Position numbers and translations under genes: made by a program. 52,199 bases of DNA from Parvibaculaceae bacterium (GTDB lineage: Bacteria; Pseudomonadota; Alphaproteobacteria; Parvibaculales; Parvibaculaceae). The stretch is from the NCBI GenBank assembly GCA_029209985.1, contig JARGNZ010000023.1, positions 1-52,199 of the forward strand, read 5' to 3'. Shown here piece by piece: positions 1 through 52,199 of this stretch. Under the pieces are notes generated by a model. The model did not search any database, was not told the origin of the DNA, and saw only the letters and a list, made by a program, of their open reading frames with translations. The first letter of the stretch is position 1; each line of letters begins with the position of its first letter.

Positions 1-1628
<1,628 letters not shown>

Positions 1629-1644
1629 TCAGATCCTTATCTGA
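1629..1644 (-). promoter_or_regulatory. Hairpin presenting the groEL Shine-Dalgarno sequence
   Basis: On the mRNA strand the sequence reads TCAGAT-AAGG-ATCTGA: a perfect 6-bp stem whose tetraloop is the AAGG Shine-Dalgarno core, followed after CTA by the groEL ATG. The base pairing is seen directly. A role in translational or temperature control is inference. Confidence 0.5.
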
Positions 1645-1664
1645 TGAGATCAAGTGCGGTCTTG

Positions 1665-1692
1665 GTGCGTGGGCACAAAGTGTGCCTCGCAC
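1665..1692 (-). promoter_or_regulatory. groES-groEL intercistronic stem-loop
   Basis: An 11-bp interrupted stem, GTGCG and GGCACA pairing with TGTGCC and CGCAC around an AAG loop, lies between groES and groEL. Heat-shock-dependent mRNA cleavage between groES and groEL has been described for Agrobacterium tumefaciens; this hairpin is in the equivalent place. No U-tract follows, so it is not an intrinsic terminator. Confidence 0.45.
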
Positions 1693-1708
1693 GAACAAGG
1701 GCAGTTGA

Positions 1709-1996
1709 TTATTCGATGATCCCGAGAATGTCGGATTCTTTCATGATCAGCAGATCTTCGCCGTCAACTTTGACTTCGGTGCCAGACCATTTGCCGAACA
1801 AAACTTTATCGCCTTGTTTCACGTCAAGCGCGGTCACTTTACCGGCTTCGTCTTTAAGGCCTGAACCAGCAGCCAATACTTCGCCTGTAGAAGGCTTCTC
1901 TTGAGCTGTTTCTGGGATGATGATCCCACCAGCGGTTTTCGTGTCTTCTTCAACACGCCGAACCAGCACGCGGTCATGCAACGGACGGAATTTCAT
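1709..1996 (-). CDS. groES: Co-chaperonin GroES
   Basis: The 95-residue heptameric lid of the GroEL chamber. The whole protein matches the family: it starts [14 protein letters not shown], has the mobile-loop region [20 protein letters not shown], and ends ESDILGIIE. The start at 1996 is set by a GGGAGA ribosome-binding site and the usual length. It is the first gene of the groESL operon and lies about 60 bp downstream of a CIRCE operator. Confidence 0.99.
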
Positions 1997-2055
1997 GAAT
2001 AGTCTCCCTTGAAAAAAAGCCTAAGAGGCTGAATTCATTGCGAAAAATTAAACCG

Positions 2056-2082
2056 TTAGCACTCTTATGAGGTGAGTGCTAA
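2056..2082 (-). promoter_or_regulatory. CIRCE operator (HrcA binding site)
   Basis: Perfect consensus TTAGCACTC - 9-nt spacer - GAGTGCTAA, between the promoter and groES. CIRCE is the known operator of the heat-shock repressor HrcA, whose activity depends on GroEL, so this marks negative feedback on the operon. Confidence 0.97.
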
Positions 2083-2093
2083 ATCGTTAGAAA

Positions 2094-2122
2094 GAAATAG
2101 GGACCACGCTTGTCAGAGTCAA
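2094..2122 (-). promoter_or_regulatory. groESL promoter, RpoH/RpoD-like
   Basis: Reading the minus strand, CTTGACT (-35 hexamer at 2117-2122) is followed after 17 nt by TATTTC (2094-2099) within CCCTATTT. This fits alphaproteobacterial RpoH promoters (CTTGAC / CCTATNT) and also a fair sigma-70 promoter. The predicted start is just upstream of the CIRCE, so HrcA bound there would block initiation or escape. Confidence 0.7.
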
Positions 2123-2174
2123 GGGTCATCACGTGAGAGCGGAGTGATTTATCTCAGAAACGAGAGCGGGCAGG

Positions 2175-2939
2175 CTATGCGGTGACAAGGCGCGCCTTGG
2201 GGAATTGACGGCGGATATAGGACAGAAGAGACGGGACGAGCAGAGTCAGCCCAGCCAATTCCAGAGTTTCTTCAAACACATAGCCGCTGATGTAGAGAAG
2301 GCTATGCTCACCGTAAGTTGTTAAAAGCCATCCGCCCACAAGTTCCATGCCGAGCGCGCCAGAAAAAAAGAGGAAGGCCGAGCCACCAAAAAGAACCTTA
2401 TAGAGGAACGGTAAGGCAAGGAAAAAGGAAAACAGCACAACGGTTGCCAACAGCAGCGCACAAATAGCGGGGATCACCCATGCAAAATAAAGAGCGCCAG
2501 ACGTGTTAAAAGCCGCGCGCAGGGGGTCAATAAGTGTTTCATGGAAACCAGCCGCTTCGTCGAGGCTCATCGCCAACAAACAAAAGGCAACAAACCCCCA
2601 TTGGAAGGCAAAGGGGCGTTTTTCTTGGGCGGTGAAAAGGGCTGTAAGAGCGGCCAGAAAAAATGAAACCCCAAGCAACATGCTGGCATACCAAGCTGGA
2701 ACTGAATACTCGCCGTTCAGATTGAAATGGCGTAAGTCTTTCAGAACCGTTTCAGCGCCGTAGACATGCAAATACCATTCAGTGAGAAGCCCGGCGAACA
2801 CAACAAGGAACGTGCAGAACGTAAATATCGTGCCCAACCAGAAGGGGGAGAAACGCAGCTCAGGCCCGGAGAGGTGATCATAAACATCATCAAAGAAATT
2901 GGGCACCTGGTCGTCGTGTGCGTCTGCATCTTTTTTCAT
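2175..2939 (-). CDS. Unknown multi-spanning membrane protein with buried acidic/His residues
   Basis: A 254-residue integral membrane protein with about six hydrophobic segments (roughly residues 32-55, 82-104, 112-126, 148-180, 184-206, 213-240). I do not recognise a named family. Charged residues lie inside or at the edges of membrane segments: D127, E128, H133 and E134 in the motif LDEAAGFHETL, then E199, then E223/E224/E227 in FEETLE. The ATG at 2939 with GGGAAAG upstream is preferred to an in-frame GTG at 3008 that has no ribosome-binding site. It is divergent from the Aat-type gene. Function unknown; a role in metal binding or catalysis in the membrane is only a guess. Confidence 0.75.
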   Translation of the reverse strand: MKKDADAHDDQVPNFFDDVYDHLSGPELRFSPFWLGTIFTFCTFLVVFAGLLTEWYLHVYGAETVLKDLRHFNLNGEYSVPAWYASMLLGVSFFLAALTALFTAQEKRPFAFQWGFVAFCLLAMSLDEAAGFHETLIDPLRAAFNTSGALYFAWVIPAICALLLATVVLFSFFLALPFLYKVLFGGSAFLFFSGALGMELVGGWLLTTYGEHSLLYISGYVFEETLELAGLTLLVPSLLSYIRRQFPKARLVTA

Positions 2940-3084
2940 TGCTGTCTTTCCCACGTCGTGTGCTGGCCCCCTTTTTGCTGTGCTTACGCTAAATTTAAGG
3001 GTTCTCACGTTAAGTTTGAGACAGCATGTCTTGCAAAGAAAGTGTCAAATAATGTTTTCCGGTGTTTCCCACAAAAAAACAACA

Positions 3085-3981
3085 ATGCCCCGCAAAGGAG
3101 TGTCTCAAAACGAAACGCTCGTGTCCCTTTTCAGTGCAGTTGAAAAGTTGCTCCCCCCCAAATTGGCACATTTTGCAATGGCGATGGCCTATTCATTACG
3201 GCCCGCCCGTTGGTATGACGGTGTTGGATTGTTGAAAATGGTGTGGGAAAAAATAACGCGCAAACCGGAAGGCATTTTCCAACGCACCACAGAAAACGCA
3301 CTCGAAGCTCCTGGCGGATTGGTTGATATTGGCAATGACCTGTCTCCTTCCCACCTTGTAGACGCCTATGGGCTTGGGGTCTTCCCCTTCGCGCATGTGG
3401 GGCCGTCAAAGTGGGTGTCGCCCCCGGCGCGGGCTTTGGGGTATTTGAACGAAACACGCATCGAAAAAAACCTACGCCGATTGTTACGCCAGAAAAAATA
3501 TACAGTGACGTTTGACCAAGATTTTGAGGGCGTTATGCGGGCGTGTGCAGCACCCCGTGCAGGGCGTGTGCACCTGACGTGGATCAATGAGCGCATGATT
3601 GCGGCTTATAAAGACCTGCACCGTGAGGGACATGCCCATTCTGTTGAAGTGTGGAATGGAGATGGCGAGCTTGTGGGCGGGCTATACGGGGTTGCAAGCG
3701 GCGGGGTTTTTGTGACCGAAAGCCAATTCAATATCGCGCGCGATGCATCAAAGGTTGCCTATGTGACACTCAATCGGCATTTAGCTGAATGGGGTTTTCA
3801 AGCCAACGATGGCAAATATATGACCCAGCATCTTGCCAATCTGGGTATGCGCGAAGTGTTCCGTAATGAATACACGCGATTACTGAGCCGCACACAGGAC
3901 CTAAAAACAACGGGTCGTTGGACGGTTGATAACGATCTGGATGTAGCAGGTTGGAAGCCAGAAAACCCAACACCGTTGTAA
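3085..3981 (+). CDS. Leucyl/phenylalanyl-tRNA-protein transferase family protein (divergent Aat)
   Basis: Aat transfers Leu or Phe from tRNA to N-terminal Lys/Arg in the bacterial N-degron pathway. Family motifs are clear: DLSPSHLVDAYGLGVFPF (residues about 85-102), TWI (165-167), AHSVEVW (184-190), LVGGLYGV (196-203), TESQF (211-215), ASK (221-223). It differs from E. coli Aat at important places: FPW is FPF, GGDLSP is GNDLSP, GESMF is TESQF, and the DxQ pair (Asp186/Gln188) is DGK at 242-244. It also carries about 40 extra N-terminal residues. The frame is open further upstream; ATG 3085 is chosen because the sequence becomes protein-like there, though no strong ribosome-binding site decides it. 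Family membership is sure, substrate is not. Confidence 0.85.
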   Translation: MPRKGVSQNETLVSLFSAVEKLLPPKLAHFAMAMAYSLRPARWYDGVGLLKMVWEKITRKPEGIFQRTTENALEAPGGLVDIGNDLSPSHLVDAYGLGVFPFAHVGPSKWVSPPARALGYLNETRIEKNLRRLLRQKKYTVTFDQDFEGVMRACAAPRAGRVHLTWINERMIAAYKDLHREGHAHSVEVWNGDGELVGGLYGVASGGVFVTESQFNIARDASKVAYVTLNRHLAEWGFQANDGKYMTQHLANLGMREVFRNEYTRLLSRTQDLKTTGRWTVDNDLDVAGWKPENPTPL

Positions 3982-4078
3982 GGCACGCAGATGCCTTGTG
4001 AGCCTCGCTAAAACCTTACTGGGCAAATCGCCCGCCGCCCCCTACGATGGTGCAAAACAAGTGGGAGCGGCGAGCAGC

Positions 4079-5236
4079 ATGAGCACGCAAGACAATTCAA
4101 AGAAAACGATCAATCATCATCTCATTGGCGAGCCGGGCAGCGTTGCCCAACTGGCGACGCCGGCTTTGATCATCCAAAAAGATGTATTCGATGCCAATGT
4201 AAAAGCCATGAAAGAGCATTGCGCCCGCAATGGACTGGCGCTGCGCCCTCATGCCAAAACCCATAAATCTGTCAGCATCGCGCAGGCTCAAATTGAGGCC
4301 GGCGCTTTGGGTGTTTGCTGTGCAAAGCTGGGGGAAGCCGAAGTTATGTCGGCGGGGGGGATCGACAGTATCTTGATTACCTCTCCCATCATCACCGCCC
4401 AAGCCGTTGCCCGGTTGATGGCATTAAACGCCCGCACGTCAGACCTGATGGTCGTTGTAGATCACCCCGAAAATGTGGAGACCTTGGCGGCTGCCGCAGT
4501 GGACGCAGGCAAACCGTTGAGTGTCCTCATCGACCTCGATATTGGGTTGCACCGTACCGGCATCGCGCCAGGTGAAGGGGCGCTTGAGCTGGCCCAGGAC
4601 ATCGCGCGTCATGAAAGTCTAAACTTTAAAGGGTTGCAGGCATACGCAGGCCATTTGATGCACATCGATGACTTTGAAGGACGGCGCAAAAAGTCCTTGG
4701 AGGGCATGCAGCATCTCGCAATCATGAGAGACGCGCTTAAAGAGCTCGGGATTGAATGCCCCATTATTTCAGGTGGGGGAACGGGCACCTATAATATTGA
4801 CCCTGAAGCCAAAGTGCTGACGGAGCTGCAAGGCGGGTCTTATATTTTTATGGACCGCCAATATAATAGCGTTCTAGGACCTCAAGACACGCCCCCTCTT
4901 TTTGAAGCTTCCCTCTTTGTGCAAATGACTGTTGTGTCTAAAAACACACCGGGCATTGTCACCACCGATGCGGGCTTTAAGTCGTTTGCAACAGATGCAG
5001 AAGAACCGCCTCAGTTGGTGGCGGGTGCGCCAGAAGGAGCAAATTACTTTTTCTTTGGCGATGAGCAGGGCGGGATCTTCTTACCAGAGGGAGAGGACCT
5101 TGCGTTAGGGCATGTCTTGACGGCGCTAACGCCGCACTGTGATCCGACTGTTAATCTCTACGATGTATATCATGTTGTTGAGGGTGACACGCTCATCGAC
5201 ATTTGGCCGATTGAGGCACGCGGCTGTTCCAGCTAG
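4079..5236 (+). CDS. DSD1/D-threonine aldolase-like PLP enzyme
   Basis: A 385-residue fold-type III PLP enzyme with an alanine-racemase-like barrel followed by the C-terminal metal-binding domain of D-threonine aldolase and D-serine dehydratase. The PLP lysine lies in RPHAKTHKS near residue 60. A phosphate-binding glycine cluster (ISGGGTGTY) and the metal pair in PHCDPTVN near the C-terminus are visible. The expected reaction is D-threonine to glycine and acetaldehyde, or dehydration of a D-hydroxy amino acid. Start at ATG 4079 has GGAG 11 nt upstream and gives the family length; an in-frame GTG at 3998 would add 27 unusual residues. Same strand as aat upstream and pfk downstream. Confidence 0.88.
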   Translation: MSTQDNSKKTINHHLIGEPGSVAQLATPALIIQKDVFDANVKAMKEHCARNGLALRPHAKTHKSVSIAQAQIEAGALGVCCAKLGEAEVMSAGGIDSILITSPIITAQAVARLMALNARTSDLMVVVDHPENVETLAAAAVDAGKPLSVLIDLDIGLHRTGIAPGEGALELAQDIARHESLNFKGLQAYAGHLMHIDDFEGRRKKSLEGMQHLAIMRDALKELGIECPIISGGGTGTYNIDPEAKVLTELQGGSYIFMDRQYNSVLGPQDTPPLFEASLFVQMTVVSKNTPGIVTTDAGFKSFATDAEEPPQLVAGAPEGANYFFFGDEQGGIFLPEGEDLALGHVLTALTPHCDPTVNLYDVYHVVEGDTLIDIWPIEARGCSS

Positions 5237-5256
5237 TCGCATGTTGTTCCAGCTAG
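5225..5256 (+). repeat. Direct repeat at the 3' end of the D-threonine aldolase-like gene
   Basis: TGTTCCAGCTAG occurs twice (5225-5236 and 5245-5256), with the gene's TAG stop at the end of the first copy. It looks like a small local duplication; no function is suggested. Confidence 0.8.
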
Positions 5257-5290
5257 GGTGCATGGGTCATTGGCCATTGAAGGAGACAAA

Positions 5291-6442
5291 ATGCGGATTG
5301 GAATTTTGACCGGTGGCGGAGATGTGCCGGGACTTAACGCGTGCATCAAAGCTGTGACGCGACGGGCGAGCGAATTGGGCTGGGAAGTCATTGGCTTCCG
5401 CCGTGGGTGGGCAGGACCCCTCAATTATAATTTGGACGATCCCGAAGGGTCCCAAAAGCATTTGGTGCATTTGACACCTGCGCTCGTGCGCACAATTGAC
5501 CGCAGCGGTGGCACAAAACTTCACACCGCCCGCATGCACCCCCATGAAGTCAAAGCCAGCGATGTGCCTGACTTTCTCAAAGCCGAATTTGCGACCGCTG
5601 ACGGATCAGATGCAGATTGTACACCGCATATATTACGTGTCCTCAAACACCTGAAAATCGATGCGATGATTACCATCGGTGGAGACGGCACGCTTTCGTT
5701 TTCAGCGCGCCTCCACCAAGAGGGGATGAAGGTCATGTCCATCCCCAAGACCATGGACAATGACGTGTATGGTACGGATTATTGCATTGGCTTTTCTACC
5801 GCTGTCACCCGGTCTGTTGATGCTCTGCAACAACTACGCACCTCTACAGGCTCGCACGAACGCATTGCAGTGGTCGAGATGTTTGGGCGTAACTCCGGTG
5901 AAACAGCATTGATCTCAGGTTATCTGGCCGATATGGACCGTGTACTGATCGCTGAAGTGCCGATTGATTTGGATAAATTGACGGACCTCATTGTTGCAGA
6001 CCGCGCGGCTAATTCCGCCAACTATGCCATGATGGTGGTGTCAGAAGGTGCGCACCTTGAAGGCAGCAGGGCACTGGATAAGAGCATCGATGAGGCCGGA
6101 CAGCGCGAGCTGGGAGGTATTGGTGCCATTGTTGGAGATGAGATTAAACGGCGCACAGGCATTGGCATCATTGGGCAGAACCTTGGGTATCTGATGCGCT
6201 CAGGTGCCCCGGATGCATTGGATGTCATGGTTGCCAAAGCTTACGGCACAATGGCTGTGCAAATGCTGGCAGAGGGCCGCTTTGGTTTGATGATGGCCCT
6301 GCGCGACGGAAACTATTGCGCTGTGCCTGCGGATGAATGTATCGGCGGGATTAAACGGGTAGACGTTGCAGCTCTTTATGATCCCAACGCCTACCGGCCG
6401 CGCATTGCGAAGGTCGAAGCCATGCCGATGTTCTTGTATTAA
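5291..6442 (+). CDS. 6-phosphofructokinase (PfkA superfamily, mixed ATP/PPi signature)
   Basis: Phosphorylates fructose 6-phosphate to fructose 1,6-bisphosphate in glycolysis. The 383-residue protein has GGGDVPGLN at residues 8-16, GGDGT at 130-134, PKTMDND at 152-158 and MFGRNSGETAL. The residue equivalent to E. coli Gly104 is Gly, as in ATP-using enzymes, while the Gly124 position is Lys (PKT, not PGT), as in PPi-dependent and group III enzymes, so the phosphoryl donor is uncertain. ATG 5291 follows AGGAG with good spacing and starts directly at the first beta strand. Many alphaproteobacteria lack phosphofructokinase and use the Entner-Doudoroff route; with pgi at 28967 this suggests a working upper glycolysis. 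Confidence 0.92.
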   Translation: MRIGILTGGGDVPGLNACIKAVTRRASELGWEVIGFRRGWAGPLNYNLDDPEGSQKHLVHLTPALVRTIDRSGGTKLHTARMHPHEVKASDVPDFLKAEFATADGSDADCTPHILRVLKHLKIDAMITIGGDGTLSFSARLHQEGMKVMSIPKTMDNDVYGTDYCIGFSTAVTRSVDALQQLRTSTGSHERIAVVEMFGRNSGETALISGYLADMDRVLIAEVPIDLDKLTDLIVADRAANSANYAMMVVSEGAHLEGSRALDKSIDEAGQRELGGIGAIVGDEIKRRTGIGIIGQNLGYLMRSGAPDALDVMVAKAYGTMAVQMLAEGRFGLMMALRDGNYCAVPADECIGGIKRVDVAALYDPNAYRPRIAKVEAMPMFLY

Positions 6443-6450
6443 ACCCGGTA

Positions 6451-6879
6451 TTAGGCGGAAAGAATACGTTCCATTGCAGATGCTTTAAGGAGCAACTTTC
6501 CATTTTCGTCGGTGAATGTGGCTTCCACAAAAGCTTGGCTGCGACTGCGGTTGATGACAACGCCCTCGCACCGCACAATGCCTTTGGTGACAGGACGGAA
6601 GAAGTTTGTTTTCAGGTCAATGGTTGTGAAGTTCTGATCGTCTTCCAAAACAGTCATCAACGCATAGGAGCATGTTTGATCTGCCAGTGCTGCGAGATAG
6701 CCGCCAAAAACCGCCACGGGGTTCATATACTCTGGATTGACCGGCCAGTTAAAAACCACGCGCCCTTCTTCAACCGTGGTGAGTTTGCAGTCATAAAGCT
6801 GTAGGGATTTAACATGTGGGGGCGCTTTGGCCGGGTCTTGTTTTTGCGTATTCGCTAAAATACTTTTCCAACTTGGCAT
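6451..6879 (-). CDS. PaaI-type hotdog-fold thioesterase family protein
   Basis: A 142-residue single hotdog domain. The signature MNPVAVFGGYLAALADQTCSYA (residues about 52-73) matches the helix that carries the catalytic acid in PaaI-like thioesterases, and DLKTNFFRPVTKG is the usual central strand pair. It probably hydrolyses an acyl- or aryl-CoA; the substrate cannot be told. It ends 8 bp from the stop of the convergent phosphofructokinase gene, with no visible terminator between. It follows the ICL/PEP mutase gene on the same strand with a 41-bp gap, so the two may be cotranscribed. Confidence 0.88.
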   Translation of the reverse strand: MPSWKSILANTQKQDPAKAPPHVKSLQLYDCKLTTVEEGRVVFNWPVNPEYMNPVAVFGGYLAALADQTCSYALMTVLEDDQNFTTIDLKTNFFRPVTKGIVRCEGVVINRSRSQAFVEATFTDENGKLLLKASAMERILSA

Positions 6880-6920
6880 GGGAAGCCTTTCGATTAGTCT
6901 GAGATATCTGAATGGAATGT

Positions 6921-7802
6921 TTAGGTAGAAGACTTGTCTTCAGCCTCAGCGGCCTCTGCCAAGAGGTCGGACAATCCAACAATTTCATTGTAGCGCGAGA
7001 AGCTAACCCGTGGTTCATCAGCAGGCAATTGATTGGACGCCAACATATGATCAAAAACAGTTTCCAGTTTTTGGGTCACGCAAAGCAAGGCGGACACGGG
7101 AAAGAGAGCAATTTTATAGCCCATGTTTTGTAGTGCCGCCCCGTCGAGATAGGGCGTCTTGCCGTCTTCCACCATATTGGCAACCAGTGGAATGCCCTGG
7201 TAACGTTCTGCAATCGCCTCAAGCTCCGCTACACTCTGCGGGGCTTCAATGAAAAGAATATCTGCGCCTGCCTCTAAATAAGCATCTGCGCGACGGAGGG
7301 CTTCCTCATAACCTAAAGGGGCCCGTGCATCGGTACGCGCCATAATTTTGAATGCTGCAGATTGGCGCGCCGCACATGCACTGCGAATATTGGCGGCCGC
7401 GACCTCAACTGGCACAACTTCTTTGTTGGCCATATGGCCGCATCGTTTGGGAAAGACTTGGTCTTCAATTTGAATGCAGGCAGCACCGCCCTGTTCGTAC
7501 AACGTGACCAATCGAGCCGCATTAAGGGGGCCGCCGTGGCCGGTGTCCCCGTCGGCGATGAGCGGCGTTGGGGCGCAGGCAGCTGCCATCGCGCGGACGC
7601 GGTCTGCCATTTCCGTGGCACTCATGAGGCCAACATCCGGCAATCCTAAAACAGAGCCCGTGACCGAAAAGCCGGACAGATAAACGGCTTTGGCTCCGGC
7701 CTGTGCTGCTATGCGGGCCGAGAGCGCATCATAAGTCCCCGGGGCCAAAATGATGTCATCCCCTGCGAGAAGTTTTTCAAAAGAGACGGCGGCGGTGCTC
7801 AT
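6921..7802 (-). CDS. Isocitrate lyase/phosphoenolpyruvate mutase family enzyme
   Basis: A 293-residue (beta/alpha)8 enzyme of the ICL/PEP mutase superfamily. Seen: the metal site region IADGDTGHGG, the lyase loop FPKRCGH with the catalytic Cys of isocitrate and methylisocitrate lyases, and GADILFIEAPQS. The Cys loop argues for a C-C lyase (methylisocitrate or dimethylmalate lyase-like) rather than a phosphonate mutase; the exact substrate is open. ATG 7802 is chosen since it starts at MSTAAVSFEKLLAG, typical for the family; the longer frame would overlap the regulator gene. It lies 26 bp after the PuuR-like regulator on the same strand, suggesting one transcript. Confidence 0.88.
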   Translation of the reverse strand: MSTAAVSFEKLLAGDDIILAPGTYDALSARIAAQAGAKAVYLSGFSVTGSVLGLPDVGLMSATEMADRVRAMAAACAPTPLIADGDTGHGGPLNAARLVTLYEQGGAACIQIEDQVFPKRCGHMANKEVVPVEVAAANIRSACAARQSAAFKIMARTDARAPLGYEEALRRADAYLEAGADILFIEAPQSVAELEAIAERYQGIPLVANMVEDGKTPYLDGAALQNMGYKIALFPVSALLCVTQKLETVFDHMLASNQLPADEPRVSFSRYNEIVGLSDLLAEAAEAEDKSST

Positions 7803-7828
7803 CACGTATCCATTCATCAGCAATAAAA

Positions 7829-8440
7829 TTAGAAACTGGGCGGTGTGCACGCGGAAACGACGACACATTCAGATTGGCCCAAGTTGCGAAACCGGTGCGG
7901 CAAGAGGCTGTCAAAATAGTAGGCTTCCCCTGCAAGCAAAACGCGGGTATCGCCCCCAACGGTTAAAACCAACTCGCCGGAGACAACGATGCCCGTTTCT
8001 TCGCCCGCGTGGGAGAGCATCTCTTCTCCTGTATCCGCGCCAGGCTGATAATGCTCATGCAGCATTTGAATTTTGCGGTCCTGAGTGATTTTGCCAACCA
8101 GCTTGAATGAAATGTCACCGCCACTGGCGATTTCTTTCATGTCTTTACCCGCATAAAAAACCTTCCGCTTGGGCGCTAGGTCTAGGGTCAAAAAGTCGGT
8201 CATTGAAATGGGGAACCCATCAAGGACTTTTTTCAACGAGCCGATGGAGGGGCTGATCCGTTCTTGCTCCACTAAAGAGATAGTGCCATTGGTGACTCCG
8301 GCTCTTTTGGCAAGCTCGCGTTGAGAAAAGCCATACATTTTCCGCAAGGATTTGAGGCGTTCCCCAATTTTGGGAAGATCATCATCGTTGGTTTCATGGG
8401 ACTTATCGCCCCCATGCGCGCGTCTGAATTCATCTGACAT
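7829..8440 (-). CDS. XRE-family regulator with C-terminal cupin (PuuR-like)
   Basis: A 203-residue transcription factor: an HTH_3 DNA-binding domain (about residues 27-80, GFSQRELAKRAGVTNGTISL) followed by a small cupin sensor domain (about 125-200, ending CTPPSF, close to the C-terminus of the putrescine regulator PuuR). PuuR-type proteins repress polyamine or amino-acid catabolic genes and bind a small effector in the cupin. The divergent neighbour is an omega-amino acid aminotransferase, a natural target. There is no ribosome-binding site at ATG 8440; an AT-rich palindrome lies 6 nt upstream, so the mRNA may be leaderless and the promoter may overlap an operator. Confidence 0.92.
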   Translation of the reverse strand: MSDEFRRAHGGDKSHETNDDDLPKIGERLKSLRKMYGFSQRELAKRAGVTNGTISLVEQERISPSIGSLKKVLDGFPISMTDFLTLDLAPKRKVFYAGKDMKEIASGGDISFKLVGKITQDRKIQMLHEHYQPGADTGEEMLSHAGEETGIVVSGELVLTVGGDTRVLLAGEAYYFDSLLPHRFRNLGQSECVVVSACTPPSF

Positions 8441-8445
8441 TCGTT

Positions 8446-8455
8446 TAATATATTA
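8446..8455. promoter_or_regulatory. TAATATATTA palindrome: possible -10 box/operator
   Basis: A perfect 10-bp palindrome in the 183-bp space between the divergent regulator and aminotransferase genes. On the minus strand TATATT would place transcription start at or next to the regulator's ATG. Only one copy is seen, so an operator role is weakly supported. Confidence 0.25.
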
Positions 8456-8461
8456 GCCGAG

Positions 8462-8614
8462 ATGAAAAAGTCACGCACTTCTTTGGTTGCGGTTAAGAGA
8501 GGGCTGACGTTCAATAAACACATGAAGCGGCAGCGACAAAGTGCCGTTGACTGGAAAGTAGAACTGATTGGCATCCCAGCCGATCAGTTGCCTTTTGCTC
8601 GCGTGATAATCTAA
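8462..8614 (+). CDS. Possible 50-aa basic leader protein upstream of the aminotransferase
   Basis: An ATG-initiated frame of 50 codons (MKKSRTSLVAVKRG at the start, FARVII at the end) fills most of the space before the aminotransferase gene. Its TAA stop overlaps the AAGGA ribosome-binding site of that gene, an arrangement that would allow translational coupling. It has no clear ribosome-binding site of its own and resembles no family I know. It may be chance. Confidence 0.3.
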   Translation: MKKSRTSLVAVKRGLTFNKHMKRQRQSAVDWKVELIGIPADQLPFARVII

Positions 8615-8623
8615 GGACCCCAC

Positions 8624-9979
8624 ATGGTGCATACCCCTCCAGCCCCGTCAGGCACACCCGCAACCGACCTGCCAAATGACCTAGACGCATTTTGGATGCC
8701 GTTTACGCCGAACCGGGCCTTCAAAAAAGACCCCCGTATTGTCGCCCGCGCCAAGGATATGTACTACTACAAGACCGATGGCACGCAGGTGCTGGATGGA
8801 ACGGCGGGCCTATGGTGCTCCAATGCGGGCCACTGCCGCGCTCCCATCGTAGAGGCAATCCAACAACAGGCAGGCGAATTAGACTTTGCGCCGACGTTTC
8901 AATTTGGTCATCCCAAAGTATTTGAACTTGCCAATCGATTGACGCAAATGGCACCCAAGGGGCTTGATTATGCGTTCTTTTGCAACTCTGGTTCTGAGGC
9001 CGCTGATAGCGCAATGAAGATGGCTTTAGCCTATCATCGCCAACGGGGGGAGGGGAGTCGGACACGGTTCATTGGCCGAGAGCGTGGATATCACGGGGTT
9101 GGCTTCGGGGGTATTTCTGTTGGGGGCATTGCACCCAATCGGAAGTTTTATGGATCGCTTTTGCCCGGCGTCGATCACTTGCCCCATACCTATAACCGTC
9201 AAGAACAAGCATTTAGCAGTGGCGAACCAGAGTGGGGCGCTCATTTAGCTGATGAGCTGCAACGGCTTGTGGACTTGCATGACGCCAGCAATATCGCCGG
9301 GGTGATTGTAGAGCCGATGGCCGGTTCCACTGGTGTCTTAGCGCCCCCCAAAGGGTATCTAAAACGCTTACGTGAAATTTGCGACCGCCACGGCATATTG
9401 CTGATTTTTGATGAAGTGATTACGGCCTTTGGTCGCTTAGGTTTTGCCACGGCGGCCGAACGGTTCGATGTGACGCCCGATATTATGACGTTTGCCAAAG
9501 GGGTCACCAGCGGCACCGTGCCAATGGGCGGCACCTTAGTGAGCAGTGAAATTTATGAGATTTTTCAAAATGGCCCAGATCACGTCATTGATCTGTTTCA
9601 CGGATACACTTATTCCGGCCATCCCTTGGCCACTGCTGCCGCATTAGCCACCCTCGACCTCTACCGAGATGAAGGGCTTTACCAAAACGCACAAGCCATG
9701 GAAGCCGAAATAGCTGCAGCTGCCATGAAGCTCAAAGGCCATCCCCTTATTGAGGACATTCGTACCATCGGAGTTGTTGCCGCATTTGATTTGAAACCAA
9801 GGGCCGATAGCCCCGGCACCTTTGGATATGACTTTATGGCCCATGCCTTTCATAAGGAGAATGTCATGGTGCGGGTGACTGCCGACACAATCGCCTTGTC
9901 CCCCCCTCTTATGTTGGAGCCGATGCATATTGAAGAGTTGTTCGAGAAATTCACAAGAACGCTCGATAGCTTTTTGTAA
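8624..9979 (+). CDS. Class III aminotransferase, omega-amino acid:pyruvate type
   Basis: A 451-residue PLP aminotransferase of the beta-alanine:pyruvate/omega-transaminase group. Motifs: LDAFWMPFTPNRAFKKDPR at the N-terminus, FCNSGSEAADSAMKMA (PLP phosphate cup), GRERGYHGVGFGG, LLIFDEVITAFGR (Asp pairing with the PLP nitrogen), and MTFAKGVTSG with the Schiff-base Lys. It moves an amino group from beta-alanine or another omega-amine to pyruvate. ATG 8624 has AAGGA 7 nt upstream. The divergent PuuR-like gene probably controls it. A structured, C-rich region and an intrinsic terminator follow about 100-230 bp downstream. Confidence 0.94.
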   Translation: MVHTPPAPSGTPATDLPNDLDAFWMPFTPNRAFKKDPRIVARAKDMYYYKTDGTQVLDGTAGLWCSNAGHCRAPIVEAIQQQAGELDFAPTFQFGHPKVFELANRLTQMAPKGLDYAFFCNSGSEAADSAMKMALAYHRQRGEGSRTRFIGRERGYHGVGFGGISVGGIAPNRKFYGSLLPGVDHLPHTYNRQEQAFSSGEPEWGAHLADELQRLVDLHDASNIAGVIVEPMAGSTGVLAPPKGYLKRLREICDRHGILLIFDEVITAFGRLGFATAAERFDVTPDIMTFAKGVTSGTVPMGGTLVSSEIYEIFQNGPDHVIDLFHGYTYSGHPLATAAALATLDLYRDEGLYQNAQAMEAEIAAAAMKLKGHPLIEDIRTIGVVAAFDLKPRADSPGTFGYDFMAHAFHKENVMVRVTADTIALSPPLMLEPMHIEELFEKFTRTLDSFL

Positions 9980-10080
9980 AAAGAGCCGCAAACGTCCAAA
10001 AGTGAAATTAGTTCGAGTTTGTAAGCGATTGAAATTATTGGGTAAAACTAGAAAAGTTAAAAAAATGCTGACAGAGTGTC

Positions 10081-10207
10081 GCAACCCATTGGAAATGGTA
10101 AAAACAGCCCCATATCTGTTCTGTCCCTGATGATCCAGGCTGGATGTTTTCCCCCTCTGATCCCAGCCTGTAGTAAACCCTCGGCTCCCCCCAGCCGAGG
10201 GTTTTTT
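10081..10207 (+). ncRNA. Candidate sRNA (or structured 3' UTR) with C-rich hairpin loops
   Basis: The 302-bp space between the aminotransferase and DUF4424 genes has no convincing gene but four consecutive hairpins: CCATT-gga-AATGG (10086-10098); AACAG/CTGTT with loop CCCCATAT (10103-10120); CAGGCTGG/CCAGCCTG with a loop containing CCCCCTCT (10136-10170); and the terminator with loop CCCCCC (10178-10207). Three of the four loops are C-rich, like anti-Shine-Dalgarno loops of known trans-acting sRNAs. A weak promoter TTGGGT-N17-AAAAAT begins near 10038. It could also simply be the aminotransferase 3' UTR. Confidence 0.35.
10178..10207 (+). terminator. Intrinsic terminator
   Basis: Perfect 9-bp GC-rich stem CCCTCGGCT/AGCCGAGGG with a C6 loop, then six T on the plus strand. 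It ends the aminotransferase transcript or the candidate sRNA. Confidence 0.92.
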
Positions 10208-10281
10208 CTTTACGCTTCTCGGGCATACTCCCCTAAACCTTCCAACATTGAGAACGGCGCATTCGTGCGGCAGTAAAATAA

Positions 10282-11292
10282 ATGAGGCTTTGGATGTGGG
10301 GACGAAGACAAGAACGCCGTTTGGGGCGCCTGTGGGTGCTTGGGACACTGCTGGCCAGCATCTGCCTCAGCGCGCACGCCACCCATGCCGGTGATGCTTT
10401 TACAGGGATTGCCGCTGGTGGGTTGGAAGTGAGTAATACGCGCGAGATTGGTGTTCAACGTCAGATATTGATCATTAATCCTGGCATCATTACTTCCGAA
10501 TATGTTTTGCGGAATAGATCGAAACAACCGGTTGATGCGGTGATGTCATTTCAAGCACCGCCCTATTTTGTTGGTCAAGCATTTGACCCAAAGGGGGCAA
10601 CGGACTTAGGACCAGTGCCGCGTTTGAATTATTTCGATTTTTCTGCGCAGGTGGGGCATGAAATTGTGAGGCTCTCCCACATAGGCCGGGCTTATATCGA
10701 TGACCAAATTGTAGGGGACAGACGTGAAGTGACACGTATGCTCGTTGGTGCAGGGATCCCTTTGTTGGTAGAACGAAGTGCGCTTGAGATAGCCATCGGT
10801 CACTTGCCTCCTTTGAAGCGCAGAGCCCTTACCTCTGCAGGCCTCCTAAGAGTTGAAGGTGACACCACAGTACCGACTTGGGATTTAGCCACGCGCTTTT
10901 ATTGGGAACAAAAGTTCAAGCCGGGTGAAACACTCAAGGCCAAGTTTGAATATCACCCGATCAATGCAAACGGCATTTTTAGTCTAGATGATCTGGATAA
11001 AGAGCAATATTGCGTGTCTGATTGGACGCGCAATCGGGTGACGGAACTGGCTGCAGAAAAAACACAAAGTGGCCGTCCTTTATTTTATCAAGCGCTGACC
11101 TACAAACTGAAGAACCCGACACAAGGGCAGGGACCAATCGCAGATTTTAACCTCAAGATAGTGCCCGGGCCGGACACGCAAGTCGTGTCGAATTGCCAAT
11201 ATCCCTTGCGCTATATTGATCGAAACACTCTGGGGTTCGCGAGCAAAGACTTTACGCCATCAGGGGATATCGATCTGCTGTTCATTTACTAA
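10282..11292 (+). CDS. DUF4424 family exported protein
   Basis: A 336-residue protein with an Arg-rich N-terminus, a hydrophobic stretch (about residues 16-33) and a probable signal-peptidase site near AHA-THA, so likely periplasmic. The mature part fits DUF4424: GDAFTGIAAGGLEVSNTREI near the start, a VLRNRSKQPVDAVMSFQAP segment, FYWEQKFKPGETLKAKFEYHP, and an EQYCVSDW cysteine. The biochemical role of the family is not known to me. No strong ribosome-binding site precedes the ATG. It stands alone between the upstream terminator and the shared terminator at 11299, so it is probably a single-gene unit. Confidence 0.85.
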   Translation: MRLWMWGRRQERRLGRLWVLGTLLASICLSAHATHAGDAFTGIAAGGLEVSNTREIGVQRQILIINPGIITSEYVLRNRSKQPVDAVMSFQAPPYFVGQAFDPKGATDLGPVPRLNYFDFSAQVGHEIVRLSHIGRAYIDDQIVGDRREVTRMLVGAGIPLLVERSALEIAIGHLPPLKRRALTSAGLLRVEGDTTVPTWDLATRFYWEQKFKPGETLKAKFEYHPINANGIFSLDDLDKEQYCVSDWTRNRVTELAAEKTQSGRPLFYQALTYKLKNPTQGQGPIADFNLKIVPGPDTQVVSNCQYPLRYIDRNTLGFASKDFTPSGDIDLLFIY

Positions 11293-11298
11293 TAGTCC

Positions 11299-11340
11299 AA
11301 GAAAACGGCCCCACCTGCAATGCTGGGGGGCCGTTTTCTT
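11299..11340. terminator. Bidirectional intrinsic terminator
   Basis: AAGAAAACGGCCCC pairs perfectly with GGGGCCGTTTTCTT (14 bp) around a 14-nt loop, with A and T runs at the arms. It lies between the convergent DUF4424 and SDR genes and can serve both. Confidence 0.93.
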
Positions 11341-11362
11341 GTTGTGCATTCCACGAAGTGGA

Positions 11363-12127
11363 TTAGACGGACGTTGCGCCCCCATCAATGACCATGGTTT
11401 GGCCCGTCATGAAAGCACCAGACTTGCCTGCAAGGAAAACAGCCGCGCCAGCAATTTCATCAGGAATACCGATGCGCTTGAGGGGGGCTGTTGACGTGGA
11501 GGCTTCCAAGATTTTGGGATCGTCCCACAAGGCTTTAGCGAAGTAGGTTTTGATCAAGCCCGGTGCAATGCAATTTGCCCGAATGTTGTGATGGCCATGC
11601 TCCGCCGACAGGTTGCGGGCAAGCTGCATGTCAGCCGCTTTTGAAATCGCATAAGCGCCCAAAATGTTAGAGCCTTTCAAACCGCCAATAGATGAAATGA
11701 TAATGATCGATCCATCTTTGCGCTCTTTCATTTGCGGCACGACCATATTGGAGAGCCAGTGGTTTGATTTGATGTTGTTCGCCATCACCTTGTCAAACGC
11801 ATCGTCGGGAATGTCAGATGCAGGCCCAAAATAGGGGTTTACTGCTGCATTGCAGACAAGAATGTCTATCTTGCCCCATTTTTCCATGGTTCTATCGACA
11901 AGGTTTTGCAACTGAGCTTTATCGCCAATGTTACACGGAATAGCGATCGCTTGGTCTGGATGAGTGGCGTTGATTTCACCAGCGACCTTATCGCAAGCAT
12001 CTGCTTTTCGGCTGGAAACAACCACTTTTGCGCCGTGCTCTGCCATCCGCTTTACAATGGCTTCGCCAATGCCTTTGGTGGAACCGGTTACAACGGCTAC
12101 CTTCCCGCTGAGGTCAAAAAGTTCCAT
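11363..12127 (-). CDS. Short-chain dehydrogenase/reductase
   Basis: A 254-residue classical SDR with a Rossmann fold: the TGSTKGIG cofactor motif at residues 15-22, CNIGD, NAA at about 93-95, the catalytic Ser in IISSIGG, and YAISK with catalytic Tyr and Lys. The Arg-rich turn after beta-2 (SSRKADACD) favours NADP(H). It ends GQTMVIDGGATSV. The substrate is unknown. It has a clear GGAG ribosome-binding site, stands alone on the minus strand, and is ended by the shared terminator at 11299. Confidence 0.94.
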   Translation of the reverse strand: MELFDLSGKVAVVTGSTKGIGEAIVKRMAEHGAKVVVSSRKADACDKVAGEINATHPDQAIAIPCNIGDKAQLQNLVDRTMEKWGKIDILVCNAAVNPYFGPASDIPDDAFDKVMANNIKSNHWLSNMVVPQMKERKDGSIIIISSIGGLKGSNILGAYAISKAADMQLARNLSAEHGHHNIRANCIAPGLIKTYFAKALWDDPKILEASTSTAPLKRIGIPDEIAGAAVFLAGKSGAFMTGQTMVIDGGATSV

Positions 12128-12305
12128 TCTGTTCTCCTTTATAGTGCCGTGCCTATTTCAGTGCAGGCCTAATGTTGATATGGTCAATGTCAGGGGTACA
12201 AATCTGCCTTGATTGGCAGCGGATTGAAAGCCAGAAGGTGATCAATTCGGGCAAAATTGTCATAAAGCCGCTGGGAAAACGCCATTTGGCACAGAGGCCA
12301 GCTCA

Positions 12306-12338
12306 GGAGGCGCGCATGCGCGCGAAATATCTATGATG
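12306..12338 (+). promoter_or_regulatory. Shine-Dalgarno, palindromic hairpin and 6-codon mini-ORF before the OmpA-like gene
   Basis: GGAGG (12306-12310) is followed by the 14-bp perfect palindrome GCGCGCATGCGCGC (12310-12323), which can fold as a GCGCG-CATG-CGCGC hairpin. If folded, the Shine-Dalgarno comes 9 nt from the gene's ATG at 12333. Unfolded, GGAGG sits 5 nt before ATG 12316, which opens a mini-ORF MRAKYL whose TGA overlaps the second in-frame ATG at 12336 (TGATG). Both readings are seen in sequence; which is used is unknown. Confidence 0.45.
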
Positions 12339-13037
12339 AAAACTGTAGAAACACAGAAGAAACATGCTCTGAAAAAAGTTGTCGCTATCGGCGTCGCTGC
12401 CAGCTTTGCGTTGAGCGCATGCACAAGCATTGACCCATATACCGGCGAACAAAAAACCTCAAACACAACGTGGGGTGCAGGTATTGGCGCACTCGCCGGA
12501 GCTGTTGGCGGATATTTGATCGGCGGCGGCAATGCAAAAGATCGACGCAAATCAGCCCTCATCGGTGCTGGCATCGGTGCTTTGGGCGGTGGGGCCATTG
12601 GGTACTACATGGACCAGCAAGAAGCGTCTTTGCGTCAGCGGTTGCAAAGCTCTGGGGTTTCCGTGACCCGTGTTGGGGATCAGATCATCCTCAATATGCC
12701 GGGCAACGTAACCTTCAATACAAACTCTTCAGACATCAACGCCCGTTTCTACAACGTGCTTGATTCTGTAGCTGTCGTATTGAAAGAATATGACCGCACC
12801 TTGGTTGATATCTATGGCTACACTGATAGCAGTGGCGCCGCTGATTACAACCAACGCCTCTCAGAGCGCCGGGCAGACAGCGTGGCAAAATATTTGGTGT
12901 CACGCGACATCACAGGTCAGCGCTTACTTATTCAAGGCATGGGCGAAAGCAACCCAATCGCGACCAACGCAACAGCGGCCGGTAAAGCGCAAAACCGCCG
13001 CGTAGAAATTCGGATCACGCCGCTTACCGCTGGCTAA
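12333..13037 (+). CDS. Glycine-zipper OmpA-family outer-membrane lipoprotein
   Basis: A 234-residue YiaD-like protein. The N-terminus is a lipoprotein signal (hydrophobic stretch ending LSAC, Cys at about residue 30). A Gly-rich zipper follows (about 47-93, GAGIGALAGAVGGYLIGGG and IGAGIGALGGGAIGYYMD). The C-terminal OmpA domain (about 120-230) has the peptidoglycan-binding motif region YGYTDSSGAADYNQRLSERRADSVAKYL and NRRVEI. It probably ties the outer membrane to peptidoglycan. Two ATGs (12333 and 12336) are possible starts. It is followed by a strong terminator, so it is probably monocistronic. Confidence 0.93.
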   Translation: MMKTVETQKKHALKKVVAIGVAASFALSACTSIDPYTGEQKTSNTTWGAGIGALAGAVGGYLIGGGNAKDRRKSALIGAGIGALGGGAIGYYMDQQEASLRQRLQSSGVSVTRVGDQIILNMPGNVTFNTNSSDINARFYNVLDSVAVVLKEYDRTLVDIYGYTDSSGAADYNQRLSERRADSVAKYLVSRDITGQRLLIQGMGESNPIATNATAAGKAQNRRVEIRITPLTAG

Positions 13038-13063
13038 GATTTGATCGCAGTCACATGAATATG

Positions 13064-13091
13064 AAACGGGACCCTTCGGGGTCCCGTTTTG
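13064..13091. terminator. Intrinsic terminator with TTCG tetraloop
   Basis: AAACGGGACCC-TTCG-GGGTCCCGTTT, an 11-bp perfect stem with a stable tetraloop and T-tail, between the convergent OmpA-like and lemA genes; works in both directions. Confidence 0.94.
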
Positions 13092-13132
13092 TATGGAAGT
13101 TGCCGTAATCTGTAGCTGTCCGATAAGGTCGC

Positions 13133-13705
13133 TTAGGAGAAGTTTGGTTTATACTCAAACCCGCTTTCGGCTTCTTCATCGCGGAAAGTGTTGAGCTTCT
13201 CTTTTTTATTCAACATGTTGTTGATGACGGAATTTGGAAACTGCTCGATGCCGTTATTAAAGTCTTCGACATTCTGGTTGAAAATACGGATCGCCGCGCC
13301 AACATTTTCCTGTTGCTCTGCTATTTCCCGCATCAAGTTGTTGAACACCTCAGAGGCTTTGAGGTCGGGGTAATTTTCCACCACGACATTTAGCCCCTTC
13401 ATTAAGGCGCTCGTCTTGGCTTCGGCGGCGGCAAGGTGCTCGGTGTTCACCGTGTCTGAGGACAGGTCCTGCAAGGCCGAGCGCAATGCAGTGACATCTT
13501 TAAGAACACTGGATTCATGCAGTTTGTATTGGTCTACTAACCCTTCGAGGGTGGGGATGATTTTATTCTTTTGTCGCTCTTCGGTAATCACATTCGCCCA
13601 AGCCCGCTCAACAGCATTCATCCGTGCAATGATGCCATTATATATTGCGAGAATGATGACGGCGCATAACGCCCCAACTGCCAATACAATCCATAGGTCT
13701 GTCAT
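13133..13705 (-). CDS. lemA: LemA family protein
   Basis: A 190-residue protein with one N-terminal membrane helix (about residues 4-23) and a helical domain. The LemA signature is clear: YNGIIARMNAVERAWANV, then RQKNKIIPTLEGLVDQYKLHESSVL, and FNQNVEDFNNGIEQFPNSVI near the end. The cellular role of LemA proteins is poorly defined; they sit in the inner membrane with the helical part outside. ATG 13705 has GAGGAA upstream. It starts 13 bp after the membrane protein gene at 13719, so the two form an operon and may work together. Confidence 0.93.
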   Translation of the reverse strand: MTDLWIVLAVGALCAVIILAIYNGIIARMNAVERAWANVITEERQKNKIIPTLEGLVDQYKLHESSVLKDVTALRSALQDLSSDTVNTEHLAAAEAKTSALMKGLNVVVENYPDLKASEVFNNLMREIAEQQENVGAAIRIFNQNVEDFNNGIEQFPNSVINNMLNKKEKLNTFRDEEAESGFEYKPNFS

Positions 13706-13718
13706 GTTGTTTCCTCAC

Positions 13719-14735
13719 TCAAGGGGTTTGAAAATTACTATCTGAGTATTTCATAAGCGTATGAATATGCTCCAAAGCAATTTTTAAGTCTGTAAGTTCA
13801 TTAAAATGTCTTAGTTCTTCAATGAAGGGGTCTGGTGCATTCAAATCATGTGTGGGTTGAATTTGAATAAGCCCACTATTTTGAAATGACATACACAGCT
13901 CTCCAGAAGACGAGAATTCAAAATTTGGTCGATGGAAGTGTTGATGAATGTCTTCTAGGGCAACTACTATTTTTGGTTTAAGGAATTTAGCAGCATCCAT
14001 TTCGCTCTCAGCTTTTACGCTATACAGTTTGTTGAAATAGTTTGAAGCAGCTCTAAATGTTGAGGTCCGTTTTCTTGAGCGCTGAAAACTCTGAATTGAG
14101 AGGTTTCGAGCGAAGTTAAATTGTACCAAAAGTCCATAACGATCATAGTGCTCGTAGGTTGTCGTGCGTTTCGAGCCTATGCCACTTTGACGCTTGTCGA
14201 CATAGTGAAAATGGTAATAGGTATAGGTGAAGCTATGCTCTGTGCCAGAAAAGTTTCCCTGAAACATTTCCTTGATTTCACGTGCATGATCCCCTCGCCG
14301 GAACTCTTGGAATGTTTCGGCAAGAGAGCGCGTTTGTTGGGCGAGGTCTTGGGAAAGAGCAACCAGCTGGTTATCAAATAATATATCGCGCTTAAACATA
14401 TCAGCTGAAATGCGATGAGACTTAGTGTTGCGGAGAAATCCCCAAAGACCAAAAAAGACAGCGCCGGGCAAAGGAAGCAACGCCCAAACTGGGTTGAGAT
14501 CCAGAGAGTGCAGGAAAAAAAACACAGCTCCCGCAAGGGTCAGAAATATCGCGGCCATTTGGTAAGGAATTCGATTGTTGAATTTCAACGGTGTGCCAAA
14601 TGCCTTAGCTTTTTCGACCATGGCAACCAAATCTTCTGTGTTCCGGGCGTTGTGCAGGTCCTCCTCGAGAGAGCGGAGAAGTGCTTTTAACTGCCTATTA
14701 CGCGAAACAGGAAAGTCAGAGCTGAACTTTGTCAT
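13719..14735 (-). CDS. Two-TM membrane protein, probable LemA partner (DUF3137-like)
   Basis: A 338-residue protein with a basic/acidic cytosolic N-terminus, two membrane helices (about residues 58-77 and 82-101) and a soluble C-terminal domain. DUF3137 proteins have this layout and lie beside lemA, and the Tyr/Phe-rich strands (HSFTYTYYHFHYVDKR) fit such a domain, but I cannot prove the family. The gene is more AT-rich than its neighbours. It is directly upstream of lemA in the same operon, so it is likely its functional partner. Confidence 0.78.
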   Translation of the reverse strand: MTKFSSDFPVSRNRQLKALLRSLEEDLHNARNTEDLVAMVEKAKAFGTPLKFNNRIPYQMAAIFLTLAGAVFFFLHSLDLNPVWALLPLPGAVFFGLWGFLRNTKSHRISADMFKRDILFDNQLVALSQDLAQQTRSLAETFQEFRRGDHAREIKEMFQGNFSGTEHSFTYTYYHFHYVDKRQSGIGSKRTTTYEHYDRYGLLVQFNFARNLSIQSFQRSRKRTSTFRAASNYFNKLYSVKAESEMDAAKFLKPKIVVALEDIHQHFHRPNFEFSSSGELCMSFQNSGLIQIQPTHDLNAPDPFIEELRHFNELTDLKIALEHIHTLMKYSDSNFQTP

Positions 14736-14825
14736 AATGGGTTATCTCTGAGGTAGGGCCCATCAGGTTTCTCTGTTGGGTGAAATTGCCGTAGTATATT
14801 GATATAGGTTTTTTGGTTCCGGCGT

Positions 14826-15365
14826 CTACCTTTGCCGTTTTAGCCTGTGTACCAACCGATGTGCATCAGTATCTCGGTATCCCGCGAGACTGAGTTGGCG
14901 AGCGGTTTCTTCAATGTAGTGGCGGGTTGTGCCACGCGGTCCATGGCCGTGTAAGTAGCGGTGGGCGACATGGGCATAGGGCAGGTGGGGATTAAAAGAC
15001 CCATTGCTCGGGTGTGCAAGATAGGTGAGAGCGGGGAGCGCGGTCCCGTCTTGTGTAAAGAGAGTGACCCATCGGCGTTGATAATTGCGTTCTCTGTGGT
15101 CTAGGTCGGCCTCTGCTGCCATGCGGTGGGCAACGTCAATCCGTAAGGCGAGGCCCGTGACTTCTCCCCCCGGATGCAAGCCGGCTGCAAGGCCGGGGCG
15201 GGCAAGGGAACCAAAAGAGGTGGTTTTGACCATAGAAAACAACCGATGCCAGCCATAGAGGCGAGCTGGGCGGGTTTCAATGACAGGAAGACGCGGGTCC
15301 CACATCAGCGAGCCATAACCAAAAACCCAGAGATCCTGCGAGTTTTTCTGTTCTTCTAACGCCAT
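14826..15365 (-). CDS. ChaC-like gamma-glutamylcyclotransferase
   Basis: A 179-residue protein that should cleave glutathione to 5-oxoproline and Cys-Gly. Motifs: the substrate-binding loop VFGYGSLMWDP near the start, RLYGWHRLFSM, GLALRI, and the catalytic Glu in LDHRERNYQRR, followed by ALTYLA and a C-terminal YIEETARQL helix, all as in ChaC/GCT proteins. The start is ATG 15365 (MALEEQKNSQ) with AAGGAT upstream; a TTG start 33 nt earlier is unlikely. It is divergent from the TipF-like gene with about 95 bp between. Confidence 0.92.
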   Translation of the reverse strand: MALEEQKNSQDLWVFGYGSLMWDPRLPVIETRPARLYGWHRLFSMVKTTSFGSLARPGLAAGLHPGGEVTGLALRIDVAHRMAAEADLDHRERNYQRRWVTLFTQDGTALPALTYLAHPSNGSFNPHLPYAHVAHRYLHGHGPRGTTRHYIEETARQLSLAGYRDTDAHRLVHRLKRQR

Positions 15366-15378
15366 GGGCCTGCAATCC

Positions 15379-15394
15379 TTAACAATATGGTTAA
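15379..15394 (+). promoter_or_regulatory. CtrA-like TTAA-N8-TTAA element upstream of the TipF-like gene
   Basis: TTAA (15379-15382), 8 nt, TTAA (15391-15394); its minus strand contains TTAACCAT, the CtrA half-site consensus. The usual full CtrA site is TTAA-N7-TTAA, so the spacing is one base long. CtrA controls flagellar genes in many alphaproteobacteria. It lies about 65 bp before the TipF-like start codon. Confidence 0.35.
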
Positions 15395-15460
15395 CCAATT
15401 CTCAACATCTCACTGTCACCTTTACAAGTTGTAAATGGGACATTGAAATGGAGTGCGACC

Positions 15461-17407
15461 ATGTCGCGGGCGACAAATATATTGTTCATGCTCACCTATG
15501 CGTTGAGCGCAGTTATTCTGACTGCCATTATTTCCCAAATGGGGTATTTGGTGAATGGAACAGCCGGGCTGACCAGCTTGCTGATCTTTGCCCTGTGCAC
15601 CCAAGCCCATGCTGGCATTAATCGCATTCGCGAGCGCCGTTTAAGCAAGCACAAAATTTCTGAACTGACATCCTTTGCAAACGGCTTGTCGCGCGACCTG
15701 GACACAGCAGAAGACTGCTTGCGTGAACTCAGCTGCCGCATGGAAGAAGATAAAACCACCTTAAAATCAAGCCGCAAACAAGAAGTGCTGTTGCTGGAAC
15801 AATTAGCCCGAAAAATTGCAACGCAAAAAGCAGCAGCCGCGGCACCAGAGATCAAGCTCCCCGAAACTGTTCCGGCACCTATTGTGGATGCGGTGATCGT
15901 GGAGGAGGACGCGCAACCATCTGCTCAAGAAGGGCACCAGCAAAACCATCAAGCGCCCCCCGTGCCCCATAGCGGGAGTGAGGTGGCAGAGCCCGCGGTC
16001 ATGAAGACAGAAGATGCCCTCGATGCTGTCATTGTTGAAACCGCAGAAGAGCCAGTCACGGCTGAGCCAGTAACCGACTTGACACAAGAAGACTTGATTG
16101 AAGAAGTAGAGGCAGAAACAGAGCAGCCGCAAAAGTCATTTGCACAACTCCTTGAAGAGCAGAGCACTCCCCAAAACGAAGCGCAAAACCTTGCGACATT
16201 GGAAATGCCGGAAGAGTTTAACGCGCTGTTGATTGCCGAACAGCAAGTCGCTGACACAGAGCATTTACGACAAGAAGCTGCCGATGGAGGCGACGGGGAG
16301 AGCATTACGGACCTCGCCAAACAAACAGTTGAGAGTGAGCCTGAAAGGGAAGAAGGAATTCTTCAAAAAGAAGCCGTTCCCCATAATTATACGCAAAAGA
16401 CAACACGTCCTTTGAGCGTTTTCGATCAAATCGCTAAAGTGACAGCACACCAACAGGCAATGGCAACGCAGGAAACCAGCCCTGTCGCAAACGCCTTTAT
16501 GCCAACCTCCCTGCCACGAGAACCCATGAGCCTATCCACCTTGCCAATGCACGAGCAAGGGCCAGCGGCTATGGAGGTCGCCCCAGAGGTGGTGCCAGAA
16601 ATTACGCCAGAAATTACGCCAGAAATTATCCCGGAAACAGTGCCGCTGTCGCCAGATGATATGCTGTTGGAAATGATCCGTGCTTCATTGGAAGAGGATC
16701 GCGCCGATCTCTATTTGCAGCCGATCGTGACATTGCCACAAAGGCGCACGCGGTTTTACGAAGGCCTCACGCGCCTGCGCGGCCCACAAGGCCAGTTGAT
16801 TATGCCTGCGGATTATACCCGTGTGGCCGAACCAGCAGGCATGATGAGCACCGTGGATAATTTGTTGCTGCTGCGCTGCGTGCATGTGGTGCGCCAGCTG
16901 AGAGAGCGTGGAGATATGACGGCAGTGTTCTGCAATATGTCTGCGCATTCTATTATGGACAGCAATTTCTTCGATCAATTCTTGGCCTATATGGAGCAGA
17001 ACACGGATCTTGCATCTCAACTCATCATTGAATTGAGCCAAGACACGTTGCTGCGTCTGGGAGAGCCTGAGCAGAAGAACTTGATGAACTTATCGGCCTT
17101 AGGGTTCCGTTTTTCCATGGACCGGGTCACAAGTTTGAAATTTGATATGCCACGACTCAAAGCATTTGGCTTTTGCTTTATTAAAGTCCCCGCAATGTTG
17201 CTTCTGGGGCGCAATGACGGCCATGTAAATGCAGACATCCACCCAAGTGATTTGCGTGAGCTGCTCGCACGTTACGACATTGAGTTGATTGCAGAACATA
17301 TTGAGGACGAGGGCACCGTGCGCCACGTCCAAGACTTTGATGTCAATTGTGCTCAAGGCTATCTATTCGGCCACCCACGTCCAGTCGCCGCCAATGCGGC
17401 AGCTTAA
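15461..17407 (+). CDS. TipF-like membrane protein with degenerate EAL domain and long acidic linker
   Basis: A 648-residue protein: two N-terminal membrane helices (about 6-27 and 36-50), a coiled coil (about 60-125), a long acidic Pro/Glu-rich linker (about 130-405) and an EAL domain (about 408-640). In Caulobacter, TipF has this order and is a c-di-GMP receptor for flagellar assembly. EAL residues kept: E434 (as EGL), N492, E524, D554, K575, E612, Q632. The DDFG loop reads MDRVTS, losing one metal-binding Asp, so hydrolysis is doubtful and c-di-GMP binding more likely. ATG 15461 has GGAG 7 nt upstream. The linker is much longer than I recall for Caulobacter TipF. cheY/cheZ lie just downstream. 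The TipF call is inference from architecture and context. Confidence 0.85.
   Translation: MSRATNILFMLTYALSAVILTAIISQMGYLVNGTAGLTSLLIFALCTQAHAGINRIRERRLSKHKISELTSFANGLSRDLDTAEDCLRELSCRMEEDKTTLKSSRKQEVLLLEQLARKIATQKAAAAAPEIKLPETVPAPIVDAVIVEEDAQPSAQEGHQQNHQAPPVPHSGSEVAEPAVMKTEDALDAVIVETAEEPVTAEPVTDLTQEDLIEEVEAETEQPQKSFAQLLEEQSTPQNEAQNLATLEMPEEFNALLIAEQQVADTEHLRQEAADGGDGESITDLAKQTVESEPEREEGILQKEAVPHNYTQKTTRPLSVFDQIAKVTAHQQAMATQETSPVANAFMPTSLPREPMSLSTLPMHEQGPAAMEVAPEVVPEITPEITPEIIPETVPLSPDDMLLEMIRASLEEDRADLYLQPIVTLPQRRTRFYEGLTRLRGPQGQLIMPADYTRVAEPAGMMSTVDNLLLLRCVHVVRQLRERGDMTAVFCNMSAHSIMDSNFFDQFLAYMEQNTDLASQLIIELSQDTLLRLGEPEQKNLMNLSALGFRFSMDRVTSLKFDMPRLKAFGFCFIKVPAMLLLGRNDGHVNADIHPSDLRELLARYDIELIAEHIEDEGTVRHVQDFDVNCAQGYLFGHPRPVAANAAA
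16594..16629 (+). repeat. Three tandem 12-bp units inside the TipF-like linker
   Basis: The unit GCCAGAAATTAC occurs three times in a row (last base differs in the third), encoding PEITPEITPEIIPE. In-frame repeats like this can change copy number and hence linker length. Confidence 0.9.
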
Positions 17408-17503
17408 CGCGTAGCACCGTCAAACTGCAGGACTAGCAGGCAGTGCGAAGGCGTCACAGAGTTGAGACTTGACGTGCCCCATTGTGCGCTTTAGCACAGG
17501 GGC

Positions 17504-18400
17504 ATGACCCAAATTGAAAAACCAAATACCGCCACCCCTCAGGTTCCCTTAATCGAAGGGTTCGCCCAACTGTCCAGCCAATATAAAGGCCTGATCTGTG
17601 ACCTATGGGGCGTTGTCCATAATGGCCAAGACGCTTTTCCGGCTGCTTGTGAGGCGCTCAAAACCTATAGAGCGCAAGGGGGCTACGTTTTGCTATTGTC
17701 CAATGCACCGCGCCCCAGTGACAATGTGGTGGCGATGTTGGATCGTATGAATGTGCCCAAAGATGCCTATGACGATATTCTTACGTCTGGCGATGCAACG
17801 CGCGACTATTTGGCGAGTTTGGGCGATACCACTAAATGTTTCTACATTGGCCCTGACCGGGACCAAGGTTTGTTGCCCAACCCAGACAGTCAAAAGGGCA
17901 GCGAGGAAGAGGCAGAATATATTCTGTGCTCAGGGCTTTACGACGACGAAACAGAAACACCGGAAAACTACGCAGAGCTTTTAGAGCGACTATATGCCCG
18001 TGGCCTGAAAATGGTCTGCGCTAATCCTGACGTGGTGGTGCACCGTGGCGAGAAAATGATCTATGCAGCCGGGGCTTTAGCGCAAGAATATAAAAAGCTC
18101 GGCGGCGAAGTTCGGTACTTTGGCAAACCGCATGGGCCAATTTATGACGCGGCCCTTGCACGTTTTGCGGGTCTCAAGACTGCACTAGAGAAAAGCCATC
18201 TATTGGCCATCGGGGATGGTCATCACACGGATATTCTAGGAGCTCAAGGGCAGAATATTGATGCTCTCTTCATCACCGGAGGCATTGCAGCCGAGCATGT
18301 TGGCGAAACGCCAGCGGCACCCAACCAAGAAAAGTTGGATGAGTTTTGTGCTGAGCATGACATCGCGCCACAAGCCGCAATGCCTTATCTGATTTGGTAA
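17504..18400 (+). CDS. HAD-superfamily class IIA hydrolase, TIGR01459 type
   Basis: A 298-residue NagD-like HAD protein. Motif I is CDLWGVVHNG (about residue 30), motif II LLLSNAPRP, and the C-terminal motif AIGDGHHTDILGAQ. The second motif-I residue that normally gives the acid/base Asp (DxD) is Trp (DLW), which is usual in this subfamily but leaves its chemistry unclear. Its substrate is unknown. A possible promoter TTGACG-N17-TAGCAC ends 6 nt before ATG 17504, so the mRNA may be leaderless; no proper ribosome-binding site is present. It is convergent with cheZ. Confidence 0.9.
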   Translation: MTQIEKPNTATPQVPLIEGFAQLSSQYKGLICDLWGVVHNGQDAFPAACEALKTYRAQGGYVLLLSNAPRPSDNVVAMLDRMNVPKDAYDDILTSGDATRDYLASLGDTTKCFYIGPDRDQGLLPNPDSQKGSEEEAEYILCSGLYDDETETPENYAELLERLYARGLKMVCANPDVVVHRGEKMIYAAGALAQEYKKLGGEVRYFGKPHGPIYDAALARFAGLKTALEKSHLLAIGDGHHTDILGAQGQNIDALFITGGIAAEHVGETPAAPNQEKLDEFCAEHDIAPQAAMPYLIW

Positions 18401-18432
18401 AAAGGTCTGCTGAAATTAATCGAAACTGACAT

Positions 18433-19134
18433 TTAGTCGAAGAAGGAGTCGATGTCCTTTTGGTCGATTTCGTTGTTCGCATCAAACATACCGTCAATGT
18501 CGGCTTGGCCAACACCTTCGCCCGCAAGCGCAGGTCCGTGGAGCATTTGCTCCCGGCGACGGCGCTCCGCCTCGGTTTCTTCTGTGATGGATGAACCCAG
18601 CCGGTCGCCCAGTGTCACAGCCAAGCTGCCGATACGTTCTTCAATACGTTGCAGTGTGAAGACGACCTTTGAGATCCGTTGCCCGGTAATATCTTGAAAC
18701 GAGCAAGCCTCCAAAATTGTCAACGCAGAATTTGTCACGGTTTCCTGATAGACCGCACTGTCTTCGCTGTCTGCATCAAGCAGCACTTCGGCCTGTTCCA
18801 TGATGGTATTAGTTGCGTTTTCAGTGGCTTCGACAATTGCTTCAAGTTCGCGACCAGCCTGAGGAATATCTTTTTCCTTCAGGTCTGCCGGTTGAAGGCG
18901 TCGAATCTCTGTCTTTGTCTCGTTGATGAATTCAGCAATGTCATTAAGCTCGTGATACATGGAGGTATCAAGGTGAGCGAAAAACCCGCGCATTGATCCA
19001 ACCATGACTTCGGCCAATTTGAGCACGTCATTGAGATTGAGATCGCGGTTGAGGGTTTGGGACGATTTTATGGACTGAATAGCTGCACCTGCAGGCTCCA
19101 GTTTCTTGACATCCATATGAGACTTGCCAGCCAT
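18433..19134 (-). CDS. cheZ: Protein phosphatase CheZ
   Basis: A 233-residue chemotaxis phosphatase that dephosphorylates CheY-P. The catalytic segment SFQDITGQRISKV (residues 145-157) carries D148 and Q152, equivalent to E. coli Asp143 and Gln147, in a long helical hairpin. The C-terminus has two similar acidic peptides, ADIDGMFD and KDIDSFFD, where E. coli CheZ has its single CheY-binding tail. ATG 19134 has GGAAAG about 8 nt upstream; the longer open frame crosses an inverted repeat and is not protein-like. cheY lies upstream on the same strand, with a 198-bp spacer that contains a strong hairpin. Confidence 0.94.
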   Translation of the reverse strand: MAGKSHMDVKKLEPAGAAIQSIKSSQTLNRDLNLNDVLKLAEVMVGSMRGFFAHLDTSMYHELNDIAEFINETKTEIRRLQPADLKEKDIPQAGRELEAIVEATENATNTIMEQAEVLLDADSEDSAVYQETVTNSALTILEACSFQDITGQRISKVVFTLQRIEERIGSLAVTLGDRLGSSITEETEAERRRREQMLHGPALAGEGVGQADIDGMFDANNEIDQKDIDSFFD

Positions 19135-19200
19135 TGAAATACTTTCCGGATCGTTGTCCGTTGAGGATACTAAAATGGTCTTCGCCGGTTGTTGGTTTGA

Positions 19201-19243
19201 GTGGCTATGCTTACGCTCAATGGGGAGAGGCAAGCATAGCCAC
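19201..19243. repeat. 12-bp perfect inverted repeat between cheY and cheZ
   Basis: GTGGCTATGCTT (19201-19212) and AAGCATAGCCAC (19232-19243) pair perfectly around a 19-nt loop in the cheY-cheZ spacer. No T-run follows on either strand, so it is not a classic terminator. It may be an mRNA-processing or stabilising hairpin, or a protein-binding site. Confidence 0.85.
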
Positions 19244-19332
19244 ATCAATGAACCAGATAAATTACCCAGCACAATCAACGAAGTTATTCGCGTGGACTCC
19301 TCGAAAGAAATCCAACACTGACGCAAGAGTTG

Positions 19333-19719
19333 TTAAAAATCACCAATGACGGCAGTGATTTTTGTTTTCAACGTAGCGGCATTGAATGGCTTGACGATGT
19401 AGTTGTTCACGCCTGCCTTTTTCGCCGCAATTACGTTTTCAGTTTTTGATTCTGCGGTGATCATGATGAAAGGCGTCGGCGCCAAATGCTCATCAGATCG
19501 AACTTCTTTAAGAAGCTCATACCCAGTCATTGGCTCCATATTCCAATCGGAAATCACCAATCCATATTTTTTGCCACGCATTTTTGCCAATGCTTCCGAA
19601 CCGTCTGCCGCGTCATCAACATTGGTAAAACCAAGCTGTTTAAGCAAATTGCGAATGATGCGGATCATGGTTTTATAATCGTCAACCACCAAGACCGGCA
19701 TGGACATGTCTACTGCCAT
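19333..19719 (-). CDS. cheY: Chemotaxis response regulator CheY
   Basis: A 128-residue single receiver domain. The acidic pocket D13/D14, phosphoacceptor D58 (ISDWNMEPMTGYELL), T88 (MITAES), Y107 and K110 (YIVKPF) are all present, and the spacing and W59 match flagellar-motor CheY proteins. Phosphorylated CheY binds the FliM switch and changes rotation. ATG 19719 has GGAG 7 nt upstream. It is followed on the same strand by cheZ, its phosphatase. A CtrA-like element and a small inverted repeat lie in its long upstream region. Confidence 0.95.
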   Translation of the reverse strand: MAVDMSMPVLVVDDYKTMIRIIRNLLKQLGFTNVDDAADGSEALAKMRGKKYGLVISDWNMEPMTGYELLKEVRSDEHLAPTPFIMITAESKTENVIAAKKAGVNNYIVKPFNAATLKTKITAVIGDF

Positions 19720-19741
19720 GTCTGAACTCCGTTGTTAGGGG

Positions 19742-19788
19742 CTTCCACAGCCCAGTACGCCAAATAACTTCGACCCAAGTTGTGGAAG
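19742..19788 (-). repeat. Inverted repeat in the cheY leader
   Basis: CTTCCACA (19742-19749) and TGTGGAAG (19781-19788) pair perfectly, extended by one G-U and one C-G pair, 22 nt upstream of the cheY start codon. It could form a hairpin in the cheY 5' UTR; function unknown. Confidence 0.5.
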
Positions 19789-19834
19789 GTTACCCACCCC
19801 GCCTCGGTCTGTTTGCCAACCTAAGATGTAGCGG

Positions 19835-19850
19835 TTAAAAAAACGGTTAA
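19835..19850 (-). promoter_or_regulatory. CtrA-like TTAA-N8-TTAA element upstream of cheY
   Basis: CGGTTAA occurs twice, 12 bp apart, giving TTAA-N8-TTAA (TTAACCG on the minus strand), the same odd spacing as the element before the TipF-like gene. It is 116 bp upstream of cheY. A CtrA role is inference. Confidence 0.3.
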
Positions 19851-20296
19851 GTAGGGGATGGGTTGTGTGCAAAATGCACTGCACTTTGGCAGGCAGTCCT
19901 TAGCGGCATATGCAAAGGCAGTTTGATTGTTCGTTAAAAATCAATGAGTTATGTTCGTCTGGTTTTAGAGTTTACTCTTTTGAAACCATATTTACGCAAA
20001 TTAATTCGGCACCAAAATGCAGCTCTGGCCAAAGTAACGTCCCTGAACCGGTGCGCTTTAGAGGGGCAAAATTTGAGTTATCTAAGGGGCTGCACAGCCT
20101 GTAAACCGCTTTTGGGCAGAGTAGACGGGGACATGATTCGAGCGGTTCCGCGCTCACACCCCTAAAAAGAAGCCGATTTAGCCTTACGAGTGCACGCAGA
20201 TCATCTCATTTCTTTACTAACTGGCTTCAGAATGAGAAAAGAAGCGCGTTGAAGTCCTTGGGGCGAGAAAGATAAGAACAGGAAAAGACGCCACTT

Positions 20297-21238
20297 ATGA
20301 ACATTCTCCGACATTTTGAGGATGTCCCAGCCGCCCAGAGGGGCGGTGTATATGCGTTGGGCAATTTTGATGGTGTCCACTTGGGGCACCAACAGGTGAT
20401 CAAATCCGCCCAAGCAATGGCAGCGGATATGCACGCACCTATGGGGCTGATGGTGTTTGAACCGCATCCCTTGCAATTTTTCTTCCCCGAACGGGATTTC
20501 TTCCGGCTAACGTCGTTCCGCTCCAAAGCAATGGTCTTGCAAGGGTTGGGCGTAGATATTTTGGCTGCATTGCCATTTGATGCCTCCATGGCAGAACGCC
20601 AGCCGGCGGACTTTGTGATGGATGTGCTGGTGAATGGCTTGCAGGCGACTCATATTGTGGTCGGCTATGACTTTCGCTTTGGCAAGGGCCGGGCAGGAGA
20701 TACGACGGTCTTGCAATATATGGGCGAGATGGAAGGTTTTGGAGTGACAGTGGTGAACGAAGTGAAAGACGGCGAAGAAACATATTCCTCAACACGCATT
20801 CGCGAACTATTGGCTGCAGGTGATGCACGGGGTGCCGCGCGCTTGCTGGGGCGGCCTTGGTCCATAGAAACACAAGTGATTAAAGGCGATCAGCGCGGGC
20901 GGACCATTGGTTTCCCCACGGCCAATCTCTCATTGGCCGGGCATGTTCAGCCAGCTTTTGGCGTATATGCGGTGAAGGTGACCATTGAAGACGGTGCCTT
21001 CGCGGGCAACTATCTTGGGGTGGCCAACTTGGGCAAACGTCCCACATTCGATAAAAAGGATGTGTTGCTGGAAGTTCATATTTTTGATTTTGATGGCGAT
21101 ATTTACGACGCACATGTCAATGCATCCCTTATTGAGTTCATTCGCCCAGAAAGAAAATTTGATGGTTTGGAGACGTTGAAAGCCCAAATTTCGATCGATA
21201 GCGAAAAAGCAAAACAAATTTTGGCTCAAGAGGGCTAA
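20297..21238 (+). CDS. ribF: Bifunctional riboflavin kinase/FAD synthetase
   Basis: A 313-residue enzyme that makes FMN from riboflavin and FAD from FMN. The N-terminal nucleotidyltransferase domain has YALGNFDGVHLGHQQVI (residues 19-35) and YSSTRIRELL (about 165); the C-terminal flavokinase domain has GDQRGRTIGFPTANL (about 195-210) and GVANLGKRPTF, then LLEVHIFDFDGDIY. Length is typical. A distant AGGAAAAG precedes ATG 20297. It lies upstream of ileS and lspA on the same strand, a common alphaproteobacterial order. Confidence 0.97.
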   Translation: MNILRHFEDVPAAQRGGVYALGNFDGVHLGHQQVIKSAQAMAADMHAPMGLMVFEPHPLQFFFPERDFFRLTSFRSKAMVLQGLGVDILAALPFDASMAERQPADFVMDVLVNGLQATHIVVGYDFRFGKGRAGDTTVLQYMGEMEGFGVTVVNEVKDGEETYSSTRIRELLAAGDARGAARLLGRPWSIETQVIKGDQRGRTIGFPTANLSLAGHVQPAFGVYAVKVTIEDGAFAGNYLGVANLGKRPTFDKKDVLLEVHIFDFDGDIYDAHVNASLIEFIRPERKFDGLETLKAQISIDSEKAKQILAQEG

Positions 21239-21382
21239 AACCGTTCGTATTTGGCGAGTTTCTGCGCCTTTACGCGCCGGGCTGGCACTGCTACAAACCG
21301 CACATGATATTTGACCAGATACATATGAATCGGGACATTCAGGCACGGATAGAGCGTGGTGGGCAATGTCGAATACGGTTGC

Positions 21383-21490
21383 GCCGAATTATCGGCCCGG
21401 CATAATTCTCCGCATCTAGTGCAAAGAGAGTTAGGCCGGGAGTAGCCACTTTTCCTGTCGTTTACAGGCAATCTGTTGTCTAGAGACAAC
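21383..21490 (+). promoter_or_regulatory. Four hairpins in the ileS leader
   Basis: GCCGA-atta-TCGGC (21383-21396), CCCGGC/GCCGGG (21396-21440), CCTGT-cgttt-ACAGG (21454-21468) and GTTGTC-taga-GACAAC (21475-21490) lie in the 279-bp ribF-ileS space, the last ending 28 nt before the ileS ATG. None is followed by a T-run. They may be a structured leader; no known riboswitch or T-box is recognised. Confidence 0.35.
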
Positions 21491-21517
21491 CAAAGCCTGA
21501 ACCAAAGAGTCCGATCT

Positions 21518-24406
21518 ATGTCTACTGATGATCAAAACCCATCCGAAGCCCGCGATTACCGCGAAACTCTCTTCTTGCCCAAAACAGACTTTCCGATGAA
21601 GGCGGGCCTACCTAAGCGCGAGCCAGACTGGCTTGCCCGCTGGGAAGCCATTGACCTCTACGGTAAATTACGCGAGCAGGGCAAAACCCGCGAGCAATTC
21701 ATTCTTCATGACGGCCCTCCCTACGCCAATGGCGAGATCCATATTGGACACGCCCTCAATAAGACGCTCAAAGACCTTGTCGTGAAATCTCAAACGATGA
21801 TGGGCAAAGACGCACCTTACGTGCCGGGCTGGGATTGTCACGGCCTGCCGATCGAATGGAAGATTGAAGAAAAATACCGCCAAAAAGGTAAAAACAAAGA
21901 CGAAGTGCCCGCGCTTGAATTTAGAAAAGAGTGCCGTGACTTTGCCGACAAATGGGTTGGGGTGCAAAAAGAAGGCTTCAAACGCCTTGGCGTTTTGGGT
22001 GATTGGGAAAACCCGTATCTAACAATGGATTTTGTTGCCGAAGCACGCACGGTTGAAGAGTTCCAAAAGTTCTTGATGAATGGGTCCCTCTACCGTGGCT
22101 CCAAGCCGGTGATGTGGTCTGTTATCGAGAAAACGGCATTGGCAGAAGCTGAGGTTGAATACCAAGACCATAAATCGCACACGATTTGGGTGCGGTTCCC
22201 AGTGGTGGCGGGCGATGCTGCACTTGAGGGCGCTTCTGTTGTCATCTGGACCACAACCCCTTGGACCATTCCGGCCAACCGGGCCATCAGCTTTTCTAGC
22301 AAAATCAACTACGGCATCTACGAAGTTACGGCGACCGCAGAAGAGTGTTGGGCCAAAGTCGGCGAGAAACTTGTTCTGGCAGATACATTGGCAGACGGTG
22401 TAGCGAAGTCAGCGCGGATTGAAGGCTGGACCCGTGTAGGCGACGCCCCTGACATGAGCAAGGTTGTGTGCGCCCACCCACTGCGCGGTCAAGGGTATGA
22501 CTTTGATGTGCCTTTGTTGAACGGCGATCACGTCACTGAAGAAGCAGGTACGGGCTTTGTGCATACGGCACCTGGCCATGGTCAAGATGACTACATGATC
22601 TGGATCCAAAACTTTGGCTACAAAGGCATTCCAGAAACAGTGAACGAAGAAGGCGTCTATTACGATGACATTCCTTTGTTCGCAGGGTGTTATGTCCTCG
22701 ACCGTAAAGGTAAAGAAGGCAACGCCAATAAAACCGTGATGGATGAGCTGATCAAAGCAGAGCAACTCTTAGCTCGTGGTCGTGTTGTGCACTCTTATCC
22801 GCATAGCTGGCGTTCTAAAGCACCGCTCATTTTCCGCAATACGGCACAATGGTTTGTGGCGATGGACGCTGAGATTGATGTGGCAGGCGGAAAAGAATTG
22901 CGTGCTGTCGCTCTGGACGAAATTGACCAAGTGAAATGGGTTCCGCCACGCGGCCGCAACCGCATTCATGCCATGGTCGAAGGGCGCCCGGATTGGGTGC
23001 TGTCGCGCCAACGGGCATGGGGGGTTCCCCTGACATTGTTCGTGCACGTCGAAACGGGCGAGTTGTTGCGGGATGAAACCGTCAATAAACGCATTGTGAA
23101 AGCGGTAGCGGCCCAAGGTGCGGATGCTTGGTTTGAACAGCCCAATAGCGCCTTTTTAGGGGAAGGCTATAACCCGGACGACTACGAAAAAGTGACAGAC
23201 ATTCTGGATGTTTGGTTTGATAGCGGCACCACCCATGCGTTTGTTTTGGAAGCACGCGACGGCCTGCGTTCACCAGCTGATCTGTACCTTGAAGGATCAG
23301 ACCAGCATCGCGGTTGGTTCCAATCTTCTTTGCTGGAAAGCTGTGCAACACGCGGTCACGCCCCTTATAAGCAAGTCGTGACACATGGCATGACCATGGA
23401 CGCCAAGGGCAAAAAAATGTCCAAGTCTGTTGGGAACACCATCGCGCCGCAAAAAATCATGCAGCAATATGGGGCAGATATTCTGCGCCTATGGACAGCA
23501 AGCACTGACTATTGGGAAGATCACAATATTGGGGATGAGATCATCAAGTCCCACGTGGATTCCTATCGCAAATTGCGCAACACCTTCCGCTTCTTGCTGG
23601 GTAATTTGGACGGGTTCACAGATGCTGACCGCATAGCGCGTGAAGACATGCCAGAACTTGAGCAGCTTATTCTGCACAGACTGTATGAATTGGATGCGCT
23701 CGTGCGCGATGCGTATACCGCATATGATTTTAAGCGTGTCACTCATGCCTTGATTAACTTCATGAACGTCGAGTTGTCAGCTTTCTACTTTGATATTCGG
23801 AAAGACGCATTGTACTGCGACGCTAGAAGCTCGCTCGAACGCCGGGCGGCTTGCACGGTTCTTGATGAGCTATTCATGTGCTTGACAACATGGTTGGCCC
23901 CTGTTCTCAGTTTCTCTGCGGAAGAAATTTGGCAGACACGTTTCCCAACCGAAGACGGTTCTGTGCACCTCCAAACGTTCCCAGAAATCAGTGCCGATTG
24001 GCGCAATGATGCCTTGGCCGAAAAATGGGTGAAGGTACGCGAGCTTCGCCGGGTGGTCACTGGGGCATTGGAAATTGAACGCCGGGAAAAACGTATCGGT
24101 TCGTCACTGGAAGCCGCCCCGGATGTGTACGTTGCCGATAAAGCTTATATCGAAGCCTTGGACGGTTTAGATTTATCCGAGATCGCCATCACATCTCAGT
24201 CCACTTTGTTGGAAGGAGAAGGACCATCAGAGGCTTTCCGTTTGGATGACGTGCCCGGCATTGCGGTGGTGCCTAAAATGGCCCAAGGTCAAAAATGTCA
24301 ACGCAGCTGGAAAGTACTGCCAGAGGTTGGGTCAGTTGAGGGGTTCCCTGATTTGACCCCACGAGATGCTGCTGCAGTTGCTGAATTTGATGCGGCGCAT
24401 TCGTAG
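21518..24406 (+). CDS. ileS: Isoleucine--tRNA ligase
   Basis: A 962-residue class I aminoacyl-tRNA synthetase charging tRNA-Ile. HIGH is at residues 75-78 (HIGHALNKTLKD) and KMSKS at 633-637. The CP1 editing domain is present (GTGFVHTAPGHGQDDY), as is the DVWFDSGTTH and EGSDQHRGWFQSSL catalytic region. The end lacks a full C-terminal zinc motif, since only one Cys (QKCQRSWK) is visible there. ATG 21518 is chosen over the upstream TTG at 21476, which lies in a hairpin. It is followed after 50 bp by lspA. Confidence 0.98.
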   Translation: MSTDDQNPSEARDYRETLFLPKTDFPMKAGLPKREPDWLARWEAIDLYGKLREQGKTREQFILHDGPPYANGEIHIGHALNKTLKDLVVKSQTMMGKDAPYVPGWDCHGLPIEWKIEEKYRQKGKNKDEVPALEFRKECRDFADKWVGVQKEGFKRLGVLGDWENPYLTMDFVAEARTVEEFQKFLMNGSLYRGSKPVMWSVIEKTALAEAEVEYQDHKSHTIWVRFPVVAGDAALEGASVVIWTTTPWTIPANRAISFSSKINYGIYEVTATAEECWAKVGEKLVLADTLADGVAKSARIEGWTRVGDAPDMSKVVCAHPLRGQGYDFDVPLLNGDHVTEEAGTGFVHTAPGHGQDDYMIWIQNFGYKGIPETVNEEGVYYDDIPLFAGCYVLDRKGKEGNANKTVMDELIKAEQLLARGRVVHSYPHSWRSKAPLIFRNTAQWFVAMDAEIDVAGGKELRAVALDEIDQVKWVPPRGRNRIHAMVEGRPDWVLSRQRAWGVPLTLFVHVETGELLRDETVNKRIVKAVAAQGADAWFEQPNSAFLGEGYNPDDYEKVTDILDVWFDSGTTHAFVLEARDGLRSPADLYLEGSDQHRGWFQSSLLESCATRGHAPYKQVVTHGMTMDAKGKKMSKSVGNTIAPQKIMQQYGADILRLWTASTDYWEDHNIGDEIIKSHVDSYRKLRNTFRFLLGNLDGFTDADRIAREDMPELEQLILHRLYELDALVRDAYTAYDFKRVTHALINFMNVELSAFYFDIRKDALYCDARSSLERRAACTVLDELFMCLTTWLAPVLSFSAEEIWQTRFPTEDGSVHLQTFPEISADWRNDALAEKWVKVRELRRVVTGALEIERREKRIGSSLEAAPDVYVADKAYIEALDGLDLSEIAITSQSTLLEGEGPSEAFRLDDVPGIAVVPKMAQGQKCQRSWKVLPEVGSVEGFPDLTPRDAAAVAEFDAAHS

Positions 24407-24456
24407 AGATTTGTGAGCGGCATCATAGTGCCTAATCACGCGAGGGGAGAGCACAG

Positions 24457-25056
24457 ATGAAGATTGCGGGCTACACACTGAATAAAGAGACGTTCTGGGG
24501 CCCGCTTTCATACATCGGAAGCCTTGTGGCTCTGTTCGGGTTTTTATCCGACCGGGTGCATAAGTGGTGGATGCTTGATGTCTATAACATCGCGCAACGT
24601 GCCCCCGTTGACGTTTTGCAACTCCGGTTCGGCGAAACCAATGTGTTGGGCTTTAACCTGTTAATGGCGTGGAACAAAGGGGTGAGTTACGGCCTCTTTG
24701 CCTCTGATGGCATGACGGGCCGAGTGATTCTGATTTTGTTTGCGCTCGCTTTGGTCGTTGGGCTGGGAATCTGGCTGGCTCGATTGACCACCCCCCTTAT
24801 GGGTATTGCAGTGGGATTGGTCATTGGGGGCGCTGTGGGGAATGTCTATGACCGGGTGTTTTTTGGCGCTGTCGCTGACTTTTTCCACGTATATTGGAAC
24901 AGCTATAACTGGTATATTTTTAACATCGCGGATGTTTGGATTGTTCTGGGTGTCATGATTATGGTGTATGATGCGTTTTTCCCGCAGGGGGAGACAAAGA
25001 AGTCGCTTCAAGAAAATGAAGAAGGGCTTGAAACAAAAGGCAAGAACGGCGAATAA
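24457..25056 (+). CDS. lspA: Lipoprotein signal peptidase (signal peptidase II)
   Basis: A 199-residue inner-membrane aspartyl protease that cleaves prolipoprotein signal peptides. It has four hydrophobic segments, SDRVHKWW with the conserved Asp/Lys, WNKGVSYGLF, GGAVGNVYDRV, and the catalytic Asp residues D141 (VADFF) and D159 (FNIADVWI). A charged 25-residue C-terminal tail is longer than usual. GGGGAG precedes ATG 24457. It follows ileS and precedes a DUF3035 lipoprotein gene, which is one of its likely substrates. Confidence 0.96.
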   Translation: MKIAGYTLNKETFWGPLSYIGSLVALFGFLSDRVHKWWMLDVYNIAQRAPVDVLQLRFGETNVLGFNLLMAWNKGVSYGLFASDGMTGRVILILFALALVVGLGIWLARLTTPLMGIAVGLVIGGAVGNVYDRVFFGAVADFFHVYWNSYNWYIFNIADVWIVLGVMIMVYDAFFPQGETKKSLQENEEGLETKGKNGE

Positions 25057-25185
25057 TAGCGTTCAATATATGCTTTACGCTTCAGGCTTTAAGCATCTAG
25101 CTCTGCGGGGGCGCACAAGCGAGTGATTGGATGGGCGGAACAGCTCAGCAAGACCACTGAACAGGTAAAGGGACGGGTTTAACCC

Positions 25186-25764
25186 ATGGTATTTTCTTTC
25201 GAACAAATGCGCCGGAAGGCACTGGTGATAACAGGAGCGACTGTATTGGCGCTTAGCCTGTCAGGTTGCGGCGGCGGTGATGGTATTCGCGAAGCGCTTG
25301 GCTACACCAAAGAAGCGCCCGATGAGTTCACCATTGTGACAAAGGCACCATTGGTTGTACCGCCTGACTTCTCTCTCCGTCCACCACGTCCCGGCGCACC
25401 GTCTCCACGCGAGACACAGCCAGAAGCCTTGGCTGAATCGTTGTTGATCGGTACGCAATCAGGGACAACGGCAGCAGACAAAGGGGAGCAAATTTTGCTC
25501 GCCAAAGCAGGCGCCACCAGAGCCGATAGCGACATTCGTACTGTAATTGACGAAGAAACACGCTCGCTAAAAGCCAAGCAAGACACCTTCACGAATGATG
25601 TTTTGTTCTGGAAAAAACAACCTGATCCGGCCATTCGGACAGTGGATGCAGCAGGCGAAGCGAAACGCTTGCGCGAAAATGAAGCTTTGGGCCTTCCGGT
25701 AACCGAAGGCGTGACACCAGAAGAAGAAGAGGATGAAGGTGGTATTTTCGACTACCTCTTCTAG
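25186..25764 (+). CDS. DUF3035 family lipoprotein
   Basis: A 192-residue protein with a signal peptide ending in the lipobox LSGC (Cys at about residue 28), then the DUF3035 core PDEFTIVTKAPLVVPPDFSLRPPRPG and an acidic C-terminus ending FDYLF. Function is unknown; it should be lipid-anchored. ATG 25186 is the first start, but ATG 25207 (MRRKALVITG) gives a more standard lipoprotein signal. It lies between lspA and the M16 pair, a gene order seen in many alphaproteobacteria, and is followed by a terminator. Confidence 0.9.
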   Translation: MVFSFEQMRRKALVITGATVLALSLSGCGGGDGIREALGYTKEAPDEFTIVTKAPLVVPPDFSLRPPRPGAPSPRETQPEALAESLLIGTQSGTTAADKGEQILLAKAGATRADSDIRTVIDEETRSLKAKQDTFTNDVLFWKKQPDPAIRTVDAAGEAKRLRENEALGLPVTEGVTPEEEEDEGGIFDYLF

Positions 25765-25812
25765 GCTTTTAGTTCAGTAGCAACCAGAACACGAGAAATA
25801 ACTTTAGAGTGT

Positions 25813-25855
25813 AACACCCGGGCCAAACTTGAAAAACGGCACCGGGTGTTTTCTA
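25813..25855 (+). terminator. Intrinsic terminator after the DUF3035 gene
   Basis: AACACCCGG (25813-25821) pairs with CCGGGTGTT (25842-25850) and is followed by TTCT. The T-run is short, so efficiency may be moderate. Confidence 0.75.
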
Positions 25856-25875
25856 TTAACGGGTGTTCTCTATTA
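25844..25875 (+). repeat. Duplicated 3' arm of the terminator
   Basis: GGGTGTTTTCTATTA (25844-25858) is repeated with one change at 25861-25875. The second copy can also pair with the terminator's 5' arm, giving two mutually exclusive hairpins. Confidence 0.8.
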
Positions 25876-26003
25876 CACTGAGGGCCGTTCCATAGTCACG
25901 CCATTATTGGGATGTACCAACTGGGCCAATGATGTTCGGCCTTCACTGGGAAGAAACCCACCCGATTGCCACTTACAATCCGTTCGCCATATGTAGGAAT
26001 GTT

Positions 26004-27467
26004 ATGCCTGATCAAAAACCCTCTCCTGTCTTGAAACCAGTACCTACGAGTTCTCGGTTTGGTTTCTATTCTTTTGTTGGATTGATTGTTTTCGCCGCTG
26101 TCGTTTTAGCGTATCGCGGATGGTCCGCTGAGGGGGAAGCAGCGCAGGAGGCTCCAATAGCTGAGCCGCAAACAAGCTCCATGTCGCAAAGCTTTACACT
26201 CGATAATGGATTGAAAGTGGTTGTGCTGCCTGACCATAGAGCGCCGGTTGTCACCCACATGGTTTGGTACAATGTCGGGGCGTCTGATGAGCCAGAGGGG
26301 AAGTCCGGCATTGCGCATTTTCTTGAGCACCTCATGTTCAAAGGCACCCATAAAATTGCACCCGGCGAACTCTCGAAAATTGTTGCACGAAATGGGGGGC
26401 AAGATAATGCCTTCACCTCCCAAGATTATACGGGCTATTTTCAGCGTGTTGCCAAGGATCGTTTGTCGCTTGTCATGGAAATGGAAGCCGACCGCATGAC
26501 AAATTTGGTCCTAACCGATGCAGAAGTATTGCCGGAACGTGATGTTGTGCTCGAAGAACGCCGCGCCCGCACCGACAACAACCCGTCGGCATTGCTTGGC
26601 GAACAGATGAGCGCATTACAGTATCCAAACCACCCTTACGGCATTCCAGTTATTGGCTGGCCAGATGAAATTGCCGCGTTGACCACGCAAGATGCAATTT
26701 CATTCTACCGCGCACACTACAGCCCCGAGAATGCAATTTTGGTGGTGGCCGGGGATGTAACCATGGAAGAACTACGCCCCTTAGCTGAAAAGTATTATGG
26801 AGTTGTCGCCCCAACCGGAGACGTGAAGCCCCGTGTGCGCACGACACCAGAGAGATTGAGCGCAGCGCAACGGGTGGTGCGAGAAGATGCCCGTGCCCGT
26901 CAACCGTCGTTATCGCGCATGTATATGGCCCCCAGTTATCATATCGACCATGCGCAAGGGGCGGCCCGAGAGCTTATGACCAATATGCTAGGGGGAGGCG
27001 CGACCAGCACCCTCTACCGTCGATTGGTTGTCGAAGAGCAAGTTGCTGCGGCGGCAGGGGCTTGGTATCAGAGCGGTGGATTAGACGGAGGGCGCATTGG
27101 TGTGTATGCCGTGCCGCGTCCGGGGGTGGCATTAGATGAGTTAGAGGCCGCTTTAGACAACGCTTTGGCAGATTTTATTGCAACGCCGCCAGAGCAATCA
27201 CAATTAGACCGGGCGAAATCATTACTGCTGGCAGAAACAATCTACAGTCGAGATAGCCAACAAGACATGGCACGCCTCTTCGGCTCGACCCTGACAAGCG
27301 GCGGTACAATCGCCGAAATCGAAAATTGGGAACAAGAGATTAGGAATGTTGATTTAGCGGCCATTCAAAAAGCAGCGCGTGGCGCTTTCGACCTTTCGCA
27401 GTCTGTGACGGGGTGGTTGCAACCCGCGCCAACAACGCCTGTTATTTCAGAACAAGAGGAGCTTTGA
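26004..27467 (+). CDS. M16 family zinc metallopeptidase, membrane-anchored
   Basis: A 487-residue pitrilysin/insulinase-family peptidase. A short N-terminus and one membrane helix (about residues 20-38) place the catalytic part in the periplasm. The inverted zinc motif HFLEH (residues 105-109) and downstream Glu-rich helix EERRARTDN are intact, and the GATSTLYRRLVVEEQ segment of the second half-domain is present. ATG 26004 with AGGAA upstream is better than the start 75 nt earlier. It ends 2 nt before the next M16 gene, with which it likely forms an active/inactive heterodimer. Confidence 0.94.
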   Translation: MPDQKPSPVLKPVPTSSRFGFYSFVGLIVFAAVVLAYRGWSAEGEAAQEAPIAEPQTSSMSQSFTLDNGLKVVVLPDHRAPVVTHMVWYNVGASDEPEGKSGIAHFLEHLMFKGTHKIAPGELSKIVARNGGQDNAFTSQDYTGYFQRVAKDRLSLVMEMEADRMTNLVLTDAEVLPERDVVLEERRARTDNNPSALLGEQMSALQYPNHPYGIPVIGWPDEIAALTTQDAISFYRAHYSPENAILVVAGDVTMEELRPLAEKYYGVVAPTGDVKPRVRTTPERLSAAQRVVREDARARQPSLSRMYMAPSYHIDHAQGAARELMTNMLGGGATSTLYRRLVVEEQVAAAAGAWYQSGGLDGGRIGVYAVPRPGVALDELEAALDNALADFIATPPEQSQLDRAKSLLLAETIYSRDSQQDMARLFGSTLTSGGTIAEIENWEQEIRNVDLAAIQKAARGAFDLSQSVTGWLQPAPTTPVISEQEEL

Positions 27468-27469
27468 TC

Positions 27470-28825
27470 ATGAATTGGATGAAAGCCATAACACGCGGTT
27501 TAAGCGTGAACGCCATTCTGTTGGTCGGATCCATCGTGTCTGCACAAGCCGCAGACGTGCAACACGTGGTCAGTGATAAAGGCATTGAAGCGTGGTTGGT
27601 GGAAGAACACTCTTTGCCGATGATCGTCTTAAAGGCTGGATGGAAAGGGGGCGCATTGCGCGACCCAGAAGGCAAAGAAGGCCTCACCATGATGATGACT
27701 GGCCTTCTCAATGAAGGAGCGGGTGAATACGACAGCCAAGCCTTTCAAGAAAAATTGGATGATCTTGCCATTCAGCTAAACTTCGACGCCAACCAAGATG
27801 ATGTTGATGTGACGCTGAAGACGCTCACCGAAAATCGCGATGAAGCGGTCCGCCTATTGAAACTCGCGCTTAAACGTGCGCGTTTTGACCCAGCAGCGAT
27901 TGAACGCATACGGGCTCAAATGAAGGTGAACCTCCAACGCAACGAGCAAGACCCGCGCAAGAAAGCATATGAAGCTTGGTATGATGCAGCGTTGCCCGGC
28001 CACCCCTACGCCCGACCGTCCGGGGGAACCGAAGAAAGCATTGAGAGCATCACCCGCGAACAATTAGCCGCCGCCCAGATGCATTTGCTGGGACGCAACA
28101 ATCTGAACGTCTCCGTGGTGGGAGACATTACGGCCGATGAGTTAAAGACGCTCTTGGATGATATTTTCAGTGAACTCCCCGAAGTCGCTTTGCTGGGGGA
28201 GGAGTTGGATACTGATGTTAAGGTCGGCCCGCAAACGCTTGTTTCAGAGCGAGATAATCCTCAGAGCATTGTTGTTTTCGGCGGCCCGGGTCTATTGCGC
28301 GATGACCCCGATTTCATTCCTGCCTTCGTGATGAATTACATTCTGGCAGGAGGAAACTTCTCCTCACGCCTGATGATTGAAGTGCGTGAAAAACGCGGCC
28401 TTGCTTATTCAGTGGGGGCTAATTTCTATCCGCTCGATCATGTGGGATTGTTTCTAGGACAAGTTGCAACGCAAAATGAACGGGTAGAGGAGTCTCTCGA
28501 CATTATTAAAAGCGAACTGGCGCTGATGGCCGAGAAGGGCGTGAGCGAAGAAGAATTGGCGAACGCGAAAACCTATCTGACAGGCTCCTATCCATTGCGC
28601 TTTGACAGCAATGAAAAAATTGCAAACCAACTCCATGCCTTGCAAATGGGTGGGTTGAGTATTGATTACGTGGTGAAACGAAATGGTCTTATTAATGAGG
28701 TAACTCAAGACGACATCGCTCGGGTGGCCCGCCGTCTTCTGCATCCCAATGAGCTGATTGTTTCTATAGTGGGTAAGCCGGTTCTGACATCCAACAACTC
28801 AGCACCCGCAAAAACTGAAAATTAG
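27470..28825 (+). CDS. M16 family protein lacking the zinc motif (exported partner subunit)
   Basis: A 451-residue M16-fold protein with a cleavable signal peptide (VSAQAADV, about residue 25). Where the partner has HxxEH this one reads GLTMMMTGLLNEGA, so the zinc site is lost. The second half keeps GGNFSSRLMIEVREKRGLAYSVG, the substrate-binding Arg/Tyr motif of non-catalytic M16 subunits. It starts 2 nt after the catalytic M16 gene, so the two are translationally coupled. Substrate unknown. Confidence 0.93.
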   Translation: MNWMKAITRGLSVNAILLVGSIVSAQAADVQHVVSDKGIEAWLVEEHSLPMIVLKAGWKGGALRDPEGKEGLTMMMTGLLNEGAGEYDSQAFQEKLDDLAIQLNFDANQDDVDVTLKTLTENRDEAVRLLKLALKRARFDPAAIERIRAQMKVNLQRNEQDPRKKAYEAWYDAALPGHPYARPSGGTEESIESITREQLAAAQMHLLGRNNLNVSVVGDITADELKTLLDDIFSELPEVALLGEELDTDVKVGPQTLVSERDNPQSIVVFGGPGLLRDDPDFIPAFVMNYILAGGNFSSRLMIEVREKRGLAYSVGANFYPLDHVGLFLGQVATQNERVEESLDIIKSELALMAEKGVSEEELANAKTYLTGSYPLRFDSNEKIANQLHALQMGGLSIDYVVKRNGLINEVTQDDIARVARRLLHPNELIVSIVGKPVLTSNNSAPAKTEN

Positions 28826-28966
28826 AAGAGTAATTGCTATCCATTGCCCTGAATTTACTTAACCGCGGCATCTTACGTACAGAATATCGATTTTATTGTG
28901 TACTAAGATGAGGAATCGCTAACCAATGGTAGGATATACTGATGCGAACGCTTCAGGGAGCACGAG

Positions 28967-30304
28967 ATGAGCACTCTTTATACTCAGACGATTGACCAAT
29001 GTTTCGAAAAACAGATTGGGGCCGGTGGTCTGTCTGAAAGTCGATATGCGGCGGAGTTTGAACGTGCACGTGAAGCAGCCTTGCGCCTCAAAGCCATCTC
29101 AGAAAAAGATGAATTACGTCTTTTGAAATTGCCCACTGAGCGGGATGATCTGGAGGCAATGAAGCCGCTCGCGGAGCACTTGCTCAACAATACAACCGAT
29201 TTATTTGTATTGGGCATTGGAGGGTCTTCTCTCGGCGCACAGGCGTTAGCGCAAATCGGCGGTTGGGGTACGCAAGCCTTTCAAGCACCTAAGTTGAGCA
29301 ATGGAATTGCAACGCGGTTTCATTTTTTGGAAAATCCAGACGCGATGTCCATGTCCATGGCGATGGAAAATATTGATCTCAAGACCACACGCTTTTTGGT
29401 TATATCCAAATCCGGCGGCACAGCCGAACCACTTTTGCAGATGATGATTGCCATCGATGCGTTGGAAAAAGCAGGCGCGGGCAAATATCTCAAATATCAT
29501 TTTGGCGTTGTGACTGAGCCAGCAAAAGACGGCGCACCAAACACATTACGCGCCATTGCCGAATCTTACGATTTTCCCATCATTGAGCATGACCCCGGTG
29601 TCGGCGGTCGCTATTCGGTTTTTTCAAACGTCGGACTATTACCAGCCTATATGATGGGGTTAGACCCGGTCGCCATTCGCGAAGGGGCCGGCGAGGTGTT
29701 GAGCGAAACCTTTGGCACAATGAACTCAGCACCGATTGAGGGCACCGCATTGGGCCTAGGTCTGGTGCACGACCATCATTGTTCGGTTGCCGTGCTGTTT
29801 AATTATGCGGATCGGCTTGAAAAACTGGGCCTATGGTACAGACAGCTTTGGGCAGAAAGTTTGGGCAAGAAGGGGCAGGGGACGCTACCCGTCGTGAGCC
29901 TTGGACCGACGGATCAACACAGTCAATTGCAGCTATACCTCAGCGGTCCCAAAGACAAATTCTATACAATGATCACCACCGACACCGCAGGCAATGGTCC
30001 TGCGGCACCCGCCGATATGGCCAATAAGGCCGGGCTGGACTATCTAGCAGGCCGCACAATCGGCGACCTTGTAGATGCCTCTCAGCGGGCCACCTACAAT
30101 ACATTGGCCGCAAATGGCTGTCCAACGCGCGAACTTCGGCTGAAAAGCATTGATGAGGCGACGATGGGCGCATTGATGATGCATTTCATGCTAGAAACCA
30201 TACTCACGGCTGACCTTATGAAGATAAACCCGTATAATCAGCCAGCAGTTGAGGAAGGTAAGATTCTTGCCCGCCGATACTTGCACGAGATGGACGCAAA
30301 TTAA
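28967..30304 (+). CDS. pgi: Glucose-6-phosphate isomerase
   Basis: A 445-residue short-form PGI interconverting glucose 6-phosphate and fructose 6-phosphate. Seen: [12 protein letters not shown] (residues about 83-94), [33 protein letters not shown] (loop with the catalytic region), and [18 protein letters not shown] with the conserved His. GGGAG precedes ATG 28967. It sits between the M16 pair and mutL, 14 bp before mutL. With the phosphofructokinase at 5291 it supplies upper glycolysis. Confidence 0.96.
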
Positions 30305-30318
30305 GAGACCCCAATCAG

Positions 30319-32205
30319 ATGAGCCGAATTCGTCGCTTAAGTGAAGGCACCGTAAACCGCATCGCCGCAGGTGAAGTGGTTGAGCGCCCTGCGAGCGCGG
30401 TGAAAGAACTGGTTGAGAATGCCATCGACGCTGGGGCGCACCACATTGATATTATCATTGGGTCTGGTGGCCGGGAACTGATCCGCATCACCGATGATGG
30501 ATGTGGCATGTCAGCAGAAGAATTACCCATTGCGATTGAACGCCACGCAACGTCGAAGCTTGCACTTGATGAGCGTGGCGGTGAAGACCTAGTGAACATC
30601 GCAAGTCTCGGCTTCCGGGGAGAAGCGTTGCCTTCCATCGGCGCTGTAGCGCGGTTGGGCATTACCTCACGTTCTCAGGGCGCTGAAACGGCCCATACCA
30701 TCACCGTCGAAGGCGGAGACATTTCTCCGATAGAGCCTGCCGCCGGCCCTGAAGGCACCCGCATCGAAGTGCGGGACCTTTTTTATGCGACACCGGCCCG
30801 ATTGAAATTCATGAAAAGCGAGCGGGCAGAAACCACAGCGGTTTCTGATGTGGTTAAACGCTTGGCAATGGCGCACCCTGATTGCGGCTTCACCCTAACG
30901 AGCGGCACACGCAACATGATGCGGCTTGAGGCCGAAGATCTAAGTACAGGGGAAGACGAGGCCCGGCTCCGCAGGCTTGCCGCTGTAATGGGACGAGAGT
31001 TTGGCGAAAATGCATTGCCGATTAGAGCAGAACGGGAGGGCGTACGCCTCAGCGGCTTTGCTGGCTTGCCAACATACAACCGAGGACGGGCTGACCTGCA
31101 GTTCCTGTTCGTCAATGGACGTCCAGTGCGCGACAAATTACTCGTGGGGGCTGTTCGGGGGGCTTACGCTGATTTCTTAGCGCGAGACCGCCATCCGATT
31201 GTGGCATTGTTTGTTGATATCGACCCCGGCGAAGTAGACGTAAACGTGCATCCAGCCAAAACGGAAGTGCGGTTTCGCGACTCCGGCAGAGTGCGTGGAC
31301 TGATCGTGGGGGCATTGCGGCTGGCGCTAACCGAAGCAGGACATAGAGCATCTACCACCGTCGCGGACAGTACGTTAGGGGCGTTGCGAGCGCAGCAACC
31401 CACCTCTTATCAGCCCGGCTCCTATCCAGCCAGCCCGTCCGGTTGGTCTGATAGTAGTGCGAGCTGGCGGGGGGCGTCAGCTTCCGTGCAACAAGCCGCT
31501 CATCAAGCCCAAGCTGGCTTTGCCGGATTGGCCCCCTCAGGACGGGTGGAAGATCAACCAACAGAAACAATCGATCCGCTAACCGGCGAAGTGACGATGT
31601 CACCAGCAGCCCCAGCACCGGTTGAGTTTCCCCTCGGTGTCGCGCGGGGGCAATTGCATGAAACATACATTATTGCTCAGACTGCGGACGGTATTGTGAT
31701 CGTCGATCAACACGCAGCGCACGAACGCCTTGTGTATGAACGCATGAAGCAAGACATTGCCCAATCAGGGATCAAACGCCAAGGCCTGCTCATTCCAGAA
31801 GTGGTGGAGTTAGATGAAGATGCCGCCGAACGCTTGGTGGCCCGTGCACCTCAGTTTGCAGAGCTGGGATTTGTCCTAGAGGCTTTTGGCGAAGGGGCGG
31901 TGGTTGTGCGTGAAATTCCGTCGCTTTTCAAAAAGCTCGATGTTCAGGGGCTTGTGCGTGATCTGGCAGATGAGCTGGTGGAGTTTGGCGAAGCACTGGC
32001 TTTGAAAGAACGCTTGGAAGAAGTGTGTGGTACGATTGCCTGTCACGGGTCCGTGCGCTCTGGCCGCCGGTTAACGGGCGAAGAAATGAATGCCTTGCTG
32101 CGAGAGATGGAAGCAACGCCACATTCGGGCCAATGTAACCATGGGCGTCCCACATATGTGGAATTGAAGTTAGCCGATATTGAACGCCTGTTTGGCCGTC
32201 GTTAA
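30319..32205 (+). CDS. mutL: DNA mismatch repair protein MutL
   Basis: A 628-residue GHKL ATPase. The N-terminal ATP site has [19 protein letters not shown] and GFRGEAL; the S5 fold follows, then a Pro/Ala/Gln-rich linker (about residues 355-440), then the dimerisation domain. The endonuclease motif DQHA(x)2E(x)4E starts at D463, and CNHGRP near the end completes the metal site, so this is the nicking type of MutL, usual where MutH is absent. Only a weak ribosome-binding site is seen; 14 bp from pgi, so it is probably cotranscribed. Confidence 0.97.
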
Positions 32206-32247
32206 CGAACCAAACCAGCGTGCAATATCGCGCACTGTCGCGTGATG

Positions 32248-32838
32248 TCAGTCTTGAGCGCGCGTTTCGGCCAGTCTTTCTTCCAGCAACGCAATCCGGT
32301 CCTGTCCCCAGAACGGCTCTCCTTGATAGATGAAATACGGCACGCCAAATGGTTGGTCTGTTTCCAAGGTGGCATCTAATTCCGCCATCATAGCATTTTG
32401 AACGGCTGGGTCATTTGCCGCCGCCACTGTGTCCGTTGGATCTAGCCCTACCTCGCTTGCAATTTTTTTGATGACCTCATCTTCTGAAATATTTTCGCCG
32501 CGTACCCAGCGCGCTTCATACGCCGCCGCAATATAGTCCAAGGCTTTGCCGCGTCCTTTGGCATAGTGAGCGGGCGCATGGGCTTTGCTCCAATCCAATT
32601 CAAATGGGTCTGGAAAAGTGAGCTTTTTGCCAGCTCGTTTTGAGAGGCGCACAATATCTTTGATGAAATAGGAGGATTTGGATTTGTTGGGTTTCACGCC
32701 AACACCGGGAAAGTCCATGCCTTCAGGCATTTTGGCCAGCGGTACGGGGTCCACATCCAGCCCTTTTTCAACGACTGCCAGAGTGGCGAGCCATGCATAG
32801 GGGCTGCGGAAGGAATAATAATACCGAATGTCTGACAT
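32248..32838 (-). CDS. DsbA-fold 2-hydroxychromene-2-carboxylate isomerase family protein
   Basis: A 196-residue kappa-class GST/DsbA-like protein. YYSFRSPYAWLA near the start carries the catalytic Ser of the HCCA isomerase group in place of CxxC, and FGVPYFIYQGEPFWGQDRI near the C-terminus is the family's cis-Pro and substrate segment. It may isomerise aromatic breakdown products or conjugate glutathione; no aromatic pathway genes are nearby. ATG 32838 with AAAGGAT upstream is preferred to the ATG 21 nt before. Convergent with mutL. Confidence 0.9.
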   Translation of the reverse strand: MSDIRYYYSFRSPYAWLATLAVVEKGLDVDPVPLAKMPEGMDFPGVGVKPNKSKSSYFIKDIVRLSKRAGKKLTFPDPFELDWSKAHAPAHYAKGRGKALDYIAAAYEARWVRGENISEDEVIKKIASEVGLDPTDTVAAANDPAVQNAMMAELDATLETDQPFGVPYFIYQGEPFWGQDRIALLEERLAETRAQD

Positions 32839-32990
32839 GGACAATCCTTTCAAAATCATTTGAAGGAATATGGTCTCATGAAGGTCAGTTTACAAGGCAG
32901 GGGGAAAGTTAGAATCGTGGCACACTCACATTCTACAGTGAGAAAATGGGCCGCATTAAGTGTGTGGTGAAGAGAAAACGGGAGTAGATG

Positions 32991-33248
32991 ATGGAGAAGA
33001 TTAAATTTTCTAAAGAAGAAATGAGCACCATCATACGGCGTATTCAAGACTATTTTGACGAAGAGTTGGAAAGTGACATCGGCCAAATGCAGGCTGAGTT
33101 CTTGTTGAATTTCTTTTCAGAAGAAATAGGGGCCTATCATTATAATCGAGGCTTATACGATGCGCAGGCCTTGCTTCTCAAAAAGGTGGATGACTTTACA
33201 GACAGCATCTATGCGCTGGAGCAACGCACCCAGTTTAATAAGAAATAA
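32991..33248 (+). CDS. DUF2164 family protein
   Basis: An 85-residue acidic protein matching DUF2164: IQDYFDEELESDIGQMQAEF, then EIGAYHYNRGLYDAQALL, then a C-terminal Asp/Tyr helix. Function unknown. Two adjacent ATGs (32988, 32991); GGAG at 32981 is best spaced for 32991. It stands alone, convergent with rsmD. Confidence 0.88.
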   Translation: MEKIKFSKEEMSTIIRRIQDYFDEELESDIGQMQAEFLLNFFSEEIGAYHYNRGLYDAQALLLKKVDDFTDSIYALEQRTQFNKK

Positions 33249-33264
33249 GGCTGTGTGAGCGTGC

Positions 33265-33846
33265 CTATTCTGCGGCTGCGCCGGTGTAGTGCAGCATCAA
33301 AATTTTAGTGTCCCCGTAACGGCGTTCTTTGAAAAGTTGAAAGCCGTCGGGTATGTCAAAGTCCACCTGAGATTTTTCTTCAACAATGCAGAGGGCACCG
33401 GGAGAAAGCCAATCGCCGTCCCGGGCGCTGATGAGCGCTTTTTCCCCTAAACCTTTTGCATAAGGCGGATCGGCAAAGAGCAAGTCGAAAGCCGGGCCTG
33501 CTCCAGCCATGCGCGCGCCCAGTCGGGTGGCATCGCGCTTGAATATTTTTGAATGGCCGTCAGAACCGAGTGCTTCGCCGTTGTCGCGGATTAAACCGCG
33601 CGCTTCTGTGTCATCTTCCACAAAAACAGTAAAAGCCGCCCCGCGCGATAAGGCTTCAAATCCCAAAGCCCCGGTGCCTGCGAAAAGATCGAGCACGCGC
33701 GCTCCTTCGAGGGAGAAGCCGGGCAGGGTGCTATGGGCTAATACGTTGAAGAGTGCTTCGCGTATTCGGTCAGATGTGGGGCGAATATTCCCATTGGTGG
33801 GGGCGTTCAAACGACGCCCCTTATTCGTACCGCCTACAATACGCAT
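33265..33846 (-). CDS. rsmD: 16S rRNA (guanine(966)-N2)-methyltransferase RsmD
   Basis: A 193-residue SAM-dependent methyltransferase modifying G966 of 16S rRNA. It starts MRIVGGTNKGRRL, has RPTSDRIREALFNVL, the SAM loop LDLFAGTGALGFEALSRG, and catalytic DPPY (about residue 130). It starts 2 nt after the pseudouridine synthase stop on the same strand, a frequent pairing, so the two rRNA-modification genes form an operon. Confidence 0.96.
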   Translation of the reverse strand: MRIVGGTNKGRRLNAPTNGNIRPTSDRIREALFNVLAHSTLPGFSLEGARVLDLFAGTGALGFEALSRGAAFTVFVEDDTEARGLIRDNGEALGSDGHSKIFKRDATRLGARMAGAGPAFDLLFADPPYAKGLGEKALISARDGDWLSPGALCIVEEKSQVDFDIPDGFQLFKERRYGDTKILMLHYTGAAAE

Positions 33847-33848
33847 GG

Positions 33849-34811
33849 TTATTTCTTCCCGCCTTTTTTGCCGGTCGTCCGCGTGTCTGCGTTGCGGGTG
33901 TTCTTGCGATCTGAAGAGCCGCCCTTCTTAAACGGTTTCTTGCCAGCCTTCCCGCGACCTTTCGGACCGGAAAATTTCTTTTTGTTATCGTCGTCTTTCG
34001 CACGGATCGTATGAATATGACCGACTTGCTCAACCAAAGTTTTGTGCGGAATTTCCAACGTTGTGCCTTCGGGGATATCGCCCAATTGGAACGGCCCATA
34101 AGACAGACGGATCAATCGGTTCACATCCAGCCCAAGCTCGCCCAGTACCCGTTTAATCTCACGGTTTTTGCCTTCTGTGAGGCGCATCGTAATCCAAACG
34201 TTATCGCCCTGTTCTCTGTCGAGCGTTGCTTCGATCGGGCCATATTTAATGCCGTCAACCTCAATGCCATTTTGCAATTCATCAAGATCGCTTTGTGTGA
34301 CGCGACCATATGCGCGAATGCGGTATCGGCGTGTCCACCCGGTTTGTGGCAACTCAAGCGTTCGGGCCAACTCACCATCATTTGTGAACAGCAGCAGCCC
34401 CTCAGTGTTGTAATCAAGCCGACCAATAGAAATGACGCGTGGCATATTTTCCGGCAGGCGATCAAACACAGTGACCCGGCCTTCGGGGTCTTTATTGGTT
34501 GTCACACATCCGCGCGGTTTGTGGAGACGCCATAAACGAGTGGGTTCGTGAGGCGGAATAATTTTTCCGTCCACGACGATTTCCTCACGCCCGGTTACTT
34601 TGAACGCAGGCGTTGTCAGCACGCGGTGGTCAACGGTCACTCGGCCGTCTTCGATCAGCTTCTCAGCATCCCGACGGGAGCACACACCAGCGCGGGCGAG
34701 GTATTTTGCGATTCGCTGACGTTCAACGCCGTCTCCCTTTTCCCCCTGATCGGAGGCCTTTTTGGAGGCGTTTTCGGTAGCTTTTGACTTGGATGTGTCT
34801 ACTTTACTCAT
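33849..34811 (-). CDS. Ribosomal large-subunit pseudouridine synthase (RluB/RsuA family)
   Basis: A 320-residue enzyme converting uridine to pseudouridine in rRNA, probably RluB. Order: a charged N-terminus, S4 domain (about residues 28-75, RIAKYLARAGVCSRRDAEKLI), catalytic domain with GRLDYNTEGLLLFTNDGELA carrying the catalytic Asp, and KNREIKRVLGELG. A Lys/Gly-rich basic tail of about 55 residues extends the end, likely for RNA binding. ATG 34811 is chosen; the longer frame runs into the divergent tadA gene and is not protein-like. rsmD follows directly. Confidence 0.94.
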   Translation of the reverse strand: MSKVDTSKSKATENASKKASDQGEKGDGVERQRIAKYLARAGVCSRRDAEKLIEDGRVTVDHRVLTTPAFKVTGREEIVVDGKIIPPHEPTRLWRLHKPRGCVTTNKDPEGRVTVFDRLPENMPRVISIGRLDYNTEGLLLFTNDGELARTLELPQTGWTRRYRIRAYGRVTQSDLDELQNGIEVDGIKYGPIEATLDREQGDNVWITMRLTEGKNREIKRVLGELGLDVNRLIRLSYGPFQLGDIPEGTTLEIPHKTLVEQVGHIHTIRAKDDDNKKKFSGPKGRGKAGKKPFKKGGSSDRKNTRNADTRTTGKKGGKK

Positions 34812-34868
34812 GCCTTCTTCTAGCAGGAAGGGACCGAACAGGCGAGCAGAACAGGTAAATTTAAGCCC

Positions 34869-35387
34869 ATGAACGAAAAAAACATTGCATCGCACAATGC
34901 GTCGCCTTCGCCAGACAGTGTTTCCCCGGCTTTGACCCCCATGGAGGAGGCATTGCAGGAGGCGCAGAAGGCGGGAAAACGCGGAGAAGTCCCCGTCGGG
35001 GCTGTTCTTTTGGGACCTACAGGGGAGCTGCTGGCCCGTAGTGGAAATCGCATTGTTGAGCTTAAAGACCCGACCGCCCACGCAGAAATATTGGTATTGA
35101 GGGAGGGGGCATCGAAGTTTGGCTCAGAACGGCTGTTAGAGTGCGATTTATACGTCACGTTGGAGCCTTGCACGATGTGCGCAGGAGCCATCTCCTTTGC
35201 CCGCATTCGCCGGCTTTATTTTGGGGCTGATGACCCAAAGGGCGGCGGTGTGGAAAATGGGGTGCGCTTCTTTGATCAGCCTACCTGCCATCACCGGCCC
35301 GATGTCTATGGGGGGATCTGCGCGCAGGAGGCCTCACATTTGCTTAAAGATTTTTTCGCGGCGCGGCGGGGGGATCCAAGAGCATAA
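34869..35387 (+). CDS. tadA: tRNA-specific adenosine deaminase TadA
   Basis: A 172-residue zinc deaminase making inosine at position 34 of tRNA-Arg(ACG). The zinc site is HAE (H71, E73) and PCTMC (C101, C104); the segment AGAISFARIRRLYFGADDPKGGGV is typical of TadA. The N-terminus is about 20 residues longer than in E. coli and rich in Ser/Pro. It is divergent from the pseudouridine synthase gene with 57 bp between. Confidence 0.96.
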   Translation: MNEKNIASHNASPSPDSVSPALTPMEEALQEAQKAGKRGEVPVGAVLLGPTGELLARSGNRIVELKDPTAHAEILVLREGASKFGSERLLECDLYVTLEPCTMCAGAISFARIRRLYFGADDPKGGGVENGVRFFDQPTCHHRPDVYGGICAQEASHLLKDFFAARRGDPRA

Positions 35388-35515
35388 TTTCTCAGAAATT
35401 TCGTGTGATTTCCCGTGATTTAATCTTCATCACCCGCTAAGGTCCCTACATTCGAAATTGAAATATGGCACTTTCCCAATGTTTAAGGGGGAGGCCGACA
35501 AATTAGGAGAACGAA

Positions 35516-36724
35516 ATGGACTTTTCGCATTCCGACAAAGTTAAGGAACTCATGGCGCGTGTAAACGCGTTTATGGATGAGCATGTTTATCCAAATGAGC
35601 AAACATATGCTGACCAAATGACGGCATTTGGTGCCGATCGCTGGCAGGTTCCGCAAATTGTCGAAGACCTCAAAGTCAAAGCCAAAGAAGCTGGCCTTTG
35701 GAACTTGTTCTTGCCAGAATCTGATCGCGGAGCAGGCCTGAGCAATCTTGAATATTCTTCTTTGTGCGAAATCATGGGCCGCGTAGGCTTTGCCTCTGAA
35801 GTATTCAACTGTGCAGCGCCTGACACAGGCAACATGGAAGTGCTTGAGCGTTACGGTAATGAGCGCCACAAACGCGAATACATGAAGCCATTGCTGGACG
35901 GTGAAATCCGCTCTGCATTCTTGATGACTGAGCCTGCTGTTGCGTCTTCAGATGCAACAAACATTGAAACCAGCATTGTGCGCGATGGGGATGAGTACAT
36001 CATCAATGGTCGTAAATGGTGGTCTTCAGGGGTTGGGGATCCACGGTGTAAAATTGCTATCGTGATGGGTAAAACCGATCCAGAAGCAGAAACATATCGT
36101 CAGCAATCACAAATCCTGATGCCAATGGATACACCTGGCATTGAGATTATTCGTATGCTGCCTGTATTTGGTTTTGATGATGCACCGCATGGTCATGCTG
36201 AAGTTCAGATGACAAATGTACGCGTGCCTGCAGAGAACTTGCTTCTCGGCGAAGGTCGTGGTTTTGAAATTGCGCAAGGACGGCTTGGCCCTGGCAGAAT
36301 TCATCACTGCATGCGTACCATCGGTACAGCAGAACGTGCTTTGGAAATGATGTGTCAGCGTCTTTTGACCCGCACAGCATTCGGCAAGAAAATTGCTGAC
36401 CACTCCGTATGGGAACAACGTGTCGCTGAAGCGCGAATTGACATCGAGATGGCTCGTTTGTTGACCCTCAAAGCAGCCTACATGATGGATACCGTGGGTA
36501 ACAAAGTTGCCCGTGCTGAAATCGCCATGATCAAAGTTGCTGCACCGCGTATTGCGTTGAAAGTAATTGATGATGCGATCCAAGCCTTCGGTGGTGCCGG
36601 TGTCACAACTGACTTCGGATTGGCTAAAATGTACGCGGGCATCCGCACATTGCGCCTCGCTGATGGTCCAGACGAAGTGCACAACCGCACGATTGCTCAG
36701 CTTGAGTTTAAAAAACACCGTTAA
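35516..36724 (+). CDS. Acyl-CoA dehydrogenase, ACAD10/ACAD11 (LvaC)-like
   Basis: A 402-residue flavoprotein. It begins [20 protein letters not shown], typical of the ACAD11-like branch, with [18 protein letters not shown] (FAD/substrate binding), [33 protein letters not shown], and [17 protein letters not shown] at the end. This branch acts on branched or 4-hydroxy/4-phospho acyl-CoAs. In Pseudomonas LvaC works after the kinase LvaA in levulinate breakdown, and human ACAD10/11 join both domains. Two APH-fold kinase genes lie nearby at 37675 and 38892. AGGAG precedes ATG 35516; a terminator follows. Family sure; substrate inferred. Confidence 0.92.
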
Positions 36725-36791
36725 TCACGTGAGTGATTGCCTATGTTTTACGAATTTTGAGACAGCGTTCCATGCAGTCTCTTGAATGATT

Positions 36792-36828
36792 AGGCGACTG
36801 GGACCACATGTTCCCAGTCGCCTTTTTT
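36792..36828 (+). terminator. Intrinsic terminator after the acyl-CoA dehydrogenase gene
   Basis: AGGCGACTGGGA pairs perfectly with TCCCAGTCGCCT (12 bp) followed by TTTTTT. Confidence 0.96.
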
Positions 36829-36841
36829 ATAAAACAGACCG

Positions 36842-36871
36842 CCTTCATACAGCCAATCATTTATATGAAGG
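36842..36871. repeat. Inverted repeat upstream of the GST gene
   Basis: CCTTCATA (36842-36849) and TATGAAGG (36864-36871) form an 8-bp perfect inverted repeat with a 14-nt loop, between the terminator and the GST gene. It may be an operator. Confidence 0.5.
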
Positions 36872-36937
36872 GGGGTTGGTGAATTTGACTTCGCTCATGA
36901 CAGTCCAAAACAAATAATCAAATAGGGAGAAAATGAG

Positions 36938-37588
36938 ATGACATATGCAATGTACGACTCGCAACTGTCGCCCTTCTCAGCGCGTTGCCGCATGGTGATT
37001 TATGCAAAAGGTCTTGATATTGAGATCAAGGAAATGCCAGGAGCTATTACACCTGAAGAGTTTGTTCGTCTCACCCCCATGCACAAAGTACCGACCCTAA
37101 CAGTCGGTGAAGCCGTCATTCCAGAATCCCAAGTGATTTGCGATTACTTAGAACGTATGCACCCAGAGCCCGCTCTCACGTCTTCCGACGATTTGGTTCA
37201 AGCGCAAATAGAGCTGCTCTGCCGCATTTGCGATCTTTACGTCATGACCCCGCTTGGGCAACTGTTTGGACAGGTCAATCCACAAAGCAGAGATGATGCG
37301 CGTGTCGAAGCGTTGGTCGCTGACTTGAAAAAAGGTCTGTCGTGGTTGGATCATTACCTCGGCGATGGGGCCTATGCGATTGGAGATAAACTCACGTTGG
37401 CAGATTGCACGATTATGCCGATCTTGTTTTTTGTTCAGCAACTTGGGCCAATGCTGGGCCATGATGATTTGCTGGCCGACAGTGCAAAAGTGTCTAACTA
37501 TTTCAAAGTGATCCAAGCTGATGAACATGCACAGCGGGTGATGGGCGAAATGGCCACTGCTTTGCAGAAATGGCAAAAAAGCCAATAG
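36938..37588 (+). CDS. Glutathione S-transferase family protein
   Basis: A 216-residue GST with the N-terminal thioredoxin-like domain (SPFSARCRMVIYAKGLDIE; KVPTL with cis-Pro; PESQVICDYLE binding the glutamyl part) and an all-helical C-terminal domain (DKLTLADCTIMP, the N-capping motif). The N-terminal DSQLSPFSARC also resembles stringent-starvation protein SspA, an alternative call. GGGAG precedes the ATG. It is bounded by a terminator on each side, so it is its own unit between the acyl-CoA dehydrogenase and the kinases. Confidence 0.9.
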   Translation: MTYAMYDSQLSPFSARCRMVIYAKGLDIEIKEMPGAITPEEFVRLTPMHKVPTLTVGEAVIPESQVICDYLERMHPEPALTSSDDLVQAQIELLCRICDLYVMTPLGQLFGQVNPQSRDDARVEALVADLKKGLSWLDHYLGDGAYAIGDKLTLADCTIMPILFFVQQLGPMLGHDDLLADSAKVSNYFKVIQADEHAQRVMGEMATALQKWQKSQ

Positions 37589-37614
37589 GGAGAGTGAGCA
37601 ACTTTTCCTACAGA

Positions 37615-37658
37615 AAAAAAGAGGGATGTAACGATAAACCGTTACATCCCTCTTTTTT
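37615..37658. terminator. Bidirectional intrinsic terminator
   Basis: A 19-bp perfect stem, AAAAAAGAGGGATGTAACG pairing with its complement around a 6-nt loop, with A/T tracts on both arms, between the convergent GST and kinase genes. Confidence 0.97.
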
Positions 37659-37674
37659 AGGCAAAGCTTGCGTC

Positions 37675-38748
37675 TTAGCTGTTTGATTCAATAATCCGGC
37701 GGGCTTCGGTCGCTAGATATCCGCACACTTCTCGGTAGCCGAGCGCCTTATCAGAGCTGGCATTGCCATCAAGCCCGCGCTTGTAAACCCCCTGCACAAT
37801 CGATGCGAGACGGAAGACAGAGAATGCAACATAGAACGGCATGTTCTCAATCCCGTCGCGGCCTGTCCGTTTGCAATAGTCAGCGATATAGGCATTCTCC
37901 GTAGGAATGCCGAGGGCTTCATAATCCAAGCCACTCAACGTACCCTGACTATCCAACTTCACATGATAAAGCATGACATTGTAGCCCACGTCTGCAAGCG
38001 GGTGCCCAATGGTTGCAAGCTCCCAATCAAGCACCGCAATCATTTTAGGCTCTGTCGCGTGGTACATGGTGTTTTCCAAGCGATAATCCCCATGCGCAAT
38101 AGACACGCTGTCATCTGCGGGAATGTTTTTCGGCAGGTAGTCGATGAGAAATTCCATCGCCTCCAAATTATCCGTTTGAGCGGCTCGGTACTGTTTCGTC
38201 CAGCGTCCAATTTGACGCTCAAAATAATTACCCGGTCGGCCAAAATCACCCAGCCCAATGGCCTCATGGTCAACTGAGTGCAAGCGTGCCATAACATCAT
38301 TCATTTGATCGTAAACCGCGCGGCGTTCGTCTGCGCTATACCCTTCAATCGCAAGGTCACGGATCACACGACCATCCAAATGCCCCATGACGTAAAAGTC
38401 TGTGCCCAACACGTCTTTGTCTTGGCAAAGGGCCAGCATTTCAGGCACAGGCACGTCTGTTTGGGCAAGGGCTTTCATGACCCGGTATTCCCGATCAACT
38501 TGGTGGGCAGAAGCAAGCAGGGTGCCCGGCGGTTGTTTACGCACAACATATTTGCGGGCCGCAGGGCCGTCGGTTTCAAGCAAATAGGTTGGGTTGGATT
38601 GGCCACCTTGGAATTGACGTACTGTAAGGTTGCCAGAGAAACCATCGACATGCGCCCGACAGAAGTCTTCAAGTCGCCCCTCATCGATACGGTGTGCTTC
38701 ACGAACGGCAACGACATTGCCATCAGCTGTTTTAGATGTCTCAGACAT
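37675..38748 (-). CDS. APH-fold phosphotransferase, ACAD10/11 kinase domain/LvaA-like (copy 1)
   Basis: A 357-residue kinase of the aminoglycoside-phosphotransferase superfamily. Seen: QFQGGQSNPTYLLET (nucleotide loop), YVVRKQPPG (ATP Lys), HQVDREYRVMKAL, the catalytic loop AHGDYRLEN and metal-binding LDWELATIGHPLADVGYN. These motifs are those of LvaA and ACAD10/11 kinase domains, which phosphorylate the 4-hydroxyl of 4-hydroxyacyl-CoAs. It lies just downstream of a close paralogue on the same strand and near an ACAD11-like dehydrogenase. GGGAG precedes ATG 38748. Confidence 0.9.
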   Translation of the reverse strand: MSETSKTADGNVVAVREAHRIDEGRLEDFCRAHVDGFSGNLTVRQFQGGQSNPTYLLETDGPAARKYVVRKQPPGTLLASAHQVDREYRVMKALAQTDVPVPEMLALCQDKDVLGTDFYVMGHLDGRVIRDLAIEGYSADERRAVYDQMNDVMARLHSVDHEAIGLGDFGRPGNYFERQIGRWTKQYRAAQTDNLEAMEFLIDYLPKNIPADDSVSIAHGDYRLENTMYHATEPKMIAVLDWELATIGHPLADVGYNVMLYHVKLDSQGTLSGLDYEALGIPTENAYIADYCKRTGRDGIENMPFYVAFSVFRLASIVQGVYKRGLDGNASSDKALGYREVCGYLATEARRIIESNS

Positions 38749-38824
38749 GGGACTCTCCCGGAATATGGGTTAAGTAGTAAATTCAGTTACCAATTGGATA
38801 GCAGCGGGACAGTGCGAGCGCAAA

Positions 38825-38860
38825 GAAAAAGACCGTAAGGAAATTTTCCCTTACGGCCTT
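38825..38860 (-). terminator. Intrinsic terminator after kinase copy 2
   Basis: On the minus strand AAGGCCGTAAGG pairs with CCTTACGGTCTT (one G-U pair), followed by TTTCTTT. It separates the two kinase genes into distinct transcripts. Confidence 0.85.
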
Positions 38861-38891
38861 CGCTCTATTCCGAGGCTTAAATGTGCCGAAT

Positions 38892-39986
38892 TTAGACAGC
38901 ACCCGCCTTTTGTGCGTATTTCCAACCCGCTTCTGCCAACAGGCGAACCGTTTCAGCATTGTTGGCGGCATGTTCACTTGCCGCTGTTCCGTCGCGCACA
39001 CGCCCAACGATCCCTTGCAGAATGCCGCCCAACCGGAAGAAGTTATAGGCGAAATAGAAATCGATATTCTCAATGCCTTTGCGGCCCGTATGCTCGCAAT
39101 ACATCGCCGTATATTCTTCCAGAGTAGGAATGCCCAATGCAGGAAGGTCAGATTCCAGCATGGACTGTGTGCCCGCTGATTTGCCTCCCGATGGCATGAT
39201 CCAGCTCATCAGGTGATAGGTGAAATCGCCCAATGGGTGCCCAAGTGTGGACAGCTCCCAGTCTAGCACCGCCAAAACTTCCGGCTTGGTGGGGTGGAGG
39301 ATCATATTATCGATCCGGTAATCCCCGTGCACAATGCTGACCGCATCATCGGCAGGGATATTGCCCGGCAGCCATTCCATCAGCTTGTTCATTTCTGGAA
39401 TGGTCTCAGATTCAGACGCCACATAGTTTTTAGACCAACGGCCAATCTGGCGAGAGAAATAGTTACCCGGTTTGCCAAATGTTTCCAACCCCATAGCCTT
39501 GTAATCAAGCATGTGCAGCTGAGCTAAGGCTTTGTTTTTGGCTTCAAAAATGGCCCGACGCTCTGCTGGTTCTTGTTCAGGCAGCGTGGGCTCCCACAAA
39601 ATCCGTCCGTCAACCATGTCCATAATGTAAAACATCGTGCCGATGATGCTGTCGTCTTCACAGAGACAGAACGTTTCAGGCGCAGGATAGCCAACCTTGT
39701 GAAGTGCCGTGATAACCCGGTATTCGCGATCAACCGCATGAGCAGAAGGCAAAAGCTTGCCGGGTGGCTTGCGCCGTAGCACGTATTTTTTGTTGGGCGT
39801 GATGAGCTGGTAAGTCGGGTTAGATTGCCCGCCCTTAAATTCACGTACTTCTAACGGTCCTTGGTAACCCGCAACATGGGCTTCCATGTATTGAGCGAGT
39901 TTTTTCTCGTCAAAGCGGTGTTTTTCAAACACGTCTTGTGTGCCGCTAAACATTTCTTGGCGGCCAACTTCTTCTTCACCACTCAT
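38892..39986 (-). CDS. APH-fold phosphotransferase, ACAD10/11 kinase domain/LvaA-like (copy 2)
   Basis: A 364-residue paralogue of the gene at 37675 (shared blocks: GGQSNPTY, RKPPGKLLPSAH, VDREYRV, FGKPGNYF.RQIGRW, NIPADDAVSI, HGDYRIDN, LDWELSTLGHPLGD). By eye the two are roughly half identical, so they arose by duplication and may differ in chain-length or stereo preference. AAGGAG precedes ATG 39986. A terminator follows it, so each kinase can be expressed alone. purD lies just downstream in the coordinate direction, on the same strand. Confidence 0.9.
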   Translation of the reverse strand: MSGEEEVGRQEMFSGTQDVFEKHRFDEKKLAQYMEAHVAGYQGPLEVREFKGGQSNPTYQLITPNKKYVLRRKPPGKLLPSAHAVDREYRVITALHKVGYPAPETFCLCEDDSIIGTMFYIMDMVDGRILWEPTLPEQEPAERRAIFEAKNKALAQLHMLDYKAMGLETFGKPGNYFSRQIGRWSKNYVASESETIPEMNKLMEWLPGNIPADDAVSIVHGDYRIDNMILHPTKPEVLAVLDWELSTLGHPLGDFTYHLMSWIMPSGGKSAGTQSMLESDLPALGIPTLEEYTAMYCEHTGRKGIENIDFYFAYNFFRLGGILQGIVGRVRDGTAASEHAANNAETVRLLAEAGWKYAQKAGAV

Positions 39987-40008
39987 TACGCGTCTCCTTG
40001 TTACCTGT

Positions 40009-41283
40009 TTATTTATTTTCTCGTTCTATTGCGCGCCAGCCAATATCGCGACGGCAAAAGCCGTCAGGCCAATGGATGCTGTCGACAGCGTCATAGGCAC
40101 GTGTTTGCGCCTGCGCTACGGTTTGGCCCCGTGCTGTGATGTTCAGGACGCGTCCTCCAATGGCACGTACGTCTTCACCGTCACGGCGTGTACCCGCATG
40201 GAAGATTTGCACCTCCTCGGTGTCCAACCCATCGACATTTTCAATGAGCGTATTCTTTTCATACGCTTCCGGATAGCCCTTTGCGGCCATCACAACTGTT
40301 AACGCAGGGTCATCGTGCCACTTCAAGTCAATTTTATCGAGCGTGCCACTGTGGCAGGCCATGAGAGCAGGCAGAATGTCTGATTCTAGCCGCGCCATAA
40401 GCACCTGACACTCAGGATCTCCGAAGCGCACATTATATTCAATCAGCTTTGGCCCTTGCTCTGTAATCATCAAGCCCGCGTAGAAAACACCCTTAAAAGG
40501 GGCACCGCGTGCTTGCATGGCTGCAGCAGTTGGCTCAACAATCTCGCGCATGACTTGCGCGCATAAGGCATCCGTCATCACAGGTGCAGGGGAATAGGCC
40601 CCCATGCCGCCCGTATTTGGTCCCACATCACCGTCACCCACGCGCTTATGGTCTTGGGCTGTGGCAAGCGGCAATGTGTGTGTACCGTCAGACAAGACAA
40701 AGAAGCTGGCTTCTTCGCCGATCATTGTTTCTTCAATCACAACTTCGGCACCGGCTGCCCCAAATTTCCCACCAAATATCTCGTCAATGGCTTGGGTGGC
40801 TTCGCCAACTGTGGTGGCCATGATAACGCCTTTACCTGCAGCCAAGCCATCCGCCTTCACAACGATGGGCGCGCCTTGCGTTTCCACATACGCTTTGGCC
40901 GCTGCCGCATCACTAAATCGTCCATAAGCCGCAGTGGGAATGTTGTTCTCTTTGCACAGGTCTTTGACATATCCCTTGGAGCCTTCAAGTTGAGCGGCAG
41001 CTTTTGAGGGACCAAAGTTGGCAATGTCGGCGTTATCGAGCGCGTCCACCAAACCTTCAACCAAGGGACCTTCAGGGCCGACAACGACAAAATCGATGTC
41101 ATGGGCGCGGCAAAAAGCAATCACAGCGTCATGGTCGCTGCTGTCGAGCGTTACGCAGTCGGCCACTTTTTCCATGCCCCCATTGCCGGGCGCACAATAA
41201 AGCTTGGTCAGAAGAGAGCTTTTTGAAATTGCCCAAGAAAGGGCATGCTCACGGCCACCAGAGCCAATCACGAGAACGTTCAT
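40009..41283 (-). CDS. purD: Phosphoribosylamine--glycine ligase
   Basis: A 424-residue ATP-grasp enzyme joining glycine to phosphoribosylamine in purine synthesis. It starts [15 protein letters not shown], and has [26 protein letters not shown] (ATP-binding Lys), [22 protein letters not shown] and [14 protein letters not shown] 41283 is the standard family start; the frame open to 41508 is not protein-like. It is divergent from xseA (148 bp). Confidence 0.98.
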
Positions 41284-41431
41284 TGAGGTAAAATCCCTAT
41301 AGGGCGGAGGCAAAGCTTTTATGGCATTTGCCCCGGCCAATCCTGTAGAATGGCATCTTGTAACATGATCCGCGATTCCGGCAAATAGTTGGAAAAATTG
41401 ATTTAAGTATTTGAAAGTAAGGGATAATTCA

Positions 41432-43024
41432 TTGTCCGAGGCTTCCTCAGGTAGCGCACCAAGCAATATTGCAGAATATTCGGTCACCGAAATTTCCATG
41501 GCGCTCAAGCGGACAGTGGAAGATAATTTCGGATACGTGCGCGTGCGCGGTGAATTGGGCCGTGTGTCGCGCCCCGCATCTGGCCACCTTTACCTCGACT
41601 TAAAAGACGACAAGGCTGTGATGAATGGGGTGGTCTGGAAGGGCGTGGCCAATCGGCTTAAGATTAAGCCGGAGCAGGGCTTAGAGGTCATTTGCACGGG
41701 CAAGCTTACAACTTTTCCCGGTCAATCCCGTTACCAGATCGTCATCGACAATATGGAGCCAGCCGGGGTAGGGGCACTGATGGCGCTGCTGGAAGAGCGC
41801 AAGAAGAAGCTCGCGGCAGAAGGCCTATTTGCCCCTGAAAACAAACAAGACATTCCTTATCTGCCCCGCACCATTGGCGTTGTGACCAGTCCATCAGGGG
41901 CGGTCATTCGAGATATTTTGCATCGGTTGGCCGACCGGTTTCCACGGCACGTATTGGTATGGCCCGTGCGGGTGCAGGGCGAAACCTCAGCCGCCGAAGT
42001 CGCTGCAGGGATCAATGGCTTTAACGCGATGACCCCGGAGGGGCCAATTCCACGTCCAGATTTGATCATCGTCGCACGCGGGGGTGGCTCGGTAGAAGAC
42101 CTCTGGTCCTTCAACGAGGAGGTGGTCGTGCGCGCGGCAGCGGCGAGCAAAATACCGCTGATTTCAGCTGTTGGTCACGAAACAGATACGACGCTGATCG
42201 ATTATGCCTCCGACAGACGCGCGCCCACACCAACAGCGGCCGCTGAAATGGCGGTGCCCGTGCGCAGTGAGCTGCATGCCAATATGCTAGATTTGGAGCG
42301 CCGCCTTTATGGGGCCCAGATACGGTTGCTGGAAAATACCACAAACCGTTTGCAGGCTTTGGCCCGTGCTTTGCCAAGTCGCGAAGACCTATTTGCCTTG
42401 CCAGCCCAGAGGTTAGACCACATTGGCTTGCGACTGGCCCAGTCCTTGCGCTCTACCATTGAAGCAAAGACAACCCGGTTTGCCCGGTTAGAAGGCCGCA
42501 TGAGCCCGCAGCCCCTACGCCACAACCTTGAGCGACAGAGCGAACGGGTTTCCTACGCAGGCACGCGGCTTGCTCAAGGGTTGAGCGCATCCACACGCGC
42601 CAAGCAGGAACAACTCTCGCGGTTAGAAAGCAAACTCAGTGCCCGACCCATTAATATGCAAATTGGGCAAGCGTTGACACGGTTGGGTGATTTGCAAAAT
42701 CGAATGGCAGGCGGACAAAAGCACCACTTAGAGGCGCAAGCCGCGCGATTGGCGCAAGCGTCGCGGTTGTTGGATTCTTATTCGTATCAAAGTGTTTTGC
42801 AGCGTGGCTTTGCATTGGTGCGAGATGAGCAGGGCGACCCGATCAGGGCGTCACAGGGATTGTTAAAAGGCCAAATGCTGCACTTGGAATTTGCGAAAGA
42901 AGACCGCATCAATGTGCGTGTGGAAGAGGCCGGGGCAGCAAAGCCGCAGCCGAAAGCCAAATCAGCCAGTCCGTCCCAAAAGGCCGGGTCAAAAACAAGC
43001 CCAAATCAGGGCACCTTGTTGTAG
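41432..43024 (+). CDS. xseA: Exodeoxyribonuclease VII large subunit
   Basis: A 530-residue catalytic subunit of ExoVII. N-terminal OB fold ([29 protein letters not shown]), the catalytic domain with [36 protein letters not shown] and [29 protein letters not shown], then a long coiled-coil region and a Lys/Ser-rich tail. No ATG precedes the conserved start; TTG 41432 has AAGGGAT at suitable distance and gives [12 protein letters not shown], so a TTG start is inferred. xseB is not in the window. DUF2093 and M23 genes follow. Confidence 0.95.
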
Positions 43025-43074
43025 AGCGAAAGCCAGCGTAAGCTTGGCCAAATTCTTTTTAAGTTAGTGAGCAT

Positions 43075-43299
43075 ATGAACCCGTTTGCAAATGAAATTGG
43101 TGGCGAAGAAGCCCAGATCGTCTATGGCGATGGTGATTTTGATGTCATACGTCCCGGCACATTCGTAAAATGCGCCGTGACCGGAAAACGCATCCCTCTT
43201 GAGGGCCTGAAATATTGGAGTGTTGACCATCAAGAGGCCTATATCGACGGCGAAACGTCGGTGCAGCGCTATAAACAATTGGCAGGTTTGGCAAAATGA
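43075..43299 (+). CDS. DUF2093 family protein
   Basis: A 74-residue protein matching DUF2093: EEAQIVYGDGDFDVIRPGTFVKCAVTGKRIPLEGLKYWSVD, and an ending with DGETSVQRY. It carries one Cys. Function unknown, almost limited to Alphaproteobacteria. Its TGA overlaps the ATG of the M23 gene by 4 nt, and it lies 50 bp after xseA, so the three are probably one transcript. Confidence 0.93.
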   Translation: MNPFANEIGGEEAQIVYGDGDFDVIRPGTFVKCAVTGKRIPLEGLKYWSVDHQEAYIDGETSVQRYKQLAGLAK

Positions 43300-44180
43300 A
43301 GTTTTCCCGGTTTTCTTGCCTCCAAGTTGCCATCGCCCTGTGGTGTGGCACATGCGTGGGCGCATCGCAGGCGCAGGCTGTCATTCTCTCCCTTAAAGGA
43401 GTGGAGCAGCAAGGCGGCATTATGCGAGGAAAAACAGAACCGGGAACAAGCGTGAGCTTGAATGGGAAATCCGTTCAAGTATCTCCGCAAGGTTTTTTTG
43501 TTATTGGCTTCGATAGAGACCACAAAGGCGATGCCCGTTTGGTTCTCAGTGGTGCTGATGGCAGCAGCCTAGAGCGGGTCATCGATGTGGCCCCTAGAAA
43601 ATACGTAACCCAACACGTGAACGGTGTCGCGTCGAAATACGTGAACCCAAAGCCGGAAACGCTCAAACGCATTCGTGCGGAAGGTAAAATAAAAGGCAAG
43701 GCCCGCCGCTTGAACACCGAAGGCGAATGGTTCGCGGATGATTTTGTATGGCCCGTCACCGGTATTTTGACCGGAACCTTTGGTAGCCAGAGATTTTATA
43801 ATGGAGAGCCGCGTAGGCCGCATTTTGGTGTTGATATCGCGCGTCCAACGGGCACCCCCGTTCAAGCGCCCGCACCCGGCATCATTCGGTTGGCAGAACC
43901 TGATATGTATTTTGAGGGTGGCTTGGTTTTTCTAGATCACGGACACGGGCTTATCAGTGTGATGATGCATCTCAGCCGGGTCGATGTTGTGGTTGGGCAA
44001 AAGGTTGAGCAGGGAGATATCATTGGGGCGGTGGGCGCGACGGGTCGTGTGACTGGGGCGCATTTGGACTGGCGGATGAAGTGGCAAAAAGCGAATGTTG
44101 ACCCAGCTAATTTAGTGGGGCCAATGCCTAAAAATGTGCCGCAAAAGTCACCGGCGAAACCAATCGCACGCCCTCAGTAA
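43296..44180 (+). CDS. M23 family metallopeptidase (LytM-like), exported
   Basis: A 294-residue protein with a signal peptide (cut near ASQAQA-VI), an N-terminal beta domain with a carboxypeptidase-like fold, and a LytM domain (about residues 165-275). Zinc motif: HFGVDIARPTGTPV (His and Asp), and GAHLDWRM, where the first His of the usual HxH is kept and the second is Asp, a common variant of this subgroup. It probably cuts or regulates peptidoglycan in the periplasm. Start overlaps the DUF2093 stop. Confidence 0.93.
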   Translation: MKFSRFSCLQVAIALWCGTCVGASQAQAVILSLKGVEQQGGIMRGKTEPGTSVSLNGKSVQVSPQGFFVIGFDRDHKGDARLVLSGADGSSLERVIDVAPRKYVTQHVNGVASKYVNPKPETLKRIRAEGKIKGKARRLNTEGEWFADDFVWPVTGILTGTFGSQRFYNGEPRRPHFGVDIARPTGTPVQAPAPGIIRLAEPDMYFEGGLVFLDHGHGLISVMMHLSRVDVVVGQKVEQGDIIGAVGATGRVTGAHLDWRMKWQKANVDPANLVGPMPKNVPQKSPAKPIARPQ

Positions 44181-44182
44181 AC

Positions 44183-45088
44183 CTAGCCCTTTTTGGTGAA
44201 GCTCCAGCGATCATGTAGCCAAAACCACTGGGAAGGGTGCTCGCGAATGCGGGCCTCTAAAAAATCATTTAGCTCTTGAGTGACGCGCGTAATCTCGCCC
44301 AAAGCCTCTGCCTTGCTATCGGTTTCAATCGGCTTATGCACTGTTAGCGTAAAGCACGTGCCATTACTGCGCACCAAACTCACAGGTACAATGGGCACTT
44401 GATTGCGATAGGCAAGGCCTGCGGGGGCAGAAGTTGTCATGGCCTTCTGGCCAAAAAAGGTTGCCTCAATGCCATCATTAAGCTTTTGATCGATCAGCAT
44501 CATGACAAACTTTTTGCTTTTGAGCAGACGCAGGATAGAGCGGGCACCTTTGGCCCCTTTTGGAATTTGTACGGCGTCGCTTACCTTGGCGCGAAGTGCT
44601 AATATTTGATCGTCGATAAGCTGATTGTTGGCGCTCCGGTAGACAGCCCCGCTTTCAATTCCTTGCAAATGGGCGATAAGCGGTAAGATTTCCCAATTCG
44701 CAAAATGACCCGACACAATCAATCCGCCGCGCCCCGCATCTGCAACGGAAGTTAAGTGTTCAAGGCCAACAATGTTCAATCGGCTTGCGTTTTTCGGCAA
44801 TATGAATTTATCGAGTAATGGGTATTCAAAAAGAGTGCGGCCAAAATTTTCCCACATATCGCGAACGATCTGATCACGGGTCGGACCGTCTAACTCCGGT
44901 AATGTTCTTTCCAGATTAAGGCGTGCCCGGCGTGTCACACCAACACGCGGCCCAATGGTGCGCCCCAAAAAACCCCCTAAGTTTGAGGCGGCGGTAATGC
45001 CGAGCGGGCGAATGAGCGTGAAGACAATACGGGCAAGAGCTGCTTCAAAGCGGTGGGAGCAGCTTGGGGGGCTGGTTTCAATGCTCAC
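44183..45088 (-). CDS. Lipid A biosynthesis lauroyl acyltransferase (LpxL/HtrB family)
   Basis: A 301-residue inner-membrane acyltransferase that adds a secondary acyl chain to lipid A. The catalytic HFANWE motif (HX4E, His at about residue 127) and the SLVRSNGTCFTLTVHKPIE and WFWLHDRW segments are those of LpxL/HtrB. The start is GTG 45088, 2 nt after the lpxK stop on the same strand. It is the last gene of the lipid A operon and the only LpxL-like gene in the window. Confidence 0.94.
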   Translation of the reverse strand: MSIETSPPSCSHRFEAALARIVFTLIRPLGITAASNLGGFLGRTIGPRVGVTRRARLNLERTLPELDGPTRDQIVRDMWENFGRTLFEYPLLDKFILPKNASRLNIVGLEHLTSVADAGRGGLIVSGHFANWEILPLIAHLQGIESGAVYRSANNQLIDDQILALRAKVSDAVQIPKGAKGARSILRLLKSKKFVMMLIDQKLNDGIEATFFGQKAMTTSAPAGLAYRNQVPIVPVSLVRSNGTCFTLTVHKPIETDSKAEALGEITRVTQELNDFLEARIREHPSQWFWLHDRWSFTKKG

Positions 45089-45090
45089 GG

Positions 45091-46167
45091 CTAAGCCCCG
45101 TCCTGCCGCCCGCCGGGCGGAATATAGGTGTGGGAAATACGTGCAGCCGCAATGGCCTCTTTCAGCAATAACAGCAAGCCGGGTTTGTCATCGAAGGCTA
45201 CGCGGATGGGAAGCACGAGACTGCGCTCTGCCAATATGCGGCACATTTCCTTGGAGCAACAAAGACGCGCTAAATCTTTTTCTGTCGTCACCAACTCGGC
45301 CTTGAGCTTGTCGGCCCATGTAATCAAGCCTCGGGCTTCGCGCTCGGTGTAAATGTGATGATCTGCATATGATGCCGTTTCCAAAACGCTGGCACCAATA
45401 TCTGTGAGGCTGGCAAAAAACTTCTCAGGACGGCCTATGCCTGCATAGGCAATCAACCGGCGTCCTGTAAGTGTTAGCACCGAACTTAAATCAGGTTCAA
45501 TGCGCGCGCGGAAAACAGGCACACCATGCGCCTGCGCTTCATGGGCTAATTGGTCGCCCGGCGCACCCGGCCCCATGATGATGACAGCTTGTGCGCGTTT
45601 AAGCCCGTCTGCAAAGTGCTCGCGCAATGGGCCAGCAGGAATGAGCCGCTTATTGCCAAGGCCCGCTTGTCCATCGATGACCAAAATAGAGAAGTCTTTA
45701 TACAGACCATGATTTTGAAACCCATCATCCATAATGATCAAGCTGGCATCGACAGATTTGGCAAGCCGCGCTCCGGCGACACGGTCACCAGATTTGATCA
45801 CCTCCGCCGTGCGAGCCAGCAGCAATGCTTCATCGCCAACTTCTTCAGGGGATTGATCACATGGGGACACCACAAGGGGACCAGCTTCACTGCCGCCATA
45901 GCCACGTGTGAGGAAAACGGGTTTCTCCGCTTCGTCCTTCAACATGCGCCCCAGCTCAATAGCAACAGGTGTTTTGCCAACACCGCCAGCTGTGACATTG
46001 CCGATGCAGAGCACAGGCATACCCGCGCGTTCCGAAATAGCAAAACGACGCTTGGCGCTGCTCACCGCACCAAACAAGGCGCTGACAGGGGCCAAAGCGT
46101 AGGGCCAAATTTTATCGCCAATCGTCGGCGCAGTGCTATGGGGATACCAAAAGGTCGGCGTGTCCAT
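45091..46167 (-). CDS. lpxK: Tetraacyldisaccharide 4'-kinase
   Basis: A 358-residue P-loop kinase making lipid IVA. It begins MDTPTFWYP and has the Walker-A region GNVTAGGVGKTPVAIEL, FLTRGYGGSEAGPLVV, the catalytic Asp motif IIMDDGFQNHGL, and GIGRPEKFF. Its ATG overlaps the waaA stop by one base (TAATG), so translation is coupled; the longer open frame overlaps waaA and is rejected. Confidence 0.97.
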   Translation of the reverse strand: MDTPTFWYPHSTAPTIGDKIWPYALAPVSALFGAVSSAKRRFAISERAGMPVLCIGNVTAGGVGKTPVAIELGRMLKDEAEKPVFLTRGYGGSEAGPLVVSPCDQSPEEVGDEALLLARTAEVIKSGDRVAGARLAKSVDASLIIMDDGFQNHGLYKDFSILVIDGQAGLGNKRLIPAGPLREHFADGLKRAQAVIIMGPGAPGDQLAHEAQAHGVPVFRARIEPDLSSVLTLTGRRLIAYAGIGRPEKFFASLTDIGASVLETASYADHHIYTEREARGLITWADKLKAELVTTEKDLARLCCSKEMCRILAERSLVLPIRVAFDDKPGLLLLLKEAIAAARISHTYIPPGGRQDGA

Positions 46168-47477
46168 TAGTTTGGATCTCCCAAATTTACGGGAGTTAAG
46201 GCAGCGCGTGGAGGGGGCAGGAGCGGGGTGATGTGTGCCCATACCTTATCCGTGACCCCAGCAAGGTCTTGTGCTGCCTGTAACGCGCGGTCAGCTTGCG
46301 TGGTGCGCTGGGCCTCGTCTTTAAGGAAAAGGGCGATGCGAGCTGCCAGCTCTTCAGCGTTCTCTACAATATCGATTGCCTGTGCAGCTTTGAATGTTTC
46401 AATAACTTCTTTGAAATTGTCTGTATGGGACCCGGTGAGCAAGGCACAGTTTAACCGCGCGGCTTCAAGGAGGTTGTGACCGCCAATGGGAACAAGAGAG
46501 CCGCCTACAAAGACGATGGGGCAAAGAGCGTAAAACAATCCAAGTTCTCCCAATGTATCGACCATCATAATGTCACACACTTCTGGCGGAAGATAACTGA
46601 CAGTGCGGGTTGCAACCCGCAATCCTTGTGCATCAAGCATGTCACCAATGTTGACCCCTCGTTCCGGGTGGCGCGGCACAAGAACGGTTAAAAGATCCGG
46701 GAACGTTTTTTTCAAAAGGATATGAGCTTGAGAAATAATGTCTTCCTCACCCGGATGAGTGCTGGCGGCAAGCCATAGGGGGCGACCGGCAACGGCCTGT
46801 CGCAGAGCTTCCAATTGCTCTGGAGCTGCAGTGGGAGGCGGCGCGTCAAACTTCAAATTGCCAGCGGAGTGCACCGCGCGGGCCCCTCGCGCTTCCAGCC
46901 GGAGCTTGCTATCTGAATCTTGAGCTAAGATCAGCTCAAAGGACGTGAGGATGGATTTCAGAAAGCCAGACGCTTTTCCCCATCCTTCATAGGAGCTTTG
47001 GGAAAAGCGAGCGTTGATGAGCCCCATTTTTACACCGCGCTTGGCCGCCATTAAAATGAGGTTTGGCCACAGCTCAGATTCGACAATAAGTCCAACATCA
47101 GGCTGCCAATGATCGAGGAAGCGGGCAATATAGGCAGGAGAATCCAACGGAATAAATTGATGGATGACATCGGCTGGCAGGCGCTTGGCCATTAAGTGCG
47201 CAGACGTCAGCGTTCCGGTGGTGATCAGAAGGCGAAGGTCTGGCCGAGACTGGCGAAAACGATCCACAAGCGTGAGCAGGGAAACAGCCTCCCCCACACT
47301 TGCCGCATGAAGCCAGACCAAATGGCCCTTTGGCCGGGACGTGCGCGTTATGCCCATGCGTTCAGGAAGGCGAACAGGGTCTTCTTTCCCTTGTCCTAAA
47401 CGCCGCTTAAGAATGAAAGGCGCAAGAGGGGTTAAGAGCCAAGTGGCTGATGTATATAAAAGATGTGCCGCGCTCAA
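46167..47477 (-). CDS. waaA: 3-deoxy-D-manno-octulosonic acid (Kdo) transferase
   Basis: A 436-residue GT30 glycosyltransferase adding Kdo to lipid IVA. N-terminal membrane anchor (LLYTSATWLLTPLAPFIL), LVWLHAASVGEAVSLL with the catalytic Glu, LIVESELWPNLILMA, and in the CMP-Kdo domain FVGGSLVPIGGHNLLEAARL. No ATG is in frame. TTG 47477 has GGAG 6 nt upstream and starts at the membrane anchor, so it is preferred to GTG 47510. It lies between the DUF374 gene and lpxK. Confidence 0.96.
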   Translation of the reverse strand: MSAAHLLYTSATWLLTPLAPFILKRRLGQGKEDPVRLPERMGITRTSRPKGHLVWLHAASVGEAVSLLTLVDRFRQSRPDLRLLITTGTLTSAHLMAKRLPADVIHQFIPLDSPAYIARFLDHWQPDVGLIVESELWPNLILMAAKRGVKMGLINARFSQSSYEGWGKASGFLKSILTSFELILAQDSDSKLRLEARGARAVHSAGNLKFDAPPPTAAPEQLEALRQAVAGRPLWLAASTHPGEEDIISQAHILLKKTFPDLLTVLVPRHPERGVNIGDMLDAQGLRVATRTVSYLPPEVCDIMMVDTLGELGLFYALCPIVFVGGSLVPIGGHNLLEAARLNCALLTGSHTDNFKEVIETFKAAQAIDIVENAEELAARIALFLKDEAQRTTQADRALQAAQDLAGVTDKVWAHITPLLPPPRAALTPVNLGDPN

Positions 47478-47554
47478 TCTGCTCTCCGTTTGCCAGCATG
47501 TCGCCAGCACTCATTCCGGTTCGTCGTGTCTATCAATTAGAGTTTAGCATCACT

Positions 47555-48280
47555 TTACTGAGACGCCACGGGCAGTCCAGCCAAGCGGTCGGCCTCTGCA
47601 TTAACATCATTCAACGCTTGTTCGACCTGTTGACGGTAAACCTCCAACATTTCCGCATCCGCATCGCCGGGCACATAAATAGGCTCCCCCCAGACAATAC
47701 CACCCTGCGAGAAAGGGAGGTTGATCTTCAACTTACTCCAATTATTCATTGTGATGCGCCATTTAGTCGATAAGGCGACAGGCACGATGGGACGCCCAGA
47801 TAAACGCGCCAGGGCCACAATCCCTGGGCCGGCGACACGTGCAGGCCCAGGGGGCATGTCGGATGTCATAAAAATTGAGGCGTCAGAGCGTAGGGCGCGA
47901 ACCATTTCGCGCAGGGCCACCGCGCCCCGTTTGTTTTTGTTCTTCGCCCGTTTTTCTTCGCCTTTGGGAACGCCGGATCCCCGAATGGTTGTGAAACCCA
48001 TATTCTCTAGGAAGCGGGCAAGGAGTTGTCCGTCGCCGTGCATAGAGACCAGCGTTTTGATAATCCGCCAATTATGCCAGAAGGGGGGCATCAGAAGGTT
48101 TTGCCCATGCCATGTGGTGACGATGAAGGTGTCTTCGTTCTTCCAAAAGTTTTCTGCCACATGAGAATTGCGGGTTTGGAAGCGGCACGTAATTGCAACA
48201 AATTTTACATATGAGCTGGCAATGCGCGCAAGAATGCGGTGCGTAATTTCCGACTGCATGATGCGTTTTCCAAAAGACAT
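47555..48280 (-). CDS. DUF374 family lysophospholipid acyltransferase-like protein
   Basis: A 241-residue protein of the DUF374/LPLAT group: TTWHGQNLLMPPFWHN, SMHGDGQLLARFLENMGFTTIRGS, and the MTSDMPPGPARVAGPGIVALARLSG segment fit the family, though the usual DGP reads DMPPGP. Its location beside waaA and lpxK is conserved in Alphaproteobacteria, hinting at lipid A or Kdo assembly, but the acceptor is unknown. ATG 48280 is 1 nt after the MsbA-like stop. Confidence 0.9.
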   Translation of the reverse strand: MSFGKRIMQSEITHRILARIASSYVKFVAITCRFQTRNSHVAENFWKNEDTFIVTTWHGQNLLMPPFWHNWRIIKTLVSMHGDGQLLARFLENMGFTTIRGSGVPKGEEKRAKNKNKRGAVALREMVRALRSDASIFMTSDMPPGPARVAGPGIVALARLSGRPIVPVALSTKWRITMNNWSKLKINLPFSQGGIVWGEPIYVPGDADAEMLEVYRQQVEQALNDVNAEADRLAGLPVASQ

Positions 48281-48281
48281 A

Positions 48282-50237
48282 TTAATTCCCTACGGTCAGT
48301 TCAGGCGTTTCATCCGTGCGATCAAACTGTGTGCGATAGAGTTCCGCATAAAGGCCGTTGAGTGCAACCAACTCTTGGTGCGTACCCTGCTCTAAAACGT
48401 GGCCGCCTTCGACAACATAAATTTTATCCGCATGCATAATAGTCGATAAGCGGTGAGCAATCACCAAGGTGGTGCGCCCTTCCATTAAGGCGTCGAGGGC
48501 CTTTTGTACTTGCAGTTCTGAAGCCGTGTCCAACGCTGACGTCGCTTCATCAAGCAGCAAAATCGGTGCATTTTTCAGGAGCGCACGGGCAATGGCAATG
48601 CGTTGGCGCTGGCCTCCAGAAAGCTTGCTGCCCGCTTCCCCAACCCGCGTGTCATAACCTGCTGACAACTGAGTAATAAAATCATGAGCCGCCGCTTTGC
48701 GTGCCGCTGCCTCAATCTCGTCTTGGCTGGCGTCAGGGCTGCCGTAAGCAATATTGGCGCGAACAGTATCGTCAAACAGGAAGGGGTCTTGCGTGACCAG
48801 TGAGCTTGCTTGACGCAAAGAGGATAAGCTGACCGAGCGCACATCTTGCCCGTCAATCAGCAAGCCGCCTTCGGTCGCGTCATAGAACCGAGGGACCATG
48901 TTGAGTAGGGTGCTTTTGCCAGAACCACTTGGTCCGACTAAAGCAACGCTTTGGCCGTGTTCAATCTGTATGTTGATATTTTCCACCGCTAAGGTGCCAT
49001 CAGGGTAGCGCAGCGAAACGTTTTGAAAGTCCACCGCCGCCTTGGAAATCTCAAGATCCTTCACGCCGGGCTTATCAACGATCAGCGGCTCACGGTCGAT
49101 CATCGGGAAGAGACGACTAAGGGCCGCAACGCCGTCTTGCAGCATTGTAAATTGGTTCGCGACGGCCTTCAGCGGTTGGTACGCAAGCATCACCGCCGCC
49201 ATAAAGCCAATGAACGCATCGACGGTCAGTTCACCTGCTTGCACCTGATGCTGCGCGTAGAAAATCACCAAGGCAACGCCAATCCCCGTCAGAAATTCTG
49301 TGGTTGGGCTGGCTGCTGCCTTTGCCTTCACCGCTTTCATTTGGTGCGCAATCAATTTGCTGATGACGCCAGAGGCGCGTTTGATTTCACTATCTTCTTG
49401 GCCGTAGGCTTTCACCACCCGCAAGCCGCCCAGTCCTTCAAGGATAAGTGCAGAAAGCCCGCCCGTTTCGGCGAGGGTTTTTGTGCTGGCTTTACGATTG
49501 CGTTTGCCCAGCTTACGCACATTCATTGCGGCGAAGGGAATGATCGCGCTCATGAGCAGCGCCATGCGCGGGTCAAGATAATAGAGATAAACCCACAACC
49601 CAATGACGGTGAAAAGGTGGCGCGTTAAATTCACGACCGTTTCGGTCATCGTGCCGCGTATGCGGTTTGCATCGGACATGAAGGCCGAAATAAAGCGACC
49701 AGAGTGGGTCTGTTGGATCCAAGACAAGTCAGCCCGCATGAGGCGCGCAAACAATTGTGTTTGAATTTTCTCCACGACCTTATGCCCGGCATAATTCAGC
49801 TGCACACCAGAAATATAAGTGGCTAAGGCTTTCAGTCCCATAACCACAACAATGCCGATGCAGATGAAATAGATCAGAGGAATGTCGCCATTGTCCGCAT
49901 TGGAAAACTCTAATCCAAAGGGCAGGCTGGACGGCGTGGTATCAACGCCGGGTATATCCACTAAATCGGTTTCAACGGTGCTTTTGCCGCCATTTTTGTT
50001 GGTCTCAATCCAAATCAGAAAAGCGGTCGCAATTTGTATCATCGCCGGAACAAGGCTTGTGGTCGCGGCCACCACAAGGTTGGCTGAAAAGGCAAAGAAG
50101 AGCCGCCATTTGTGCGGAATCAAATAGTCTTTCACGACACGGGTGATGGCGCTCCATGCGCTGATGTCCGACGCAACAAGGGCGGACGAGGTGGGAGCTT
50201 GCACTGATTGGGAAGTATCTTGGTTTGTCGTGCTCAA
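48282..50237 (-). CDS. MsbA-like ABC exporter (fused permease and ATPase)
   Basis: A 651-residue half-transporter: six membrane helices (about residues 35-345) and an ATPase domain with Walker A VGPSGSGKST, signature KLSGGQRQRIAIA, Walker B ILLLDEATSALD and the H-loop VIAHRLST. Given its neighbours it probably flips lipid A-core or a related glycolipid across the inner membrane. The first periplasmic loop is enlarged (about residues 70-115). The start is TTG 50237 with GAGGA 6 nt upstream. It is coupled to the DUF374 gene. Confidence 0.93.
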   Translation of the reverse strand: MSTTNQDTSQSVQAPTSSALVASDISAWSAITRVVKDYLIPHKWRLFFAFSANLVVAATTSLVPAMIQIATAFLIWIETNKNGGKSTVETDLVDIPGVDTTPSSLPFGLEFSNADNGDIPLIYFICIGIVVVMGLKALATYISGVQLNYAGHKVVEKIQTQLFARLMRADLSWIQQTHSGRFISAFMSDANRIRGTMTETVVNLTRHLFTVIGLWVYLYYLDPRMALLMSAIIPFAAMNVRKLGKRNRKASTKTLAETGGLSALILEGLGGLRVVKAYGQEDSEIKRASGVISKLIAHQMKAVKAKAAASPTTEFLTGIGVALVIFYAQHQVQAGELTVDAFIGFMAAVMLAYQPLKAVANQFTMLQDGVAALSRLFPMIDREPLIVDKPGVKDLEISKAAVDFQNVSLRYPDGTLAVENINIQIEHGQSVALVGPSGSGKSTLLNMVPRFYDATEGGLLIDGQDVRSVSLSSLRQASSLVTQDPFLFDDTVRANIAYGSPDASQDEIEAAARKAAAHDFITQLSAGYDTRVGEAGSKLSGGQRQRIAIARALLKNAPILLLDEATSALDTASELQVQKALDALMEGRTTLVIAHRLSTIMHADKIYVVEGGHVLEQGTHQELVALNGLYAELYRTQFDRTDETPELTVGN

Positions 50238-50418
50238 CGTCGTCCTCGCCTACCATAATGGGCAAATAAAGTGAAACAGGCCCTACAGAGGGGGCTTGAG
50301 GGTGATCCACACCTGAAGATATGCGGAAATAGTATTATTCCGATAAGTCGCGATTTAGTAGCATTTATAGCTGTAGATCGATAGCCAAATTGCACTTTGA
50401 AAGCTGTTCGCAATGGTT

Positions 50419-50457
50419 GGCTTTTGCCCGTTCTAAAGGCAAAAAGGGCAAAAAGCC
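50419..50457. repeat. Inverted repeat in the DUF4170-msbA-like spacer
   Basis: GGCTTTTGCCC (50419-50429) pairs with GGGCAAAAAGCC (50446-50457) with one bulged base. It lies in a 284-bp space that holds no convincing gene. No T-run follows on either strand. Confidence 0.5.
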
Positions 50458-50521
50458 TAGGTTAAGAGCCAAATTTAATCATCGAAAAGGGCGCGCGGCC
50501 TTTCAATATCTGGCAAAGGCA

Positions 50522-50761
50522 TTAATCGCTAGCGTGATCATGGTTCTCCGGGTCGAGGATCCGGTGGAGGTGAACAATGAAATAGCGCATCCGCGCATTG
50601 TCGACAGACCGCTGAGAACAGCCCTTCCATGCATTAAAGGCAGTGTCGTAATCGGGGAAAATGCCGACTAGGTCCAAAGCTTCGACATCTGCGAAAGTTG
50701 TATCTTCTAGGCTTTCCAGCTCTCCGCCAAAGACAAGATGGAGCAATTGTTTGTCAGTCAT
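50522..50761 (-). CDS. DUF4170 family protein
   Basis: A 79-residue protein matching DUF4170 across its length: LLHLVFGGELESLEDTTF, DLVGIFPDYDTAFNAWKG, and SVDNARMRYFIVHLHRILDP. Function unknown; the family sits at this place before lipid A/Kdo genes in many alphaproteobacteria. GAGGAA precedes ATG 50761. The gene is upstream of the MsbA-like exporter. Confidence 0.94.
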   Translation of the reverse strand: MTDKQLLHLVFGGELESLEDTTFADVEALDLVGIFPDYDTAFNAWKGCSQRSVDNARMRYFIVHLHRILDPENHDHASD

Positions 50762-50809
50762 TGGAATTCCTCAAGTTGGGTTCCGTGCCTATCTGCCGAT
50801 AGCAGATCG

Positions 50810-51625
50810 TTAGGGCAAGGGAACAGGGGCGACCCGTTCGCTCAGGACTTGATAGAGCGTAGGACCCGATGAAAGAAAGCTTTTATGTCCAGTATGAGTT
50901 TTATTATAGATCAATCGGCGGCCATCATGAGTGGTAAGTTTGCCGCCCGCTTCATGCACAATGATATCGGCCGCCGCAAGGTCCCAGTCATTTTTTGTGT
51001 TAAGCGCCATAGCCGCATCAACCGCCCCGCTAGCAACGAGGGCGAGGCGGTAAGCAACAGAGTTGCGATCGACAATTTTCATCTCTGGCCACGGGGTTGG
51101 CCACGCGGGATGTTGAAACAGCGGCCCAAAAGCGGCCATTTTGCAGCCTTCAATCTCTTTGGTTTTCGAGGGTTTAATAGCATCACCATTCAGGCGTGCG
51201 CCGCCGCCCAATATGGCTTCATAAAACTCGTCTAATGCGGGATTATAAACAATGCCGCTTTCTACTTGGCCTTCGGTGACCAAGGCGACGCAAATGGTGA
51301 AATGAGGTTTGCCGCGAATAAAAGCGCGTGTGCCGTCAATCGGATCGACCACCCAAACCCGTTCTTTGCCTAAACGGCTTTGGTCGTCCTCTGTTTCTTC
51401 GGACAACCAGCCATAGTGTGGGCGTGCTTCATGAAGGCTTTTTTGAAGGAGATCGTTCACCGCCAAATCCGCTTCACTCACCGGTGTATCATCGCCTTTG
51501 TGCCATTTTTCGTAGTCGCCGCCAAAATACTCAAGCGACAGACGGCCAGCATCACGCACCACGTCACAAGCAAGAGCGTGGTCTGCCAACAGGCGCTCAG
51601 AAGGGGGGGACTTAACTACCGGCAA
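50810..51625 (-). CDS. Inositol monophosphatase/3'(2'),5'-bisphosphate nucleotidase family (CysQ-like)
   Basis: A 271-residue Mg-dependent phosphatase. Metal ligands are in WLSEETEDD (about residue 75), WVVDPIDGTRAF (about 92) and NDWDLAAADIIVHEAGG (about 214). The sequence is nearer to CysQ-type nucleotidases than to SuhB, but the substrate is unsure. The start is TTG 51625 with AAGGA 7 nt upstream; it overlaps the end of the pmbA-like gene by 14 nt, so the two are coupled. Confidence 0.92.
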   Translation of the reverse strand: MPVVKSPPSERLLADHALACDVVRDAGRLSLEYFGGDYEKWHKGDDTPVSEADLAVNDLLQKSLHEARPHYGWLSEETEDDQSRLGKERVWVVDPIDGTRAFIRGKPHFTICVALVTEGQVESGIVYNPALDEFYEAILGGGARLNGDAIKPSKTKEIEGCKMAAFGPLFQHPAWPTPWPEMKIVDRNSVAYRLALVASGAVDAAMALNTKNDWDLAAADIIVHEAGGKLTTHDGRRLIYNKTHTGHKSFLSSGPTLYQVLSERVAPVPLP

Positions 51626-52199
51626 TCGTCATTCCTTCAACAAGAACAGTGGGCGCATTAGTGCCATAGTGAAACTCAAGATCGTCGGCGGCGGTTAAAT
51701 TCATAAACATGTCTTTAAGGTTGCTCGCCACGGTGATTTCGCTCACCGGGAACGTCAGCTCCCCATTTTCGACCCAGAAGCCGCTGGCGCCGCGACTATA
51801 ATCGCCGGTGACGCCGTTCACACCCATGCCGATCATTTCTGTAATATAGAGGCCCGTGCCCAGGTCTTTGAGAAGGTCCGTGCGCGAGCGTGTGCCCGCC
51901 TCCATATAGAGATTGGTCGTGGACGGAGACGGAGGGCCGCCAATGCCACGAGAGGCACGACCATTGCTTTCTAAATCAAGCTGGCGTGCCGTGGCGCAGT
52001 CAAGTAACCAGCATTGCAGAGCGCCATCCTTTACCAAATTGAGAAGCCCGTTCCCTAAGCCTTCGCCGTCGAAAGGTTTCGAGCGCAGGCCCCGTTTGCG
52101 TAGCGGGTCATCGATAATTTGCACCCCTGTTGGAAAGATTGCCTCGCCCATCTTGTCTTTCAAAAAGCTTGTTCCCCTGGCCACAGATGAGCCCGAAAT
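51612..52199 (-). CDS. pmbA: TldD/PmbA family protein, C-terminal part (runs off the window)
   Basis: The visible 195 codons are the C-terminal domain of PmbA/TldE, the partner of TldD in a metallopeptidase that matures microcin B17 and degrades the CcdA antitoxin. Seen: ARGTSFLKDKMGE, DDPLRKRGLRSKPFDGEG, TNLYMEAG, and GVTGDYSRGASGFWVENGEL, which is close to the PmbA consensus. The frame stays open to the edge, so the N-terminal half is outside. It is the first visible gene of the lipid A operon. Confidence 0.95.
   Translation of the reverse strand: MSGSSVARGTSFLKDKMGEAIFPTGVQIIDDPLRKRGLRSKPFDGEGLGNGLLNLVKDGALQCWLLDCATARQLDLESNGRASRGIGGPPSPSTTNLYMEAGTRSRTDLLKDLGTGLYITEMIGMGVNGVTGDYSRGASGFWVENGELTFPVSEITVASNLKDMFMNLTAADDLEFHYGTNAPTVLVEGMTIAGS

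Follow-up and report, generated by a model that had tools for sequence, protein, structure and literature searches.

A stand-alone small RNA (sRNA) gene with an RpoH-type promoter, whose product would act on Shine-Dalgarno (SD) sequences under heat or oxidative stress, is considered the best explanation of positions 10088-10207 in the DNA analysed here, and a probability of about 0.62 is given to it. The window (the whole stretch of 52,199 nucleotides) makes up contig C39 in a 3.09-Mb Parvibaculaceae genome (G000), and the element in question lies between an aminotransferase gene and a gene for a DUF4424 protein (Table 1). In the proposed mechanism, the promoter would drive synthesis of an RNA of about 85 nt, ending at its own intrinsic terminator, and the unpaired C/U-rich segments of this RNA (the 5' UGUCCC, the loop UUUUCCCCCUCU and the loop CCCCCC) would pair with G-rich SD regions of several mRNAs, in this way blocking ribosome binding in heat or oxidative stress. 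The model has two analogies, the anti-SD motifs of ar14/NfeR1 and the deployment of RpoH-driven CcsR RNAs. A trans-acting sRNA with C-rich loops had been suggested for this region in an earlier note, and this is still the best reading, with the correction that the first of its hairpins is most likely promoter DNA.

Folding of the segment 10081-10207 gave an energy of -42.5 kcal/mol in comparison to -27.4 kcal/mol for shuffled sequences (z -4.8; none of 200 shuffles was as good), and the reverse strand folds well too (z -3.4). Four hairpins in a row had been described here. The two 3' ones are stable, with loops containing CCCCCTCT / CCCCCUCU (hairpin 1) and CCCCCC (the terminator, rightly called strong), whereas the two 5' stems are weak, merge in the minimum-energy fold and are located within the promoter. 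The 5' end of the RNA is mostly unpaired in the folds, with UGUCCC in the window and UUGUUCCC in other genomes, and GTTCCC or its equivalent stands at the matching position in homologues of genera g2, g4 and g5. Loss of stems or C-rich loops in relatives had been named as the result that would speak against the sRNA, and C-rich loops are present in 17/17 folded homologues; in all of them the hairpin loops are almost free of G, and C makes up 0.49-0.77 of hairpin-loop bases versus 0.10-0.36 at other unpaired positions. The C-run of the terminator loop is retained in genera g1 to g4 and in part of g5, and is lost in many g5 copies. The C-rich elements are thus two hairpin loops and a single-stranded 5' end, not three loops.

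Table 1. Features of the window that are discussed in the text
Feature	Positions	Strand	Basis and remarks
groES	1715-1993	-	CIRCE element and heat-shock-type promoter CTTGAC-CCTATTTC
Omega-aminotransferase gene (AptA-type), upstream	8624..9979	+	NF052567, 677.8 bits (cut-off 500); syntenic partner of the sRNA
Conserved block upstream of the -35 box	10067..10087	+	TGACAGAGTGTCGCAACC; conserved TGACAGAGTGTCGCAA; 1/21 changes, G000 vs G001
Predicted RpoH (sigma-32)-type promoter	10088..10116	+	ATTGGA (10088-10093), N16, CCATATC (10110-10116)
Predicted sRNA, about 85 nt	10122..10207	+	5' end estimated from the -10 position (10120-10127 possible)
5' leader, single-stranded, with UGUCCCUGAUG	10122..10135	+	Unpaired in fold; counterpart of the (U)UGUUCCC element in relatives
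Hairpin 1, stem CAGGCUGG/CCAGCCUG, loop holding UUUUCCCCCUCU	10136..10170	+	Folding; C-rich loop in homologues
Intrinsic terminator	10175..10207	+	Terminator prediction; 12-bp stem, loop CCCCCC, T6 tail
DUF4424 protein gene, downstream	10282..11292	+	PF14415, 131.6 bits

The sister species G001, the only genome of the same genus in the searches, served as the reference for change counts. Between the two genomes 19 of 62 nt differ in the spacer 10005-10066, 4 of 29 in the promoter, and 2 of 86 in the sRNA (10134 and 10147); one of these falls among the 35 nt of hairpin 1, in the loop and outside the C-run, and the 33 nt of the terminator are unchanged. Conservation is nearly at the sRNA level in the 24 nt past the terminator (10208-10231, 1 change), and the sequences diverge rapidly beyond. 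That conserved tail, together with the DUF4424 gene as next gene on the same strand in g1 and g4, would suit a cis-acting leader or attenuator of DUF4424. The DUF4424 gene is present in 6/61 genomes and adjoins the sRNA only in those two genera; in the loci read from g2, g3 and g5 a different gene follows, on the opposite strand. It is this variability of the downstream gene, in identity and in strand, that argues against a leader RNA, and such a role is judged highly improbable. A small protein-coding gene can be practically dismissed: frames started by ATG, GTG or TTG cross the region, but the small ORFs that overlap 10081-10207 match no Pfam family, and the ATG frame inside the RNA, which in the window extends through the terminator, is closed in G001 by a stop codon after only five codons.

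Three C-rich loops had been counted in the earlier note. Those of hairpin 1 and of the terminator (CCCCCC) stood, whereas the first, CCCCATAT (10108-10115), coincides with a -10 box whose distance from xTTG is found again in other genera. In G001 CCCCATAT is replaced by CCTTATAT, two changes that turn CCCC into CCTT and that would be surprising in a pairing seed. The hairpin is most likely promoter DNA and not RNA. The combination TTG-N18-CCATATC occurs once in the window (9/100 shuffles contain one). An exact xTTGnn-N16-CCATAT is found at the sRNA loci of G000, G002, G006, G004 and G008 (genera g1, g2 and g4) and before the HSP20 gene of the own genome, where the ClpB gene has the identical -10 box CCATATC with a spacer one base longer. 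The spacing of the sRNA promoter fits published RpoH consensuses, as given in the available parts of the sources: cTTGaa-N16-CgATaT for R. etli (PMC4167512), and CTTGAA-N15-16-CCTATAT for RpoH1 and CTTGCC-N15-16-CCTATCT for RpoH2 (quoted from Barnett 2012 in PMC4843759). With 374 bits (TIGR02392), one rpoH gene of the own genome scores above the cut-off; another sigma gene stays below it, at 139.6 bits. Upstream of the -35 box, the conserved block 10067-10087 is possibly an activator site; TGTC-N4-TGTC-like repeats were seen by eye, at other distances, also in g2, g3 and g4. In the window some 8 kb separate groES and the sRNA, and in several relatives the pair is about 6-16 kb apart.

A position weight matrix (PWM) was trained on 13 heat-shock promoters, none of them from an sRNA locus, namely 11 groES-CIRCE promoters (recovered from 37 strings searched) and the two that precede HSP20 and ClpB in the own genome. 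With this matrix 21/24 sRNA upstream regions lie at a background fraction of at most 0.0114 (up to 6000 random windows), the value of the window's own sRNA promoter, with the reservation that 11/13 training promoters (all groES) carry CTTGAC, a -35 box shared with sigma-70. G001 reaches only 0.069 (6.9%), and G020 and G027 fail at 0.26. The -35 box in the window reads ATTG, not CTTG. A generic promoter pattern run over 40 genomes was commoner forward than reversed; in the own genome it has 12 sites, mostly inside genes, thus the pattern alone proves nothing. The consensuses of RpoH and sigma-70 overlap in Alphaproteobacteria (PMC3616915, in the part available), and the NfeR1 promoter signature CTTAGAC-N17-CTATAT (available text of PMC10746234) is similar in spacing. 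Both points would suit an independent anti-SD sRNA transcribed from a sigma-70 promoter, hence not a heat-shock RNA. Against this stand the absence of TTGAC from all 24 sRNA promoters, the TTGACA-type promoters of those ar14-like RNAs of the same family in which a promoter is visible (by eye), and the match of the -10 box CCATATC to the own HSP20 and ClpB genes. The sigma-70 alternative is taken seriously and regarded as unlikely; dependence of the sRNA on RpoH is the more probable reading.

Of the 40 family genomes, 24 have a recognised copy of the sRNA, with each of the five genera represented, and none was recognised in the other 16. A sequence-only search of 61 genomes matched the sister species only; the other copies had to be located by synteny and with a covariance model. 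When the flanks were read, the aminotransferase emerged as the constant partner. Its gene was detected at E<=1e-150 in 36/40 family genomes; the 420 nt (or the remainder) past its stop codon were read in 34/36, leaving out G061 and G005, where the gene meets a contig end. The sRNA was found by eye directly 3' of the aminotransferase in 17/34 loci: G000 and G001 (g1), G002 and G006 (g2), G003, G007, G010, G012, G014, G016 (cut by a contig end) and G018 (g3), G004 and G008 (g4), and G013, G020, G030 and G062 (g5). It is not directly 3' of the gene in the remaining 17/34 loci, all of genus g5. The copies in G004 and G008 were reached via a sub-threshold ar14 search and a DUF4424 search, and the one in G027 is an addition from the ar14 search.

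The covariance model (17 RNAs, promoter excluded) was run on 40 genomes of the order and gave at least 39 bits in six genomes outside the training set: G017 (50.9), G011 (46.6), G023 (45.7), G021 (45.0), G015 (42.8) and G005 (39.1). The cut copy of G016 scored 29.2 bits. The automatic structure of this model, R1, consists of the terminator only (7 pairs), therefore its power comes mostly from sequence. Each of the six untrained copies has the 5' GTTCCCTC element (UUCCC motif) with a pyrimidine-rich -10-like box directly upstream, which is CCTATCTC in both G011 and G005, CCCTATCTC in G017, ACCTATCTG in G023, CCCATCTG in G021 and CCCATTTC in G015; the -35 is xTTG in 4/6 and CTGG in 2/6. Not counted were weaker R1 matches in G036, G032, G312 and a second one in G017, which resemble terminators or C-rich RNAs of a different sort. 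Under stricter filters a class-wide search gave matches in 6/385 genomes at E<=1e-6, five of them in the family; the locus of the sixth, G312, was judged a different C-rich element. Covariation among six g3 sequences amounted to one compensated pair, and 94/500 shuffles were as good.

The positions of the copies also bear on the suggestion that no separate RNA exists and that the aminotransferase mRNA merely ends here, at a terminator with some additional stems. Between the stop codon and the element no other terminator was seen in g1, where the element may also end the aminotransferase mRNA. In G002 and G006, on the other hand, the aminotransferase has its own terminator hairpin after the stop codon, before the promoter and the sRNA; the copies of G011 and G005 are on the opposite strand and precede the aminotransferase, and those of G017 and G023 are about 4 kb and about 15 kb away, of which the former speaks against an mRNA end as well. 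Furthermore, a terminator alone would not keep promoter boxes and a 5' motif. An mRNA end is held improbable. That the element is a genuine sRNA with transcription of its own is very probable.

Pairing was evaluated in the 41 predicted genes of the window, where the 25 nt before the start surpass coding controls for the 5' segment (p 0.0008) and for loop 1 (p 0.001), with a weaker preference for the terminator loop (p 0.017); a 16S anti-SD oligo has a like bias (p 0.0025). Such a bias demonstrates anti-SD character and does not identify particular targets. As is characteristic of an anti-SD sRNA, the RNA contains unpaired C-rich stretches that could base-pair with ribosome-binding sites. Target prediction, proposed earlier as a check, turned out negative for the main loop: extended loop-1 complements show no genome-wide enrichment (105 sites vs 91 for the reversed pattern, at most 2 mismatches), and no convincing start region was noticed among the inspected sites, two exact ones included. 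In a more far-reaching version, regarded as speculative and quite doubtful, the sRNA would be a family-specific, RpoH-induced mobile copy of the anti-SD tail of the ribosome, competing with 16S rRNA for strong SD sequences and shifting translation globally to weak-SD or leaderless mRNAs in stress, independently of the ar14-type RNA of the same cells.

No Rfam family matches the window at the gathering score. Rfam includes an AbcR/ar15 model, which is absent from the 11 hits obtained with an E limit of 10, so the AbcR-type likeness put forward earlier was not borne out; the nearest model is ar14 (RF02344), which aligns over its full length with 27.2 bits (E 0.0023) at a gathering score of 58.8. 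AbcR1/2 of rhizobia are similar in their anti-SD-like loop segments (available part of PMC3927594) and differ in genomic context. The ar14/NfeR1 RNAs are defined by three hairpins, each with an ultraconserved CCUCCUCCC (PMC10746234, as far as accessible). With ar14/NfeR1 (SmelA075 in the accessible text of PMC3927594, which we infer from the shared description to be the ar14 RNA) the sRNA has in common its intergenic location in Alphaproteobacteria, C-rich anti-SD hairpin loops, divergent stems and a terminator hairpin with a C-rich loop. Membership was rejected on account of the score, the lack of CCUCCUCCC, two hairpins instead of three and a different promoter (ATTGGA-N16-CCATATC); the length is about 85 nt versus 123 nt, and CCTCCTCCC is absent from the whole window. 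A separate ar14-like RNA, with CCTCCTCCC in its loops and TTGACA in its promoter, was noticed at G000:C12:45883-45980 (L047:1501-1598), about 2.3 kb before rpoH (C12:48300-49118), and similar copies exist in several g1, g3 and g5 genomes.

CcsR RNAs have C-rich loops. CcsR1-4 of Rhodobacter sphaeroides (CcsR or 'cuckoo' RNAs) are described, in the available parts of PMC10253847 and PMC8307010, as stress RNAs with an RpoHI/RpoHII-type promoter, four in tandem, which arise by processing of a transcript that also includes a DUF1127 gene. The RNA of the window is a single stand-alone one and its upstream gene encodes the AptA-type aminotransferase, not DUF1127, for which reasons it was not placed among them; by analogy, these RpoH-driven RNAs appear to be the closest in logic. 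Other C-rich RNAs were met on the way: L031 (G057:C1:245431-245802), from another family, is an array of several hairpins with CTCTCCTCCTCCCTGG loops that looks like a tandem CcsR type, and L039, L045, L055 and L060 (genus g5) are a further set of RNAs with C-rich loops, which apparently lie 3' of a gene for a short protein whose C-terminal codons are alike. Elsewhere in the own genome, at G000:C41:46000-46416, one 13-mer matches three times at an exact spacing of 202 bases, which suggests a 202-bp tandem repeat.

Literature searches on Parvibaculum small RNAs and on RpoH-dependent anti-SD sRNAs yielded no description of this sRNA. If the preferred reading is true, one family of Alphaproteobacteria would possess an anti-SD sRNA family distinct from ar14 and apparently under heat-shock control. 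C-rich loops would then be reused by RNAs with different promoters and neighbours, which makes it a testable idea that such loops may have arisen repeatedly as general brakes of translation.
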